From Desulfuromonadaceae bacterium (lineage in GTDB: Bacteria > Desulfobacterota > Desulfuromonadia > Geobacterales > Pseudopelobacteraceae): a stretch of DNA of 64,000 bases. The translations under genes and the position numbers were made by a program. Under the pieces are notes generated by a model. The model did no database searches. It worked only from the letters and a program-made list of their open reading frames with translations, and was not told the DNA's origin. The stretch is from the NCBI GenBank assembly GCA_028683855.1, contig JAQUHA010000006.1, positions 1 to 64,000 on the forward strand, written 5' to 3'. Positions 1 through 64,000 of this stretch are shown here, one piece after another (within the stretch, counting starts at the first letter, position 1; the number at the start of each line of letters is the position of its first letter).

Positions 1-13
1 CTACTCCAGGCAG

Positions 14-67
14 TTACAAGTATAAATCACTGCATGGAGCGGTCAACGAGCTTTTTGTTTCTTTCAT
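14..67 (-). CDS. possible 17-residue leader-like peptide
   Basis: The minus strand has an ATG preceded by an excellent Shine-Dalgarno (AAAGGAGATGAT) and a 17-codon frame ending in TAA, starting M-K-E-T-K-S-S. I know no family for it. It could be a small peptide or leader, or the start of a gene lost to decay. The opposite-strand frame beginning near 109 has its own ribosome-binding site only about 20 bases away, so it is unlikely that both are expressed from non-overlapping leaders. The call rests only on the ribosome-binding site. Confidence 0.2.
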   Translation of the reverse strand: MKETKSSLTAPCSDLYL

Positions 68-101
68 ATCATCTCCTTTTCTTGGATTTTAACAAGGAGG
101 A

Positions 102-377
102 GTGTCTATTGTCATCAGGATACGTCATGGTATTACAGACAGGTGGAGGGAAGTAAATGATGCGGACAAGACGGAACAGCGCCGCGCTCACACTATCGGT
201 GCGTCCGCAGCCTCGAAAAAGGCTATCCGTTCCCGGACAAAAGCGGAAACACCTTCAGCAGAAATCAAGCGCATCGTCAAAAGAGTTGCTGATACGACAT
301 ATTCTTTCAAGTTTGTCATTGAAACAGTCTCATTCTTCGAGTACTATCCCTACCGAAAACCTGAGAAATCCCGATAA
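102..377 (+). pseudogene. small unknown gene, probably frameshifted
   Basis: A strong ribosome-binding site (AAGGAGGAG, 94-102) sits 6 bases before a TTG at 109. That frame reads 15 codons (S-S-G-Y-V-M-V-L-Q-T-G-G-G-K) and stops at 154-156. The frame that looks protein-like further on is a different one: it runs through V-N-D-A-D-K-T-E-Q to a C-terminus rich in F, Y and K at 377. Re-reading one G in the GGTGGAGGG run near 145-150 would join the two into one protein of about 88 residues. Either the gene carries a one-base deletion or it uses a -1 shift. The GTG at 102 lies too close to the ribosome-binding site to be a good start. I do not recognise the family. Confidence 0.35.
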
Positions 378-408
378 AAATCCAGACAGCGGAAACTAAA
401 CCGAGATG

Positions 409-479
409 GTCAAGTTCAACTTGACTTTATGTGGTGGCTCCGCTGCGCTACGCACCACATAAACTCTTAACTTGTTAAG
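409..479. repeat. three consecutive palindromes (REP-like or terminator)
   Basis: Three perfect inverted repeats lie side by side. GTCAAGTT-C-AACTTGAC spans 409-425. TTTATGTGGTG (426-436) pairs with CACCACATAAA (453-463) across a 16-base GC-rich loop. CTTAAC-TT-GTTAAG spans 466-479. They lie about 60-130 bases beyond the 3' end of hypB, so the middle hairpin could end hypB transcription, although no strong T-run follows it. The compact stacking also resembles dispersed REP-type elements. Confidence 0.6.
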
Positions 480-536
480 GGATCGCAGGCTTTTCGGGAC
501 TATATTGAACAGTTGATCTAAACAAAAAATTACATT

Positions 537-1292
537 TTACCCTTTCCTAACTCCACTCTTCAGCCACTGATACCATGCCTCCATCCCTGCTCCGCTTTTG
601 GCGGAAACCTCAAAGATGACAATATCCGGGCTCACCCGGCGAGCGTACTCCTTGCACATCTCGACATCAAAATCGAGATACGGCAGCAGGTCAATTTTAT
701 TGAGCAGCATGACGGTTGAGTTATGGAACATCTGCGGATATTTAAGCGGTTTATCCTCACCCTCGGTAACGGAGAGAACGGCGACCTTGTGATGTTCACC
801 TAGGTCAAATGCGGCCGGACAGACCAGATTGCCAACATTTTCAACCAGAAGGAGATCAAGATTATCGAGATCAAAACCTTCAGTACCGTCCATAACCATC
901 CTTGCGTCGAGGTGGCAACCCGCACCGGTATTTATCTGACGAACCGGCACCCCGGTCGCGGCAATACGCCTCGCATCGTTATCCGTCTGCTGATCACCTT
1001 CAATTACAGCGCAACGAAACCTGCCGGAGAGATCCCGGAGGGTATGCTCGAGCAGAGTGGTCTTTCCCGAACCGGGAGAACTAACGAGATTCAGGACGAA
1101 AATTCCATTTTCATTGAAGAGAGCCCTGTTAAAGCCTGCCAGCCGGTTGTTTTTGCCCAGAATATCTTCTTCAATTGCTATTTTTGAACGTCTCGGGGAT
1201 TCCGTGCCGTGATGATGTTCATGAGGATGATCGTGGCCTTGATCGTGATTGTGGTGATGATCGGAAGTCGGGCATCCGCAGGTCGTACACAT
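537..1292 (-). CDS. hypB: hydrogenase nickel incorporation GTPase HypB
   Basis: HypB is the cytosolic GTPase that works with HypA to insert nickel into [NiFe]-hydrogenase large subunits. At 251 residues this is a full-length metal-binding form. It has the N-terminal C-T-T-C-G-C high-affinity site (residues 2-7), then a histidine-rich stretch (about 12-28) typical of nickel-storing HypB, a P-loop S-S-P-G-S-G-K-T (71-78), the G-C-H-L-D metal site of the G domain (about 125-129), and an N-K-I-D guanine-specificity motif. The start is supported by AGGAG 8 bases upstream. No other hyp or hydrogenase gene lies in the window; partners may be to the left, beyond the edge. It is followed by the palindrome stack at 409-479. 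Confidence 0.96.
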   Translation of the reverse strand: MCTTCGCPTSDHHHNHDQGHDHPHEHHHGTESPRRSKIAIEEDILGKNNRLAGFNRALFNENGIFVLNLVSSPGSGKTTLLEHTLRDLSGRFRCAVIEGDQQTDNDARRIAATGVPVRQINTGAGCHLDARMVMDGTEGFDLDNLDLLLVENVGNLVCPAAFDLGEHHKVAVLSVTEGEDKPLKYPQMFHNSTVMLLNKIDLLPYLDFDVEMCKEYARRVSPDIVIFEVSAKSGAGMEAWYQWLKSGVRKG

Positions 1293-1373
1293 AAGCAGGC
1301 TCCTGAAATAATATTTTTGTGAAGATATCAGGTAGAAATCAGAGACGCAAGGTGGATTGAGGAGTTATTCTGT

Positions 1374-3188
1374 TTACACTTTACTAAACTGCAGTTTATG
1401 CAACTTTGCATAAATTCCGGCTGCACGCAGCAGCTCTTCGTGCGTCCCCTCTTCAGCCTTTATTCCGTTTTGAACAGTAATTATCCGGTCTGCATCCTGA
1501 ATTGTCGAGAGTCGATGGGCAATGACCAGAGAAGTTCTCCCCTGCATCATCCCCTTTATCCCCTCCTGAATCATCTGCTCGGAGGCGGTGTCAATGCTCG
1601 CGGTGGCCTCGTCAAGCACCAGTATTTCCGGGTCAAAGGCGACAGCTCTGGCGAATGAAATCAGCTGTTTTTCACCGACCGAGAAGTTGCTCCCCCGCTC
1701 GCGCACCTCTTCCTGATAACCGTTCGGCAGCTTTTCGATGAAGCGATCCGCCCCGACAGATTCTGCCGCCTGCCGCACACGCTCTCTAGCAGCTTCATCC
1801 CCGAGGCAGATGTTGAACTCGATGGTTCCGGAGAAGAGACAGGGATCCTGCAGAACAACTCCGATCCTGTTACGGACATGGGCAAGGGGAAGATTCCTGA
1901 TATCGATCCCCTGAAGCAGAATGCTCCCGCGCTCGATTTCGTACAAACGGGTGAGCAGCCTGGTCAGGGTGGTTTTGCCACCGCCACTCTCCCCGACGAT
2001 GGCGACACGCTCACCACGCTTGACCGAAAGGTTGAAGCCCTGAAGAATATCGTTCCCGCCATCGTAGGAGAAGGAGACATCGCGAAATTCGATCAGCGGC
2101 TTGGCTGTCAAATCAGGGTTTGACATGACAGGAGTAGATTTCTCTTCGCTGCCACCTGCTTCCGGATAAACAGCCTGAGCGGTCTTGGTGTCCAGCAGGG
2201 CAAAGATTCTCTCAAGCGCAGCCATTGCCCCCTGCATTACCGAGTATTTGGCTGACAGATCGCGGATGGGGCTGAAAAATTTCTCAATGTACTGGATAAA
2301 GGCGACCAGAACACCAAAGGTTAATGCTCCGCTCAGTATCTCACCGCCGCCGTACCAGATTATCAGAGCCACCGCAATCGACGAGAGCGCCTCCACCATT
2401 GCATAAAGCGAAGCGTCCCAGAAGATAACCGGCATATTTGCATCACGATAGGAGGCATTCAGCTCGCTGAAACGCCTCTCCTCATCACGCTCGCGGTTGA
2501 AAATCTGGATTATGCTTATTCCTGAGATACACTCGTTCAGAAAAGCATTCATACTCCCCAGACGGGCGCGAACCTCGCGGAATGATTTTCTCATCCGCTT
2601 TCTGAAGGTATAGGCTACATAGAGGAGAATCGGCAGTATGGAGAATGTAACAAGTGACAGCTTGAGGTTCATCCAGAGCATGACCGAGATAATTCCGATC
2701 AGCAGCAGTATGTCTCCGACAATGGTTATGATACCCGAGGCGAACATCTCGCCGAGCACCTCGACATCACTGGTGAGCCTCGTTACGGCGCTGCCGACCG
2801 GAACCCGGTCAAACCACGAGACTGGGAGATGTACAACATGCCGGTACAATTCAGAGCGCATGTCTGACATGATCCGCTGTCCGACTGACTGCAGTAGATA
2901 TACCTCGACGAACGAGAGAATCGATTCAAGGAGGAGAATACCGAGAAATCCGAGGGCTATTTTTTCCAGACCTGCCAGTTTTCCGGTAACGATGTGACCA
3001 TCAATGGCAAGCTTGATTATCCATGGCTGGGCAAGGCGGCAGGCGGCTACAAACGGCAGTATGAGCAGCACGGTAATGATCGGGATTCTGTACGGCGCAA
3101 CGTAGCCGGCAAACCTTTTCAGCAGGGCCCAGTCATAAACCTTACCAGCTATCTCTTCTGCGTAAATTCCGCTTCCGCCATGATGCAT
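1374..3188 (-). CDS. ABC transporter, fused permease and ATPase (MdlB-like)
   Basis: This is a half-size exporter of 604 residues. An N-terminal transmembrane domain has hydrophobic segments around 30-52, 80-100, 150-190 and 262-300. The C-terminal nucleotide-binding domain has Walker A G-E-S-G-G-G-K-T-T (399-407), a signature written F-S-V-G-E-K-Q (502-508) rather than L-S-G-G-Q, and Walker B E-I-L-V-L-D-E (521-527). The S-V-G-E-K-Q variant is common in the MdlB/YheH multidrug or lipid-exporter branch. Such proteins act as dimers in the inner membrane; with no partner half-transporter adjacent, a homodimer is possible. The substrate cannot be told from sequence. It lies between hypB and priA, about 80 bases from each. 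Confidence 0.9.
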   Translation of the reverse strand: MHHGGSGIYAEEIAGKVYDWALLKRFAGYVAPYRIPIITVLLILPFVAACRLAQPWIIKLAIDGHIVTGKLAGLEKIALGFLGILLLESILSFVEVYLLQSVGQRIMSDMRSELYRHVVHLPVSWFDRVPVGSAVTRLTSDVEVLGEMFASGIITIVGDILLLIGIISVMLWMNLKLSLVTFSILPILLYVAYTFRKRMRKSFREVRARLGSMNAFLNECISGISIIQIFNRERDEERRFSELNASYRDANMPVIFWDASLYAMVEALSSIAVALIIWYGGGEILSGALTFGVLVAFIQYIEKFFSPIRDLSAKYSVMQGAMAALERIFALLDTKTAQAVYPEAGGSEEKSTPVMSNPDLTAKPLIEFRDVSFSYDGGNDILQGFNLSVKRGERVAIVGESGGGKTTLTRLLTRLYEIERGSILLQGIDIRNLPLAHVRNRIGVVLQDPCLFSGTIEFNICLGDEAARERVRQAAESVGADRFIEKLPNGYQEEVRERGSNFSVGEKQLISFARAVAFDPEILVLDEATASIDTASEQMIQEGIKGMMQGRTSLVIAHRLSTIQDADRIITVQNGIKAEEGTHEELLRAAGIYAKLHKLQFSKV

Positions 3189-3269
3189 AGATTAATTCCA
3201 TATTGGGAGATAATTAGTTACAACGTAAAGAGAATTAGCGGATAACTGAAGAAGATGAAAGGAAAACAT

Positions 3270-5507
3270 TCACATCATGTCAACCGGATCAATATCTACA
3301 GCAATCCGCACGCTTGAAGGGAGAGCTGACTTCTGGCGCCATACAGATAATAATTTGTGAAGATCGTTCCGGCTTGTAGCTTTAAGCAGAATCTGCCGCC
3401 TGAAGCGGTTACGAAGACGATACACAGGCGAGGGTGCCGGACCGAGTATCTCCAGTCGAACTTTAAGGTTTGATTTTATCTGCGACAACAATCTGGCTGT
3501 GATGTCAGCCTGTTCCGAGACAGCCGATTCGGAAAGACCTGATATGGCAAACGCCGCAAGGAAAGTGAATGGCGGATAACCGGCTTCACCCCGAAACTCC
3601 AACTCCTGACGGTAAAAGTCTGCCGCATTATGTTCCGCAGCGGCGCGAATCGCGTAATGCTCAATATCGCTGGCCTGAATTACAACCCGACCCGAATCCT
3701 CCCCCCGCCCTGCGCGTCCAATAACCTGTGACAGCAGCTGAAAAGTTCTCTCTGAAGCACGAAAATCCGGCATACCCAGGCTGGATTCAGCGTTAATAAC
3801 ACCAACCAGTGTCACCCCTGGAAAATCATGCCCTTTGGCAATCATCTGCGTTCCTACCAGAATATCGGAACTCCCGTCGTGCATCCGGTTTAGAAGGCGT
3901 TCGTGACTCCCCTTGCCTGATGTAGTATCGCTATCCATACGAAGAATATGCGCTGTCGGAAGCATTTCCATAAGTAAATGTTCAAGCTTTTCTGTCCCGG
4001 TTCCAAACTCCTCAAGCGTAGTTCCACTACATGACGGGCATGAACCAGGTGCTGGAACGGAATAGTCGCAGTAATGACATAAGCTCTGACCCCGCTGGCG
4101 ATGATAGGTAAGTGTAACGGAACAGTTAGGGCATGAAAGCGGTTTCCCACAATCTGTGCAGACAAGGAATGTGGCATAACCACGACGATTGAGAAATACA
4201 ATAGACTGCTGTTTAAGTTTAAATGTTTCAGCCAGATATGCGGAAAGTTTTTCAGAGATTGCCTCTTTAGCGCCTTTTGTGGCAACCAGATCAACATGAG
4301 GCATAGGACGCCCTTCCACCCTCTCAGGCAGCTCAAGCAGCCTCAATCGCCCCGCCCCGGCAGCATGAATACTCGTAACCAGCGGCGTTGCCGAACCAAG
4401 AACAACTACTGATTTCTCCATCCGCCCCCTGACAAGAGATAGATCACGGGCATTGTAACGCAGACCATCCGACTGCTTGAACGATGCTTCATGCTCTTCA
4501 TCAACAATAATTATTCCGATGTTCGCAAGGGGCGCAAAAACTGCCGACCTTGCACCGATAACTATCCTGGCCTCTCCACGTCGTATTCGACGCCATTCAT
4601 CATAGCGCTCACCATCAGAGAGACCACTGTGAAGTATCGCTATGCCGCCGCCGAAACGGGCTTGAAATCGCCCGGTCAGTTGAGGGGTCAGAGCTATTTC
4701 CGGGACCAGAACCAGCGCATTCAGTTTGAGTGCAAGAGCGTGCGAAATTGCCTGCAGATAAACCTCGGTTTTTCCGCTGCCGGTTACTCCATAAAGCAGA
4801 AATGGCGAGAACTCTCTTTTATCAAGTTCGGAAGATATAGCTTCAAGAGCGTTTTTTTGATGAGTATGCAGAGCTCTGTGGGAATCGCGAACGACTCTGC
4901 TGTTTTTGAAAGGATCACGATAAACTTCGCGATCTTCAGCTCTAATAAGCCCAAGATCAAGCAATCGCTTAAGTTGTGCAGAACATACCCCGAAACGCTT
5001 GCGCAACTCACCGGCAGAAACTGCAGCACCACCTTTAATAACCGATAGAATTTCCAAAGCTTTCGAGCTTGGCTTTTTAGTCAATTCTACTGATTTTACA
5101 GGGGTATAAAACTTTTCACTCCGAACAGACTTGCCGCCGGACATTTCGCCAGCCTCTAAAACACTCCCCTTACGACTCTGTATATTTATTCCTGTCGGGA
5201 GGGCAGTCCGTATAACCTCACCCAGTGGATGCTGATAATAAGAGGATATCCAACGAAAAAACTCCATCTCCTGATGTGTCCAGAGAGGCTCACTATCCAG
5301 TATTTCAATAATCTCTTTAAGATTGGTAACTTCTGATTCGGCAACAGCACCAAGAATATAGCCGGTGAGTTTCCGCCTGCCGAACGGCAGAAGTGCTCTG
5401 CGACCACTTACCGCCTGTCCTGACAACTGTTCAGGCAGAAGATAGTGAAATGTGCGATCCAGATATAGTGGAATGGCTACTTCAATAATGGTTGGAGATG
5501 AGGTCAT
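3270..5507 (-). CDS. priA: primosomal protein N', replication restart helicase PriA
   Basis: PriA recognises stalled or collapsed forks and reloads the replicative helicase. The 745-residue protein has the N-terminal fork-DNA-binding region (about 1-110), Walker A G-V-T-G-S-G-K-T (240-247), a D-E-E-H helicase box (336-339), and eight cysteines in four CxxC-type pairs between 450 and 493 (C450, C453, C459, C462, C477, C480, C490, C493) that form the two zinc sites. The helicase C domain follows. Length and motifs are complete. It lies downstream of the polyamine genes and a 69-codon gene on the same strand; this may be simple read-through rather than a functional link. Confidence 0.97.
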   Translation of the reverse strand: MTSSPTIIEVAIPLYLDRTFHYLLPEQLSGQAVSGRRALLPFGRRKLTGYILGAVAESEVTNLKEIIEILDSEPLWTHQEMEFFRWISSYYQHPLGEVIRTALPTGINIQSRKGSVLEAGEMSGGKSVRSEKFYTPVKSVELTKKPSSKALEILSVIKGGAAVSAGELRKRFGVCSAQLKRLLDLGLIRAEDREVYRDPFKNSRVVRDSHRALHTHQKNALEAISSELDKREFSPFLLYGVTGSGKTEVYLQAISHALALKLNALVLVPEIALTPQLTGRFQARFGGGIAILHSGLSDGERYDEWRRIRRGEARIVIGARSAVFAPLANIGIIIVDEEHEASFKQSDGLRYNARDLSLVRGRMEKSVVVLGSATPLVTSIHAAGAGRLRLLELPERVEGRPMPHVDLVATKGAKEAISEKLSAYLAETFKLKQQSIVFLNRRGYATFLVCTDCGKPLSCPNCSVTLTYHRQRGQSLCHYCDYSVPAPGSCPSCSGTTLEEFGTGTEKLEHLLMEMLPTAHILRMDSDTTSGKGSHERLLNRMHDGSSDILVGTQMIAKGHDFPGVTLVGVINAESSLGMPDFRASERTFQLLSQVIGRAGRGEDSGRVVIQASDIEHYAIRAAAEHNAADFYRQELEFRGEAGYPPFTFLAAFAISGLSESAVSEQADITARLLSQIKSNLKVRLEILGPAPSPVYRLRNRFRRQILLKATSRNDLHKLLSVWRQKSALPSSVRIAVDIDPVDMM

Positions 5508-5548
5508 GCCGGAGATAACTCTACTGCCGGGGTTGTTTTCAATAGTAA

Positions 5549-5758
5549 CTACCAGTATTTTTGCGGCGGGTCGGTCTTTCCGAGATGCTTTATTTCGCCG
5601 TCGATTATTTCAAACATATCACCGATTTCTGTAGTCCAGGCATCCCCCTCCTCCGGAGGGTTCGGAAATGAACGTATCCCCAGAAACATCTCTTCATCAC
5701 CTATAAAGCCGTACCACTCCAGCGCCCCGTTCATCCAGATTCTTGTATTGATTGACAT
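5549..5758 (-). CDS. conserved-looking small protein, unknown function
   Basis: This 69-residue frame sits 9 bases after nspC and about 40 before priA, all on the same strand, with an AAGGAAGG-like ribosome-binding site just before its ATG. It is acidic and rich in tryptophan and glycine, with no signal peptide or membrane segment, and its sequence (I-W-M-N-G, E-E-M-F-L-G-I-R) looks like a genuine small cytosolic protein. I do not recognise a family. Spacing suggests co-transcription with the polyamine operon, so a link to polyamine metabolism is possible but purely contextual. Confidence 0.6.
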   Translation of the reverse strand: MSINTRIWMNGALEWYGFIGDEEMFLGIRSFPNPPEEGDAWTTEIGDMFEIIDGEIKHLGKTDPPQKYW

Positions 5759-5767
5759 TTACCTTCC

Positions 5768-6922
5768 TTATGAAAGCTTATATTTAAAATCGTTATAGCC
5801 AAAACTTCTTATAACCGCGAACTCATCTGTTTCGGAGTCGTAGGTACAGATGTGTGGGTGCATAATACCGTTAAATGTAGTTGTCTTTACCATCGTGTAG
5901 TGCGACATATCCTCAAATACGAGTTTATCGCCAACTTTAAGCGGCATCTCAAATGACCAGTCACCAATTATATCACCGGCAAGACAGGATGGTCCCCCCA
6001 GACGGTAGTTATAAGGCTTCTCTCCATGATCGAATCCGCGATATATTACAGGCCTGTAAGGCATTTCCAGGATGTCCGGCATATGGCAGGTTGCTGAAAC
6101 ATCCAACACAGCTATATCCATACCGTTATTAATGATATCAAGCACTTCTGCAACAAGAACACCGGTACCTATCGCGACAGCTTCGCCCGGCTCAAGATAG
6201 ACTTCAAGATCATATTTGGCTTTAAAATATTTGACAAGTTCGATCAGCGAATCAATATCGTACCCTTCACGGGTTATATGGTGACCACCACCGAAATTAA
6301 TCCATTTCATAGTGTGCAGATACCTGCCGAACTTCTCTTCAAAAACCCTGGCAGTCCGGTCAAGCGGTTCAAAAAGCTGTTCGCAAAGCGTATGGAAATG
6401 CAGCCCTTCAACACCGGTGAGAGAGCGCCCTTCAAACTCTTTCAGAGGGGTTCCGAGTCGAGAATTAGGAGCGCAGGGGTCGTATATTTCTGTATGACCT
6501 TCGGAATGTTCGGGATTAACCCTTAGACCTATCGATACGCGACCTGACTCTCTCTCCCATAGCGGGCGGAAACACTCTAGCTGTGCAAAGGAGTTGAAAA
6601 CCAGATGATTGGAGACCTGCAGGAGTTCAACAACATCACTCTCCTTAAAGGCTGCGGAGAAACTATGAACTTCACGACCGAACTCTTCCATCCCCAGCCT
6701 TGCCTCCCAGGGAGAACTGGCGCAAACGCCATGAAGAGTGCGGCTGATGAGCGGGAAGAGACTCCACATTGAGAAGGCTTTCATCGCCAGAAGAATCTTT
6801 GCGCCGCTTCTCTCCTGAACGCTGTCAAGAATAGCAAGGTTATGTCGCAACCTCCCAAGATCAACCACATAAGCGGGTGAAGGGGATAGTTGAACTATTC
6901 TGTCTATATCAACGCCGGTCAA
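5768..6922 (-). CDS. nspC: carboxynorspermidine/carboxyspermidine decarboxylase
   Basis: This PLP-dependent fold-III decarboxylase removes the carboxyl from carboxyspermidine (or carboxynorspermidine), the last step of the alternative polyamine route. The start Y-V-V-D-L-G-R-L-R-H-N-L is typical of the family, and the PLP lysine lies in L-L-A-M-K-A-F (about residue 48). Further family landmarks are N-F-G-G-G-H-H, E-P-G-E-A-V and G-P-S-C-L-A-G-D. The frame stays open to 7039, but that extension overlaps the upstream gene and is not family-like. I place the start at TTG 6922, 4 bases after the upstream stop and 10 bases after a GGAG. That gives 384 residues and suggests translational coupling. 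Confidence 0.92.
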   Translation of the reverse strand: MTGVDIDRIVQLSPSPAYVVDLGRLRHNLAILDSVQERSGAKILLAMKAFSMWSLFPLISRTLHGVCASSPWEARLGMEEFGREVHSFSAAFKESDVVELLQVSNHLVFNSFAQLECFRPLWERESGRVSIGLRVNPEHSEGHTEIYDPCAPNSRLGTPLKEFEGRSLTGVEGLHFHTLCEQLFEPLDRTARVFEEKFGRYLHTMKWINFGGGHHITREGYDIDSLIELVKYFKAKYDLEVYLEPGEAVAIGTGVLVAEVLDIINNGMDIAVLDVSATCHMPDILEMPYRPVIYRGFDHGEKPYNYRLGGPSCLAGDIIGDWSFEMPLKVGDKLVFEDMSHYTMVKTTTFNGIMHPHICTYDSETDEFAVIRSFGYNDFKYKLS

Positions 6923-6926
6923 CAGA

Positions 6927-8123
6927 TTAAAGCTCCGACCAGTTACCGTCGTCAACGACGACCGTCGGCAGCCCCATTGGACCAAGGACCTCAAGGAAAA
7001 CTTCAGGATCAAACTGTTCCATATTGAAAACACCTGCACCGCGCCACTTGCCGGTCAGCATCATTATAGCCCCTACTACCGCTGGAACGCCTGTGGTGTA
7101 GCTGATAGCCTGCGACTGAACCTCCCGGTAACAGGCTTCGTGATCACATATATTGTAGATATAAACCTGCTTCGGCTTACCATCTTTAATCCCGCGGGCA
7201 ATTACTCCGATACAGGTTTTACCCTTGGTCAGCGGACCCAAAGAGCCGGGATCAGGGAGCAGGGCTTTAAGAAACTGAATTGGCACAATCTTCTGACCGT
7301 TGTATTCGACTTCATCGATTCTGGTCATACCCACGTTCTGCAACACCTCAAGATGCTTGAGGTAGTTGTCGGAGAAGGTCATCCAGAACTGAGCCTTTTT
7401 AATGGTGGGGATATGCTTTACCAGCGACTCCATCTCCTCGTGGTAGAGACGGTAGCAGTTCATCGGACCAATCCCTTCAGGGAAGTCGAATACACGCTTG
7501 GTGGATAGCGGTGGAGATTCTACAAACTCACCGTTCTCCCAGTGACGACAGGTTGCAGTGACCTCACGGATGTTGATTTCCGGGTTGAAGTTTGTAGCAA
7601 ACGGCTGACCGTGACTTCCGGCATTTGCATCTATGATATCAATCTCTTCAACTACATCCAGATATTTCGCGGCGGCTAGAGCGGTATAAACATTAGTCAC
7701 ACCAGGATCAAAACCGGAACCGAGCAGAGCCATAAGCCCCTTTTCCTTGAAACGCTCCTGATATGCCCACTGCCATGAGTATTCAAACTTTGCGGTATCA
7801 ATCGGTTCATAATTCGCCGTATCTAAATAGTCCACACCCGCTTCGAGGCAGGCGTCCATTATGTGGAGATCCTGATAAGGGAGCGCAACATTAATAACAA
7901 GCTTAGGCTGCACCTCTTTCAGCAGAGCGACCAGTTCAGGAACATTATCGGCATCAACCTGCGCAGTCCTGATACTTCCGCCTAACTGTGCGGCAATTGC
8001 GTCACATTTTGATATGGTACGTGATGCAAGCGTGATCTCGCTGAATATGTCGCGCCGTTGCGCGCATTTGTGGGCAACAACTCCGCCGACTCCGCCGGCA
8101 CCGATAATAAGTACTCTGCTCAT
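6927..8123 (-). CDS. carboxynorspermidine dehydrogenase (saccharopine dehydrogenase family)
   Basis: The 398-residue NAD(P)-dependent oxidoreductase begins with a Rossmann motif, V-L-I-I-G-A-G-G-V-G-G-V (residues 4-15). It matches the saccharopine dehydrogenase-like family that condenses aspartate semialdehyde with putrescine or diaminopropane and reduces the imine to carboxyspermidine or carboxynorspermidine. The pairing with nspC immediately downstream, 4 bases away, makes that role much more likely than lysine metabolism. It follows speA with a 4-base gap, so the three genes form one tight operon. The natural product is probably spermidine, but sequence alone does not separate spermidine from norspermidine. 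Confidence 0.9.
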   Translation of the reverse strand: MSRVLIIGAGGVGGVVAHKCAQRRDIFSEITLASRTISKCDAIAAQLGGSIRTAQVDADNVPELVALLKEVQPKLVINVALPYQDLHIMDACLEAGVDYLDTANYEPIDTAKFEYSWQWAYQERFKEKGLMALLGSGFDPGVTNVYTALAAAKYLDVVEEIDIIDANAGSHGQPFATNFNPEINIREVTATCRHWENGEFVESPPLSTKRVFDFPEGIGPMNCYRLYHEEMESLVKHIPTIKKAQFWMTFSDNYLKHLEVLQNVGMTRIDEVEYNGQKIVPIQFLKALLPDPGSLGPLTKGKTCIGVIARGIKDGKPKQVYIYNICDHEACYREVQSQAISYTTGVPAVVGAIMMLTGKWRGAGVFNMEQFDPEVFLEVLGPMGLPTVVVDDGNWSEL

Positions 8124-8127
8124 AATT

Positions 8128-10035
8128 TTACTCTCCTAAATAGGTGTATCCCAACAGTGTTCGATCCAGAAGTTCAATAAAGTGCCCGCTCTCTTCTATT
8201 GATATTTTCTTCAGAGCAACGCTCTTTTCGAGATTGTCACGAACGTGTTTCAGGATCTGCGGCCCCTTATACTGGACGTATTTCAGGCTTTCCCATGTTG
8301 CGTCACCGTTTATGACCGTATCGATCATGTAGCCGGTTTTTTTATTGAATGTGATATGGACTGCGTTTGTATCACCAAAGAGATTATGCATATCTCCCAG
8401 AATCTCCTGATAAGCGCCAATCAGGAAAAAACCGATGTAATAATCCTCGTCCTTCTTAATCTTGTGAAGCGGCAGATATTTAGCTCTGCCGTTTTCGCCG
8501 ACGAAACTTGTAATTTCACCGTCTGAATCGCAGGTTATGTCAGCAATTGAAGCCATTACATCGGGCTTTTGATTTAATCGCTGCAACGGGACTATGGGGA
8601 ACAGCTGATCAATTGCCCATGAGTCCGGAATAGACTGAAATAGAGAAAAATTTGCAAAGTAGGTCTGGCGCATTGAGAGTTGGAAATTTTGCAGTTCTTC
8701 AGGAATCGGCTTTATTTTTTCAACAATAGTGTTGATTTTTTTGATTATTTTTGAATAAAGCCACTCTGCTATCGCCCGGTCGTTAAGCGTCAGATAGCCG
8801 AGGTTAAAGAGGCTTACAGCCTCATTAATAAGCTGCAGAGTATCGTGATAATCCTCCCTAAGCGAATACCTGTCGATACTCTTGTATATGTCCATCAGTT
8901 TTTTAACTGTTGGAGCGACCTTTTCTGTTGAGGAGAGGATTTCTTCAAAATCAGGCATCAAGTGCTGTGTATTCGTATCCAGTACGTTCGTAACAAGCAC
9001 GGAGTAGTGTGCAACGGTCGCCCTGCCTGATTCAGAAATTATGTTCGGACATTCAACTCCTGCCTCATCGCAGATATTTTTTATCTGATATATGACGTCG
9101 TTTGCGTACTCTTCAATCGTATAATTGACGCTTGAAAAATAACTCGACTTTGACCCGTCGTAATCAACCCCCAGACCACCGCCAATATCCAGATATTCAA
9201 TACCTACACCCAGTTTTCTCATCTCTGTGTACACACGGGCTACTTCAATCAATGCAGTCTTTATTTTGTCAATTTTAGTTATCTGGCTGCCGATATGTGA
9301 GTGCAGAAGTTTGACTGAACCGAGCAACCCCTGTTCTTCAAGCATCTTGATGGCAGCTATAATTTCAGACATACGAAGCCCGAATTTAGCATCCTCACCG
9401 CCGGAAGTCGCCCATTTACCAGTTCCCTTAGAGGATAGTTTAACGCGTATCCCCAACTTGGGTGTTATGCCGGTTTTTCTGGAGATATCAATTATTTTTT
9501 CCAGTTCAAAGAGCTTCTCCACCACCAGCGTTATGTCAAAACCAATTTTGGTCGCATAAAGCACTGTTTCGATATATTCCGCATCCTTATATCCATTGCA
9601 GATAATAGGCAGATTGTTGCCGCTGGATATAGAAATTCCCGCAACCAGTTCAGGTTTGGAACCGACTTCAAGCCCGATATTGTAACGTTTGCCATAACTG
9701 GCGATAGCTTCAACAACCTGACGCTGCTGATTCACTTTTATAGGGTAGAAGGTCTGATATTTGGCAGAGTAATCATTTGCATGAATCGCATTTTTGAACA
9801 CTCTGTTTATGGAGGCGATACGCCCCTGAAGAACGTCCATAAACCGGAGCAGAATTGGCGGTTTTATCTTCCGCTTTATCAAATCGTCTACAAGACAGCG
9901 CAGATCAATTGACTGTTTGGAATTTGACGATGGGTGTACGCAGATATTACCTTTTTTATTGACAGAAAAGAGATCCGCCCCCCAGTTGTCAATGTTGTAA
10001 ATCTTCGTAGATTCACTTATAGACCATTTTTCCAT
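8128..10035 (-). CDS. speA: biosynthetic arginine decarboxylase SpeA
   Basis: SpeA makes agmatine from arginine with PLP and is the entry step to putrescine here. At 635 residues it has the usual length of the biosynthetic form. Landmarks are F-Y-P-I-K-V-N-Q-Q with the PLP lysine (about residue 100), L-H-S-H-I-G-S-Q and Y-L-D-I-G-G-G-L-G-V-D-Y in the barrel, and an active-site motif with C-D-S-D-G near the C-terminus. It is the first gene of the operon with the carboxynorspermidine dehydrogenase and nspC. The enzymes turning agmatine into putrescine are not in the window. Confidence 0.96.
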   Translation of the reverse strand: MEKWSISESTKIYNIDNWGADLFSVNKKGNICVHPSSNSKQSIDLRCLVDDLIKRKIKPPILLRFMDVLQGRIASINRVFKNAIHANDYSAKYQTFYPIKVNQQRQVVEAIASYGKRYNIGLEVGSKPELVAGISISSGNNLPIICNGYKDAEYIETVLYATKIGFDITLVVEKLFELEKIIDISRKTGITPKLGIRVKLSSKGTGKWATSGGEDAKFGLRMSEIIAAIKMLEEQGLLGSVKLLHSHIGSQITKIDKIKTALIEVARVYTEMRKLGVGIEYLDIGGGLGVDYDGSKSSYFSSVNYTIEEYANDVIYQIKNICDEAGVECPNIISESGRATVAHYSVLVTNVLDTNTQHLMPDFEEILSSTEKVAPTVKKLMDIYKSIDRYSLREDYHDTLQLINEAVSLFNLGYLTLNDRAIAEWLYSKIIKKINTIVEKIKPIPEELQNFQLSMRQTYFANFSLFQSIPDSWAIDQLFPIVPLQRLNQKPDVMASIADITCDSDGEITSFVGENGRAKYLPLHKIKKDEDYYIGFFLIGAYQEILGDMHNLFGDTNAVHITFNKKTGYMIDTVINGDATWESLKYVQYKGPQILKHVRDNLEKSVALKKISIEESGHFIELLDRTLLGYTYLGE

Positions 10036-10194
10036 AACGCGTTACCCATATTCCTCTTAATTGCATACAAGCAAACCTGTCTATTTATTGCATAGAAATG
10101 CCAATGTCAATTTTAAATTAAGCGACACAGCAGAATGAGGCATGAAAAGAGAGACCGCCTTGACTTTGCCAGACAAAGTGATTACCTTCGGAAT

Positions 10195-10203
10195 TGCTAT
10201 ACA
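10195..10203 (+). promoter_or_regulatory. extended -10 promoter for hsp20-lon
   Basis: TG-C-TATACA (10195-10203) is an extended -10 element without an obvious -35 at the right distance. Transcription would begin near 10210, leaving a short leader before ATG 10228. This favours 10228 over the earlier in-frame ATG at 10135. I see no convincing heat-shock sigma-32 or CIRCE element. Confidence 0.4.
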
Positions 10204-10227
10204 TTAACCATTTTATCAGGCATTCAA

Positions 10228-10656
10228 ATGTCACATTTTTCTTCAAGAAAGACTTTATCGCAGGGGATATTACGCCGTAATATCGGTGAACTGCGCGAAC
10301 TTCTTTACATTCTCGAACTACGGGATGCTTTTGAAGACAGCGAGAATCGCCCAAGAATGGATATGTATGAAACATCCGGCGATATAGTCATAGAGTTCGA
10401 TCTTCCAGGCATCAGACTTGACGCAATTTCTCTTAAAATGCGTGGAATGACGCTCATACTTGAAGCATCCAAACCGAGGGAGCATAACGAAGGTAAATTT
10501 ATCTGCGTAGAGCGGTGTCATGGACACTTTAACCACGCAGTCCATATCCCCGGAAATGTTGACCCCGGCGCAATAAGAGCTGAATACCGCAGGGGCGTTC
10601 TTCGGGTTATCTGCCCTAAAAGAGCAGAGCTGCTGATACCGATAAAGGAGTTGTAA
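10228..10656 (+). CDS. small heat shock protein, Hsp20/alpha-crystallin family
   Basis: This 142-residue ATP-independent holdase binds unfolding proteins. The alpha-crystallin domain runs from about residue 45 (M-D-M-Y-E-T) to the end, with the family's G-V-L-R-V near the C-terminus (Y-R-R-G-V-L-R-V-I-C-P). The frame is open from 10135, but the extra 31 residues are not family-like and would place the start upstream of the likely promoter, so ATG 10228 is preferred. Its last codons contain the ribosome-binding site of lon, which starts 1 base after its stop, so expression of the holdase and the protease should be coupled. Confidence 0.88.
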   Translation: MSHFSSRKTLSQGILRRNIGELRELLYILELRDAFEDSENRPRMDMYETSGDIVIEFDLPGIRLDAISLKMRGMTLILEASKPREHNEGKFICVERCHGHFNHAVHIPGNVDPGAIRAEYRRGVLRVICPKRAELLIPIKEL

Positions 10657-10657
10657 A

Positions 10658-13117
10658 TTGATAGAAATTGAGAATGAAATTGAGCAGAGCAATGAAGATC
10701 TTAAAATTCCGGAAGTCCTTCCGCTTCTGCCTATCCGTGATGTAGTGGTCTACCCCTTTATGATTATACCGCTCTTCGTAGGAAGGGAGATGTCTGTCAA
10801 AGCCGTTGACAGCGCCCTTGCAGGGGATCGTATGATTCTGCTCTGCACACAGCATGACGTGGGTGATGAAGATCCGCCTGCAGAAAAGATATATGAGGTC
10901 GGCACCGTTGCAATGATTATGCGGATGCTTAAACTCCCTGACGGACGTGTTAAAATACTCGTTCAGGGTTTGGCTAAAGCTCGTATCACAGAATTTATAA
11001 CAGATTCTCCGTTTTATACAGTCAGGGCAGAGCGCCAGAACGATTCTATAGTCACAAATATGTCGCTCGAAATAGAGGCGTTGATTAGAACCGTCAGAGA
11101 ACAACTTTCCAAAGTAATGGAACTTGGAAAACAGGTCTCGCCTGAAGTAATGGTAATTATGGAGAACATACAGGATCCGGGGAGTATGGCTGACCTTATA
11201 TCCAGTAATCTCGGTTTGAAAGTTGCCGATGCACAGACACTTCTTGAAATAAACGATCCTGTTGCCAGACTAACTAAGGTAAATGAATTTTTAAATCGGG
11301 AAGTTGAACTCCTTAGCGTTCAAGCCAGAATTCAGAATGCCGCACGTGAAGAGATGGGTAAGAACCACAAGGAATATTACCTTCGCGAGCAGATGAAAGC
11401 TATACAGAGCGAACTCGGTGACAACGAAGGCAAAGAGGAACTGGCTGAAATAAAAAAGGCTATTGAAGCATCAAAGATGCCGCCGGCTGTAATGAAGGAG
11501 GCGTTTAAACAGTTGGGGCGCCTGGAAAATATGCACCCTGATGCCGGGGAAGCCAGCATTGTAAGAACCTATCTTGACTGGATGGTAGAGCTTCCCTGGA
11601 GCAGATCCACCAGAGACAGTCTTGACATTATGAGAGCCAGGAAAATACTGGATGACGATCACTTTTATCTGGATAAGATAAAAGAACGAATTCTTGAATT
11701 CCTCTCCGTACGAAAACTGAAGAAAAAAATGAAGGGACCTATTCTCTGTTTTGTCGGACCGCCCGGTGTCGGCAAAACGTCCCTTGGAAAATCCATCGCC
11801 CGTGCTATGAATAGAAAGTTCGTTCGCATCTCCCTCGGAGGGGTGCGGGATGAAGCAGAAATTCGCGGTCACAGACGCACTTACATCGGCGCTTTGCCGG
11901 GACGTATACTTCAGGGGCTTAAACAGGCAGGATCCAACAACCCTGTCTTCATGCTTGATGAACTTGACAAACTCGGCTACGACTATAAAGGTGATCCTTC
12001 ATCTGCTCTCCTGGAAGTCCTTGATCCTGAGCAGAACCACTCGTTTTCAGATCACTATATCAATCAGCCGTTCGATCTCTCTAATGTTATGTTTGTAGCT
12101 ACGGCAAACCAGATGGATCCCATTCCATCTGCTCTGCGAGACAGGATGGAGGTAATCAATCTATCCGGCTATACTGAGGAAGAGAAACTTCAGATTGCTA
12201 AACGCTATCTTGTACCCAGGCAGACCAAGGAGAACGGTCTTAAACCTAAAAATATCAGCTTTGACGATGACTCAATAGCCGAGATCATATCAAAATACAC
12301 CCGCGAGGCTGGTCTGCGTAATCTGGAGCGTGAAATAGGTAAAATATGCCGTAAAGTTGCCCGTAGAGTTGCCGAAGGGAATGGGCATCTCGTCAAAATC
12401 ACTCCAAAAACGCTACATACATATCTGGGCGCTGAAAAATATATACGAGAGGAAGATCTTGACAAAAATGAGATCGGAGTGGTTAACGGACTTGCCTGGA
12501 CACCGGTGGGCGGAGAGGTTCTGCATATTGAGGCAAGCCTGATGCCTGGAAAGCCCGCCCTTACATTAACCGGACAGCTTGGTGATGTAATGAAGGAGTC
12601 GGTACAGGCTGCACACTCCTACACACGCGCTCACGCTGAAGCGATGCAGCTGGACTCTAAAATTTTTGACGAACATGAAATTCACATCCATGTACCGGCT
12701 GGCGGCATTCCAAAGGACGGACCATCGGCAGGAGTTGCAATGACTGTTGCTCTGGCATCGGTTCTCACACGCATTCCGGTAAAAAAGGATGTAGCCATGA
12801 CCGGTGAAGTTACGCTCCGTGGGAAAGTCCTTCCAATCGGAGGGTTGAAGGAGAAGATCCTTGCTGCTGTCAGATCAAGAATGCGGCTTGTTATAATTCC
12901 TCAACAAAACAAAAAAGATCTGGAGGACATCCCGCCGGAGATTTTGAAAAAAGTAAAAATAGTTGCGGTATCTGAGGTTGAAGAGGCTCTAAAACTGGCT
13001 TTAACCAAATATCCGCCACCGGCACTTTTAACCGGCAAAAAACCTGCAAAAGCTGACTTGCCAAAAGGCAGGACACGCGCAGAAAAAACTGCTTCAAGGG
13101 TCACTGCAACCGCATGA
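10658..13117 (+). CDS. lon: ATP-dependent protease Lon
   Basis: Lon degrades damaged and regulatory proteins in the cytosol. The 819-residue protein has the N-terminal LON substrate domain (about 20-215), a coiled central part, AAA+ Walker A G-P-P-G-V-G-K-T (367-374), Walker B F-M-L-D-E-L-D (about 431-437), and the C-terminal protease with catalytic S690 in K-D-G-P-S-A-G and K733 in G-G-L-K-E-K. The start is a TTG preceded by AAAGGAG that lies within the end of hsp20. The final 40 or so residues form a lysine- and proline-rich extension of low complexity. Confidence 0.97.
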
Positions 13118-13171
13118 AATAGAAGGTTGGCATAGGTTTAACCGCTACTGTTTTTATTTCCGAGGTGATGT

Positions 13172-14428
13172 ATGTCACAAGATATAATCTATTCCGCCTC
13201 CTGGTTGCTCAATCCTGATGCCTCGCCGCTTGCCGGCGGGGCATTGCTCGTTCGCAACGGGGTTATTGCAGAAACAGGTACATTGAAGACTCTACGCAGC
13301 AGGCACTCCGCAGCAGTAATTGATTATCCAGGGGCAGCAATCATTCCCGGATTTATCAACTCACATACACATCTTGAGCTTACTCATTTCCCTTCGTGGA
13401 AAAATAAATACTCGGCAGGCTATGTACCACGCAGATTCACAGACTGGATAATGCAGTTGATTAAAATATCCCGCAATCTGAAAGCAGATGATTACCACCC
13501 CTCGATTGAAGAGGGTATAAGAATGTGCCTTGAATCAGGGACTACAGCTATAGGCGAAATAGCAACCAACCCTCCAAATGCTGATATTTATTACAAATCT
13601 TCACTTAACGGTCGTCTCTATTTTGAACTAATCGGACGGGACACCGGTTTATTTCAACAAAAGCTTGCAATCGCGACTAACGCCGCAGTTAAAGATGGAG
13701 CAACATTACCATCGGGCTTTTCTCCTCACTCCACCTACACAGTTTCAGAGGATAATTTCAAACTTATAAAGAGTGTATCCAATCAATACTCATTACCTCT
13801 CAGCATTCACCTCTCTGAATCAGCCTCAGAATCTGAATTAATGTTTGACGGCAGTGGTGATTTGGCATCCGAATTTTATCCTTTTGTCGGTTGGAACCAA
13901 TTTTTGGCGAGACCGGCTCGTTGCAGCTCTACAGAACTTTTAAATAGAAATGGTATACTGACACCAGCCACCCTTGTCGTCCACTGCGTTCATACCTCAC
14001 TCGCAGATGCACGGATTTTAAAAGAGACCGGCGCTCATATAGCGCTCTGTCCGCGAAGCAATCATATTCTCGACGTAGGGTCTCCCCCGGTTCGTCTTTT
14101 CAAAAAGCTCGGCATTCCACTTTCTCTCGGCACCGACTCTCTAGCCAGCAACAACTCTTTATCACTATGGGACGAAATCCGTTTCACGCTTAACGCCTTT
14201 CCAGATGATCTGACTGAACCGGATCTATTCAATATGGTTACAATAAGAGGAGCGGAAGCCCTTGGAATTACGGCGACATCCGGGTCTCTGGATGTCGGCA
14301 GGCGGGCTGATTTTCAGGTGATAGGAAACTGCGATTCTACTCAGGAGAATGTTTTGAAAAGGGTTATCAGAGATGGGAGTGTCCGCGAAGTTTTTACACG
14401 CGGTGAACGTTACTGCGGTACTGACTGA
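13172..14428 (+). CDS. amidohydrolase, SsnA/MtaD-like deaminase family
   Basis: The 418-residue metal-dependent hydrolase has the amidohydrolase pattern: S-H-T-H-L-E (metal HxH, about 65-70), H-L-S-E (about 211-214), V-V-H-C-V-H and G-T-D-S-L-A-S-N. This subgroup contains deaminases of adenosine-like substrates, including 5-methylthioadenosine/S-adenosylhomocysteine deaminase and aminodeoxyfutalosine deaminase of the futalosine menaquinone route. The G-T-D-S-L-A-S-N wording fits the second at least as well as the first, but I cannot decide between them. It lies 54 bases after lon, and its end overlaps the end of convergent lspA by 19 bases. Confidence 0.85.
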   Translation: MSQDIIYSASWLLNPDASPLAGGALLVRNGVIAETGTLKTLRSRHSAAVIDYPGAAIIPGFINSHTHLELTHFPSWKNKYSAGYVPRRFTDWIMQLIKISRNLKADDYHPSIEEGIRMCLESGTTAIGEIATNPPNADIYYKSSLNGRLYFELIGRDTGLFQQKLAIATNAAVKDGATLPSGFSPHSTYTVSEDNFKLIKSVSNQYSLPLSIHLSESASESELMFDGSGDLASEFYPFVGWNQFLARPARCSSTELLNRNGILTPATLVVHCVHTSLADARILKETGAHIALCPRSNHILDVGSPPVRLFKKLGIPLSLGTDSLASNNSLSLWDEIRFTLNAFPDDLTEPDLFNMVTIRGAEALGITATSGSLDVGRRADFQVIGNCDSTQENVLKRVIRDGSVREVFTRGERYCGTD

Positions 14429-14913
14429 CTCTTCTGTTTCAATCGTTTCTCCTCAAGCAGCATATCAACTGCAAGAAGAAAGACTCCGACGCAGATCAGA
14501 GAATCTGCAATATTGAATGCCGGCCAATGGTGTCTATACCAATGAGCATCCAGAAAATCTATTACTTCGCCCAACCTTACCCGATCTATCAGATTTCCGA
14601 CAGCACCTGAGAATATAAGTGCCAGAGAAATATGTGCAAGTTTCTGATCATCCCTCAGTTTACGAAACGCTATTAGAATCACAAGGGATGCCACCAGGGA
14701 AACTGTTATAAAGAAAGGTAGGCGCCAGGATGCGTTGGAGAGAAAGCTGAATGCCGCTCCCCTGTTTCTGACATAAGTGATGTGAAAAAAATTTTCAATT
14801 ACCGGGATTGAATCAAAAAGCTGCATACTGCTGTCTATAGCAACTTTTGTAATTTGGTCGACAATAATACCGAGAATTGCGATGACTGCAAACAGAGTAT
14901 ATCTTGATTTCAT
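14410..14913 (-). CDS. lspA: lipoprotein signal peptidase II
   Basis: LspA cleaves signal peptides of prolipoproteins in the inner membrane after lipid attachment. The 167-residue protein has four hydrophobic segments and the conserved boxes Y-V-R-N-R-G-A-A-F, G-A-V-G-N-L-I-D-R (catalytic Asp) and F-N-I-A-D-S (second catalytic Asp). Gene order ileS, diguanylate cyclase, lspA recalls the common ileS-lspA pairing with a signalling gene inserted. Its start overlaps the diguanylate cyclase stop by 4 bases, so translation is probably coupled. Confidence 0.96.
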   Translation of the reverse strand: MKSRYTLFAVIAILGIIVDQITKVAIDSSMQLFDSIPVIENFFHITYVRNRGAAFSFLSNASWRLPFFITVSLVASLVILIAFRKLRDDQKLAHISLALIFSGAVGNLIDRVRLGEVIDFLDAHWYRHHWPAFNIADSLICVGVFLLAVDMLLEEKRLKQKSQSVPQ

Positions 14914-15941
14914 TTATCATTTCCGTGCATCCGGGGAACACTTTCGTCGACTGCGTCTTCCGGGGGTATTATTGTGGCGCGATTACGCCCGCTTTTCTTT
15001 GATGCATACAAACCACGATCTGCCAGATCAACAAGCCCTTCCCAATTATCATAACCATTTATTTCAATCTGACTGGCAACACCACAGCTTAATGTAAGAA
15101 CGCCGTGTTCGCTCTTTTCATGCGGGACACTGAGTTCAGCCAGGCTTGCGAGGATACGGTCAGCCAGGATCAAGGCGCCGTAGAGAGTTGTTTCAGGCAT
15201 AATCAGCAGAATCTCTTCCCCCCCATATCGGTAAAGACGATCACAGGTTCGTATATTTTTAATCAGATGATCCGAAACGAGCCGCAGGGCTTCGTCCCCC
15301 TTCTTATGACCGTAACTGTCATTGTAAAGCTTGAACTCGTCAACATCATAAAGAGCCACTGAATATGAACGGTTGTACCTCATTGCCTGGCTGTGAGTGT
15401 GTTCAAGATCAACTTCCATAGCCCGACGATTACCGAGACCGGTAAGAGCATCAATCAGAGACAACGATTTAAGCTGCTTATTGGCTAGAAGGAGTTCCTG
15501 TGTACGCTCCGTCACCGACTCTTCTATAATATCACGCTGCCTCTCGTATATTCTGAAATGAGCCTTGGCAAGATCAGATTGAGTTACAAGACCAAGCAGT
15601 TTTCCTGTTGGGCTGACAACCGGAAGATGTCGTATCTTCTGAGCTGAAGATATTACCAGCGCTTCAAACAGTGTCGTATTTTCCGATATTGTCGAGACTG
15701 GCACCGACATTACATCAGAAACTTTCAACATAGTTTTCGGTTTTTCAGATATAAACAACCCCATCAAACGAACTATGTCCCGCTCGGTGATGATACCTAT
15801 AGGCACATCGTTTTCAACAACGATCATACATGAGTGGCGATTATCTATCATATTCTGGATAACGCTGGACAACTCTGCATTAGAGGTTGTGCTGCTCAGA
15901 TTGATGGTCATAAGTGTTGAAACTAAAATATCAGCGTGCAT
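14910..15941 (-). CDS. diguanylate cyclase with paired CBS domains
   Basis: The 343-residue cytosolic protein has two CBS domains (about 3-60 and 75-128), a short coiled linker and a GGDEF domain (about 160-330). The active site reads G-G-E-E-I (240-244). An RxxD inhibitory site, R-T-C-D, sits five residues before it (231-234). The base-contacting Asp in G-H-K-K-G-D is kept, which predicts ordinary c-di-GMP rather than the cAMP-GMP made by Ser-substituted Geobacter enzymes. CBS pairs usually sense adenine nucleotides, so activity may respond to energy state. The start is ATG 15941, because GGAGG lies 5 bases before it; the GTG at 15953 overlaps that ribosome-binding site. Confidence 0.92.
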   Translation of the reverse strand: MHADILVSTLMTINLSSTTSNAELSSVIQNMIDNRHSCMIVVENDVPIGIITERDIVRLMGLFISEKPKTMLKVSDVMSVPVSTISENTTLFEALVISSAQKIRHLPVVSPTGKLLGLVTQSDLAKAHFRIYERQRDIIEESVTERTQELLLANKQLKSLSLIDALTGLGNRRAMEVDLEHTHSQAMRYNRSYSVALYDVDEFKLYNDSYGHKKGDEALRLVSDHLIKNIRTCDRLYRYGGEEILLIMPETTLYGALILADRILASLAELSVPHEKSEHGVLTLSCGVASQIEINGYDNWEGLVDLADRGLYASKKSGRNRATIIPPEDAVDESVPRMHGNDK

Positions 15942-15978
15942 ATCAACCTCCACTTTACTAAATCAATAAAATGCGGAA

Positions 15979-18753
15979 TCAGATAACTGCTGTTGTGCAT
16001 TTAGGACATATTGTCGGATGAGAGGCATCTGTACCGAGCTCTTCGCTGTAATACCAGCAACGCTCACATTTTTCACCCGGCGCGGCAGCAACCTGGATTT
16101 TCAACCCATCTATATTTTCTGATCTCCATGAATCCGCATCAAGTTCAACAGCCAGTGTTGCCTTTGAAACTATAAAAATACTGTTTAATTCAGAAGAGTA
16201 TTTCTGCAGAAATGAGAAAAGTTCAGCAGGTGCTGAGATAGTTACAGATGCATCAAGTGAATGACCGATTATTTTAGCTACACGCGAAACTTCTAGTGCC
16301 TTGGACACCTCAGAGCGGACCTTTATTATGCGATCCCATTCGGAGGCGAGAAGGTCATTTTTCCACTCTGAATTGGTAACAGGAAAGTGAGCCAAATGAA
16401 CACTCTCTTCACGCTCTCCAGGCATAAAATTCCACACCTCGTCCGATGTAAACGAGAGTATTGGTGCAAGCAGCCGCACAAGAGTGTCGAGAATATTGAA
16501 CATAACAGTCTGCGCGCTTAGGCGCTCTAAAGAGTCTGCTCTGCTTGTGTACATACGGTCTTTAAGAATATCGAGATAGAATGAGCTCATCTCTGTTGTA
16601 CAGAAACCGTTGACCTCCTGATAAATAACGTGGAACTCGAGATCCTTGTATGCTGTCAGCACTCTCTCCTTGAGAATTTCCAGTTGATGCAGAGCCCAGC
16701 GATCAATTTCAGGCATTTTCTCAAACGGAACTGACTTAGTTGATGGGTTAAAGTCATGTATATTGCCAAGAATGTAACGGCAGGTGTTTCTTATACGGCG
16801 ATAGGCTTCCGCCACTCTTGTCAGAATCTCCTGAGATATGCGGGTATCATCCTGATAATCCATTGCAGACACCCATAGTCGGAGAACATCCGCTCCGAAC
16901 TTCTTTATAACATCCTCCGGCGCAACCACGTTCCCAACTGATTTACTCATTTTGCGCCCCTGACCGTCCAGAACAAAACCATGGGTCAGAACGCTTTTGT
17001 ACGGAGCAACACCGCGTGTACCGACACTTTCAAGGAGTGAAGAATGAAACCAGCCGCGATGCTGGTCGCTCCCTTCAAGGTAGAGATCTGCAGGTGAAAC
17101 GAGAACTGCGCTTGGCTCAAGAACCGCAGCATGAGACACGCCGGAATCAAACCATACGTCCAGAATGTCGTTTTCTTTCTCAAATGAAGAAGCACCGCAT
17201 TTTGGACAACAGGTGCCAATAGGCACTAACTGTTCAGCGCTCCAGTCAAACCAGACATCGGAGCTCTCTTTTTTGAAAATAGCGGCAACATGATCCATTA
17301 CTTTGCCGTCAGCGATATACTCACCGCACTCGGTACAGGAAAACGCTGTAATCGGAACACCCCAGGAGCGCTGCCTTGAAACACACCAGTCCGGACGATT
17401 TTCAATCATGCCGTATATACGCTCACGACCCCATCTTGGTATCCATTTAACCTGATCAATTGCCTTAAGAGCTTTACCGCGCAGTTCATTGGCTTTCATG
17501 CTGATAAACCACTGTTCAGTAGCACGGAAGATAATCGGTTTTTTACAGCGCCAGCAGTGCGGGTAAGAGTGCGATATAGGAGAAGTATGAAGTAGTGCGC
17601 CAACCTCAAGCAACTTGTCTATAACGCTCTGATTCGCAGGAAAAACCTGCTGTCCGGCAAAGAACTCGACAGTAGAAAGATATTTGCCGTGGTTGTCAAC
17701 AGGGTTGTAAATCTCCAACCCCTCTTTCAAACCGAGCTCATAGTCTTCCTGCCCATGTCCAGGTGCCGTATGAACACAGCCCGTACCGGCTTCCAGAGTC
17801 ACATGTTCACCGAGCAGAATAACTGAATCACGATCATAAAAAGGGTGTTTACAGAGTTTACGCTCCAGAATCCCTGCTTTAAAGGTTGCAAGCACCTCCC
17901 CTGACAGCCCTACTGAAGCAAGAAAAGAATCTTTAAGTCCTTCTGCAACAATTAGAACCCCTTTTCCTGTTTCAAGCGCCACATAGTCGAATTCAGGATG
18001 AAGCGCTACAGCAAGGTTTGCAGGTATTGTCCATGGAGTTGTTGTCCAGATAACAACGTATGCCTGTTTACCGGCAAGTTCGGGTATGACGTCTGAAAGC
18101 GAGTCTTTAAAAGCGAAACGAACAAATATCGACGGAGATGTGTGATCGGCATATTCGACTTCAGCCTCTGCAAGCGCCGTAACACAGGATGAGCACCAGT
18201 GAACAGGCTTGCGACCTCGATAGAGCCCACCATTATGTGCAAATCTGGCAAGCTCGGCTGCGGTAAGACCTTCATACTCGTAATTCATGGTGAGATACGG
18301 ATTTTCCCAGTCGCCAAGAATGCCAAGACGCTTAAACTCCTCTTTCTGGATATTAACGTATTTAGCGGCATAACTACGGCATTCGCGACGCATTTCGAGC
18401 TTGCTCATAGTATGTTTCTTTGAGCCGAGATTCTTCTCAACCTGCAACTCAATCGGAAGTCCGTGACAGTCCCAGCCCGGAACGTATGGAGCATTAAAAC
18501 CCTCCATTCGCTTGACCTTAAGTACAATATCCTTGAGCGTTTTATTCAGAGCGTGACCGATGTGAATATGACCGTTCGCATACGGAGGACCATCATGCAG
18601 AACATAGAGCGGCTTATCCCTGGCGCTCTCCTCCAGCTTTGCATAAAGCCCGTTCTGCTCCCATCTGGCAAGTATTTCCGGCTCACGCTGGTTTAAATTA
18701 GCCTTCATTGCAAAATCGGTCTGCGGCAGGTTGAGTGTGTCTTTATATTCCAT
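15979..18753 (-). CDS. ileS: isoleucyl-tRNA synthetase
   Basis: This is a class Ia synthetase of 924 residues charging tRNA-Ile. It has the H-I-G-H motif (64-67), the CP1 editing domain with W-T-T-T-P-W-T-I-P, the K-M-S-K-S loop (in G-R-K-M-S-K-S-V-G-N, about residue 600), an anticodon-binding domain and a C-terminal zinc finger (C-E-R-C near 900, C-P-K-C at the end). The frame opens at 18774, but ATG 18753 has GGAG about 10 bases upstream and begins with the usual M-E-Y-K-D-T-L-N-L-P. It leads the ileS, cyclase, lspA group. Confidence 0.97.
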   Translation of the reverse strand: MEYKDTLNLPQTDFAMKANLNQREPEILARWEQNGLYAKLEESARDKPLYVLHDGPPYANGHIHIGHALNKTLKDIVLKVKRMEGFNAPYVPGWDCHGLPIELQVEKNLGSKKHTMSKLEMRRECRSYAAKYVNIQKEEFKRLGILGDWENPYLTMNYEYEGLTAAELARFAHNGGLYRGRKPVHWCSSCVTALAEAEVEYADHTSPSIFVRFAFKDSLSDVIPELAGKQAYVVIWTTTPWTIPANLAVALHPEFDYVALETGKGVLIVAEGLKDSFLASVGLSGEVLATFKAGILERKLCKHPFYDRDSVILLGEHVTLEAGTGCVHTAPGHGQEDYELGLKEGLEIYNPVDNHGKYLSTVEFFAGQQVFPANQSVIDKLLEVGALLHTSPISHSYPHCWRCKKPIIFRATEQWFISMKANELRGKALKAIDQVKWIPRWGRERIYGMIENRPDWCVSRQRSWGVPITAFSCTECGEYIADGKVMDHVAAIFKKESSDVWFDWSAEQLVPIGTCCPKCGASSFEKENDILDVWFDSGVSHAAVLEPSAVLVSPADLYLEGSDQHRGWFHSSLLESVGTRGVAPYKSVLTHGFVLDGQGRKMSKSVGNVVAPEDVIKKFGADVLRLWVSAMDYQDDTRISQEILTRVAEAYRRIRNTCRYILGNIHDFNPSTKSVPFEKMPEIDRWALHQLEILKERVLTAYKDLEFHVIYQEVNGFCTTEMSSFYLDILKDRMYTSRADSLERLSAQTVMFNILDTLVRLLAPILSFTSDEVWNFMPGEREESVHLAHFPVTNSEWKNDLLASEWDRIIKVRSEVSKALEVSRVAKIIGHSLDASVTISAPAELFSFLQKYSSELNSIFIVSKATLAVELDADSWRSENIDGLKIQVAAAPGEKCERCWYYSEELGTDASHPTICPKCTTAVI

Positions 18754-18914
18754 TAGTAACTGTCTCCATATCATTGTTCGTTAAAACTGAGCTAAATTAC
18801 AGGCATAAATCGGTAATGTCAAGAAACGGGGTGGATCGCTTCAACAGGATATATCTCCAACCACATGAAAGTGTGCCTCGAATAGAAGGAAAAAGAGTTC
18901 CTATCCGTGAGGCA

Positions 18915-18952
18915 AAAAGGCGGTATATGAACTTAATCATATACCGCCTTTT
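18915..18952 (-). terminator. terminator after hppA
   Basis: AAAAGGCGGTATATGA (18915-18930) pairs perfectly with TCATATACCGCCTTTT (18937-18952) around a 6-base loop. Read on the minus strand it lies 24 bases after the hppA stop and continues into a T-run, a standard intrinsic terminator. Confidence 0.88.
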
Positions 18953-18975
18953 GTCAAAATATTATCCCTTTACAG

Positions 18976-21048
18976 CTACATCATCATTTTAGCCAGAATC
19001 GGAACTATCAGAAGTGCAACAATGTTGATGATCTTGATCATAGGGTTGATAGCCGGACCGGCTGTATCTTTGTAAGGGTCACCGACTGTATCGCCCGTAA
19101 CAGCTGCCTTATGAGCTTCACCACCCTTACCGCCATGGTGTCCATCTTCGATATATTTCTTTGCGTTATCCCAGGCACCGCCACCGGTAGTCATTGATAT
19201 TGCCACGAAAATACCGGTAACGATCGTTCCGACTATAACTCCGCCCAGAGCTTTTGGGCCAAGTGTGAAACCGACTATAACCGGTGCCAGAATAGGAATC
19301 AGACCAGGAATAACCATCTCTTTCAGTGCAGTTTTGGTTACGATATCAACACAGGAAGCATAATCAGGCTTACCTGTACCCTCCATTATTCCCTTGATTT
19401 CACGGAACTGACGACGAACTTCGACAACAACCGCACCACCCGCTTTTCCGACGGCTTCCATACATTGAGCGGCGAAGTAGTAAGGGAGCATACCGCCGAT
19501 GAAAAGACCGACAATGATATATGGATCAGAGAGATCAAATTTGATCACCTCTTTCCCGGCTGACAACAGAGCATGATTCAACTCGTCAACATACGAGGTA
19601 AAAAGTATAACTGCAGCAAGACCTGCTGAACCGATGGCATAACCTTTGGTAACAGCTTTTGTAGTGTTGCCGACAGCGTCAAGCGGATCAGTTACGGCAC
19701 GTACTGACTCGTCCAGTTCAGCCATTTCAGCAATACCGCCCGCGTTATCGGTAATAGGTCCATAAGCGTCCATGGCAACCACAATACCGGTAAGTGAGAG
19801 CATGGATACAGCAGCAATCGCAATACCGTAGACACCTGCACACTGAAAGGCAACGATAATTCCGGCTGCAATTACAATAACCGGAGCCGCAGTTGACTTC
19901 ATGGAGATACCAAGACCTGCAATAACATTAGTGCCGTGACCTGTAGTTGACGCCTGGGCAATATGCTGCACCGGACCGTATTCCGTAGCTGTGTAATATT
20001 CAGTAATCCAGAAAATTGCGCCGGTTACAACAAGACCGACAATTGCAGAGATAAAAATGTTCGTAGCACTGAATGTCGCACCTGCGGCATTAGTCAAACC
20101 GGCAGGGAACATCTGAACAGTTACAAAGTAGAAAGCGATGCAGGCAAGTACCGCTGATGCAATAAGCCCTTTGTAAAGAGCGGTCATTATCTTGCCGCTT
20201 CCGCTAAGCTTAACGAAGTAGGTGCCGATAATGGATGTCACAATCGAAATTCCGCCAAGAATCAGAGGATAACTCACAGAGGCGGAGTTTCCGGTAAATG
20301 TTATAGCACCAAGCAGCATTGCAGCAATCAGAGTTACAGCGTAGGTTTCAAAAAGGTCTGCAGCCATACCTGCGCAGTCACCTACGTTGTCACCAACGTT
20401 ATCAGCGATAACAGCCGGGTTACGTGGGTCGTCTTCCGGAATACCTGCTTCAACCTTACCGACCAGGTCGGCGCCGACATCAGCACCTTTGGTGAAGATA
20501 CCACCGCCAAGACGTGCAAAAATCGAGATCAGGGAACCACCAAACCCAAGACCGACAAGCTGGGTAACAACATCCTTCACCGGAGCGTCCGGCATCAGTT
20601 TCAGAAGAACCATGTAGTAACCGGCGACACCAAGCAGTCCAAGACCGACGACCAGCATACCTGTAATCGCTCCGCCTTTGAATGCTACGTTAAGCGCTTT
20701 TGTAATTCCGGATTTAGCAGCCTCAGTGGTTCTCACGTTGGCTCGTACCGAAACAAACATACCGATGAAACCGGTCAACCCCGAAAAAATTGCTCCTACG
20801 GCAAAACCAATAGCAGTTTTAGCACCAAGAGTCGCAAAAAGAGCGATGAACATGATCACACCAACGGCGGCAATGATCGTGTACTGGCGTTTCATATAGG
20901 CGCCTGCACCCTCCTGAATCGCTGCGGCGATCTGTTTCATCCTGTCATTGCCCTGAGGCAGAGCCAAAATCCAGCTTGCAGTGATCAGACCGTACGCAAC
21001 GGCTGCTGCAGCACACACAAGGGCAAAAACAACTGCATACTGTTCCAT
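18976..21048 (-). CDS. hppA: membrane-bound proton-pumping pyrophosphatase
   Basis: HppA hydrolyses pyrophosphate and pumps ions across the inner membrane. The 690-residue protein has about 16 hydrophobic segments and the substrate-binding motif [11 protein letters not shown] with [10 protein letters not shown]. The residues that decide potassium dependence read [10 protein letters not shown]: Lys in place of Ala, and Thr in the second position. In the family this marks potassium-independent, proton-pumping enzymes rather than sodium pumps. It stands alone between ileS and a divergent lipoprotein gene and has its own terminator. The role is energy conservation from PPi or, in reverse, PPi synthesis. 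Confidence 0.95.
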
Positions 21049-21226
21049 TTCTTACTTCCTCCTGTTTAATGTGAATAGCCAAACAGTGGCATTCGTACTC
21101 CATGAACCAAAAACGGTAGATAGTTAATTGAATGACCTGTTTTTGTCAAGTGCAAATCAACTTTAAGCTCTACTATTAACCATAATTTACTGTTTTAGCT
21201 ATTATGGTAGGTGCTTGTAAACGATA

Positions 21227-21257
21227 TTGACACGTGCTATAAATGGCGAACTACAGT
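21227..21257 (+). promoter_or_regulatory. candidate promoter for the CpoB-like gene
   Basis: A perfect TTGACA (21227-21232) is followed after 19 bases by TACAGT (21252-21257). The spacing is long and the -10 weak, but it is the best candidate ahead of ATG 21287. Confidence 0.35.
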
Positions 21258-21286
21258 ACTCTATATAAAAAATGGAGAGGGAACTT

Positions 21287-22117
21287 ATGAAGTATATAAA
21301 TTTAACAACGCTCCTCATACTGGCTTCACTTACCGGCTGTGCATCTCAGGGGTCACTTGAAAATATACGCATTGATGTGGATTCTTCTAAATCACGCCTT
21401 TTTTCAATTGAAAGAGACATTGCCGCAATCCGCGAAGAGTCAAAGGTAAGTGTAAATACAGTCGAGAAAGATTTTAAAGCTGATGTTTTTGCAGTAAGAA
21501 AAATGTCTGCCGACATACAGGCTACGATCGACAACACCAAAAATGAGATGCAGACACTTAGCGGCAAACTTGACGACACAATGCTTGCTGTAAAAAAGCC
21601 TGCCGAGGATCTTGCCAGATATCGTGAAGATGCCGATAAACGAATTATCGCGCTGGAGGAGCGTATCCTTAAACAACAGGCTGTTATTGATACGCTTACA
21701 AAAAATATTGCTGAGTTGACCAAAGCAGAAAAAGCAGAGGAAAACTCACCTGATGCATTATATCTGAAAGGACTGGATTCACTTAAAGCCGGCAACCTCG
21801 TTACTTCCCGTGAACAGTTCGCAAAGTTTCTGGAGCATAATTCAAAACACGAACTGGCTGCCAATGCCCACTACTGGATTGGTGAGACTTATTACAGCGA
21901 AAAAAATTATGAGCAGGCTATACTTTCTTACCAGGAACTTATAAAGAATTACCCGGACAAGGATAAAGTTACAGCCGCAATGCTGAAACAGGCAATGGCG
22001 TTTAATGAAATTAAAGATTCCAGAAGCGCAAAGTTTATACTGAAGAAGCTTGTAGAAGGGTTTCCGAAAAGTGAGGAAGCAAAGCGCGCTAAAACAATGC
22101 TGAAGGACATCAAATAG
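21287..22117 (+). CDS. CpoB/YbgF-like TPR lipoprotein
   Basis: The 276-residue protein starts M-K-Y-I-N-L with a hydrophobic signal and lipobox L-T-G-C (Cys 18), so it is a lipoprotein. Residues about 20-150 are predicted coiled coil (repeated heptads with A-D-I-Q-A-T-I and similar). The C-terminal 120 residues hold tetratricopeptide repeats (A-L-Y-L-K-G-L, A-H-Y-W-I-G-E-T-Y-Y). This layout is that of CpoB/YbgF, which links Tol-Pal to peptidoglycan synthesis during division, though no tol or pal gene is adjacent. The longer frame from 21272 is rejected because its first codons form the GGAGAGGG ribosome-binding site. Confidence 0.82.
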   Translation: MKYINLTTLLILASLTGCASQGSLENIRIDVDSSKSRLFSIERDIAAIREESKVSVNTVEKDFKADVFAVRKMSADIQATIDNTKNEMQTLSGKLDDTMLAVKKPAEDLARYREDADKRIIALEERILKQQAVIDTLTKNIAELTKAEKAEENSPDALYLKGLDSLKAGNLVTSREQFAKFLEHNSKHELAANAHYWIGETYYSEKNYEQAILSYQELIKNYPDKDKVTAAMLKQAMAFNEIKDSRSAKFILKKLVEGFPKSEEAKRAKTMLKDIK

Positions 22118-22132
22118 CAGTAGCCTAGAACA

Positions 22133-22172
22133 TTAACGGGGACGCCGCTTTAAAACCCGGTGTCCCCGTTAA
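22133..22172. terminator. hairpin between convergent genes
   Basis: TTAACGGGGACGCCG (22133-22147) pairs with CGGTGTCCCCGTTAA (22158-22172), 15 pairs with one G-T, around a 10-base loop. It lies between the CpoB-like gene and hisB, which converge. T-runs are short on both sides, so it is a probable bidirectional terminator rather than a certain one. Confidence 0.65.
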
Positions 22173-22196
22173 CATATTAATTCCATGTCCAGTTAA

Positions 22197-22784
22197 TCAC
22201 AAAACCCCTTTTGTTGACATAACACCCTCAACTCTGGGGTCAAGCTGTGTGGCAGCATCCAGTGCCCTTGCGAATCCCTTGAAACAGGCTTCGATAATAT
22301 GGTGAACATTGTCCCCGTACATGACATTAATATGAAGATTGAGACCGCAGTTATTTACAAAAGCCTGAAAAAACTCCCTTGCCAGCTCTACGTCAAACTC
22401 TCCTATCTTAACCTTGGGCAGATTCACATGGTACACAAGATAAGGTCTGCCCGAAATATCAACCGAAACACTCGCAAGAGTTTCATCCATTGGCACTGAA
22501 CTCTGCCCATAACGCCTAATCCCCTTTTTATCACCCAATGCCCGTTTGAAAGCTTCACCCAAAACGATCCCAATATCTTCAACTGTATGATGAAAATCGA
22601 TATCGACATCTCCACTCGCTTCTACATCCAGATCAAAAAAGCCGTGGCGACTGAAAAGATTCAGCATATGGTCAAGAAACGGCACTGAAGTAAAGACTTT
22701 CGCGGTTCCGGAGCCGTCAACAGCCAATGAAAGTTTTATCCTGGTTTCCTGAGTAACCCGCTCTATTGTTGCAATGCGCGACAT
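22197..22784 (-). CDS. hisB: imidazoleglycerol-phosphate dehydratase
   Basis: HisB catalyses the sixth step of histidine synthesis, a manganese-dependent dehydration giving imidazole acetol phosphate. At 195 residues it is the monofunctional form without the phosphatase domain. Metal-binding motifs are D-F-H-H-T-V-E-D (about 61-68) and H-H-I-I-E-A-C-F-K (about 160-168), with F-L-D-H-M in the N-terminal half. It is the last gene of the murA-hisG-hisD-hisC-hisB run and is followed by a hairpin. Confidence 0.97.
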
Positions 22785-22804
22785 AGTTTCCTCCGTGGTT
22801 TTGA

Positions 22805-23857
22805 TTAACCGATTTCAGCCATAGCAGCCAGTGTAATTTCCATCTCCTCACGCGTTCCGATCGAAATCCTCAGACCATGAGCGAGTAATGGATCAGAGAG
22901 AAGACGCACCAGAATCTTACGAGCATAAAGTGCGTCATACAGACGCTTACCATTCTTATCCGGCGGCGACGCAAATACAAAGTTTGCCTGAGATGGTATT
23001 ACTGAATATCCCATTGCTGTTAACTCAGCAGTGAACCATTCACGGGTTTCAATTATTTTTCTGCAGGATTCGATAAAGTAGGTTTGATCGTTCAGGGCAG
23101 CAATACAGGCAGCCTGTGCCAGGCGATCAAGGTTGTAGTGATCGCGGATTTTATCAAGCGCAGCAATAATCTCCGGGCGGGCAATCGCCAGCCCGAGTCG
23201 CATACCGGCAAGCGCATAACTTTTTGACAATGTACGGGTTACCACAACATTATCGTACTTTTTAACAAGCTCCAGAGCATTGCCGTCAGCAAAATCGGCG
23301 TATGCCTCATCGATAACAAGCAGTCCGACGCAGTTCCGTGCAAGGTTTTCAATATAATCGAGCGGGAATGCAAATCCCAGGGGTGAATTCGGAGTGGTCA
23401 GAAAAAATACCCTGCCGTTATAACATTCTGGAAATGCTTCGATCCGCAGCTTGTCGGTCAGTCCGTAGCTGCAGACAATCGCGCCCTGTATTTCAGAGAG
23501 GGTCGAGTAATATGAGTATGATGGATGGACATAACCCACCTCCTCTCCCTCACCGGCACAGGCTCTAATCAGATTATTCAGTACTTCATCCGAGCCGTTT
23601 GCCATTATTACCCATGATGGATCAAAGCCGTAAAGCCGGGCTGCAGCCTCACGAAGTTTTTGACTTGAGGCACTTGGATAGGTTCGCAGATTTACTCCAT
23701 CTTCGCCAACCTCTGCAAGAATAGCTTCGACCACCTTGGGAGAGGGTGGATATGGATTTTCATTTGTATTAAGTTTAATCCATGAGTCGATATCATCCGG
23801 CTGAAAGCCGGGTACATATCCTGACATTATCTCTATATTCTTACGCAGAAAGCTCAT
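22805..23857 (-). CDS. hisC: histidinol-phosphate aminotransferase
   Basis: This PLP enzyme of fold type I (350 residues) transfers an amino group from glutamate to imidazole acetol phosphate. The protein has [11 protein letters not shown] near the N-terminus, G-S-D-E-V-L and the PLP site [12 protein letters not shown] (Lys about residue 212). It lies 1 base after hisD and 20 before hisB, so it is co-transcribed with them. Confidence 0.96.
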
Positions 23858-23858
23858 A

Positions 23859-25151
23859 TCAACCTTCCAACCGCAAACTTACAGACCTGGCGTGAGCTTC
23901 AAGCCCTTCCAACCCGGCTATCCTGACAATATCGTTACCAAGGCGACTGAGTCCGGTTTGCGAAAAATAGACAATAGAGGATTTTTTGACAAAATCATCT
24001 ACAGAAAGCGGCGAAAAAAAGCGTGAAGTGCCGCCAGTCGGCAGAGTATGATTTGGTCCGGCAAGATAATCACCGGCTGCTTCAGGTGTCCAGTGTCCCA
24101 TAAAAACCGCACCTGCATTGATTATCTGCGACAAAATCGCAAAAGGGTCTGCCACAGCAAGTTCCAGATGCTCAGGAGCTATTCTGTTGGAGAATGCAAT
24201 CACCTTGTCCAGCGTATCTGCAACTATAATGGCGCCATATTTTTCCCAGGAGGCTCGTGCGATTGTTTCACGCGACAGCCTTGACAACTGTAGTTCCACC
24301 TCTGCAGCGACCTGTTCAGCAAATAAAGAGTCCGTTGTTATCAGTATTGAGGATGCCAGTTCATCATGTTCCGCCTGAGAAAGGAGGTCGGCTGCAATAT
24401 GTGCGGGATTGCCGCTCCCGTCATTTATAACCAGAATCTCACTTGGACCGGCTATCATATCTATGCCGACCTGTCCGAATACCAGCTTTTTCGCAGTTGC
24501 CACATAAATGTTGCCCGGCCCGGTGATTTTATCAACTTTGGGAACAGTCGCAGTACCGTACGCCAACGCGGCAACCGCCTGAGCCCCGCCGATCCTGAAA
24601 ATTCGGTCAACACCGGATAGTCGTGCCGCAACAAGTACGTGCGGACTTATCTCTCCACCCGGAGACGGAACCACCATAATTATTTCACCGACACCGGCAA
24701 CACGTGCAGGGACTGCATTCATAATCACACTGCTCGGATAGCTTGCCTTACCTCCGGGGACGTAAATTCCAACCTTGGAAAGCGGAGTAACCTTCTGACC
24801 CAGCATTATATCCGGCTCTTCCGTGGAGATCCACGTCTGCTGTTTCTGCTTTTCATGAAAGCGGGCGACCCTTTCAACGGCAAGTTTGAGAGCGGCAATA
24901 TCGTCGGCGGAAACTAAAGAAAAAGCCTCTTCAATCTCTGCAGCAGACACCTCAAGCTCAGCAACAGCTGAGGCTTCCACTCTGTCAAATCGCCTGGTAA
25001 GCTCCAGAAGTGCTTCGTCACCACGACTCCGTACGTCAGCAATAATATCGAGCACAGTCTGCTCGACCTCACGACCGGTCTCCTCCCCACGGAAAAGAAT
25101 AGTCGAAAATCTGGCTTCAAAATCGATATCATTTATGTTGAGAAATATCAT
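23859..25151 (-). CDS. hisD: histidinol dehydrogenase
   Basis: HisD carries out the last two oxidations, histidinol to histidine, with NAD and zinc. The 430-residue protein has the family signature in [12 protein letters not shown], the catalytic A-P-E-H-L-E-L (Glu-His pair), and [11 protein letters not shown] towards the C-terminus. It is adjacent to hisC (1 base) and hisG (11 bases) in the same operon. The length is normal. Confidence 0.97.
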
Positions 25152-25162
25152 AATTACCCTGA

Positions 25163-25810
25163 TCAGTTAGATTGGAGCAACTTCTCAAGCCCCTTTATTA
25201 TTTCTGAAACTCTTCTGTTCTTTGTTTTCAAACTTGCTCTGTTAACAATCAGACGAGTTGTAATCTCAGCAATAGTCTCCACCTCGACAAGCCCGTTTTG
25301 ACGCATCGTTTCACCGGTTGAAACCAGATCAACAATCCTGTCGGAAAGACCAACCAGAGGAGCCAGTTCTATTGAACCATACAATTTGATAATCTCAACC
25401 TGTATACCCTTGGATGCAAAGTACTTTTCAGTTATGTGCGGGTATTTAGTCGCAATTCTGATGTGCGACCAGGATGACGGGTCGTCAATCTTGGCAAGGT
25501 TTGCAGGCTCGGCAACCATCATGCGGCAGTAACCGAATCCAAGATCAAGCGGCTCATAAACATCTTTGCACTGTTCCAGAAGAGTATCCTTTCCAACAAT
25601 ACCCAGATCGGCGCTACCGTATTCAACATAAGTGGGGACATCGGTAGCCCTGACAATCATGTAGCGCATCCGCTGTTCATTATTCTCAAATATCAGTTTA
25701 CGAGAGTCTGACAGAAGCTCGCTACAGTTAATTCCTATTCTGCCGAACATCTCTACCGACTCTTCGAGAATCCGACCTTTAGGAATCGCTATGGTAATCC
25801 AGTCATTCAT
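25163..25810 (-). CDS. hisG: ATP phosphoribosyltransferase, short form
   Basis: HisG joins ATP and PRPP, the committed step of histidine synthesis. At 215 residues it is the short form, lacking the C-terminal histidine-sensing domain. Such enzymes normally work with HisZ, which is not in the window. Motifs seen are [11 protein letters not shown] near the start, D-L-G-I-V-G-K-D, and the PRPP loop D-L-V-S-T-G-E-T-M. Its start overlaps the end of murA by 4 bases, so the two are translationally coupled. Confidence 0.95.
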
Positions 25811-27060
25811 TCTTTGACTCTCACAATATCAGCTCCAAGAGCAGCAAATTTTTTCTCAATCGATTCATACCCACGATCAAGATGATAAATACGTGTGACC
25901 TCAGTTGTCCCCTCTGCAGCCAATCCTGCAAGTATCAGTGAAGCTGAAGCTCTCAGATCAGTAGCCATAACCGGAGCGCCGGAAAGTTTTTTAACACCCT
26001 TAACCGTAGCAGTATTACCTTCAACAGTAATATCTGCTCCAAAGCGCTGCAACTCAGACACATGCATAAAACGATTTTCAAAAATATTTTCCGAGATAAC
26101 ACTGGCACCGTCAGCCACACACATCATAGCCATAAACTGCGCCTGCATATCGGTCGGAAAACCTGGATAAGGGCGGGTTTTAATATTCACACTATTAACA
26201 TTTTTTGGTCCCTTAACCCTCACAACGCCATCACGACTGCTGATCTCAACACCGGCATCCTGCATCTTAAAAGCGAGCGCATCAAGATGCTCCAGTTTCA
26301 TTTTATGGATACGAACATCACCACCAGTCATTGCTGCAGCAATCATAAAGGTTCCTGCTTCTATCCTGTCCGGCATAACTTCATAATTTGCAGCTGACAG
26401 TTCAGAAACCCCTTGAATCCTTATGGTATCAGTACCGGCACCCTCAACTTTTGCACCCATACGATTAAGGTAAAGAGCAAGGTCGACAATCTCGGGCTCT
26501 CTTGCGGCATTCTCCAGCAATGTTTCACCCTTTGCAGTTGCTGCTGCCATCATCAAATGTTCAGTACCGCCAACCGTAGAAACATCAAAATTGATACGCG
26601 CCCCCTTCAATCGGCGGCATTTTGCCTCAACATAACCATGCTCAAGGATTATTTCAGCACCAAGCGCCTGTAACCCCTTTAAGTGGAGATTTATGGGGCG
26701 AGCTCCTATCGCACACCCACCCGGCAAGGAGACGCGGGCTTTGCCAAAACGGGCGAGAAGAGGTCCCAGAACCAACACAGAAGCCCTCATGGTTTTTACC
26801 AGATCGTACGTTGCTTCGTGGCTGTTGATATTAGTCGTATCAATTCTAACTATATTGCCATTACCCTCTACAACTGAACCAAGTGATTCCAGCACCTTAA
26901 TAGTTGTATTGATATCGCGCAGAAAAGGGACATTACTTATCTGATTAACGCCTGGCGCAAGAATAGTAGCGCAGAAAATGGGCAAAGAAGCATTCTTTGA
27001 ACCACTGACTGTTATATCCCCTTTCAGCTTTTTGCCACCCTTGATTATGAGTTTATCCAA
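25807..27060 (-). CDS. murA: UDP-N-acetylglucosamine 1-carboxyvinyltransferase MurA
   Basis: MurA adds enolpyruvate from PEP to UDP-GlcNAc, the first committed step of peptidoglycan synthesis. The 417-residue protein has G-S-K-N-A-S-L-P near the N-terminus and the active-site loop [10 protein letters not shown], with the Cys that fosfomycin modifies still present. It heads the operon with hisGDCB, an order known from Geobacter relatives. The upstream region (27061-27386) is shared with a divergent sensor kinase and holds an inverted repeat. Confidence 0.97.
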
Positions 27061-27386
27061 GCTATCACTCCTGTTTGTGTCAATTAAATTCTTGGATAAT
27101 ACTTTAAGGAGCTACTCTTGTCCAAGAAAAAGTTGGACAAATCCGCCCCCCCTCGGAATAAGTGTGGGGCAATCAAGCAGACTTGGTGAAATTGGTAGCT
27201 TCTCCCTTCCATCAAGGAGGAGGTTAAAAACCAACCAACCAACAAAGCAAATAGCACTGACTTGATATGAATTTTTTCATGGCAATTGCACTACGAAGTG
27301 AATTCTATATAACCACATTTGATAAAACTGTGATACTGTTTCGCGCATTCCAATCAAATGCAGATTTATACAATTCAGGTGCTAAT
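27061..27386. other. divergent intergenic region with inverted repeat
   Basis: This 326-base region separates murA (leftward) from the sensor kinase (rightward). It holds TTGTCCAA (27118-27125), 7 bases, then TTGGACAA (27133-27140), a perfect 8-base inverted repeat that could be an operator or a small hairpin, and a tract of AACC repeats near 27230-27242. The open frame reaching back to 27267 lacks a ribosome-binding site. I see no sure promoter. Confidence 0.5.
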
Positions 27387-29471
27387 ATGTTTAAATTCGG
27401 TCCAGATAATGAGCAACTGCTGCATCGCCAGAATGAATACCTGCAGGCACTTCACGAAACTACACTGGGCCTTATAAAACGTCTGGATGTGAACAGCGTA
27501 CTACAGGCTATTGTCACCCGTTCAGGAAAACTTGTCGGTACTGAACACTGTTTTCTGTATTTGGTCAACAATTCCGGGACCGAACTGGATATGGTTTATC
27601 AGACCGGAGTATATTCGTCCTTTGTTCACCAGCCCATAAAACAGGGAGAAGGAATTTCAGGGCGTGTATGGGTATCGGGGGAACCACTTAAAGTTGACGA
27701 TTACAGCCATTGGAATGGTCGGATACTTGACTCCGGACGCAACATTCTCCACGCCATGGCTGGAGCACCGCTTAAAGTCGGCGGCGAAGTTGTAGGAGTG
27801 CTTGGCCTTGCATTTATTGATCTTGGTATTGTTTTCAACGATGAACAGATGAAGGTTCTGGAGCAGTTCGGTGAATTAGCTTCACTGGCTCTGGAGAACG
27901 CCCGCCTTAACGAAAAATTGCAGAGCGAACTGAACGAACGAAAGAAAGCTGAAGAAAACCTCAGAAAGTTATCAGTTGCAGTTGAGCAGAACCCCGCATC
28001 CATTATCATTACAGACACCAACGGAATAATTGAATACGTAAACCCTCACTTCACCAAACTGACCGGCTACAATCTGGAGGAGTCGGTTGGACAGCGGACA
28101 AGCATCCTCAAAACCGGAGAGACAAGCAACTCGGAATATCGCCAATTATGGGAAACGATTCTCAACGGAGGTGAATGGCGCGGCGAATTTCATAACCGCA
28201 AAAAAAACGGGGAACTCTATTGGGAGCAGGCTCTTATCGCACCGATCAGAGATAACAACGATAAAATCAGCCACTTTATCGCCATAAAGGAAGATATTAC
28301 TGAACGAAAGCAGTTGGAGGGGCAGCTCCGACACGCACAGAAAATGGATGCAATAGGTCAGCTTGCCGGTGGTATTGCCCACGATTTCAACAATATTCTC
28401 ACGGCTATTGTTGGCTACGCAAGCATAATGCAGTTAAAACTCCCCGATGACAGCCCCCTCAGAAAAAACGCTGAACAGATTACAGTTACTGCCGAACGTG
28501 GTGCAGCGCTGACTCAGGGTCTGCTGGCATTCAGCCGCAAACAGTCTTCAAATCCCGTCATTGTCGACCTCAATGAAATTATAAATCGTGTTCATCAACT
28601 TTTACTAAGACTCATAAGTGAAGATATTCATCTGGAGATAAATCTGGATCAAGAGAGCCTACCGATTCTTGCTGACAGCGGACAGATTGAACAGGTGTTA
28701 ATGAATCTGGCTACTAATGCGCGTGATGCAATGCCTCAAGGGGGTTCAATCGTAGTAGCCACCGAATTTGTCACGCTCGATTCCGAATTCGTACTTGCCA
28801 GAGGTTTTGGCAAACCGGGCAGATACGCTCTTCTCACCTGCAAGGACAGCGGTGATGGAATTGATCCAGAGACAGTTAAGCATATTTTTGAACCATTCTA
28901 CACAACCAAGGAGATGGGAAAAGGAACCGGACTCGGCTTATCTATAGTGTACGGTATTATCAAGAAACATAATGGCTATATCCTATGTCACAGCACGCCC
29001 GGACTCGGAACTATCTTCCAGGTTTACCTGCCTCTTCTTGATTCAACACCTGATACAGTTGAAAAAAATGTAGCTAAAAATCAGGAGGATTATCAGGAGG
29101 GCGATTATATACTGCTGGCTGAAGACAACGAAACTACGAGAACCCTTACAAAAGAGATTCTTGAGGAGTTCGGTTATATGGTCGTCGAAGCAGTTGACGG
29201 GGAAGATGCCATAGAAAAATTCAAGGGGCATGAAAACCACATAAGTCTTGTGCTGCTGGACGTGATAATGCCGAGGAAAAACGGAAGAGAAGTATACGAT
29301 GCAATAAAAGCGATCTCTCCCGAAGCGCCCATACTATTCTGCAGCGGTTACGCCAAAGATGTCGTAGTAAGTCAGGGGGGTGTGGAACAGTGGATGAACT
29401 ACCTCCCAAAACCTTTTACGCCAAAAGAGCTCCTGATGAAGATTCGAGAGGTACTGACCAATGAGCAATAA
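27387..29471 (+). CDS. hybrid sensor histidine kinase (GAF-PAS-HK-REC)
   Basis: The 694-residue cytosolic kinase has no membrane segments. In order it has a GAF domain (about 25-175), a short coiled coil, a PAS/PAC domain (about 192-308), a HisKA H-box with the phosphorylated His 332 in G-G-I-A-H-D-F-N-N, an HATPase domain with N-A-R-D-A-M and G-K-G-T-G-L-G-L-S (about 430-555), and a C-terminal receiver (about 575-690) with L-L-D-V-I-M-P and conserved L-P-K-P-F. ATG 27387, with CAGGTG 6 bases upstream, is preferred over 27267, which has no ribosome-binding site. Its last 11 bases overlap the start of the HD-GYP regulator, its likely partner. The signal is unknown. Confidence 0.93.
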
Positions 29472-30534
29472 CGTCGGTGGCAGAATATTTGTAATTGATG
29501 ACGACCGTTTTGTTCTGGAAAGCGTTACAACTCTGCTGACAGAATTCGGATTTACAGTACGCGCTTTTTCCAACGGGAAGGAAGCGGTAAAGCAGTTTGT
29601 CATGGAACCGGTAGACCTTGTTCTTACAGATATCAATATGCCTATTATGGATGGTCTCGAACTGCTTGAAAAAATACGGTTTTTGGACAAAGAGACACCG
29701 GTGATTCTCATGACGGCTTACGCAGACCTTGATGTAGCTGTAAAAGCCATACAGAAAGGTGCATTCGATTTTATAATCAAACCATACAGACCACCGGCAC
29801 TTGTTCACGCAGTTGAAAAAGGGGTTAACTTCAAGCGTCTTACGCAGATAGAGAAAAACTATAAAGCCGAACTGGAACGTACAGTTGAAGTCAGAACAGC
29901 CGAACTAAACGAAGCACTCGGCGAAATAACCCACATGAGCCGCGAGATCATAGAGCGACTAACCGCAGCTGCGGAACTTCGCGACGAAGACACCGGACTC
30001 CATATCTCAAGAGTTGGATTGTATGCCAGACGAATTGCAATTCATCTAAAAATGGACGACAACTTCGTAAACAACATATCGGTAGCAAGCGCCATGCATG
30101 ACGTAGGCAAAATAGGGATACCTGACTCTATTCTTTTAAAACCGGGAGCACTTACGGCTGAAGAGTTTTCTACAATAAAACAGCATACTGTTATCGGAGA
30201 GAAAATCCTGAGTGGTTCACCTCACAGTATGCTTAAAATGGGGTCTTTAATAGCAGCAACCCACCATGAGCGTTGGGATGGGACAGGGTATCCGGCTGGA
30301 TTAAAGAAGCATGAAACCCCTATCGAAGGGAGGATTGTAATGCTGGTTGACCAGTATGATGCTCTACGCAACAGCCGTGTATACAAACCACCGTTCGACC
30401 ACGCAAAAACGTGCGACATCATTCTTAATGGCGACGGCAGAACAATGCCGCACCATTTTGATCCGGACGTCCTTTCAGCCTTTGAAGAGATTAAAGACGA
30501 TTTCGCCGTAATTTATGACAAAAGCCAGGAATAA
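29461..30534 (+). CDS. response regulator with HD-GYP c-di-GMP phosphodiesterase domain
   Basis: The 357-residue protein has an N-terminal receiver (about 8-120) with acceptor D57 in L-T-D-I-N-M-P and Lys in I-I-K-P-Y, a coiled linker (about 125-165), and an HD-GYP domain. The last has H-D at 213-214 ([10 protein letters not shown]), H-H-E at 268-270 and G-Y-P at 276-278. HD-GYP enzymes hydrolyse c-di-GMP, so phosphorylation probably tunes local c-di-GMP. It overlaps the hybrid kinase gene by 11 bases, giving a coupled pair. A terminator follows. Confidence 0.94.
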
Positions 30535-30571
30535 AACCTGCCCCCTAGAAACAACGATACCGTAAAATGAA

Positions 30572-30605
30572 AAGCCCACCATATCAATTCGGTGGGCTTC
30601 GCTTT
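30572..30605 (+). terminator. terminator after the HD-GYP gene
   Basis: AAGCCCACC (30572-30580) pairs perfectly with GGTGGGCTT (30591-30599) around a 10-base loop and is followed by CGCTTTTT. It closes the kinase/HD-GYP operon. Confidence 0.88.
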
Positions 30606-30692
30606 TTAAGCACTTATTAGATTCCGTTTTCAAGGATTTTCCGAGAGCACAACACCCTCAGATCTCTGTTTCCAATCTATGTGACCTGCTTC

Positions 30693-30724
30693 CAGGCGGA
30701 GTATCTGCGATATTAATCGCCTCC
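30693..30724 (-). repeat. repeat copy A (with internal hairpin)
   Basis: On the minus strand it reads GGAGGC..., a 5-base-pair hairpin GCGAT-TAAT-ATCGC, then AGATACTCCGCCTG. The flanking GGAG and CTCC can also pair, giving a compact two-stem fold. Fourteen bases at one end are identical to copy B, 90 bases away, and the GGAGG at the other end is also shared. Confidence 0.6.
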
Positions 30725-30782
30725 CTTTAAACAATTTCTCTACGAAACCGGAGCGCTAAAGCCTCCTACAATCGGTCTCTCT

Positions 30783-30815
30783 CAGGCGGAGTATCTTCCA
30801 TAACTAAAAACCTCC
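30783..30815 (-). repeat. repeat copy B (hairpin lost)
   Basis: This diverged partner of copy A has the same GGAGG start and the same AGATACTCCGCCTG end, but the inner hairpin is not conserved. Here the GGAGG precedes an ATG by about 9 bases on the minus strand, so this copy could instead act as a ribosome-binding site for an 11-codon frame. Confidence 0.6.
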
Positions 30816-30941
30816 AAACCATATTTAGTTCCCTTTTTGTGATTTAAATATAGCACCACTAAACAGAAAAAACAGTCTGTTTAAATTATTTTTTTAGGAG
30901 TATGATTCAAAAGTTGAGTATTGTGACATATCCAAATTTTA

Positions 30942-31697
30942 CTATTTAAAATTCATATAGATAAGTCGCCCAACCAGCAGCAGAACCATTGTGATAAAAA
31001 CCGGTCGGATTAAAGATGTACCACGTTTTATGACGAGTCTCGAACCAAACCGCGCCCCCATAAATTGTCCAGCCCCCATAACTACACCTTCAAGAAAGTG
31101 AACCTGTCCGGCAGATAAAAAGAAAATTAATGCAACAAAATTGCTCACAAAATTCATTACTTTGGTTGCGGCAGTTGCCTTCAGCATTGAATAGCCGAGC
31201 AGCATAATAAGCGCCATAGTCCAGAATGATCCCGTCCCCGGCCCGAAAAAACCGTCGTAAAACCCGATGATCAGTCCAAAAATCAAATAAAAGATTCCTT
31301 TATTCATTCGTGGATGAGAATCGGCAGAACCGAGGCGGGGTGAGATCAGTGTGTAAATTGCGATAAGAGCCAACAGCCATGGAATCAGCTGTTTGAGTAG
31401 GGTTGAATCCAGAAGCTGAACCGAACAGACGCCGAGCGCCGAACCGACTGCCGTCCAGAATATTCCACCCCAGCAGTCACTCATTTTTACAGTACCGGCT
31501 CGCACAAAGTGGAGCATTGCACTCCCCGAACCAAAGGATGCCTGAAGTTTATTAGTACCGAGCGCCACCTGCGGAGGCAGACCTATGCCCAGCAGAACAG
31601 GGACAGTTATCAGCCCCCCGCCGCCGGCAATAGAGTCAACCAGACCTGCAATGAAGGCTGCTCCAAAGAGGAGAGGTAAGAGCATTTCAAAAGCCAT
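30942..31697 (-). CDS. TSUP (TauE/SafE-like) membrane permease
   Basis: The 251-residue inner-membrane protein has about seven to eight hydrophobic segments. The family hallmark is the N-terminal G-A-A-F-I-A-G-L-V-D-S-I-A-G-G-G-G and the repeated G-x-x-x-G-x-x-D-G-F-F-G-P-G-x-G (F-Y-D-G-F-F-G-P-G-T-G). TSUP proteins move organosulfur anions, sulfite or related compounds. Only 6 bases separate it from the amino-acid permease gene upstream, so it may be co-transcribed with that importer. The substrate is not predictable. Confidence 0.88.
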   Translation of the reverse strand: MAFEMLLPLLFGAAFIAGLVDSIAGGGGLITVPVLLGIGLPPQVALGTNKLQASFGSGSAMLHFVRAGTVKMSDCWGGIFWTAVGSALGVCSVQLLDSTLLKQLIPWLLALIAIYTLISPRLGSADSHPRMNKGIFYLIFGLIIGFYDGFFGPGTGSFWTMALIMLLGYSMLKATAATKVMNFVSNFVALIFFLSAGQVHFLEGVVMGAGQFMGARFGSRLVIKRGTSLIRPVFITMVLLLVGRLIYMNFK

Positions 31698-31703
31698 TTA
31701 AGA

Positions 31704-32402
31704 TCAGGTAACTTTCGACCAGGAGAGACGACCTTCCAGCCAGCGTGAAAGTGAGGTAAAGGCGTAGCAGATTATAAAATAGACCAGAGCTATGAACATG
31801 AAAATTTCGGTGGGAAAAGCCATTGTGCGGTTGTTAATCTGTGTTGCGACGTGAGTCAGCTCAGAAACCCCGACTATAAACGCCAGAGAGGTATCTTTAA
31901 TCAGAGATACAAATTGGTTCACAAACGACGGGATCATATTACGCAACCCCTGAGGGAGTACGATATAAAGCATTACCTGCCATGGTGCCAGACCGGTAGA
32001 GACCGCAGCTTCGGTCTGCCCTTTAGGAATTCCTTCAATACCGGCAACGACTATCCTTGACATATATGCAGAGGTGAAAAGGGTAAGAGCCATTATGACT
32101 GTATTATTTTCTGCAACCTTACCAAAAAGCGCCGGCATAAGAAAATACATCCAGAAAATAACCATAAGTAGCGGCATACCTCGTACGAGGTTGATAAATG
32201 CCAGCGCAGGATAGCGTACAAAATAAAATCTGGAAATACTGAGGAGACCAAGTATCAATCCACCAAAAAAGGAGAGAATGCAGGCTACAACAGCCAGATA
32301 CATTGTCAGCCCTACTCCGCCAAGCGGCCCGTGCGGAAAGCGCCCTATCATAAAGTAGGTAAAATTGTCGCTTATGACGGAAAAATCGAGAAAATGTTCC
32401 AT
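31704..32402 (-). CDS. polar amino-acid ABC transporter permease (second)
   Basis: The 232-residue inner-membrane subunit is of the HisM/GltK type. It has five or so hydrophobic segments and the EAA loop (G-Q-T-E-A-A-V-S-T-G-L) that contacts the ATPase. Two bases separate it from the first permease gene, so the pair should form a heterodimeric channel, as in E. coli gltIJKL. The N-terminal M-E-H-F-L-D-F-S is family-like. Confidence 0.92.
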   Translation of the reverse strand: MEHFLDFSVISDNFTYFMIGRFPHGPLGGVGLTMYLAVVACILSFFGGLILGLLSISRFYFVRYPALAFINLVRGMPLLMVIFWMYFLMPALFGKVAENNTVIMALTLFTSAYMSRIVVAGIEGIPKGQTEAAVSTGLAPWQVMLYIVLPQGLRNMIPSFVNQFVSLIKDTSLAFIVGVSELTHVATQINNRTMAFPTEIFMFIALVYFIICYAFTSLSRWLEGRLSWSKVT

Positions 32403-32403
32403 A

Positions 32404-33111
32404 TCAAGACGCCTTGTGAACTTTCAGAACTTTTTCGTTATAGGTGTTAACCAGTAGAGTGATCACAATGGAAAGTACCAGATAAACTACTGTCGCAGCT
32501 GTAAATGCTTCAAAACCTTTGAAAGTGTAACTCTCCACCTGACGAGCCTGATACGTCATCTCCATTACACCGATTGTCATTGCCAGTGAAGAGTTTTTTG
32601 CAATATTAAGAAACTGGTTAACAAGCGGAGGGACAGTAATTCTGACTGCCTGAGGCAGTATTATGTACTGCATGGAACGGATGTAGGAAAATCCGGCACT
32701 GCGGGCTGCCTCCATCTGCTCCTTCGGAATAGACAATATGCCCGAGCGGATATCCTCGGCAATAAAGGCTGATGTATAGATGGTCAGAGCCATGGTTGCG
32801 GCGGCAAACTCAAAACCGGTTTCGTTCAGCCAGTCATTAACAAACATCGGTAAAATTTTGTACGAACCGAAGTACCAGAAAAATATCTGAACAAGCAGAG
32901 GAGTATTACGAAAAAATTCGAGATATGAGAGTGCAACCCAACGAACCGGCTTGCTGTGCGACATCCGCATTACTGCAATGAGGAGTCCAAGTATAAATGA
33001 GAAAACAATTGAGACGGCAGACAACTTCAGGGTTGTAAAGAGACCCGAAAGCAGCCAGTCGAAATACTGTCCTGACGTTATGATAGACCAATCGAATTTA
33101 TAATTGAGCAC
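32404..33111 (-). CDS. polar amino-acid ABC transporter permease (first)
   Basis: The 235-residue HisM/GltJ-type permease has the EAA loop (K-E-Q-M-E-A-A-R-S-A-G-F) and typical P-L-L-V-Q-I-F-F-W-Y in the N-terminal half. It forms the membrane channel with the next gene. It is separated from the binding-protein gene upstream by 81 bases containing an imperfect hairpin, which could reduce downstream expression relative to the binding protein. Confidence 0.92.
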   Translation of the reverse strand: MLNYKFDWSIITSGQYFDWLLSGLFTTLKLSAVSIVFSFILGLLIAVMRMSHSKPVRWVALSYLEFFRNTPLLVQIFFWYFGSYKILPMFVNDWLNETGFEFAAATMALTIYTSAFIAEDIRSGILSIPKEQMEAARSAGFSYIRSMQYIILPQAVRITVPPLVNQFLNIAKNSSLAMTIGVMEMTYQARQVESYTFKGFEAFTAATVVYLVLSIVITLLVNTYNEKVLKVHKAS

Positions 33112-33134
33112 TGTAGAACCTTTGAATAAAGAAA

Positions 33135-33179
33135 GGGGCAGGGAACAGAAATAGTTTCAGTATTCCTGCTTCTTGCCCC
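33135..33179 (-). terminator. imperfect intergenic hairpin after the binding-protein gene
   Basis: GGGGCA plus about 12 further bases (33135-33152) pairs with 33162-33179, with roughly four mismatches. It sits between the binding protein and the first permease and has no T-run. It is a likely RNA-stabilising or attenuating stem rather than a full terminator. Confidence 0.4.
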
Positions 33180-33192
33180 ATACACTGAGTTC

Positions 33193-34008
33193 TTATTTAT
33201 CTGCGGTAATCTTGAAAGTGCGCTCCAGGTGAAACTGTGTGTTTGAACCAAACCATTTTTCAAAGATTTTGGCTGCTTCGCCGCTCTTCTCCATCTCAAG
33301 AATTGTCTTGTTTACAAAGTTGACAAAGTTTGTGTCACCTTTACGCATTCCAAGACCGTAAGGTTCATCTGAAATCTGGATAGCAGGGATTTCAAACTGC
33401 GCCTTGTTTGGTGCTTTAGCCAGGATGCCGGCAAGAATTGCTTCGTCGGTGGTAACAGCGACAACCTTCCCCTGCTGCAGGGCTAAAAATGCCTGTGGAT
33501 AGTCGTCGAACGAAAGTACTGTTGAAGTCGGTATTGCTCTCTTCACATTCTGCTCTGATGTCGAGCCTTTTGCCGTGCCTATCCTCTTACCATCCAGGTC
33601 TTTCAGGCTTTTTACACTACCCTTTTTGGTAATAAATTTCTGACCGGTGAAAAAATAAGTGTGGCTGAAATCAATTACTTTGGCGCGTTCGGCATTTTTT
33701 GTCATTGTCGCAGCGATTATATCAATATGCCCTTCCTGCAGTTGCGGCATACGGCTTGCGGATGTAACAGGCTTAAGCTCGACCGTTACACCCAGTTTTT
33801 TGGCTATTGCATTCACAAAATCAATATCATATCCGACGATACGACGACTGTTCTCATCAATGTATCCGAACGGAGGGAGAGAATCCTTGCACCCTACCAC
33901 CAGTACACCCTTCTTTTTTACGTCGGCAAGAGTGTCTCCAGCCAAGGCTGTACCGACGGAAGTTGCGACCAAAAGTGCCATCATTAACAAAGTTACCAGC
34001 TTTCTCAT
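33193..34008 (-). CDS. polar amino-acid ABC transporter, periplasmic binding protein
   Basis: The 271-residue protein starts with a signal peptide ([13 protein letters not shown], cleavage near A-L-A-G, residue 23). It has the two-lobed family 3 solute-binding fold: L-P-P-F-G-Y-I, G-Y-D-I-D-F-V, and D-I-I-A-A-T-M-T with E-R-A-K-V-I-D-F-S. This pattern is closest to glutamate/aspartate or glutamine binders, but the ligand is not certain. The start overlaps the ATPase gene by 4 bases. Confidence 0.93.
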
Positions 34009-34793
34009 TTTACGTCCTCCTTTGTGTGGTGGTGTGAAAAATTGGATCCGTTAGACTCTGCCTGCATCGGCGTTAAGAGTTGGCGTAAAAACTGTTGTGC
34101 GCGAGGGTGCTGCGGACGCAGAAAAAATTCTTCAGGTGCCGCTTTTTCAAGTATGATTCCATCAGCCATGAATGCAACCCTATGAGCAACTTCACGTGCA
34201 AATCCCATTTCGTGTGTAACAACAACCATAGTCATACCTGAACGAGCCAGATCTTTCATTACCTCAAGAACCTCTCCGATCATTTCAGGGTCAAGAGCTG
34301 ACGTCGGCTCATCAAACAGCATAATACGCGGCTTCATGGCTAAAGCCCTGGCTATAGCCACGCGCTGCTGCTGACCTCCGGAGAGTTGAGTCGGATAGGC
34401 ATTCCTCTTATCCGCGAGACCAACCCTAGTAAGAAGAAGCATCGCCTCATCTTCGGCATCCTTCTTTGACATCTTTCTTATTTTAGTGGGAGCAAGAGTA
34501 ATATTCCTTATAACAGAAAGATGCGGATAAAGATTGAACTGCTGAAAAACAAATCCAATTTCAGCACGCAGTTTATTAATATCGGTACTTTTATCGGAAA
34601 GATCCATACCGTCGACAATAAGTTTACCGTCACTTATCGGTTCAAGCTCATTGATAGTGCGTATCAGCGTAGACTTACCGGAACCGGAAGGGCCGCAAAC
34701 CACCAGAACTTCTCCTGAAGTGATGTGCAGATTAATATCGTTAAGTACGTGCAGATCTTTAAACCATTTATGCACGCCTTGGAATATAATCAT
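34005..34793 (-). CDS. polar amino-acid ABC transporter ATP-binding protein
   Basis: This is the 262-residue ATPase subunit of the importer. Walker [10 protein letters not shown] (about 34-42), Q-loop F-Q-Q-F-N-L-Y-P-H, signature [10 protein letters not shown] and Walker [14 protein letters not shown] are all intact. The wording [10 protein letters not shown] is characteristic of GlnQ/GltL. It is the first gene of the operon ATPase, binding protein, two permeases, TSUP permease. The C-terminus is extended by about 15 residues beyond the usual end. Confidence 0.95.
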
Positions 34794-34880
34794 TTACTAT
34801 CTCCGATAAATAAAACAGTGTTAGGACTATGACTTTCGTACCATATCATTTAAGAAAAGAAAAGGGATTAAAAAATAATG

Positions 34881-35255
34881 CTATGCCTGCCCGCCTGCCT
34901 GTGATTGTTCAAAGTTAGCCCGGGCTTTATGCATTTCTTCAACTTCACGGAGTTTTTCTCCCATCCATGCATGAAACACTTTCGCATTTTCATAACTCAT
35001 TACAACTCCGGTATCAATAAAACGAACCATGCTGTTTGAGAGATCCTTCGGCTCAACACTTGTTTCATGACCAATAGCACCTTCCGGTGTAATTTCGTGT
35101 GAGATTGCTTCAGGAAGTGGCTGACGCTCAAGATAGAAATTGATAACCATCTCTCCACGAGGAGAAAAACCACCTTGCGCTCCGTTAACATAAGTCGGGT
35201 TATAACCGTAGTTAAATACATATTTGAATTTTAATTCAGGTTTTTTGCTGCTCAT
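34881..35255 (-). CDS. conserved hypothetical protein (DUF3467-like?)
   Basis: The 124-residue soluble protein begins M-S-S-K-K-P-E-L-K-F and has N-P-T-Y-V-N-G-A-Q-G-G followed by E-M-V-I-N-F-Y-L, a pattern reminiscent of the small DUF3467 proteins, though longer. The C-terminal third is charged and helical (G-E-K-L-R-E-V-E-E-M-H-K). AAAGGAG lies ahead of the ATG. It stands between the amino-acid importer and a divergent exported protein. I know of no assigned function. Confidence 0.75.
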   Translation of the reverse strand: MSSKKPELKFKYVFNYGYNPTYVNGAQGGFSPRGEMVINFYLERQPLPEAISHEITPEGAIGHETSVEPKDLSNSMVRFIDTGVVMSYENAKVFHAWMGEKLREVEEMHKARANFEQSQAGGQA

Positions 35256-35335
35256 TACTGTTTCTCCTTTACTGTTTTATAGATTCAATACTTTCAACTA
35301 TCTATCACACTAGCCGGAGCAAAGAAAAGATTTTC

Positions 35336-35384
35336 TTGCATCTCTGCTCAATATTGGCTATAAAAGACCACATTAGTCTTTTAT
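35336..35384 (+). promoter_or_regulatory. sigma-70-type promoter with overlapping inverted repeat
   Basis: TTGCAT (35336-35341), 17 bases, then TATAAA (35359-35364) is a good promoter, with a start expected near 35371. A perfect 9-base inverted repeat, ATAAAAGAC (35360-35368) and GTCTTTTAT (35376-35384), covers the -10 and start site, the place where a repressor dimer would bind. The ribosome-binding site begins at 35386. Confidence 0.6.
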
Positions 35385-35396
35385 CAAAGGGGGTTT

Positions 35397-36167
35397 ATGG
35401 TGTTTATGCGTAAAATTATCTTTTCAACCGTATTTATAATGCTATCTATCTGTTTTATCGGAACTGTCTCTGCTTCAGAAAATAGTCATACGGTTCTATT
35501 TGACCAAGGGCATAACCAGAGATTTCTTATTGATGATAACGGTGAGTTGCAACTTTCTGGACTGGCGGAAATTATACGAAGTACCGGTCTTGCTGTTAAT
35601 TCAACAAAAGATAAATTAAGTGATGAACTTCTAAACGGAGTGTCCGTTCTGGTAATTTCAGGCCCATTTGAAGCGTTGAATTCAGAGGAGGTTAAATCAG
35701 TGGTTCATTTTATTGAGAACGGTGGGAAGCTGGCGGCTATGCTTCATATAGGCTCACCCTTTGATGCTCTCCTTGAACGACTGGATATAGATCGTTCTAA
35801 TATGGTTCTGCATGAACGGAGTAATGTGATAGATGCTGACACAAATTTCCGGGTAAATAAACTTTCAGACTCACCACTTTTTTCCGGTTTGTCTCAATTC
35901 TCCGCTTACGGCTGCTGGGCGCTTAACCATGGAAAAATAGCAACTGGAATTGCCACGACATCATCCGAAGCCTGGGTTGACCTTGACGGTGACAAAACCC
36001 TCTCAAAGGGTGATATGGTCGGCAGTTTTGATATGGTTGTTTCAGGCAGTTTCGGCAAAGGGAGCTTTATTATATTCGGTGACGATGCAATTTTTCAGAA
36101 CCGCTATTTAGATGATAACAACAGAACACTGGCTCAAAATCTTGCCAATTGGATGACGATTAAATAA
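35397..36167 (+). CDS. exported protein with GATase-like/DUF4350-like fold
   Basis: The roughly 256-residue protein has an N-terminal signal peptide (hydrophobic I-F-S-T-V-F-I-M-L-S-I, cleavage near V-S-A-S). The rest resembles the alpha/beta fold of DUF4350/GldG-type proteins: V-L-F-D-Q-G-H-N near the start, V-L-V-I-S-G-P-F-E, V-V-H-F-I-E-N-G-G-K-L, and G-S-F-I-I-F-G-D-D-A-I-F-Q-N-R near the end. The catalytic residues of true amidotransferases are not evident, so a binding role is as likely as catalysis. The AAAGGGGG site (35386-35393) is 3 bases from ATG 35397, 6 from GTG 35400 and 12 from ATG 35406; the true start may be one of the latter two. Confidence 0.72.
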   Translation: MVFMRKIIFSTVFIMLSICFIGTVSASENSHTVLFDQGHNQRFLIDDNGELQLSGLAEIIRSTGLAVNSTKDKLSDELLNGVSVLVISGPFEALNSEEVKSVVHFIENGGKLAAMLHIGSPFDALLERLDIDRSNMVLHERSNVIDADTNFRVNKLSDSPLFSGLSQFSAYGCWALNHGKIATGIATTSSEAWVDLDGDKTLSKGDMVGSFDMVVSGSFGKGSFIIFGDDAIFQNRYLDDNNRTLAQNLANWMTIK

Positions 36168-36188
36168 TTTTCTGCCGCTAATTTTTAG

Positions 36189-36215
36189 TTGACAACTCCA
36201 TAAATTGACTATAGA
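36189..36215 (+). promoter_or_regulatory. candidate promoter for the ComEA-like gene
   Basis: TTGACA (36189-36194), 15 bases, TATAGA (36210-36215). Both hexamers are good, but the spacing is two bases short of optimal. Confidence 0.45.
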
Positions 36216-36253
36216 CATAGATGCAGCAAATTTAATTTATGGAGGACAATTTT

Positions 36254-36655
36254 ATGAAACAGTTTCTTAAGGTCTCAGCTCTTGCTTTATATTTCTCTCT
36301 ATCTGCAGGCATAATTTTCGCTGCAGAGGTTGAAACTCCGGGAGCGAACACAAAAAATGTAGCTCCAGCTGCAGCAAAAGAGACTAAAACCGGTTCCGAC
36401 AAATCTGCTGCACCACCCAAAGGATATAGTAAACCTGCAGCGGCAAAAGCTGCCTTAGCTGCAAAGCTTGTTGACATTAATACTGCTTCAATATCGGAAA
36501 TAGCTGATATACCGGGAATTGGAAAGGAGTATGCCTCCAAAATTATTGCCGGACGACCTTACGCAAACAAGAGGCAGCTGAAGTCGCGAAATATTTTACC
36601 TGCTAATGTTTATAGACAGATTAAGGACCTGATTATCGCAAAAAAATTATCGTAG
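36254..36655 (+). CDS. exported helix-hairpin-helix (ComEA-like) protein
   Basis: The 133-residue protein has a signal peptide (about 1-24, cleavage after I-F-A-A), a low-complexity Ala/Pro/Lys linker (25-70), and a C-terminal double helix-hairpin-helix: V-D-I-N-T-A-S, I-A-D-I-P-G-I-G-K-E-Y-A and K-S-R-N-I-L-P. This is the layout of ComEA, the periplasmic DNA receptor of natural transformation, but no other com gene is nearby. ATG 36254 is preceded by GGAGG with 8-base spacing. It is monocistronic, with a promoter and a terminator of its own. Confidence 0.85.
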   Translation: MKQFLKVSALALYFSLSAGIIFAAEVETPGANTKNVAPAAAKETKTGSDKSAAPPKGYSKPAAAKAALAAKLVDINTASISEIADIPGIGKEYASKIIAGRPYANKRQLKSRNILPANVYRQIKDLIIAKKLS

Positions 36656-36682
36656 CAAAGTCAGTTTTTTGATACTTGACAG

Positions 36683-36718
36683 AAACGGAGTCCCTGCATA
36701 GGAACTCCGTTTTTTTAT
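36683..36718 (+). terminator. terminator after the ComEA-like gene
   Basis: AAACGGAGTCC (36683-36693) pairs with GGAACTCCGTTT (36701-36712, one bulge) and is followed by TTTTTA. It is a classic intrinsic terminator. Confidence 0.9.
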
Positions 36719-36797
36719 CACAACACCTTGTAAATCTTGACTTTTCTCAAGTATAACTGATATTCGTACAGAGCCGGATAAGCGGCAGGGAGTTTTG

Positions 36798-38228
36798 ATG
36801 AAACCACTGTTTTTAAACCCACCGACTTTTGAGGATTTTGACGGAGGAGCCGGAGCCCGTTATCAGGCATCCCGCGAAGTAACCTCGTTCTGGTATCCGA
36901 CCTGGCTCTGTTTTCCGGCTGGAATGATAGATGGAAGCCGGGTTTTAGATGCTCCTGTACAAAAGCTCTCACTTGAAGAGTGCCTTACAATAGCCAAAGA
37001 TTTTGACATTGTAGTCATGTACACATCTACACCAACCCTTCAGATTGACATTGAGACCGCAAGACGAATAAAAGAGAGTAAACCTGAGACTATAACAGTC
37101 CTCACTGGACCTCACGTTTCGGTTCTCCCAATGCAATCACTACAAGCCGGCAATGGAAGTATCGACATTGTCTGTCGCGGCGAGTTTGACTACTCTGTTA
37201 AGGAACTCTGCGAAGGGCGTGAATGGAGACGTATAGAGGGGATCAGTTTTATAAATGGAGAGGATATTATTCAGACTCCGGATCGGACTCCGATTCAGAA
37301 TCTTGATGCACTACCCTTTGTTGCACCTGTTTATAAACGTGACCTACCTGTATCTGAATATGTTATCCCACATTTCAAAAACCCGTATGTTTCAATTTAC
37401 TCGAGTCGAGGCTGCCCCTCACGATGCATATACTGCCTTTGGCCGCAGACATTTTCTGGACGCACAATGCGAGTGCGCTCACCACATAATGTGTATGAAG
37501 AGATAAAATGGATTGTCGACAACATCGCAGAGATTAGAGAGTTATCTTTTGACGACGACACCTTTACAGCCAACCGCGAACACGCCACGGCGATTGCAAA
37601 GCTCATCAAACCACTTGGCATTTCCTGGACAATCAATGCACGAGCTAATACTGATTACGAAACTTTAAAAACATTGCGTGATGCCGGACTGCGTCATATC
37701 GTTGTCGGTTTTGAAAGCGGTAACGATCAGATACTGAAAAACATAAAAAAAGGTATAACAAAACTACAGGCGATGCAGTTTGCGAAAGATTGTAAAAAAC
37801 TCGGGCTGTCAGTACATGGCGCTTTTATAATGGGACTACCGGGTGAAAACCGGGAAACCGTGCAAGAAACAATAGAGTTTGCAAAGAGGATGGATCTAAA
37901 CTCAATACAGGCTTCACTCGCCTCACCTTATCCAGGCACAGAGTTTTACGATCTATGCAGAGAGCATAATTGGATCAGTTCAGACGATTTTCTTGATAGC
38001 AGCGGACATCAGCAGTGCACCATTAATTATCCTGACTACAGCAATATTGAGATTTTCAACTCCGTAGAAGAGTTCTACAGTAAGTTTTACTTCCGACCTA
38101 AATACATCGCACGCAGTATCGGCAGAATGATCGTTGATTCCGATGAACGTACCAAACTCCTTAAAGAGGGAAAACAGTATCTGCAGTATATGAGGAAGCG
38201 CAAGGCATCCTCCCCGGATTGCAAGTGA
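36798..38228 (+). CDS. hpnJ: hopanoid-associated B12-binding radical SAM protein HpnJ
   Basis: The 476-residue protein has an N-terminal cobalamin-binding-like domain (T-V-L-T-G-P-H-V-S-V, about 1-170), a radical SAM centre with the three-cysteine motif C-P-S-R-C-I-Y-C (about 199-206), and the barrel motif G-F-E-S-G-N-D. HpnJ-type enzymes are required for the cyclitol ether head group of bacteriohopanetetrol in other bacteria. Direct adjacency to hpnK supports this assignment. GGGAG lies 5 bases before ATG 36798. The hopane cyclase and other hpn genes are not in the window. Confidence 0.9.
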   Translation: MKPLFLNPPTFEDFDGGAGARYQASREVTSFWYPTWLCFPAGMIDGSRVLDAPVQKLSLEECLTIAKDFDIVVMYTSTPTLQIDIETARRIKESKPETITVLTGPHVSVLPMQSLQAGNGSIDIVCRGEFDYSVKELCEGREWRRIEGISFINGEDIIQTPDRTPIQNLDALPFVAPVYKRDLPVSEYVIPHFKNPYVSIYSSRGCPSRCIYCLWPQTFSGRTMRVRSPHNVYEEIKWIVDNIAEIRELSFDDDTFTANREHATAIAKLIKPLGISWTINARANTDYETLKTLRDAGLRHIVVGFESGNDQILKNIKKGITKLQAMQFAKDCKKLGLSVHGAFIMGLPGENRETVQETIEFAKRMDLNSIQASLASPYPGTEFYDLCREHNWISSDDFLDSSGHQQCTINYPDYSNIEIFNSVEEFYSKFYFRPKYIARSIGRMIVDSDERTKLLKEGKQYLQYMRKRKASSPDCK

Positions 38229-39085
38229 AACAACTTATTGTAACTTCAGATGATTTTGGACTTTCAACAGGCGTAAACTCAGCAGTTGAGCAAGCATGGC
38301 AGAGTGGCATTTTAACTGTAGCCTCGCTGATTCCTGCAGGCAATGCCTTTGACGGGGCGGTTGCAATTGCGCTTAAACACCCGGCGCTTCAGATAGGATT
38401 GCATCTGACTCTGGTGCAGGGGCGGAGCGTCCTGACTCACGAAGAGATACCCGGACTTGTCGATAATTCATGCAATTTCAGCGATAACCCTGTTATCGCC
38501 GGAATGAGGTATTTTTTTAACAGGAATCTATATTCACAGCTTAGAAATGAGATTAAAGCACAGATTGAACGCATTCTTGATACAGGAATCCAGCTTACGC
38601 ATATAGACGGTCACCTTAACATCCATCTACACCCAACGGTTTTCGCAATTCTGCTCGAATTGATGCCTCATTACGGAATCAGCACTCTCAGGCTATCGCA
38701 GGAGCGCTTATCGTGCAATCTCCGTTTGGACAAAAGCAGGATAATTGGCAAACTACTTGAAAAACTTATATTTGATATTTTAACCGGCTCTGCACGCCCA
38801 CGCCTTAATCATCATAAGATCGGTTATGCCGCTGAGGTCAAGGGGGTGTACAGCTCCGGCAGAATGACGGAAGATTATATACTGAAGGCAATTGACTCAC
38901 TTATGGACGGCGTAAGCGAATTTTACTTTCACCCCGGAATTCTCCCCGACAAAGAAATTTTGCAAAGAATGCCGGGGTATCTTCACGAGAAAGAGCTGGC
39001 TGCCATAACGAGTTCTGATGTAATAAAAAAAATAAATTCGCTGAGAATCCAGTTGGTAAACTACCGTGGAGAGCTTAAATGCTGA
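38225..39085 (+). CDS. hpnK: hopanoid-associated deacetylase HpnK (ChbG/YdjC family)
   Basis: The 286-residue protein belongs to the YdjC/ChbG carbohydrate deacetylase family. It has T-S-D-D-F-G-L-S near the start (metal Asp), G-L-H-L-T-L (metal His) and H-I-D-G-H-L-N-I-H-L-H-P. In hopanoid clusters this enzyme removes an acetyl group from the sugar-like head group. I take GTG 38225, which overlaps the hpnJ stop as GTGA; an alternative TTG lies at 38219. Its end overlaps the next gene by 7 bases, giving a coupled three-gene unit. Confidence 0.88.
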   Translation: MKQLIVTSDDFGLSTGVNSAVEQAWQSGILTVASLIPAGNAFDGAVAIALKHPALQIGLHLTLVQGRSVLTHEEIPGLVDNSCNFSDNPVIAGMRYFFNRNLYSQLRNEIKAQIERILDTGIQLTHIDGHLNIHLHPTVFAILLELMPHYGISTLRLSQERLSCNLRLDKSRIIGKLLEKLIFDILTGSARPRLNHHKIGYAAEVKGVYSSGRMTEDYILKAIDSLMDGVSEFYFHPGILPDKEILQRMPGYLHEKELAAITSSDVIKKINSLRIQLVNYRGELKC

Positions 39086-39462
39086 AAACACTAACCGTGA
39101 TGCTGATAGCCATCACCGCCGGAGCAGTCGGAGATATTTTCCTTACGCAGGGAATGAAGGGGGGCGGTGATCTTTCTACTATGACTTTCAGACAGATAAC
39201 CGCAACAGCAATAGATGCCCTTACAAACTGGCGTCTGGTTCTTGGAACCGCGCTGCAGGCAGTTTATTTTGGACTTTGGCTCGCAGTTCTATCCTGGGAA
39301 GACCTTTCTGTTGCCCTGCCACTACAGGCGCTCAGTTATCTTGTGGTCGCTTTTCTGGCTCAGTGCTATCTTGGCGAAAATGTGACAGGAATTCGCTGGA
39401 CTGGAATTTGCCTCATCTGTATCGGTGTTGCTCTCGTAACCAGAAGCAGTGTCGTTCAATAA
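39079..39462 (+). CDS. small EamA-like four-helix membrane protein
   Basis: The 127-residue protein has four hydrophobic segments (about 3-22, 50-70, 75-95 and 104-122) and resembles one half of an EamA/SMR transporter (A-L-P-L-Q-A-L-S-Y-L, L-G-E-N-V-T-G-I-R-W-T-G). EamA-like genes follow hpnJK in other genomes and may move or flip lipid head-group intermediates, but the function is not established. It overlaps hpnK by 7 bases and precedes proC by 17. Confidence 0.85.
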   Translation: MLKTLTVMLIAITAGAVGDIFLTQGMKGGGDLSTMTFRQITATAIDALTNWRLVLGTALQAVYFGLWLAVLSWEDLSVALPLQALSYLVVAFLAQCYLGENVTGIRWTGICLICIGVALVTRSSVVQ

Positions 39463-39479
39463 TATCAAGGGGGAATAAA

Positions 39480-40292
39480 ATGATGAATATACGCAAAATA
39501 GCTTTTATCGGCGGCGGGAATATGGCTGAGGCAATCATGCGGGGATTACTGCGCGAGGATGTCGGGGTTGGAATCTGTGTTGCTGAAATAAATACAAAAC
39601 GACAAGCTGAACTCACTTCACAATTTCCACATGTCCGGATAGTAACCGGTGCTGCCGAAGCTGCCGAGTGGGGTGAGGTTGTCATACTTGCAGTTAAACC
39701 ACAGCAGGCTGAGGGGGTTCTTGACCTTATTGAGCCTGTCGTGACTCCGGATAAACTTGTCATTTCCATAATGGCAGGGATTCCAACCCTGAAAATAGAG
39801 GCTGACCTGCTGCCGGGCTGCCGAGTAATACGAGCTATGCCAAACACTTCGGCACTTATCGGTGCAGGCGCAACTGCTGTCTCGGCAGGACGAAAAGCAT
39901 CATCCGACGACCTCGACATTGCACGACAGATTTTTGCACTTATCGGTATTGCCGTTTCAGTAGAAGAAAAACTTATGGATGCAGTAACAGGTCTTTCGGG
40001 GAGTGGACCGGCTTATGTATTTTCATTTATCGAGGCACTCTCCAACGCCGGAGTAAAGAATGGATTACCGCGCGATATTGCATCACAACTTGCCGCTCAG
40101 ACTGTCCTTGGTGCTGCACGGATGGTCGTCGAAACCAGAGAGCATCCGGCACTTCTAAGAGAAAAGGTGACCTCCCCGGGCGGAACGACCATTGCCGGGT
40201 TACACGCCCTTGAAATTGGCAGTTTTAATGGTATTGTTATGAATGCGGTCGAGGCTGCCTGCCTCAAATCGAAGGAACTGGCAGGCAGATAA
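39480..40292 (+). CDS. proC: pyrroline-5-carboxylate reductase
   Basis: ProC makes proline from pyrroline-5-carboxylate with NAD(P)H. The 270-residue protein has an N-terminal Rossmann motif, F-I-G-G-G-N-M-A-E-A, then A-V-K-P-Q, R-A-M-P-N-T, and the family signature near 165-185 (G-L-S-G-S-G-P-A-Y-V). ATG 39480 has GGGGG 7 bases upstream; the immediately following ATG 39483 is also possible. The frame opens much earlier, inside the previous gene, but that part is not protein-like. Confidence 0.96.
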   Translation: MMNIRKIAFIGGGNMAEAIMRGLLREDVGVGICVAEINTKRQAELTSQFPHVRIVTGAAEAAEWGEVVILAVKPQQAEGVLDLIEPVVTPDKLVISIMAGIPTLKIEADLLPGCRVIRAMPNTSALIGAGATAVSAGRKASSDDLDIARQIFALIGIAVSVEEKLMDAVTGLSGSGPAYVFSFIEALSNAGVKNGLPRDIASQLAAQTVLGAARMVVETREHPALLREKVTSPGGTTIAGLHALEIGSFNGIVMNAVEAACLKSKELAGR

Positions 40293-40313
40293 CCGACTTG
40301 TCGGGGGGATACT

Positions 40314-41798
40314 ATGTTTGAATCTGCTGAACTGGGACATAAGATATGCAAAGAGACGTGGAAGAAGGAAGTGCCGACGTTACGTGAGGCTTTGCTGGAT
40401 GCTCAGCTTGACCTGTTTCAGTCAAAAAAATTCCCAGTTATAATCCTGATTGCTGGGGTCGATTGCGCCGGCAAAGGTGAAACCGTCAGCCTGCTGAATG
40501 AATGGCTGGATCCTCGTCACGTTGAGACCCATGCGGTTAGAGATCTAACCGAAGAGGAGCTTGAACGCCCTGAGATGTGGCGTTACTGGCGTGTTTTGCC
40601 GCCTAAAGGGAAAATCGGAGTTTTTATCGGCACCTGGTATTCCAACCCTCTGATCGAAAATGTCTACGGCACAATAAAGAACGCCGAACTGGATCAGCGA
40701 CTTGAACGAATACTGCATTTTGAGAAAATGCTCTGTGACGAAGGGGCTCTGGTTCTTAAGTTCTGGCTCCATTTATCACAGGATCAACAGAAAAAACGGC
40801 TAAAATTACTTGAAAGTGACGAGAAGACAAGATGGCGGGTAACAGCCAGAGACTGGGAGCATTACAAATTATACGATAAATTCCGGAAGGTTTCCGAGAG
40901 GATGCTGCGAACCACCAGCACTGCTGAAGCACCCTGGACCATAGTTGAGGGGAGTGATCCACGTTACCGCTATATGACTATCGGAAAAGCTATTGCAAGT
41001 TCAATCCGCCTACGACTGGATGCTTCCGAAGCTCAATCTCATGAGGTGGCGGTTCCCCCGATACTGGCGGCTATAGATAATCTTTTGATTCTTCAGACAC
41101 TCGATATGTCCAAAAGCCTTAAAAAGGATGTATACAAAAGTGAACTTGAGAAATTTCAGGGGAAGCTCAATCTGCTGACCCGTAACCCGGAGTTTAAAAA
41201 GATATCTGTTGTTGTCGCATTTGAAGGAAACGATGCTGCAGGCAAAGGCGGCAGCATCCGCCGGATTATTCAGGCTCTTGATGCCCGTCAATATAGAGTC
41301 ATACCGGTCGCATCACCAACGGAAGAAGAGCGTGCGCAACCTTATATGTGGCGTTTCTGGCGCAATATTCCACGTAGAAGCCGTTTTGCTATTTTTGATC
41401 GCACCTGGTACGGACGTGTTCTTGTAGAGCGGGTTGAGGGGTGCTGCGAGCAGAATGACTGGATGCGTGCATACGGCGAGATCAATGATTTTGAAGAGCA
41501 GATGGTACGGAACAGAACCGTCGTTGTGAAGTTCTGGCTATCAATAACAAAAGATGAGCAACTGAGGCGCTTTAAAGAACGGGAGAAAATCGGATTTAAG
41601 CGTTACAAGATAACAGACGAGGATTGGAGGAATCGCGATAAATGGGATAAATATGAGGGGGCTGTGTGTGACATGATAGACAGAACAAGCACCGAAATAG
41701 CACCTTGGACTCTGGTTGAGGCTAATGATAAATATTACGCCCGAATCAAGGTTCTGAAAACTGTATGTGAGCAGATTGAAAAGGCATTAAAAAAGTAG
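40314..41798 (+). CDS. pap: polyphosphate:AMP phosphotransferase (two-domain PPK2)
   Basis: The enzyme uses polyphosphate to phosphorylate AMP to ADP. Two PPK2 modules sit in one 494-residue chain. The first has Walker A G-V-D-C-A-G-K-G (48-55) and the second E-G-N-D-A-A-G-K-G (about 302-310). Both have lid-like R-P-x-M-W-R-Y/F-W motifs (R-P-E-M-W-R-Y-W and Q-P-Y-M-W-R-F-W). Duplicated PPK2 proteins are the class II AMP-phosphorylating type. It follows proC by 21 bases and may be co-transcribed. The link to pyrophosphatase HppA elsewhere in the window is thematic only. Confidence 0.93.
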   Translation: MFESAELGHKICKETWKKEVPTLREALLDAQLDLFQSKKFPVIILIAGVDCAGKGETVSLLNEWLDPRHVETHAVRDLTEEELERPEMWRYWRVLPPKGKIGVFIGTWYSNPLIENVYGTIKNAELDQRLERILHFEKMLCDEGALVLKFWLHLSQDQQKKRLKLLESDEKTRWRVTARDWEHYKLYDKFRKVSERMLRTTSTAEAPWTIVEGSDPRYRYMTIGKAIASSIRLRLDASEAQSHEVAVPPILAAIDNLLILQTLDMSKSLKKDVYKSELEKFQGKLNLLTRNPEFKKISVVVAFEGNDAAGKGGSIRRIIQALDARQYRVIPVASPTEEERAQPYMWRFWRNIPRRSRFAIFDRTWYGRVLVERVEGCCEQNDWMRAYGEINDFEEQMVRNRTVVVKFWLSITKDEQLRRFKEREKIGFKRYKITDEDWRNRDKWDKYEGAVCDMIDRTSTEIAPWTLVEANDKYYARIKVLKTVCEQIEKALKK

Positions 41799-41827
41799 GT
41801 AAATGCAAATTTCTCCCCCTACCCCAT

Positions 41828-42565
41828 TCAGCCTATAGAAGCTGACATAACAATAAGTACAATTATTTCATTCAGTTCACTTATACAGCCGATTGTATCA
41901 CCTGTTATACCACCAAGCTTTCGCTGAAAAAAAATACGACCGGCTGCCGTTAACATACAGGCTGCCGACAGAGCAATTATCCCTTTTAAGTGAAGCAGAT
42001 AATAGGCGGTAGCTGAAATGATTACGAAAACCGTGAAAAGTCTTATTCTCCCTGAACCATCCACAAAAAGAACTCCCAATCCATTTTCACGAGCTCTATG
42101 CGCTCCGGTCATCGTTAAAACCTGACAAAACCGGGCAATTGCCGGAAAAAGGAGAAGAGCCTGCCATTTTATTTCTAACGGGACTGCCATAAGCGCCTGC
42201 CACTTCAACAATACGGCAAGAACCAACCCGACCGCCCCGACCGCTCCTATCTGCGAATCCTTCATAACAGCAAGAAAGCGTTCACTACCTCCTCGTGCAG
42301 CCAATCCGTCACAGACATCCGCAAGACCGTCCAGATGCAAAGCACCTGTGATCAGCGTCAAGATAGTTATTGATATGGCATCACAAAGAGGACGAACAAT
42401 CCATATGGACAGAAATCTGTCAACAGACAACAGCACAGCACCAATTATTAAGCCGACCAGCGGGAAATAGAGAGTTGAGCGCCCAAGATCTTCCTTTTCA
42501 CAACGCAGAGGGAGGTTAATCGGGACAATAGTTAAGAATTGAAAGGCAAGAAGGAATAGACGCAT
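41828..42565 (-). CDS. cobS: adenosylcobinamide-GDP ribazoletransferase CobS
   Basis: CobS joins alpha-ribazole to adenosylcobinamide-GDP in the inner membrane, the final assembly step of coenzyme B12. The 245-residue protein has the family motif H-L-D-G-L-A-D-V-C-D-G-L (about 96-107) and five or more hydrophobic segments. It stands alone, convergent with the polyphosphate:AMP phosphotransferase and divergent from the phosphofructokinase. No cobalamin riboswitch is visible upstream. B12 is used by HpnJ-like enzymes among others. Confidence 0.93.
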   Translation of the reverse strand: MRLFLLAFQFLTIVPINLPLRCEKEDLGRSTLYFPLVGLIIGAVLLSVDRFLSIWIVRPLCDAISITILTLITGALHLDGLADVCDGLAARGGSERFLAVMKDSQIGAVGAVGLVLAVLLKWQALMAVPLEIKWQALLLFPAIARFCQVLTMTGAHRARENGLGVLFVDGSGRIRLFTVFVIISATAYYLLHLKGIIALSAACMLTAAGRIFFQRKLGGITGDTIGCISELNEIIVLIVMSASIG

Positions 42566-42706
42566 GACACATCAATTACCACAAGGGCGATAAAGGGAAC
42601 AGTAAAAAATTATGGATTTGTCATAATATGTGATATGAAAAGCGAAACGGTCGACTCTTATGACCGGCATCAAGCGGCAGAACACTTATCTTGGACGGAG
42701 GGGAGA

Positions 42707-43801
42707 ATGTCAAAGAGAATGAAAATATGTATAAATACCGGCGGCGGTGATGCACCTGGTCTTAATGCTGTTATTGAGGCTGTTACAATGGCAGCCTACA
42801 ATCGACAGTGGGAGGTTTACGGCATTAAATGCGGATATACCGGTCTTCTTAACACTGACGAGATAATAACTCTGACACCTGAAAAGGTAAATGGCATTGC
42901 AAGCGTCGGCGGCACCATACTGGGTACGACCAACAAGGGAAACCCTTTCATGATGCCTGTATGTAATGCTGCCGGAGAGTCGGAACTGCGCGATCTTTCT
43001 GACAGGGTAATGGATAATTTTCGACGTCTTCGCTTTGATGCGCTTGTTGCTGTCGGTGGAGACGGAAGCCTTGATATAGCCCACCGCTTTGCCGAAAAAG
43101 GTATGCCGGTTATCGGTGTACCAAAGACTATCGACAATGATATGGGTGGGACAGTAATTACTTTTGGCTTTGATACCGCTGTAAGTATTGCAACAGAGGC
43201 GATTGACCGACTCCATTCGACCGCCAAATCCCATGACCGTGTTATGGTTGTAGAGGTGATGGGGCGCAATGCCGGTTTTATTGCGCTGAACAGTGGAATT
43301 TCAGGCAATGCGGATGTCATTCTTATTCCTGAGATTCCTTTTGAAATCGATAAAATCTGCGACAAAATAATGGACAATGAACTTCACGGTCATAAATATG
43401 CCATCGTTGTTGTTGCTGAAGGGGCGCTCCCGAAAGGTGGAGACGTAATAAGCAAGGGGACTGGAGAGGCCGGACGGCAGCACGTTGTACTGGGGGGAAT
43501 TGCCGACTACCTATCGAAGGAGATATCAAGACGAACCGGCAAGGATTCTCGCTCCATGGTTCTTGGCCACCTCTTGAGAGGGGGTTCTCCTACAACATTT
43601 GACCGCCTGCTTTCCCTCCGTTTCGGTGCTGCGGCAGTTCGTGCAATCGAAATGGGAAAATTTGATCACATGGTTGCGCTCCATTCTCCTGAAATAGCTA
43701 TGATTCCGCTTGGAGAGGCTCTCGGAATACAAAAGCGGGTTAGACCTGACGGGGATGTCGTTTTGACAGGTCGCGACATGGGAATCTGTTTTGGCGATTA
43801 A
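42707..43801 (+). CDS. pfkA: 6-phosphofructokinase, mixed ATP/PPi signature
   Basis: The 364-residue enzyme phosphorylates fructose 6-phosphate. It has G-G-G-D-A-P-G-L-N-A-V at the N-terminus and P-K-T-I-D-N-D-M-G-G-T in the active site. The two donor-deciding positions are mixed: G-G-D-G-S has Gly as in ATP enzymes, while P-K-T-I-D-N-D has Lys as in PPi enzymes. This combination is known in the actinomycete-like group III PFKs, which are mostly ATP-dependent. ATG 42707 follows GGAGGGGAG; the frame open from 42635 lacks a site. The donor should be considered unproved. Confidence 0.9.
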   Translation: MSKRMKICINTGGGDAPGLNAVIEAVTMAAYNRQWEVYGIKCGYTGLLNTDEIITLTPEKVNGIASVGGTILGTTNKGNPFMMPVCNAAGESELRDLSDRVMDNFRRLRFDALVAVGGDGSLDIAHRFAEKGMPVIGVPKTIDNDMGGTVITFGFDTAVSIATEAIDRLHSTAKSHDRVMVVEVMGRNAGFIALNSGISGNADVILIPEIPFEIDKICDKIMDNELHGHKYAIVVVAEGALPKGGDVISKGTGEAGRQHVVLGGIADYLSKEISRRTGKDSRSMVLGHLLRGGSPTTFDRLLSLRFGAAAVRAIEMGKFDHMVALHSPEIAMIPLGEALGIQKRVRPDGDVVLTGRDMGICFGD

Positions 43802-43912
43802 ACCGCAACAAAAAACCTCTTTACATTAAAGATAAATTTTGTCCTGTTAAACGAGGTTGTTTCCATGTTAGTATAAGCCATAAATCAGACGGCAGAATGG
43901 GAGGAAATTCAA

Positions 43913-45004
43913 ATGAAACTCTTTAATTTGGTTAGACTCGGCAACATTGATATAAAAAACCGAGTGGTAATGTCACCTATGACGCGTAACAGGGCAACTG
44001 GAAATATACCAAATAAATTAATGGCAGAGTATTATTCTCAACGTTCGGGGGCGGGTCTTATTATAACTGAAGGAACTTCGCCATCCCCTGACGGATTGGG
44101 GTATCCGCGCATCCCGGGTATTTTTTCATATGAACAGATCAAGGGGTGGCAGCTTGTTACTGAAGCGGTACACAATAACAGCGGTAAAATTTTCATTCAG
44201 CTCATGCATACCGGCAGAATAGGAAATTCTCTAAACCTACCTGCCGAAGCAGAAATAATTGCGCCATCCGAAGTTGTTGCGAACGGCAATATATATACAG
44301 ATAGTAAGGGGGAACAGCCCTACGGCAAACCTAGAAATATGACAAGGGATGACATCAGTAACGTGTTAAACGAATATGTACAGGCAGCCAAAAATTCTAT
44401 TCTGGCTGGCTTTGACGGAGTCGAAATTCACGCAGCTAACGGTTACCTGATAAACCAGTTTCTGGATCCAGCATCAAACATCAGAACTGATGAGTTTGGC
44501 GGTGATAACGCCGCCCGCAATCGTTTTGCCCTTGATGTCACCGCAGCAGTGGCTGATGCCATAGGAAAAGGGCGGGTAGGAGTCCGCATCTCGCCTTACG
44601 GCGTATTTAATGATATGAGTGGCAATTATGAGGGGATAGCAGAACAGTATTCAACGCTGGCAGCCAACCTTGGCAAACTTGAAATTGCCTATATCCATCT
44701 GGTCGATCACTCGGCAATGGGAGCTCCAAAACCAGAGCCGGCAACCGTGGAGTTGATCTGTAGTGAGTTCAAAAAATCCGGAGGTGGGGCAGTTATACTT
44801 TCAGGTGGTTATGACCGTGATCAGGCTGAATCTGATCTGCAGAGCGGCAGAGCGGATCTTATTGCTTTCGGCAGACCGTTTATAGCAAACCCTGACCTTG
44901 TAAAGCGGATGTTAGACAACTCCGCTCTTAATCCGGTCGATATGTCTACATTTTACACTTCAGAGGCAACCGGCTACACAGACTACCCAACCTACATACC
45001 ATAG
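43913..45004 (+). CDS. Old Yellow Enzyme family NADH:flavin oxidoreductase
   Basis: The 363-residue FMN barrel enzyme reduces activated alkenes, nitro compounds or similar substrates. It has the OYE-like pattern M-S-P-M-T-R-N-R, I-T-E-G-T-S-P-S, I-Q-L-M-H-T-G-R, the catalytic pair in I-H-A-A-N-G-Y-L-I-N-Q-F-L and D-L-I-A-F-G-R-P-F-I-A-N at the C-terminus. The H-A-A-N pair (rather than H-G-A-H) places it with classical alkene reductases such as NemA. It is monocistronic, with GGGAGG before the ATG, and is followed by a terminator. Confidence 0.92.
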   Translation: MKLFNLVRLGNIDIKNRVVMSPMTRNRATGNIPNKLMAEYYSQRSGAGLIITEGTSPSPDGLGYPRIPGIFSYEQIKGWQLVTEAVHNNSGKIFIQLMHTGRIGNSLNLPAEAEIIAPSEVVANGNIYTDSKGEQPYGKPRNMTRDDISNVLNEYVQAAKNSILAGFDGVEIHAANGYLINQFLDPASNIRTDEFGGDNAARNRFALDVTAAVADAIGKGRVGVRISPYGVFNDMSGNYEGIAEQYSTLAANLGKLEIAYIHLVDHSAMGAPKPEPATVELICSEFKKSGGGAVILSGGYDRDQAESDLQSGRADLIAFGRPFIANPDLVKRMLDNSALNPVDMSTFYTSEATGYTDYPTYIP

Positions 45005-45304
45005 CAGCTGAATCCTTATAAGACATGAAAAGGGGATACCTTGAAAAGGCATCCCCTTTTTAGAAATCTCTCCACTCTGTCGTCAGCTTTAAGGGCCTCC
45101 GGCGAGTTCCTTAATTGCGGGACTCAATATACTGTTTCAGGCAGACCTGCGTACTGAAGGCAGCACACCACAGCAGGGAACGATTCCCATTTATTTATAG
45201 CATTCCGCCCGGGCGCATCATCCAACGGGCAGAGCAGAGAGAACAACGACTGTGTCAATTATTACTCTGATGAATCCAACAATTCAAGAGTTTTGTCTAT
45301 TTTT
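45005..45304. other. intergenic region with terminator and small stems
   Basis: The 300-base gap separates the OYE gene from the end of aroF. Besides the terminator at 45028 it holds several short stems: GAGTTCC/GGGACTC (45104-45125), GGGAA-CGA-TTCCC (45176-45188), and GCCCG/CGGGC near 45208-45231. No reading frame or tRNA-like fold was found. Confidence 0.5.
45028..45061 (+). terminator. terminator after the OYE gene
   Basis: AAAAGGGGAT (45028-45037) pairs perfectly with ATCCCCTTTT (45051-45060) around a 13-base loop. The terminal T-run works rightward, and the A-run makes it usable leftward too for aroF read-through. Confidence 0.83.
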
Positions 45305-46318
45305 TTACAAGCTACCCAAGAATCCAGACAACTGATTAATTTCACTCATCATTTTTTCAAAACCAGCAAAGGTAAGAGATTGCGGTCCGTCAGAAAGTGC
45401 TTTTTCCGGCTCAGGATGAACTTCTATCGCAACACCATCTGCTCCGGCGACGAGTGCTGCTTTAGCCATCGGTGAAACCAGTGACCGCTTTCCTGTAGCG
45501 TGTGAGGGATCTACAACAATAGGCAGGTGGGACATTTCCTTGATCAGAGGCACTATAGAGAGATCCAGCGTATTGCGGGTAGCAGTCTCAAAAGTGCGGA
45601 TTCCGCGTTCACAGAGAATAACCTGTGAATTCCCCTCGGCAAGGATATATTCGGCAGCAGCCAGAAATTCTTCAACAGTTGCGCTCATTCCACGCTTCAG
45701 GAGTACCGGTTTACGAATTTTACCGACTTCCCTCAAAAGATCAAAGTTTTGCATATTACGGGCGCCGATTTGGAGAAGATCAGCATATTCAGCGACAAGC
45801 TCAACATTATCCGGACTCATAACTTCCGTTACTATTGGCAAACCGCTCTCTTTTCTGGCAACCGCCAGAAGCTTCAGCCCCTCTTCACGCAAACCCTGAA
45901 AGGTATGAGGACCTGTGCGAGGCTTGAACGCACCGCCACGCAACATATCACCACCGCACTTCTTTACAAACTGTGCGGTTTTAACAATCTGTTCAAGACT
46001 CTCCACAGCACATGGACCGGCAATGACTACAGGTTTTGCACCATCACCGACTTTTACACCTGCAACATCAACAATGGTATTTTCAGGGTGAAAATCTCTG
46101 GAGACAAGTTTATAGGGTTTTGAAACGTGAATAACACGCTCTACTCCTGGAAGTTCAAGTATCTTCGAATCATCCACATAACCGTGGTTGCCAAGCACGC
46201 CGATGGCGGTACGCTCACTCCCGGGAATAGGCTCTGCTCTGAAACCCATTTCTGAAACTATCTTTGATATGGCATCAACATCAGCCTGAGTTGCTGTATG
46301 ATTCATTACTATCAGCAT
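45305..46318 (-). CDS. aroF: 3-deoxy-7-phosphoheptulonate synthase (AroF/AroG-beta type)
   Basis: DAHP synthase condenses PEP and erythrose 4-phosphate, the first step to aromatic amino acids. The 337-residue protein has an N-terminal ferredoxin-like regulatory domain (about 1-70), then the barrel with V-I-A-G-P-C-A-V-E-S, K-P-R-T, and V-D-P-S-H-A-T-G-K-R. This is the type I-beta form also found in Thermotoga, where the N-terminal domain carries feedback inhibition. It lies 15 bases after the Crp/Fnr gene, in a run with transketolase, which supplies erythrose 4-phosphate. Confidence 0.95.
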   Translation of the reverse strand: MLIVMNHTATQADVDAISKIVSEMGFRAEPIPGSERTAIGVLGNHGYVDDSKILELPGVERVIHVSKPYKLVSRDFHPENTIVDVAGVKVGDGAKPVVIAGPCAVESLEQIVKTAQFVKKCGGDMLRGGAFKPRTGPHTFQGLREEGLKLLAVARKESGLPIVTEVMSPDNVELVAEYADLLQIGARNMQNFDLLREVGKIRKPVLLKRGMSATVEEFLAAAEYILAEGNSQVILCERGIRTFETATRNTLDLSIVPLIKEMSHLPIVVDPSHATGKRSLVSPMAKAALVAGADGVAIEVHPEPEKALSDGPQSLTFAGFEKMMSEINQLSGFLGSL

Positions 46319-46333
46319 TTTCGTATCCTCATA

Positions 46334-47023
46334 TCATTCATGTTGTTCGGACATTTTTTCGAGTTTATCCATCTGATGCACAACAACCCTTCCACCCTGC
46401 ACCTCAATAATCCCCTCTTCCTTCAGTTTTTTAAAAGTACGGGATATCGTTTCGCTTGCAGTTCCAAGTCGTGATGCAAGTTCTCCCTTTTTTATGCCCA
46501 GATCTATATATGTGATGCCTCCGTAAGTTGTCGAGCTTTCAGCAGCCCTCCGCACAAGAAAAGAAGCCAGCCTGGAGGTTACATCAGCAAAAGACAGCTC
46601 TTCAATCTGACGGGCAAACTGGCGAAGCATCAGAGAGAGTGAAACCACAAGATTAAGAGCAAAGCTTGGATTACGGCTCATCAGCTCCATAAATCCCTGA
46701 CGAGGAAGATAAAGGACTTCACCAGATTCCATTGCACGGGCTTCCGCAGGATATTTGCCATCACCGAAAAACGCGGCTTCTGCAAATGTTTCCCTAGGTT
46801 TGACAAAATGCAGGACCTTCTCACGTCCATCAGGGGAAACCCTGCAGAGCTTGATACTCCCCTCAAGCAGTAGATAAAAGCCCGTTGCTTCCTCCCCTTC
46901 ACTGAAGATGGTCTCCCCTTTTCTAAAAGGGCGACGAACCGTAATTGCAACGAGTTCCAGCAGGTCATCTTCTTTAAGACCTGAAAAGAGCATTGGTTTT
47001 CTAAGCTGTTCAATCAGTTCCAT
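46334..47023 (-). CDS. Crp/Fnr-family transcription regulator
   Basis: The 229-residue protein has an N-terminal cyclic-nucleotide-binding-like domain (about 10-120) and a C-terminal winged helix with recognition helix A-S-E-T-I-S-R-T-F-K-K-L (about 183-200). The FNR iron-sulfur cysteines are absent at the N-terminus, so it is not a classical oxygen sensor; the ligand is unknown. It lies 3 bases after tkt and before aroF, which hints at control of carbon flow into aromatic synthesis, but no binding site is visible. Confidence 0.92.
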   Translation of the reverse strand: MELIEQLRKPMLFSGLKEDDLLELVAITVRRPFRKGETIFSEGEEATGFYLLLEGSIKLCRVSPDGREKVLHFVKPRETFAEAAFFGDGKYPAEARAMESGEVLYLPRQGFMELMSRNPSFALNLVVSLSLMLRQFARQIEELSFADVTSRLASFLVRRAAESSTTYGGITYIDLGIKKGELASRLGTASETISRTFKKLKEEGIIEVQGGRVVVHQMDKLEKMSEQHE

Positions 47024-47026
47024 CTG

Positions 47027-49030
47027 CTATTTTTCCAGAAATGCTTTTACTTTATCAGCCAACTGTGGAGCTGTAAAACCGAACTGTTCAGCCAGAACCT
47101 TATCTGGAGCTGACGCACCAAAATGCTCAATACCTATAAAAAGACCGTCACATCCGATCAGACTCCCCCATGGCATCCCGCGACCAGCCTCAAAGGCAAC
47201 TCGCGGAATACCGGCAGGAAGAAGTTCGTTTCGATATTCTGCTGGCTGTGCAAGAAAAGTTTCGAGACATGGTACTGAGATTACTCTCGCTTTAACTCCA
47301 TCAGCTGCAAGAGATAAGGCTGCTTCAAGGGCGACATGGACCTCAGAACCACTAGCCATTACAACAACATCGGTTTTTCCTTCTGCAGGAGACACAACGT
47401 ATGCACCTTTAAGCTGATCCTCCTGCTTAAATGATGCTGGACGAGCGATAACAGGTAGTTTTTGACGAGTAAGGATAAAGGCAGTCGGGCCTTGGTACTG
47501 AAGAGCAGCCTGCCATGCCATCGCCGTTTCTACACCGTCAGCAGGGCGAATAACCTGCAGTTCCGGTATCAGCCTCAGCGATGCAAGATGCTCTATCGGC
47601 TGGTGAGTCGGCCCATCTTCTCCGACGAAGAAGGAGTCATGTGTAAAGATATAAATTGCCTGCTGCTTCATAAGAGCTGAAAGGCGGATTGCAGAGCGGC
47701 AGTAATCGGCAAAAACAAGGAAAGTAGCCCCGTATGGAATGAAACAACCAAAGAGAGATATACCGTTTAATACGGCACCCATTGCGTGCTCACGAATACC
47801 GAAATGGATATTACGCCCGTTAAAACTGTCAGCCTGCACAGATGTTGATGCCTTGATATCGCTATTATTAGAGGGGGAGAGATCTGCAGAACCACCTATC
47901 AGAGAAGGAACCAACTCCGCAACTTTCTGCAGAACCTGACCTGAGAGTGCACGTGTAGCACCATCTTTGCCGCTTACAGAAGCTAATAATTCTTCAGACA
48001 GGTTAGGAGGCAGCCGTTTATGCCACATCTGATCCCAGAGTTTTGCCTTTTCTGGATTTGCAGCGTGCCATGCACCAAATTTGCGCTGCCACGAAGCGTA
48101 TGCAAGCTTTTTCTCTTCAATCTGCGCCAGACAGACATCACGCACCTCCTGCGGAATTTCAAATGCACCTGACTGCCAACCGAGATTGGCTCTGGTTGCT
48201 GCAATTTCTGCCGCACCAAGTGGTGAGCCGTGTGCGCCTGATGAACCCTGCTTACCCGGTGAACCAAAAGCTATGTGAGTTTTGGCTATAATTATCGAAG
48301 GGTGTTCTCTATCAGCCTTTGCGGAGGCAATAGCTGATACGATCTGTTCATAATTATGACCATCTACCTCCTGAACGTGCCATTTAGCAGCTCTGAATCT
48401 GGCGGCTACATTCTCAGACCAGGCAAGATCTGTATTACCTTCAATTGTTATACTGTTGCTGTCGTAGATATAAACAAGATTACCCAGTTTCAGATGCCCG
48501 GCAAGAGCAGCCGCCTCATAACTGATCCCCTCCTGCAGACAGCCATCTCCCATTAACGCATAAATTGTATGGTCTATCGGGCTGAAATCAGGGGTATTAA
48601 AACGCTCTGCCGCAATTTTTGAAGCTATAGCCATCCCTACACCATTCGCAAATCCCTGCCCGAGCGGTCCGGTTGTAACTTCAACACCGACGGTATGCCC
48701 AAACTCCGGATGCCCGGGAGTTTTACTGCCCCATTGCCTAAAGTTTTTAATCTCATCAACGGAAAGGTCATAACCAAAAAGATGAAGCAGTGAGTAAAGC
48801 AGCATTGAGCCGTGACCGGCGGAGAGAACGAAGCGATCACGATTCTCCCAGCCTGGATCGTCAGGGTTAAAAGAGAGAAAGTTCCCCCATAGAGCGAAGG
48901 CGCAGTCGGCTGCCCCCATAGGAAGTCCTGGATGTCCGGAATTTGCCTTTTCAACGGCATCAACCGAAAGAAAACGAATGGCATCGGCACAGAGCCTTGC
49001 CTTGTCAACTGGGATAGTTAGGTGTTGCAT
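47027..49030 (-). CDS. tkt: transketolase
   Basis: Transketolase moves two-carbon units with thiamine diphosphate in the pentose phosphate pathway. The 667-residue protein has [11 protein letters not shown] near the start, the ThDP motif G-D-G-C-L-Q-E-G-I and G-I-R-E-H-A-M. ATG 49030 is preceded by AAGGA at 6-7 bases; the extra 28 residues from 49114 are not family-like. It is followed by the Crp/Fnr gene and aroF and preceded by thiL, which makes its cofactor. Confidence 0.96.
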
Positions 49031-49064
49031 TCTGATTCCTTTCACGCGTGTTAAGTAATTCTGA

Positions 49065-50066
49065 CTATTTAAAATGGTTGAAGCCCTCATGCCTGGAACA
49101 GTACAAACTCCCATCCGGATTCAAGACTTTCAGATCCGGACAGCTCGTCACTATACCAATACGAGTGGCTGCAACGCCACTCTTTTTCATGCAGTCGATT
49201 ATTTTTTCACGTTCTGAGGGCATTGCAGTAAAACAGAGTTCATAATCTTCCCCCCCTGAAAGAGGCAGATGGTACGGAATGGTGCCTAGCTCTGAAAATC
49301 TGGCGAGAAAGTCAGTTGATAGCGGAATTTTTTCAATATTAATGCATCCACCGACATTAGACTGCTTTGCGATGTGACCAAAATCTGCAAGCAGCCCATC
49401 ACTAATATCTATCATTGAGTTTACTGCTCCGGCTTCGGCAAGCGCAGATGCAGCAGATAGACGAGGAGCAGGGTTAAGAAGTCGTGAGAGTGACCTGACA
49501 CACGACAAACCCTCCTCAAGCAATTTAAGCCCCAGCGCAGCATCACCCAGAGTTCCGGTTACCCATATATCATCATCAGGCATTGCACCTGAACGTCGCA
49601 GAATCTTTTCCGGATACTGTTCACCCATAATTGTCACAGATATAATGAGAGCAGAGCGGGAAGAGCAGGTATCCCCCCCTATCAATGTGACACCATGCTC
49701 AGCAGCCATTTCCAGAAACCCGGAGGAGAAACAGTCAATGAAATCTAAGGATATGTCAGCAGGAACTGCAATAGATAAAAGTACCCAACGAGGTACCCCA
49801 CCCATTGCTGCAATATCTGAAATATTTACGGCAAGAGATTTGCGACCCAGCAGGAATGGGTCATGCCAGATACGGCGAAAGTGAATATCCTCCAGTAGCA
49901 TATCAGTCGAAGTCAGAAGCTTCATTCCGGGAGAAAGAGATGTTACAGCAGCATCATCACCAATACCGGTGACGACACTGCTATCGGCACTAACAGAAGA
50001 TGTTATGCGGGCTATAAGGGCAAATTCATCGGGTTTTGAAACAGCAGGTGAGATTTTATTGAGCAC
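49065..50066 (-). CDS. thiL: thiamine-monophosphate kinase
   Basis: ThiL phosphorylates thiamine monophosphate to the active diphosphate. The 333-residue protein has G-I-G-D-D-A-A-V near residue 40 (metal-binding), [23 protein letters not shown], and I-D-I-S-D-G-L at about two-thirds of the length. It lies upstream of tkt, whose cofactor it makes, with a 34-base gap. Confidence 0.95.
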
Positions 50067-50101
50067 TATAGATTCAACTCTTTAGATTTATTGATAACCG
50101 T

Positions 50102-51277
50102 TTATTTTTCAGCTGATATTGAGATGCGTATGCTATTTCCATGAGTCTCAGAAACAACTATTTTATCCCCGCCGAATTTTATGCCGTGCAGTTCATGAGC
50201 CAATCTTTCTGTATTACAGCTGCTCCACCCTACTCCGAACTCAGCACGCCCCCTCACAAAGCTCCTCTGAGCAATCTTTTGAATGCCAAAAACTGATGAA
50301 GTTAGTGCCGTCTTGAATTTCTCAATGTTTTCAAAGGGTAAATTTTCAACTACCATCATTACTTCATGTTCATTGTAGCAGGCATCCAGCCACCCTTTTA
50401 CAATTCCGGAAGAGATAAGGTCTGCAAGCTTATCCGCAGCCTTAAGGGCGGCTTTCTGTGTGCCGACAGCAAAACTGATATGTGGCGCTACTGCTTCAGA
50501 AGTTGCTGTCGTCAGTAGCTTGCCTGTAACAGACTCAAACGCCTGCGCAGAAATTACTGCAGCATAAGAGCGTATTTTATCATTGTATGGGGATCCGCCA
50601 TTGTCCTGCAGCAATACCTCCCCGGCAACAACAACCTGAGAAATCGGAGCAGCCAGTTCAAGAGCCTTTGCATCTAAACCTGCTGTTTGTCCAAGAAGCA
50701 GAGCCTGGCGAAATCGTTCGGCATCACGAGCAGACTGATTTACAACCCGGTACCCCTTCCCAGCAAGAGATTTTGCAACCGCCGTTTCAACAGTAGCAAT
50801 ATCTACCGCTACGGATTGAAGGCCTTTGGAAAGTCCTTTTTGCGTGAAGGAAACAATAAGAGCAGGATAGTTCATCTGCGGCAGAATATGAGCCAACGCA
50901 GCAACATCATCAGCTAAAGCTATTCTTTCTACCCGCGCCTTCATATTTACGTTACAAATATCTTGCTCACACTCTTTTTTGATGATTTCGAATTTTTTTA
51001 CATACCCCTCTACACGGGATAGAATTTTATCGTTGATAAGTTCCGAATCGGTAACCAGCGTTTCGCTTGATATCATAACTCCAAGAGCCTGTTCTACCGC
51101 ACTTCTCATGGCTGCTTTAATAGCATCATCAGTTGCCGCTCCGGTATTGCCCGCCTGAACTGCACCGCTCCCATCAACCAGCAGCCACTCATCGGAAGAA
51201 TTCGCGGAAGCAAAAGAAGGGGGGATATTAACAGAGACCCCCACGAGCAGTGTAAGAATAAAAGTGAAAAGTCGCAT
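50102..51277 (-). CDS. exported FlgT/LPP20-like protein
   Basis: The 391-residue protein has a signal peptide (about 1-24, cleavage after S-F-A-S) and then a pattern typical of FlgT N-terminal and LPP20-like domains: A-I-K-A-A-M-R-S-A-V-E-Q-A-L-G-V-M-I-S-S-E-T (about 53-74). A second alpha/beta module follows with V-A-V-D-I-A-T-V-E-T-A-V-A (about 156-168). There is no lipobox. It is the last of four exported-protein genes on the same strand, and the annotation is structural rather than functional. Flagellar FlgT is a relative, but no flagellar gene lies nearby. Confidence 0.72.
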   Translation of the reverse strand: MRLFTFILTLLVGVSVNIPPSFASANSSDEWLLVDGSGAVQAGNTGAATDDAIKAAMRSAVEQALGVMISSETLVTDSELINDKILSRVEGYVKKFEIIKKECEQDICNVNMKARVERIALADDVAALAHILPQMNYPALIVSFTQKGLSKGLQSVAVDIATVETAVAKSLAGKGYRVVNQSARDAERFRQALLLGQTAGLDAKALELAAPISQVVVAGEVLLQDNGGSPYNDKIRSYAAVISAQAFESVTGKLLTTATSEAVAPHISFAVGTQKAALKAADKLADLISSGIVKGWLDACYNEHEVMMVVENLPFENIEKFKTALTSSVFGIQKIAQRSFVRGRAEFGVGWSSCNTERLAHELHGIKFGGDKIVVSETHGNSIRISISAEK

Positions 51278-51308
51278 TAACTACCTCTTAGATGCGATAT
51301 TTGAGTAA

Positions 51309-52463
51309 CTAGAAATGAACCGCTGATCCCAAATATACAAGGTCAGATCTATACTTGTACAGCCCAAGAGTTTTTTTGTACCCCAAGTTTAATCCCCATG
51401 TTTCGGAGACATTAACACGATATTCCCCCCCAACCTCGTAATAGTTCTGGTCTTCAGGCTTGGCTTTATAATTGGTAACATCACCGGTATAGGCAATATT
51501 AACACTCGCAACCTGATTATTACCAATACGAACACCGGCATTTGCTCCGGTCTTAACGAGGAGCTGATAGTCGTCAGCCTGATTAGAGTTGTCCTTGTTG
51601 TATTGGTATGTAGCACCAACGCCAAGCTCTAAGAGATCACTATTATACTGCAATCCGGAACTAAGACCGGCACCGAACATATTCCTTTTATCATGTCCCC
51701 CCTTATTATAACTCAAGTAGTTGTACAGATAGTTCATGTTGCCTGTAAATGCGACGGAAAGCTCATCCCCGAGAGGAACAATGTACTGCCCGAAGAAGAT
51801 TGTACCGATGCGGTCGGCATCAAGTATGTTGTAATCAAAGTGCTGATAGGGGAGTATAACACCAACAGTAAAATCATCTAAATCATACGCTAAACCGAGG
51901 TTCATTCCGTAAACCTGGCCTTTATAATCGTTATTTTTATCTACAAACTCAGTACTCAAACTTGCCCCAAAAGTTCGTAGCCTGTTAGATTCGCGTATAT
52001 CACGCCCATCTTTATCTTTCGGTTGTACGGCTGTTTTTTCCGAAGCTGTTTTAGGTGGAGGCAGAACCAGATTACTGAATACGGTATTTGTTGTCATAAC
52101 CGAGGGAGAACTTGGGTTTGAAATGCTGGCTACTGAAGTAAGCGATATATTGAAATGTTCGGCAAGAGCTAGATACACTTCATCAAGCGTGTTATAAAAA
52201 CTAGCCACGCCGCCAATATCAATTGCTATTTGGCCGGGAATTGTGCCGTTAGGACCGGTCTGAGGTGGTTCCTGCCACCATACAACAGTCTGACCGTTAA
52301 CATTTGCCGTTTGAGATAGAGTAGAAAGATTCTGACCAATAGTTGTATCCACAAATGTTCTTAGATCTGTAGCATTCTGTATAATAACCGCCGCAAATAC
52401 AGACGCTACTGAAAGGAGTATAACAGCCGCGCCTAATACAAATAATCTTTTCATTTCAAACAT
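51309..52463 (-). CDS. outer membrane beta-barrel protein with N-terminal exposed region
   Basis: The 384-residue protein has a signal peptide (about 1-25), a soluble region (about 26-160) rich in Ser, Thr and Pro, and a C-terminal barrel of about 220 residues with alternating aromatic strands (L-G-Y-K-K-T-L-G-L-Y-K-Y) ending in phenylalanine, the usual barrel-assembly signal. The shape recalls an autotransporter-like or porin-like beta-domain, but the passenger would be short. It sits 31 bases upstream of the FlgT-like gene and 35 bases downstream of a CsgG-like lipoprotein gene. GGAGG precedes the ATG at 5 bases. Confidence 0.78.
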   Translation of the reverse strand: MFEMKRLFVLGAAVILLSVASVFAAVIIQNATDLRTFVDTTIGQNLSTLSQTANVNGQTVVWWQEPPQTGPNGTIPGQIAIDIGGVASFYNTLDEVYLALAEHFNISLTSVASISNPSSPSVMTTNTVFSNLVLPPPKTASEKTAVQPKDKDGRDIRESNRLRTFGASLSTEFVDKNNDYKGQVYGMNLGLAYDLDDFTVGVILPYQHFDYNILDADRIGTIFFGQYIVPLGDELSVAFTGNMNYLYNYLSYNKGGHDKRNMFGAGLSSGLQYNSDLLELGVGATYQYNKDNSNQADDYQLLVKTGANAGVRIGNNQVASVNIAYTGDVTNYKAKPEDQNYYEVGGEYRVNVSETWGLNLGYKKTLGLYKYRSDLVYLGSAVHF

Positions 52464-52498
52464 ATTGCCCTCCTGAACATAAAAATTGTATGCTCCTT

Positions 52499-53113
52499 TC
52501 AGAGCATACGTTTAATTAGACTAAAGACAGCCTTATTGATAGCATCTTCCGTTGCAGTACCGGTATCATACCCGCGACCAACTCCACTCCCGGGAATGTA
52601 TTCAAGGGTTTCAACATCTACCATACGCACCTGGATACCCATTCTAGTTGAAAGATTCTTTTTTGCTGAAAAACCGGAAATTACCTCGCCGCCCTGGGCA
52701 AAATCATATACCTCTCCATAAATAACTTTTTTGGCACCAAGTATCTTCCCCATTTCAACAGCTGTTTTCTGGTCGACCATACCTGAAGAACTCATCCACT
52801 GCCGATCAAGCGCATCCTTTATTATTTCAGGTTTCTCTTCAACAAAAGTGAAACGTTTGGAATCAAAAAGCGCTTCGACCACCATGTTGTGAACCCCCAT
52901 ACCTACATCTTTTGACAGGAGATGCGGGTAAGCCTTCGCAGCTCGCTCGGACAAACCGAGTGGTAAAACTGCAATTGTGATTCTGGGACCAGAATATGGG
53001 AGCATCTTGTATTCAGGCTCTACCGGTTGGATCTCTTCAACAGTAGTGGTTGCACAGGCAGCGATAACAAGAAGCAGTACAGAAATAATTATCCTAACCA
53101 AATATCTGGTCAT
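52499..53113 (-). CDS. CsgG-like lipoprotein
   Basis: The 204-residue protein has a signal with lipobox I-A-A-C (Cys 20), so it is probably anchored to a membrane. The body matches the CsgG-type fold: I-T-I-A-V-L-P-L, F-D-S-K-R-F-T-F-V-E-E, M-G-K-I-L-G-A-K-K-V-I-Y-G and V-D-V-E-T-L-E. CsgG itself is the curli export pore, and many relatives in other bacteria are of unknown role. Its start overlaps the previous gene by 4 bases. No CsgA/B-like amyloid subunit or CsgE/F is seen nearby. Confidence 0.78.
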   Translation of the reverse strand: MTRYLVRIIISVLLLVIAACATTTVEEIQPVEPEYKMLPYSGPRITIAVLPLGLSERAAKAYPHLLSKDVGMGVHNMVVEALFDSKRFTFVEEKPEIIKDALDRQWMSSSGMVDQKTAVEMGKILGAKKVIYGEVYDFAQGGEVISGFSAKKNLSTRMGIQVRMVDVETLEYIPGSGVGRGYDTGTATEDAINKAVFSLIKRML

Positions 53114-53799
53114 TTAACCTCCATGAATCTGGCTGCAACACTCTGCACTGCCTCTTTGACTGCAGAGTGCATAGCTATGCCTACACTTGTTTTATCAAAA
53201 TATATCTTGTCGTCACGCACCTCAAAAAGAACCCCGTTTGAGACAGTTTTACCTGAACCAGAGCCTTGACCGGTAACAACTATTCCGCTCCTCGTTTTTA
53301 CGTCAACCTCCACCTCAACATTTATATTAACTTTTGCAGTAGAAAACAGCCCGGCAAAGCCACGAAATCGTGATTTTGAAAACTTTTTTATAATAACATC
53401 TGCTACAGCATCAGATCCAAGCTGGTCAAACAGACTTTCAGACTGTTTAACCTGATCTCCTGATGAGATGGAAAGCTGGACAAGTTCCTGAATCCGCTTT
53501 GAAATTTCAGGATTGTCCTCAACAGGCACAAACTGACCGGTATCGTACAACTCCTGCGCGACCATCCGACTTATACCATATACGACAAGTAATTTTGAAA
53601 GCTCAGGCTCTTCTGCCTCATTGTGAACACCCACTACTGCAATGCGCTGAATTGGGGGAATGCTCTTCTTTGCCATCGTTTTAGAATCAGTGTAACCCCC
53701 CTCATAAGCGTAGAGAGAGCATGGAGAGAGTAGGGCAGCGCCTGCAATCAGGAAAAAGAGTTTAAACATTGAGGATATTCTGACTAACGACGACAACAT
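53110..53799 (-). CDS. exported CsgG-related protein
   Basis: The 229-residue protein has a signal peptide (about 1-32, cleavage near L-Y-A-Y; no lipobox). It carries a second CsgG-type module: R-I-A-V-V-G-V, L-Y-D-T-G-Q-F-V-P-V-E-D, and a barrel-like stretch V-N-I-N-V-E-V-E-V-D-V with G-S-G-S-G. It is the first gene of the four; GGAGATAG lies before its ATG. Coupled to the lipoprotein gene by a 4-base overlap, the two may form one complex. The assignment rests on fold-level resemblance. Confidence 0.7.
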   Translation of the reverse strand: MLSSLVRISSMFKLFFLIAGAALLSPCSLYAYEGGYTDSKTMAKKSIPPIQRIAVVGVHNEAEEPELSKLLVVYGISRMVAQELYDTGQFVPVEDNPEISKRIQELVQLSISSGDQVKQSESLFDQLGSDAVADVIIKKFSKSRFRGFAGLFSTAKVNINVEVEVDVKTRSGIVVTGQGSGSGKTVSNGVLFEVRDDKIYFDKTSVGIAMHSAVKEAVQSVAARFMEVK

Positions 53800-54233
53800 A
53801 TATCTATCTCCTGCTCAAGGTTAAAAACCGTGCGTCGTTAAAACCAATACTGCAATTAAATAGAAACGAAGCTAAAACGATTAAGTGATTGGAGATTAAA
53901 ATAAATATAAAGCAGTTATAAATAACTACTACCGTTAGTTTTGTTTGTCAAGACTCAATAAGTAAGCTGATACTGCCGAAAAACCGCTGAACAGAGCATA
54001 AACAGAAATGAGTATTTATTATAAATTTCAAGCTTTTACACACAAACACTAACAAACTCAGGCGACAGACATTGGAGATAAAACATTATTTGCGCTACAA
54101 GCATAAATATCCCTGCCAAACTCAACCGAACCAATCAATACAGTCTTTAAAAATGGTAGAAATATTGTTGCAAGCTTCTTAACTATATGCTAGCTTTCGG
54201 TCGTTTATTATAGATAATTTAAAGGAGATTTAC
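53800..54233. other. AT-rich divergent intergenic region
   Basis: About 434 bases separate the exported-protein operon (leftward) from a parvulin lipoprotein gene (rightward). On the minus strand a perfect TTGACA lies at 53951-53946 with no clean -10 at normal spacing; on the plus strand TATTATAGATAAT near 54206 could be a -10. No frame, RNA or repeat was found. Confidence 0.5.
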
Positions 54234-55187
54234 GTGAGAATCATTTCTGCTGCAAAACTTTTCACTGCAACACTTTGTATGACTGCACTGGTTGGCTGCC
54301 AGGGAAACACACCTGCAGATGGCGGAAAATCAGAAGGTAAAAAAGAGGGCAAGATTTTAGCTGAAGTTAATAGCGGCAGCATTACAACTGCTGACTTTGA
54401 CCGTGAATTAAAAAACCTTCCAGACTATCTGAAAGCAATGGCGGATACTCCCCAGGGGCGCAAAGAGATGCTGGATACAATGGTTATCCGCGAGCTGATT
54501 CTACAGCAGGCTTCAAAAGACGGTCTTGACAAGGGTGCTGAAATTGAAGAGAAACTGCAGGATTTAAAAAAGCGTCTGATTGTTGAAGCATTCCTCAAGA
54601 AAAAAGTTGAGGCTGAATCAAACGTATCTGATGAAGATATGAAAAAGTTTTACGAGCAGAACAAGGAAAGATTTAAAGCCGGCGAGCAGATCAAAGCGAG
54701 CCATATACTTGTAAAAACTGATAAAGAGGCTTCTGAACTACTTGCTAAACTTAAATCCGGTGCTGATTTTGAAGAGCTTGCCAAAAAAAGTTCAGTTGAC
54801 TCATCATCCGCAAAAGGTGGAGATCTGGGATGGTTTGGAAAAGGGAGTATGGTACCGGTGTTTGAGAAAGCCGCTCTTTCCCTTAAAGAAGGAGAGATTT
54901 CTTCTGTTGTAAAATCTGATTTTGGCTTTCACATAATTAAGCTTACGGGTAAACGTGCCGCCGGCATACGCCCCTTTGAAGAGGTAAAAGATCAGATTAA
55001 AGCAGCGATTATGCCAACGAAACAGCAGGAAGTCTTTCAGAAGATTAAAGATGAACTGAAAAAAACAGCCAAGATAGTTGTAAAAGAGGATGTTTTGGGA
55101 AATATCGGGGGCAAAAAGGAAGAGCCTAAAACCGGAGAGCAAAAACCTGCCGATGCAGCAAAAACTGTTGTTCCGGAAAAGAAATAA
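54234..55187 (+). CDS. parvulin-type peptidyl-prolyl isomerase lipoprotein
   Basis: The 317-residue protein has a signal with lipobox L-V-G-C (Cys 22), a SurA/PrsA-like N-terminal chaperone part, and a parvulin domain (about 150-250: A-S-H-I-L-V-K-T, G-G-D-L-G-W-F-G-K-G, F-G-F-H-I-I-K-L). It probably helps fold exported proteins in the periplasm. The start is GTG 54234 with AAAGGAG 8 bases upstream. A lysine/proline-rich tail follows the domain. It is separated from the next, similar gene by a terminator. Confidence 0.93.
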   Translation: MRIISAAKLFTATLCMTALVGCQGNTPADGGKSEGKKEGKILAEVNSGSITTADFDRELKNLPDYLKAMADTPQGRKEMLDTMVIRELILQQASKDGLDKGAEIEEKLQDLKKRLIVEAFLKKKVEAESNVSDEDMKKFYEQNKERFKAGEQIKASHILVKTDKEASELLAKLKSGADFEELAKKSSVDSSSAKGGDLGWFGKGSMVPVFEKAALSLKEGEISSVVKSDFGFHIIKLTGKRAAGIRPFEEVKDQIKAAIMPTKQQEVFQKIKDELKKTAKIVVKEDVLGNIGGKKEEPKTGEQKPADAAKTVVPEKK

Positions 55188-55255
55188 TTTCAGCTGCGCT
55201 CTCAGACCGACAGCAACAGGAATCAGATAAGCAGCGCTATACTGTGTTAACCTAT

Positions 55256-55297
55256 AAAACCGGAAGTGTGGGAGCGATACCCCCTTTCGGTTTTTTC
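55256..55297 (+). terminator. terminator between the two isomerase genes
   Basis: AAAACCGGAAG (55256-55266) pairs with CTTTCGGTTTT (55284-55294), one mismatch, followed by more T. The downstream isomerase gene begins at 55324, so read-through or a second promoter must supply its expression. Confidence 0.8.
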
Positions 55298-55323
55298 ATA
55301 CCAACAGGAAAAGAGTTTATATA

Positions 55324-56388
55324 ATGAATCTGCGAATTTTAGGAAAAGTAACTATTACAGCCTCTTTGCTTGGGGTTGGCGGGTGTGCCGACAATGAGGC
55401 TCTGCTTAAGAAGGAGACGGCTGAGCAGACAGTTGCTGCAAGCTCTCAGGGCTCCCCCCGTAAAGAGCAGAAAAACATAACTAACTCCATTGCTGCAGTT
55501 GTCAATGATGACATTATTACTCTGTATGATGTAACTAAAGAGTCGCGGCGAATGATAGCTCAAGCTGAAGAAAAAACATCACTAGGCGAAAGTGAACGCA
55601 GAGAAATTCGTCGTACAGCTCTTGATCGACTTATTGAAAAAAAACTTACTGAACAGAAAATAAAAGAGCTAAATATTCAGGTATCCGAGGAAGAGATCCG
55701 CCAGGCAATTGACGACGTTCGCAAACAGAACAACATACCCTCTGAGGATGCTTTAATCGCTGCACTTGCAGGGCAGGGTCTTTCATTCGACCAATACAGA
55801 AAACAGCTTCGCGAACAGATTGAAAAACTAAAGCTGGTTAGCATGGAAGTCAGATCTAAAGTCCACGTATCTGAAACAGAAATGCTTGAATACTATAACG
55901 CAAATTTGCTGAAATACACCGATCAGGAGAGCTATCGCGCACGCCATATTTTCTTTAAGACCGGTGAAAAAGCAACTTCTGCAGATGTTTTACGCTCAAA
56001 GGTTACCGCTATAGCGGTTTTGGCTGATGCTAAAGAAGGGAAGGATTTTGCTGAACTGGCAAAGAAGTTTTCAGAAGATCCGGCTGCTAGGAAAGACGGT
56101 GGAGACCTGGGGAGCTTTAAGAAAGGTGATATGCAACCGGAACTTGAAAAAGCGATTCTGGCTCTTCAACCTGGAGAAGTCAGTGAACTGGTTACCACCC
56201 CGATAGGGTTTCACATTATTAAGCTTGAAGCCAGAACTCCCGGCGAAACAAAGCCCTTTGAATCAGTTAAAGCTGAAATAGAAGAGATAATCTATCGCAA
56301 TAAGTCGGAAGAGCGCTTCAGCCAGTGGGCAAAGGATCTACGGAGCAAAGCTAGCGTTGAAATCAAAAATTCGGACACTATCTTCTGA
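55324..56388 (+). CDS. SurA-like peptidyl-prolyl isomerase lipoprotein
   Basis: The 354-residue protein has a signal with lipobox G-V-G-G-C (Cys 21), a SurA N-terminal chaperone domain (I-A-A-V-V-N-D-D-I-I-T-L-Y-D, about 57-70, then four helices), and one parvulin domain (about 205-310: A-R-H-I-F-F-K-T, G-G-D-L-G-S-F-K-K-G, I-G-F-H-I-I-K-L). It is a single-parvulin relative of SurA, probably serving outer-membrane proteins, and lipidated unlike SurA of E. coli. Its stop abuts the end of a convergent gene. Confidence 0.93.
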   Translation: MNLRILGKVTITASLLGVGGCADNEALLKKETAEQTVAASSQGSPRKEQKNITNSIAAVVNDDIITLYDVTKESRRMIAQAEEKTSLGESERREIRRTALDRLIEKKLTEQKIKELNIQVSEEEIRQAIDDVRKQNNIPSEDALIAALAGQGLSFDQYRKQLREQIEKLKLVSMEVRSKVHVSETEMLEYYNANLLKYTDQESYRARHIFFKTGEKATSADVLRSKVTAIAVLADAKEGKDFAELAKKFSEDPAARKDGGDLGSFKKGDMQPELEKAILALQPGEVSELVTTPIGFHIIKLEARTPGETKPFESVKAEIEEIIYRNKSEERFSQWAKDLRSKASVEIKNSDTIF

Positions 56389-57129
56389 TTACTCCTTACG
56401 ACGTAGAAAGGCGAGAAATTCGTCGCAAGTCAGCTGTTTTTTCCGCACTAAATGTGCAATTTCTCTGCTTAGAGCAATCTTTTCTCCATCTTTAACATTG
56501 TCTTTCAAAAGCACAAAAAGCGGAGTGTTACTGCTGTAGGGATCGAGTCTCAGCCTCTCCTGCAGCTCAAATGCTGACATATCTGGCAACATCTGACCGC
56601 AAAAGATTAGATACACTGGATGTATAGAGGCAAGAGCCAGTGCTTCTTTGCCTGTATAACCCTTTATTATCCCGAAACCCAAAGATTCAAGGGTGTTTGA
56701 AAGTTTTTCCTCCCCTGTTCTTGAAACTGTCATGGCTTGCAGATCCCATGTTTCTGCTTCTTCAGTCAGACCATAAACAGCAAGTCTATCCTGTAAATAC
56801 TGTTCATCAAGCGGAAGTGTGAAAAAACCGGCTACCGGGAAAACACCTCCAACTTTACCTGTTTCACTTAAAAACACCGGCAGCACAGGGATGTTTCTTG
56901 TTAGTGGCGAGGTTTTTATTTTGAGAAGCGTTCCCCACCCATCATCTGAAAAAGGAGAAATATCCAAGACTACCCCAAGCGGTCTTCCAGACTGAATATT
57001 TTCATACTTTTCAAGACGACATAAATATCCACCGGACTGTAAATATCCGGAGATTATCTCTTCCCGTCCACTATCCGGCTTTACACCTAAAATCCAGAGT
57101 TCTCTCCGTTTTTCATAATTGCCAGTCAT
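56389..57129 (-). CDS. double pseudo-receiver protein
   Basis: The 246-residue soluble protein shows two receiver-like modules. The first (about 10-120) keeps an Asp in V-V-L-D-I-S-P, but the conserved Lys is replaced in F-F-T-L-P-L. The second (about 130-240) has L-I-F-C-G-Q-M-L-P-D-M-S, where the phospho-acceptor Asp is missing. It should therefore not signal by ordinary phosphorylation. No DNA-binding or output domain is present, so it may act by protein contact. It is 31 bases downstream of hldE on the same strand and converges with the SurA-like gene at a 0-base gap. Confidence 0.7.
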   Translation of the reverse strand: MTGNYEKRRELWILGVKPDSGREEIISGYLQSGGYLCRLEKYENIQSGRPLGVVLDISPFSDDGWGTLLKIKTSPLTRNIPVLPVFLSETGKVGGVFPVAGFFTLPLDEQYLQDRLAVYGLTEEAETWDLQAMTVSRTGEEKLSNTLESLGFGIIKGYTGKEALALASIHPVYLIFCGQMLPDMSAFELQERLRLDPYSSNTPLFVLLKDNVKDGEKIALSREIAHLVRKKQLTCDEFLAFLRRKE

Positions 57130-57160
57130 ATCAGCCCCCCTCTCATACTAGAATAGTCAA

Positions 57161-58633
57161 TTACTCCAACGAATAAAGTTCAAGAATACGTTCAATAATG
57201 TTAGTAGTTGATTTGCCATCTACAAAAGTAACCAACTCTACCCTCCCACCGTAAGATTCAACTACATCTCGACCTACAACATCATCAAGAAGGTAATCCC
57301 CCCCCTTGGCAAGAATATGAGGTTTGATAGCGGTTATCAGGTTTAACGGCGTGTCTTCATCAAAAACTATAACGTAGTCTATACAATCAAGTGCTGCCAA
57401 TAAATGCGCGCGCTCCTCCTGATCTATCAGTGGCCGTTTAGCACCTTTCAACCTCCGAACAGATGCGTCACTGTTTAATCCCAACACGAGTAGGTCCCCA
57501 AGATTTTTTGCTTTTTGAAGATACTTGACATGCCCCGCATGGAGGAGATCAAAGCATCCGTTAGTAAATACAATCCGTTTACCCTTTAGCTTTTCAGCAG
57601 CTACTTTTTGAATCAGGACATCGAAATTTTTTATTTTTGAGTGGCTATCTTTATGAGCCATTGAGACCGCTTCGATAATCTCCTGGGGGGTAACCACCGA
57701 TGTTCCAAGTTTGCCAACAGCAATCCCCGCTGCAACATTTGCAAGACGGGCAGACTCTGCAAAACCAAACCCGGACGCTATGCCGACGGCAACAGCAGCG
57801 AGCACAGTATCACCAGCACCGGAGACATCGAACACTTCGCGCGCAACGGTAGGTATATTTACCACTTCTCCATTATTCAAAAATAGAGACATCCCCTCCT
57901 CACTACGCGTAATAAGGAGATGTTCCAGAGAAGTCTCGCTCATTATAGCGCTGGCTGCTTCACGCAAGGATTCCTGGTTTGTAATTGGAATTCCGGATGC
58001 TGCTTCAGCCTCTTTTCGATTTGGGGTAAGCAGTGTGGCACCCTTATAACGTGAGTAATCCGTGCCTTTAGGATCAACCAAAACCGGTATTTTCAAAAGA
58101 GCAGCGGCAGCGATGGCTGAAGCAATTACTGCAGGCGTAAGTACCCCCTTATTGTAATCAGACAAAACCAGCACAGAATACTCATGCGTATGCGAAGATA
58201 TCCAGTTGCACAGCTGATGTTCCACTTCATGAGTGAGAGTTTCTCTTGATTCGCGATCAATCCTCACAATCTGCTGATGTGCGGCAACTACTCTTGTTTT
58301 TCGACTTGTACGACGTTCAGGATCCTGAAAAATGGCACTGGTGTTAATTTTGTGATGGCTAAATTGCCCAAGCAGCTCACGACCATTCTGATCATCCCCC
58401 ACCACGGAGCAGACTGAAACCTGAGCTCCGAATGCGGCAAGATTATGAACCACATTACCAGCCCCGCCGAGGCGAAGCTCTTCGCGAATAACATCAACAA
58501 CCTGAACAGGAGCTTCCGGTGAGATACGTTCAGCCCTACCCCAAAGATATTCGTCCAACATGAGATCGCCAACGACCAGACATTTTATCTCAGCGGCATG
58601 AGCAAATAGAGTTTCAACTGCAGCAAGTTCCAC
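57161..58633 (-). CDS. hldE: bifunctional heptose 7-phosphate kinase/heptose 1-phosphate adenylyltransferase
   Basis: HldE carries two steps of ADP-heptose synthesis for the LPS core. The 490-residue protein has an N-terminal ribokinase-like domain (about 1-325, with G-A-G-D-T-V near 280) and a C-terminal nucleotidyltransferase (about 350-490, with F-T-N-G-C-F-D-L-L-H-A-G-H). It is complete. It lies 11 bases after gmhA, the previous enzyme of the route, so the two are co-transcribed. Confidence 0.96.
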   Translation of the reverse strand: MELAAVETLFAHAAEIKCLVVGDLMLDEYLWGRAERISPEAPVQVVDVIREELRLGGAGNVVHNLAAFGAQVSVCSVVGDDQNGRELLGQFSHHKINTSAIFQDPERRTSRKTRVVAAHQQIVRIDRESRETLTHEVEHQLCNWISSHTHEYSVLVLSDYNKGVLTPAVIASAIAAAALLKIPVLVDPKGTDYSRYKGATLLTPNRKEAEAASGIPITNQESLREAASAIMSETSLEHLLITRSEEGMSLFLNNGEVVNIPTVAREVFDVSGAGDTVLAAVAVGIASGFGFAESARLANVAAGIAVGKLGTSVVTPQEIIEAVSMAHKDSHSKIKNFDVLIQKVAAEKLKGKRIVFTNGCFDLLHAGHVKYLQKAKNLGDLLVLGLNSDASVRRLKGAKRPLIDQEERAHLLAALDCIDYVIVFDEDTPLNLITAIKPHILAKGGDYLLDDVVGRDVVESYGGRVELVTFVDGKSTTNIIERILELYSLE

Positions 58634-58644
58634 AGATCCTCCCG

Positions 58645-59217
58645 TTACCTAGAAAACATAGCTTTTTCAACTAGATCGCAAACTATATGAATAATTGTTA
58701 TATGCCCTTCCTGAACTCTGGGTGTATCGTCTGTCGGCACAACGATAGCTAGATCACTGATATCCTTGATGCACCCACCGTCCTTACCGAGAAGAGCGGC
58801 GGTGGCGCAACCCCTTTCGCGAGCCAGTTCAAGCGCTTTAATAACATTTGGAGAATTGCCGCTGGTAGAGATTCCGATAACCAGATCACCCACTGCAGCA
58901 AGAGCCTCAACCTGACGTGAAAAGACTTTGTCAAAACCGTAATCATTACCGATTGCAGTCAAAATGGAAGTGTCCGTTGAAAGAGCAATCGCTGGCAGAG
59001 CGGCACGCTCCATCTTGAAACGCCCCACTATCTCAGCCGCAAAATGCTGGGCATCAGCGGCTGAACCACCGTTTCCCATAACAAGCAGCTTTCCTCCACG
59101 TCCAAATGTAGCCAGGATCATATTAATCATTTCAGCAATTTGCGGAGACAACTCCTTCTCTATACGATTCACCACCTCTTTGTGAGCAGTGAGTTGAGAT
59201 TTTATCTTGTCTATCAT
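58645..59217 (-). CDS. gmhA: phosphoheptose isomerase GmhA
   Basis: GmhA converts sedoheptulose 7-phosphate to D-glycero-D-manno-heptose 7-phosphate. The 190-residue SIS-domain protein has [15 protein letters not shown] (about 50-64) and the metal-site pattern Q-E-G-H-I-T-I-I-H (about 171-179). Its start overlaps the glycosyltransferase gene upstream by 4 bases. It supplies hldE with substrate. Confidence 0.96.
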
Positions 59218-60281
59218 GGCAAAGCCTCCTTAAAATGGGTGCTAAAAACAGATGAATCTATCTTTATGCTATCAAGAAGTTCATCGATTGAAATCGCAAC
59301 CCCTCCTGTAGCAGCGGGAAAGCTCGAAGAGCCTGAAACCATGCGCAACTCAGGTGTGGCAAGCCGCAGTTCAGATATTTTCTTTTTTAAATTATTCAGA
59401 GGAAACAGAAAAGATAACTTTTCCAGCTCTATCCCTGTATGCAATCCATTCCACCCCATCTTGCAAAATGCAGCGTATTGATGCCGATGCAGCAACAGTA
59501 TAAAGCGGTGCCCCCTTCTGGCAGCCTCTAAAATAGCGGCAATGGTATCCGCAAGGGAAATGGCATCAGCATTCTTACCAAAATAAATGCAGTAATACCC
59601 CCCAGTTCCCCAACGAGAGTAATAATGACTGCGACTCCTCTCTGCCATCTCTTTCCTACGTCCCACTGAACCGAACTGTTGTCCGGCGTCACAGGCAAGT
59701 ATCATGGTTTTGGTAATATAGGTAGGATATCCTGATTCTGAAACACGCCGAACATACTCGCGCAGACACCACTCATCCCCATCAAGTTTTTCATCAAAAA
59801 GACCTGCTACCATACACATTTCTGTACGTAAAAGCAGAGTGGCGAAAGAGACCGTACAGCTTTCCATAACAGTACAGCCCGGCGCAAGCTGAGGCAGGAC
59901 AGGTGCAACCTTTCCACAGAAAAGAGGTGAGACAATTCCTGCAGCAGTCGACTCGGCAACCGCAACCAGAGCATCAAGCCAACCCGCCTGCACTGTAACA
60001 GAGGGGCGCACTATTACCGCATAATCGCTGTCAGATCGAGCCAGGCCCATGTTTATAGCTGCAACAAGCCCAATATTTTTTTCTGACTTGATAAAGAGTC
60101 CCTGCTCTCCCAGTGACTCTGAGAACTCCTCCAGCATCAACTCAGTCTCACGGGCACTGCCGTTATCAACTATGATAAGACGTGCTCCGGGAGAATGCTG
60201 TAGAATTGCAGCAAGACAGGCGCGGGTTTCAAAGGGGTTGTTCCAGACCGGAACAAGTATATCAGTAGTGGGGGAGGTCAT
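59214..60281 (-). CDS. family 2 glycosyltransferase
   Basis: The 355-residue GT-A-fold enzyme has [10 protein letters not shown] near the start, V-D-N-G-S in the nucleotide-sugar site (about 37-41), and S-E-K-N-I-G-L. The expected D-x-D-like position reads V-R-P-S-V-T-V, so the metal motif is atypical and its activity is less sure. It precedes gmhA-hldE, which suggests transfer onto a lipopolysaccharide or related polymer. The acceptor and sugar are unknown. Confidence 0.85.
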
Positions 60282-60304
60282 AGTCAGATAATAGTTATAC
60301 AGAT

Positions 60305-60344
60305 GAAGTCACAGAGGGTTACGACTAACCTGCTCTGCGACTTC
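60305..60344 (-). terminator. intergenic hairpin between mreB and the glycosyltransferase
   Basis: GAAGTCACAGAG (60305-60316) pairs with CTCTGCGACTTC (60333-60344) with one mismatch, and an inner GGTTA/TAACC stem adds five pairs. There is no strong T-run, so it may attenuate rather than end transcription from mreB. Confidence 0.5.
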
Positions 60345-60355
60345 ACGGCAATATA

Positions 60356-61706
<1,351 letters not shown>

Positions 61707-63962
61707 ATGAGTATAAATGTAAGCAAAAAGATGCTGATAAACGTCATGCATCCTGAGGAGACAAGAGTAGCCATCGTTCACGATGGCCGCCTGATGGAGC
61801 TGAATATAGAGATAAGCGGCAAAGAGCAGATTAAGGGGAACATTTACAAGGGCATCGTCCTGCGGGTTGAACCTGGCTTACAGGCTGCATTTGTTGATAT
61901 TGGTCGTACAAAACCCGGTTTCCTGCAGATGGGTGAACTCCATTCAGATTTCTGGCAGTGGCGGGATGACCTCCCGGAAGAACAGCGCAAGAAATATCCG
62001 AGAATACAGGAAGTGCTGCATCGCGGACAGGAACTGCTTGTTCAGGTTGAAAAAGATGAGCGTGACAACAAGGGATCTGCGCTTACGACTTACATTTCTC
62101 TCCCTGGCCGATATATGGTTATGATGCCTGGAAGCGATTCCGCCGGAATATCACGCAAGATCGAACAGGAGAGCGTTAGAAAGAAGTTGAAAGAGATTGT
62201 TGCAGAGATGGAGATCCCTGATGGCATTGGCTACATAATGCGCACTGAGGCGGTTGGGAGAACTCCGGAAGAGTTACAGAAAGATTTCTCAAATCTTACT
62301 GATCTCTACGAATCGATAAAGCTAAAAGCTTCTGAGATCAAAAATGCCGGTGAGATTTACCGTGACAGCGGCCTTATAATTCGCACAATTCGAGACTATT
62401 TCTCTGACGATGTTGATGAAATACTGGTTGACAGCAAAGAAGCATATCGTGAAGCAAAGGATTTTTTCCGCAACACCATGCCTACTTACGAGAAACGCGT
62501 TAAACTTCACAAAGAAAAAAGGCCGATCTTTTCACGGTTTCAACTGGAAGAGCAGATTGATCAAATTTATGAAAAAAAAGTTCCGCTGCCATCAGGTGGC
62601 TCTCTAATAATTGAGCCGACTGAAGCGTTGGTGTCAATTGATGTAAACTCTGGAAAATCAAGTGGCGAACGTGGCATTGAAGACACCGCTTTCAATACTA
62701 ATATCGAAGCTGCCGAAGAGGTCGCCCGTCAGCTTAGACTGAGAGATCTTGGCGGCTTGATCATGATTGATTTCATAGATATGCGCGAGAACAGGCACAA
62801 CATCGAGGTTGAAAAAACACTCAAAAATGCCCTAAAGATGGACAAAGCAAGGGTTAACGTCGGCCGAATATCACAGTTCGGCGTGCTTGAAATGTCACGA
62901 CAACGTATCGCAAAAACTCTCAACGATGCCATCCATCTTGAATGCCCCCACTGCGAAGGGCGGGGCAAAGTAAAGTCGGTTGAAGCGATGGCGGTTTCCT
63001 TCCTAAGAAAAGTACATGCCTCAGCAGCCAAGGGGACTGTTGCCGAAGTCAGGGGGGGGCTTCCCCTCGAAGTAGCCTACTATCTGCTTAACAGAAAAAA
63101 ACGTGAGTTAACACAGATTGAAAATGATTACGAAATTGAAGTAACCGTAAAGGGGAAGACATCCTTCCTTCTTAATCAATTGGAACTTGAAACTATCAGG
63201 CGTGCAAAGCCACACGTTGAAGATGTCTTAAAAAGCGAGGCAGAGGCTGAAGAAGCTCACAAAACATCCTCTAGCGCTCCTGCACAAAAAGTTGAAACTG
63301 AATCAGAAGAAAAAATTGAGCCTATCGCCACAACCGAAGGAACTAAGAAGCGAAAACGTCGCAAAAAGAAGAAGAAACCATCCGCTGAGCCACTCCAGGA
63401 AAGTAATGAAACAACAGCATCAGAGGCTGTAAATGATGAAATGGCGGAATCAGATGAAGCTACCGCAGCAGCGGCAGAAGCCATTCCTTTGGACGCACCT
63501 GATAGCAGCACTGATCAACCTCTAAAACCTAAAAAGAAAAAAAGACGCCGCAGCCGCAGCAAGGGGAGTAAAGAGTCTGAAGTTGCAAACGAAGAGTCAA
63601 GTGACAACGACGCGGCAACAATCCCCCCCCCACCTGCATCGGAAATAAAAGTCGGGATCCCATCAGAAGCAACCGCACCTGCAGAGACAAAAACAAAACG
63701 TACACGCAAAGCAGGCAAGAAGAAAACGGAGCAGGCGGAAACTGAAAAGAGTGAGACTACTGATTCGATTGAGAGCAATCCTGAACCGGTCAAAAAACAA
63801 CCGTCAAAAAAGAAACCACGGGCCGCCGCTGCTAAAGCGCAGGCTTATACTGAAGTTACTGAATTGGTTGAAGAATCACCACCTGCCAAAGTTGTTAAGC
63901 CTAAATCAGTAAAAAAGGGAGTTGTTGCGAAAAAAGCAAAGAGTGCCATTAAAAATGATTAG
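61707..63962 (+). CDS. rng: ribonuclease E/G family endoribonuclease with charged tail
   Basis: This is an endoribonuclease that processes rRNA and mRNA. The 751-residue protein has an S1 RNA-binding domain (about 35-125), the RNase H-like and DNase I-like parts with V-S-I-D-V-N-S-G-K and L-I-M-I-D-F-I-D-M (about 310-360), and the zinc link C-P-H-C-E-G-R-G (about 413-420). About 240 residues after the catalytic core (from about 515) are low complexity, alternating Lys/Arg and Glu blocks (K-K-R-K-R-R-K-K-K-K-K). Tails of this kind are scaffold regions in RNase E, but no known partner motif is clear. The gene ends 38 bases before the window edge. Confidence 0.93.
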   Translation: MSINVSKKMLINVMHPEETRVAIVHDGRLMELNIEISGKEQIKGNIYKGIVLRVEPGLQAAFVDIGRTKPGFLQMGELHSDFWQWRDDLPEEQRKKYPRIQEVLHRGQELLVQVEKDERDNKGSALTTYISLPGRYMVMMPGSDSAGISRKIEQESVRKKLKEIVAEMEIPDGIGYIMRTEAVGRTPEELQKDFSNLTDLYESIKLKASEIKNAGEIYRDSGLIIRTIRDYFSDDVDEILVDSKEAYREAKDFFRNTMPTYEKRVKLHKEKRPIFSRFQLEEQIDQIYEKKVPLPSGGSLIIEPTEALVSIDVNSGKSSGERGIEDTAFNTNIEAAEEVARQLRLRDLGGLIMIDFIDMRENRHNIEVEKTLKNALKMDKARVNVGRISQFGVLEMSRQRIAKTLNDAIHLECPHCEGRGKVKSVEAMAVSFLRKVHASAAKGTVAEVRGGLPLEVAYYLLNRKKRELTQIENDYEIEVTVKGKTSFLLNQLELETIRRAKPHVEDVLKSEAEAEEAHKTSSSAPAQKVETESEEKIEPIATTEGTKKRKRRKKKKKPSAEPLQESNETTASEAVNDEMAESDEATAAAAEAIPLDAPDSSTDQPLKPKKKKRRRSRSKGSKESEVANEESSDNDAATIPPPPASEIKVGIPSEATAPAETKTKRTRKAGKKKTEQAETEKSETTDSIESNPEPVKKQPSKKKPRAAAAKAQAYTEVTELVEESPPAKVVKPKSVKKGVVAKKAKSAIKND

Positions 63963-64000
63963 ATTAACCCTGCTTTATCTGCCATAAACATTACCTTTTC

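Follow-up and report, generated by a model that had tools for sequence, protein, structure and literature searches.

The window analysed here is the whole 64,000-nucleotide stretch of DNA, in which the initial annotation had described a minus-strand run of four genes with a 4-base overlap between the first two. All four open reading frames (A to D) were confirmed on the minus strand, together with that overlap, and the features of the locus are as follows:

53110..53799, minus strand: gene A, an exported, non-lipidated CsgG-fold protein of 229 aa and a paralogue of B (sub-cut-off Pfam CsgG match, hhalign match to the B family, AF2 model)
52499..53113, minus strand: gene B, a CsgG-fold lipoprotein of 204 aa and the best-conserved gene of the operon (Pfam CsgG and LpoB, lipobox Cys)
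51309..52463, minus strand: gene C, an outer-membrane beta-barrel of 384 aa with a variable N-terminal region of ~160 aa followed by 12 strands (AF2 model, Foldseek, orthologues, C-terminal Phe)
50102..51277, minus strand: gene D, a FlgT-like exported protein of 391 aa that only some of the operons include (FlgT_N in orthologues, LipL46, orthologue matches)
53800..54233, minus strand: intergenic region upstream of A, the presumed promoter region (AT-rich, with a divergent gene on its far side)

The four genes form an operon. Given the 4-base overlap of A and B and gaps of 35 bases between B and C and 31 bases between C and D, with thiL following 35 bases after D, a single transcript is plausible, and each of the four genes is preceded by a purine-rich (Shine-Dalgarno-like) stretch. 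The gene order is kept across families and is therefore not a chance arrangement. Promoter scans of the operon region gave nothing above chance, a riboswitch was considered near the operon and Rfam returned no significant match, and a terminator-like stem was found after B, in a region where the number of stems (seven) is barely above the shuffled expectation (4.8). Two parvulin-type (SurA/PrsA-like) foldase genes (54234-55187 and 55324-56388, plus strand) are divergent from the operon; genes of this type did not adjoin the operon in the other loci read.

The protein encoded by A carries a signal peptide without a lipobox and falls below the cut-off of the Pfam CsgG profile (0.0023), and that encoded by B passes the same profile (7e-10) and carries a lipobox (VIAAC|A), the Cys of which is invariant in five orthologues. 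Profile-profile comparison of the two (hhalign probability 97%, E=9e-11) identifies them as paralogous CsgG-fold proteins, i.e. two diverged copies of one module. The AF2 models of A and C were built on four to six sequences each; that of A (six sequences, mean pLDDT 74.6) matches the LPHT flagellar ring entry 8z5n best and FlgT almost as well, and GNA1162, CsgG (9e-6) and PelC are also among its fold matches (E ~1e-6 to 1e-4). B thus belongs to the CsgG superfamily by its Pfam profile and A by its fold match and its homology to B, in agreement with the initial description of an exported CsgG-related protein beside a CsgG-like lipoprotein. The suggestion that the pair might itself be an exporter fared less well. 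The match of B to the CsgG profile ends at position 139 of 210, and the model of A appears to have no more than short hairpins in the regions where each CsgG subunit contributes two membrane-spanning beta-hairpins to the pore, which together with the matches of A to FlgT, GNA1162 and PelC indicates that A and B are probably CsgG-fold ring modules and not the export pore. PDB sequence searches with each operon protein and with the A and B profiles gave no informative relatives, and plasmid searches with A and B found nothing. Homology of B to D, to the exporter described below or to the lipoprotein encoded near that exporter on contig C37 of the window genome was considered, and the profile comparisons were unconvincing.

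Gene C had been read as an outer-membrane barrel with a C-terminal Phe, a residue that its orthologues share, and the model (four sequences) agrees with this in placing 12 strands at residues 162-383. Mean pLDDT of the model is 52, with the barrel mostly about 65-74 and residues 1-160 not reliably modelled. Foldseek placed autotransporter translocators at the top (NalP, 4e-12) and FapF lower (4e-8). The copy in the window matches Pfam Autotransporter weakly, below the cut-off, and three orthologues exceed the cut-off of Pfam OMP_b-brl. The N-terminal region is short or variable among the orthologues, which speaks against a conserved autotransporter passenger.

In D a signal peptide is present (judged by eye), and the FlgT-like character previously assigned to it holds at the level of the family: three of the four operon orthologues tested exceed the FlgT_N cut-off (6e-7 to 2e-9) and the fourth falls narrowly under it, so that D can be placed in FlgT_N on sequence grounds with the window copy itself below the cut-off (0.012). 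The match to NCBIfam LipL46 (3e-12) is also below its cut-off. A fold check had been proposed for all four proteins, and the assigned folds are now supported by family profiles for B and D and by models for A and C. In four f10 genomes and G591, D has orthologues that match at 1e-76 to 2e-92, and D-like proteins, many of which match the N-terminal part only, occur in 39 of the 76 genomes of the host family. A further FlgT-like protein of ~390 aa is encoded in the window genome (L069:8168-9340, contig C6 of G000), where its neighbours, identified by eye, are a FadL-like outer-membrane protein and several large exported proteins. In two f10 genomes (L053:2-3415 and L055:1-3153, by eye) an ORF resembling polyketide or polyunsaturated-fatty-acid synthases lies directly downstream of D.

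The FlgT-like features raise the question of whether the operon encodes a flagellar outer ring (FlgT/FlgO/FlgP-like H-ring), in which A and B would be FlgO-like and D would be FlgT. The top fold match of A to a flagellar ring entry, the FlgT_N domain of D and the presence of the P-ring gene flgI in all tested carriers of D are consistent with such a ring, as in Vibrio. However, no flagellar genes were recognized around the operon in the loci read, no FlgI was detectable in G655 and G656, which have A-B(-C), and relatives of D also occur in non-flagellar contexts (next to recX and a gene for a pilT-like ATPase at loci L004 and L008, in genomes of the host genus, by eye). A barrel such as C is not known to be among the parts of the flagellar outer ring, which counts against this explanation as well, and we regard it as very unlikely.

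The four genes were found together in other genomes, as the idea of a dedicated complex had led one to expect. A-B-C-D occurs in four class-level relatives (L053, L054, L055 and L056, from G180, G173, G179 and G170), and A-B-C without D in four genomes (L025/L050, L051, L052 and L027, from G267, G266, G268 and G656). The order is C-A-B in L028 (G657), A-B-D with C missing is found in L057 (G591), and the contig ends after A-B in L026 (G655) and after A in L024 (G019) and L029, the genome of which (G658) is apparently the same assembly or species as G268 (identical exporter coordinates) and was counted once with it. The host's own family almost entirely lacks the operon (A in 2 of 76 genomes), and G591 was added from a sample of the phylum. 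With gene identities that hold, an order conserved elsewhere and no account of the operon found in the open-access literature, the earlier proposal of an undescribed envelope complex is supported. General envelope maintenance, in which A and B would activate peptidoglycan synthesis in the manner of LpoB and the porin beside them would be unrelated, would fit the match of B to Pfam LpoB (1e-5, above the cut-off), but B lies far under the cut-off of the NCBIfam LpoB model, the coupling to C is conserved, and so rare and patchy a set (B reaches orthologue strength in 8 of the 277 class genomes) is unlike a core envelope function, which makes this explanation highly improbable.

In G591, A-B-D ends a co-directional run of 14 genes that covers 13 kb and in which neighbouring genes are at most 103 bases apart. 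Upstream of A-B-D the run encodes, in this order, a repeat protein and a small protein, then the CsgG-like exporter (467 aa), a protein of 181 aa and a FlgT_N-like protein. A DUF2807 protein, a protease and another repeat protein come next, followed by a protein of 229 aa, a D-like protein and a lipoprotein with weak similarity to CsgG. A homologous cluster is present in the window genome on a separate contig (C37), apart from the operon, with a repeat protein, a small protein, a 532-aa exporter (Pfam CsgG 0.00037, just under the cut-off, plus TPR), a trypsin/PDZ protease, a lipoprotein and FlgT_N-like proteins. For the proteins of both clusters, the term FlgT_N-like refers to a phmmer match to D (E 1e-4 to 1e-6) and not to a Pfam match. 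The exporter also matches HfaB weakly. The search for a secreted subunit that had been advised yielded a likely candidate, the repeat protein, and an exporter on C37, with counterparts clustered with A-B-D in G591. The period of the repeat is exactly 36 residues in all eight repeat proteins tested, and the protein is likely a beta-solenoid surface fibre or adhesin. PDB sequence searches with the exporter profile and the repeat protein gave weak pentapeptide-repeat matches to the latter and otherwise nothing informative.

The exporter search, which scored the best five candidates per genome, found the exporter (matches covering the CsgG-like part) in 11 of the 277 class genomes, comprising 7 of the 8 with B and 4 of the 269 without it (Fisher p=1e-10 with relatedness ignored, a value that overstates independence because the carriers cluster in few families). 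Four more carriers of B (G591, G655, G656 and G657) have the exporter, which is present in 11 of the 13 distinct tested genomes with A or B; the two in which it was not detected, G019 and G170, are 76% and 87% complete. The exporter does not need A-B-C, since it occurs without B in G115, G119, G172 and G047. The identity matrices of B and the exporter are correlated (Mantel r=0.67, p=0.0004), which species relatedness could also explain, and the two sets could be co-inherited within each lineage. The exporter of the window genome is closest to those of G115 and G119, which have no B, and the B of the window genome clusters with those of f10 and G591 in a small tree, suggesting that the two sets may have joined by separate routes. 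Co-occurrence, together with the physical linkage seen in G591 only (elsewhere the two sets lie apart), connects the repeat-protein export cluster to A-B.

Synteny and co-occurrence suggest a link between operon and exporter, and to our minds the chances are about even that A-B-C(-D) is an outer-membrane accessory complex for a CsgG/HfaB-like export system of the secreted 36-residue-repeat protein. In the mechanism that we infer, A and the lipid-anchored B would assemble into a mixed ring on the periplasmic side of the outer membrane, seated at the opening of the 12-stranded barrel C in the way that the ring of PelC lipoproteins sits on the PelB barrel; D would add a FlgT-like collar in the periplasm, and the assembly would pass or anchor the exported repeat protein, or some partner of that protein. 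The analysis itself establishes the gene identities, the operon and its conservation, the homology of A and B, the model folds of A and C, one case of physical linkage and the co-occurrence, whereas the formation of a ring, its contact with C, the nature of the substrate and the direction in which the complex acts are all part of this inferred mechanism. Precedents are known for several of the actions envisaged: a ring of CsgG-fold lipoproteins can sit on a separate barrel, as PelC does on PelB (PMC12141448), FapF is a gated barrel that exports a fibre (amyloid) subunit (PMC5557850), and the CsgG-like HfaB is required for the surface placement of a curlin-like anchor (PMC6707917). These mark out a range of plausible actions and are not evidence on the operon proteins.

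Comparison with PelBC also brings in a different explanation, in which A-B-C-D would be a self-contained outer-membrane secretion or polysaccharide-export unit (PelBC-like) with a substrate of its own, and its co-occurrence with the exporter would reflect shared lifestyle or ancestry. Like PelBC, the operon encodes a CsgG-fold lipoprotein together with one outer-membrane barrel, and A matches the PelC fold significantly; the operon lies apart from the exporter in all genomes but one, and the exporter also occurs without the operon. On the other hand, a single 14-gene cluster unites both sets in G591, the exporter is found in nearly all carriers (the 11 of 13 above), and no substrate or polysaccharide-synthesis gene was recognized as a recurring neighbour of the operon in the loci read. 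The operon further differs from PelBC in having two diverged CsgG-fold proteins where PelBC has one, in the 12 predicted strands of its barrel, which is closest to autotransporter translocators with FapF lower, and in its extra FlgT-like protein. We consider a self-contained unit possible and rather doubtful.

With curli (CsgG/CsgE/CsgF) the accessory complex proposed here would share the CsgG fold and the presence of a secreted repeat protein and an exporter in the same genomes. The initial annotation had remarked on the absence of curli partners and subunits, and neither the operon proteins nor the exporter-cluster proteins that were scanned matched CsgE, CsgF or curlin in Pfam; that part of the claim stands, whereas a protein that is likely the secreted subunit is present after all, with a CsgG-like exporter, on another contig. 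Unlike curli, the CsgG match of B is truncated (as above), the exporter is a separate, larger protein just under the CsgG cut-off, and the repeat is of 36 residues. In Caulobacter, HfaABD combines a CsgG-like protein and a curlin-like surface protein in a complex that spans the outer membrane (PMC6707917). The exporter resembles HfaB, with marginal sequence similarity, but HfaABD is without a barrel or paired CsgG modules. The Fap system of Pseudomonas likewise uses a barrel channel for a secreted fibre subunit, and FapF is among the Foldseek matches of C; in contrast, C ranks nearer the autotransporter translocators, Fap is without CsgG modules, and no homologue of a Fap subunit or protease was identified.

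A more specific and more tentative proposal is that of an undescribed fibre assembly system, in which the CsgG-like exporter and its small partner would secrete the 36-residue-repeat protein as a beta-solenoid fibre. That fibre would be anchored or completed at a second station in the outer membrane, consisting of a heteromeric CsgG-fold ring of A and B, the 12-stranded C and the FlgT-like collar D. CsgG-fold proteins underlie several outer-membrane machines, including curli, Pel, the holdfast anchor and flagellar rings, and a CsgG-fold pair fixed to its own barrel and found with a repeat-fibre export cluster would, if confirmed, be a new architecture. It would also point to an unstudied surface fibre in Desulfuromonadia-like bacteria and relatives, which are noted for attaching to surfaces and for extracellular electron transfer.

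The secreted 36-residue tandem-repeat protein of the window genome (L070:1250-2119, contig C37 of G000) is encoded beside the CsgG-like exporter and its small partner, and is also adjoined by the trypsin/PDZ protease and a transglutaminase-like protein. A 1172-aa repeat protein lies next to one of 311 aa near the exporter in G656 (L108:12683-16201), and a plasmid search with the exporter recovered one distant relative, annotated as DUF4384, in Azospirillum.
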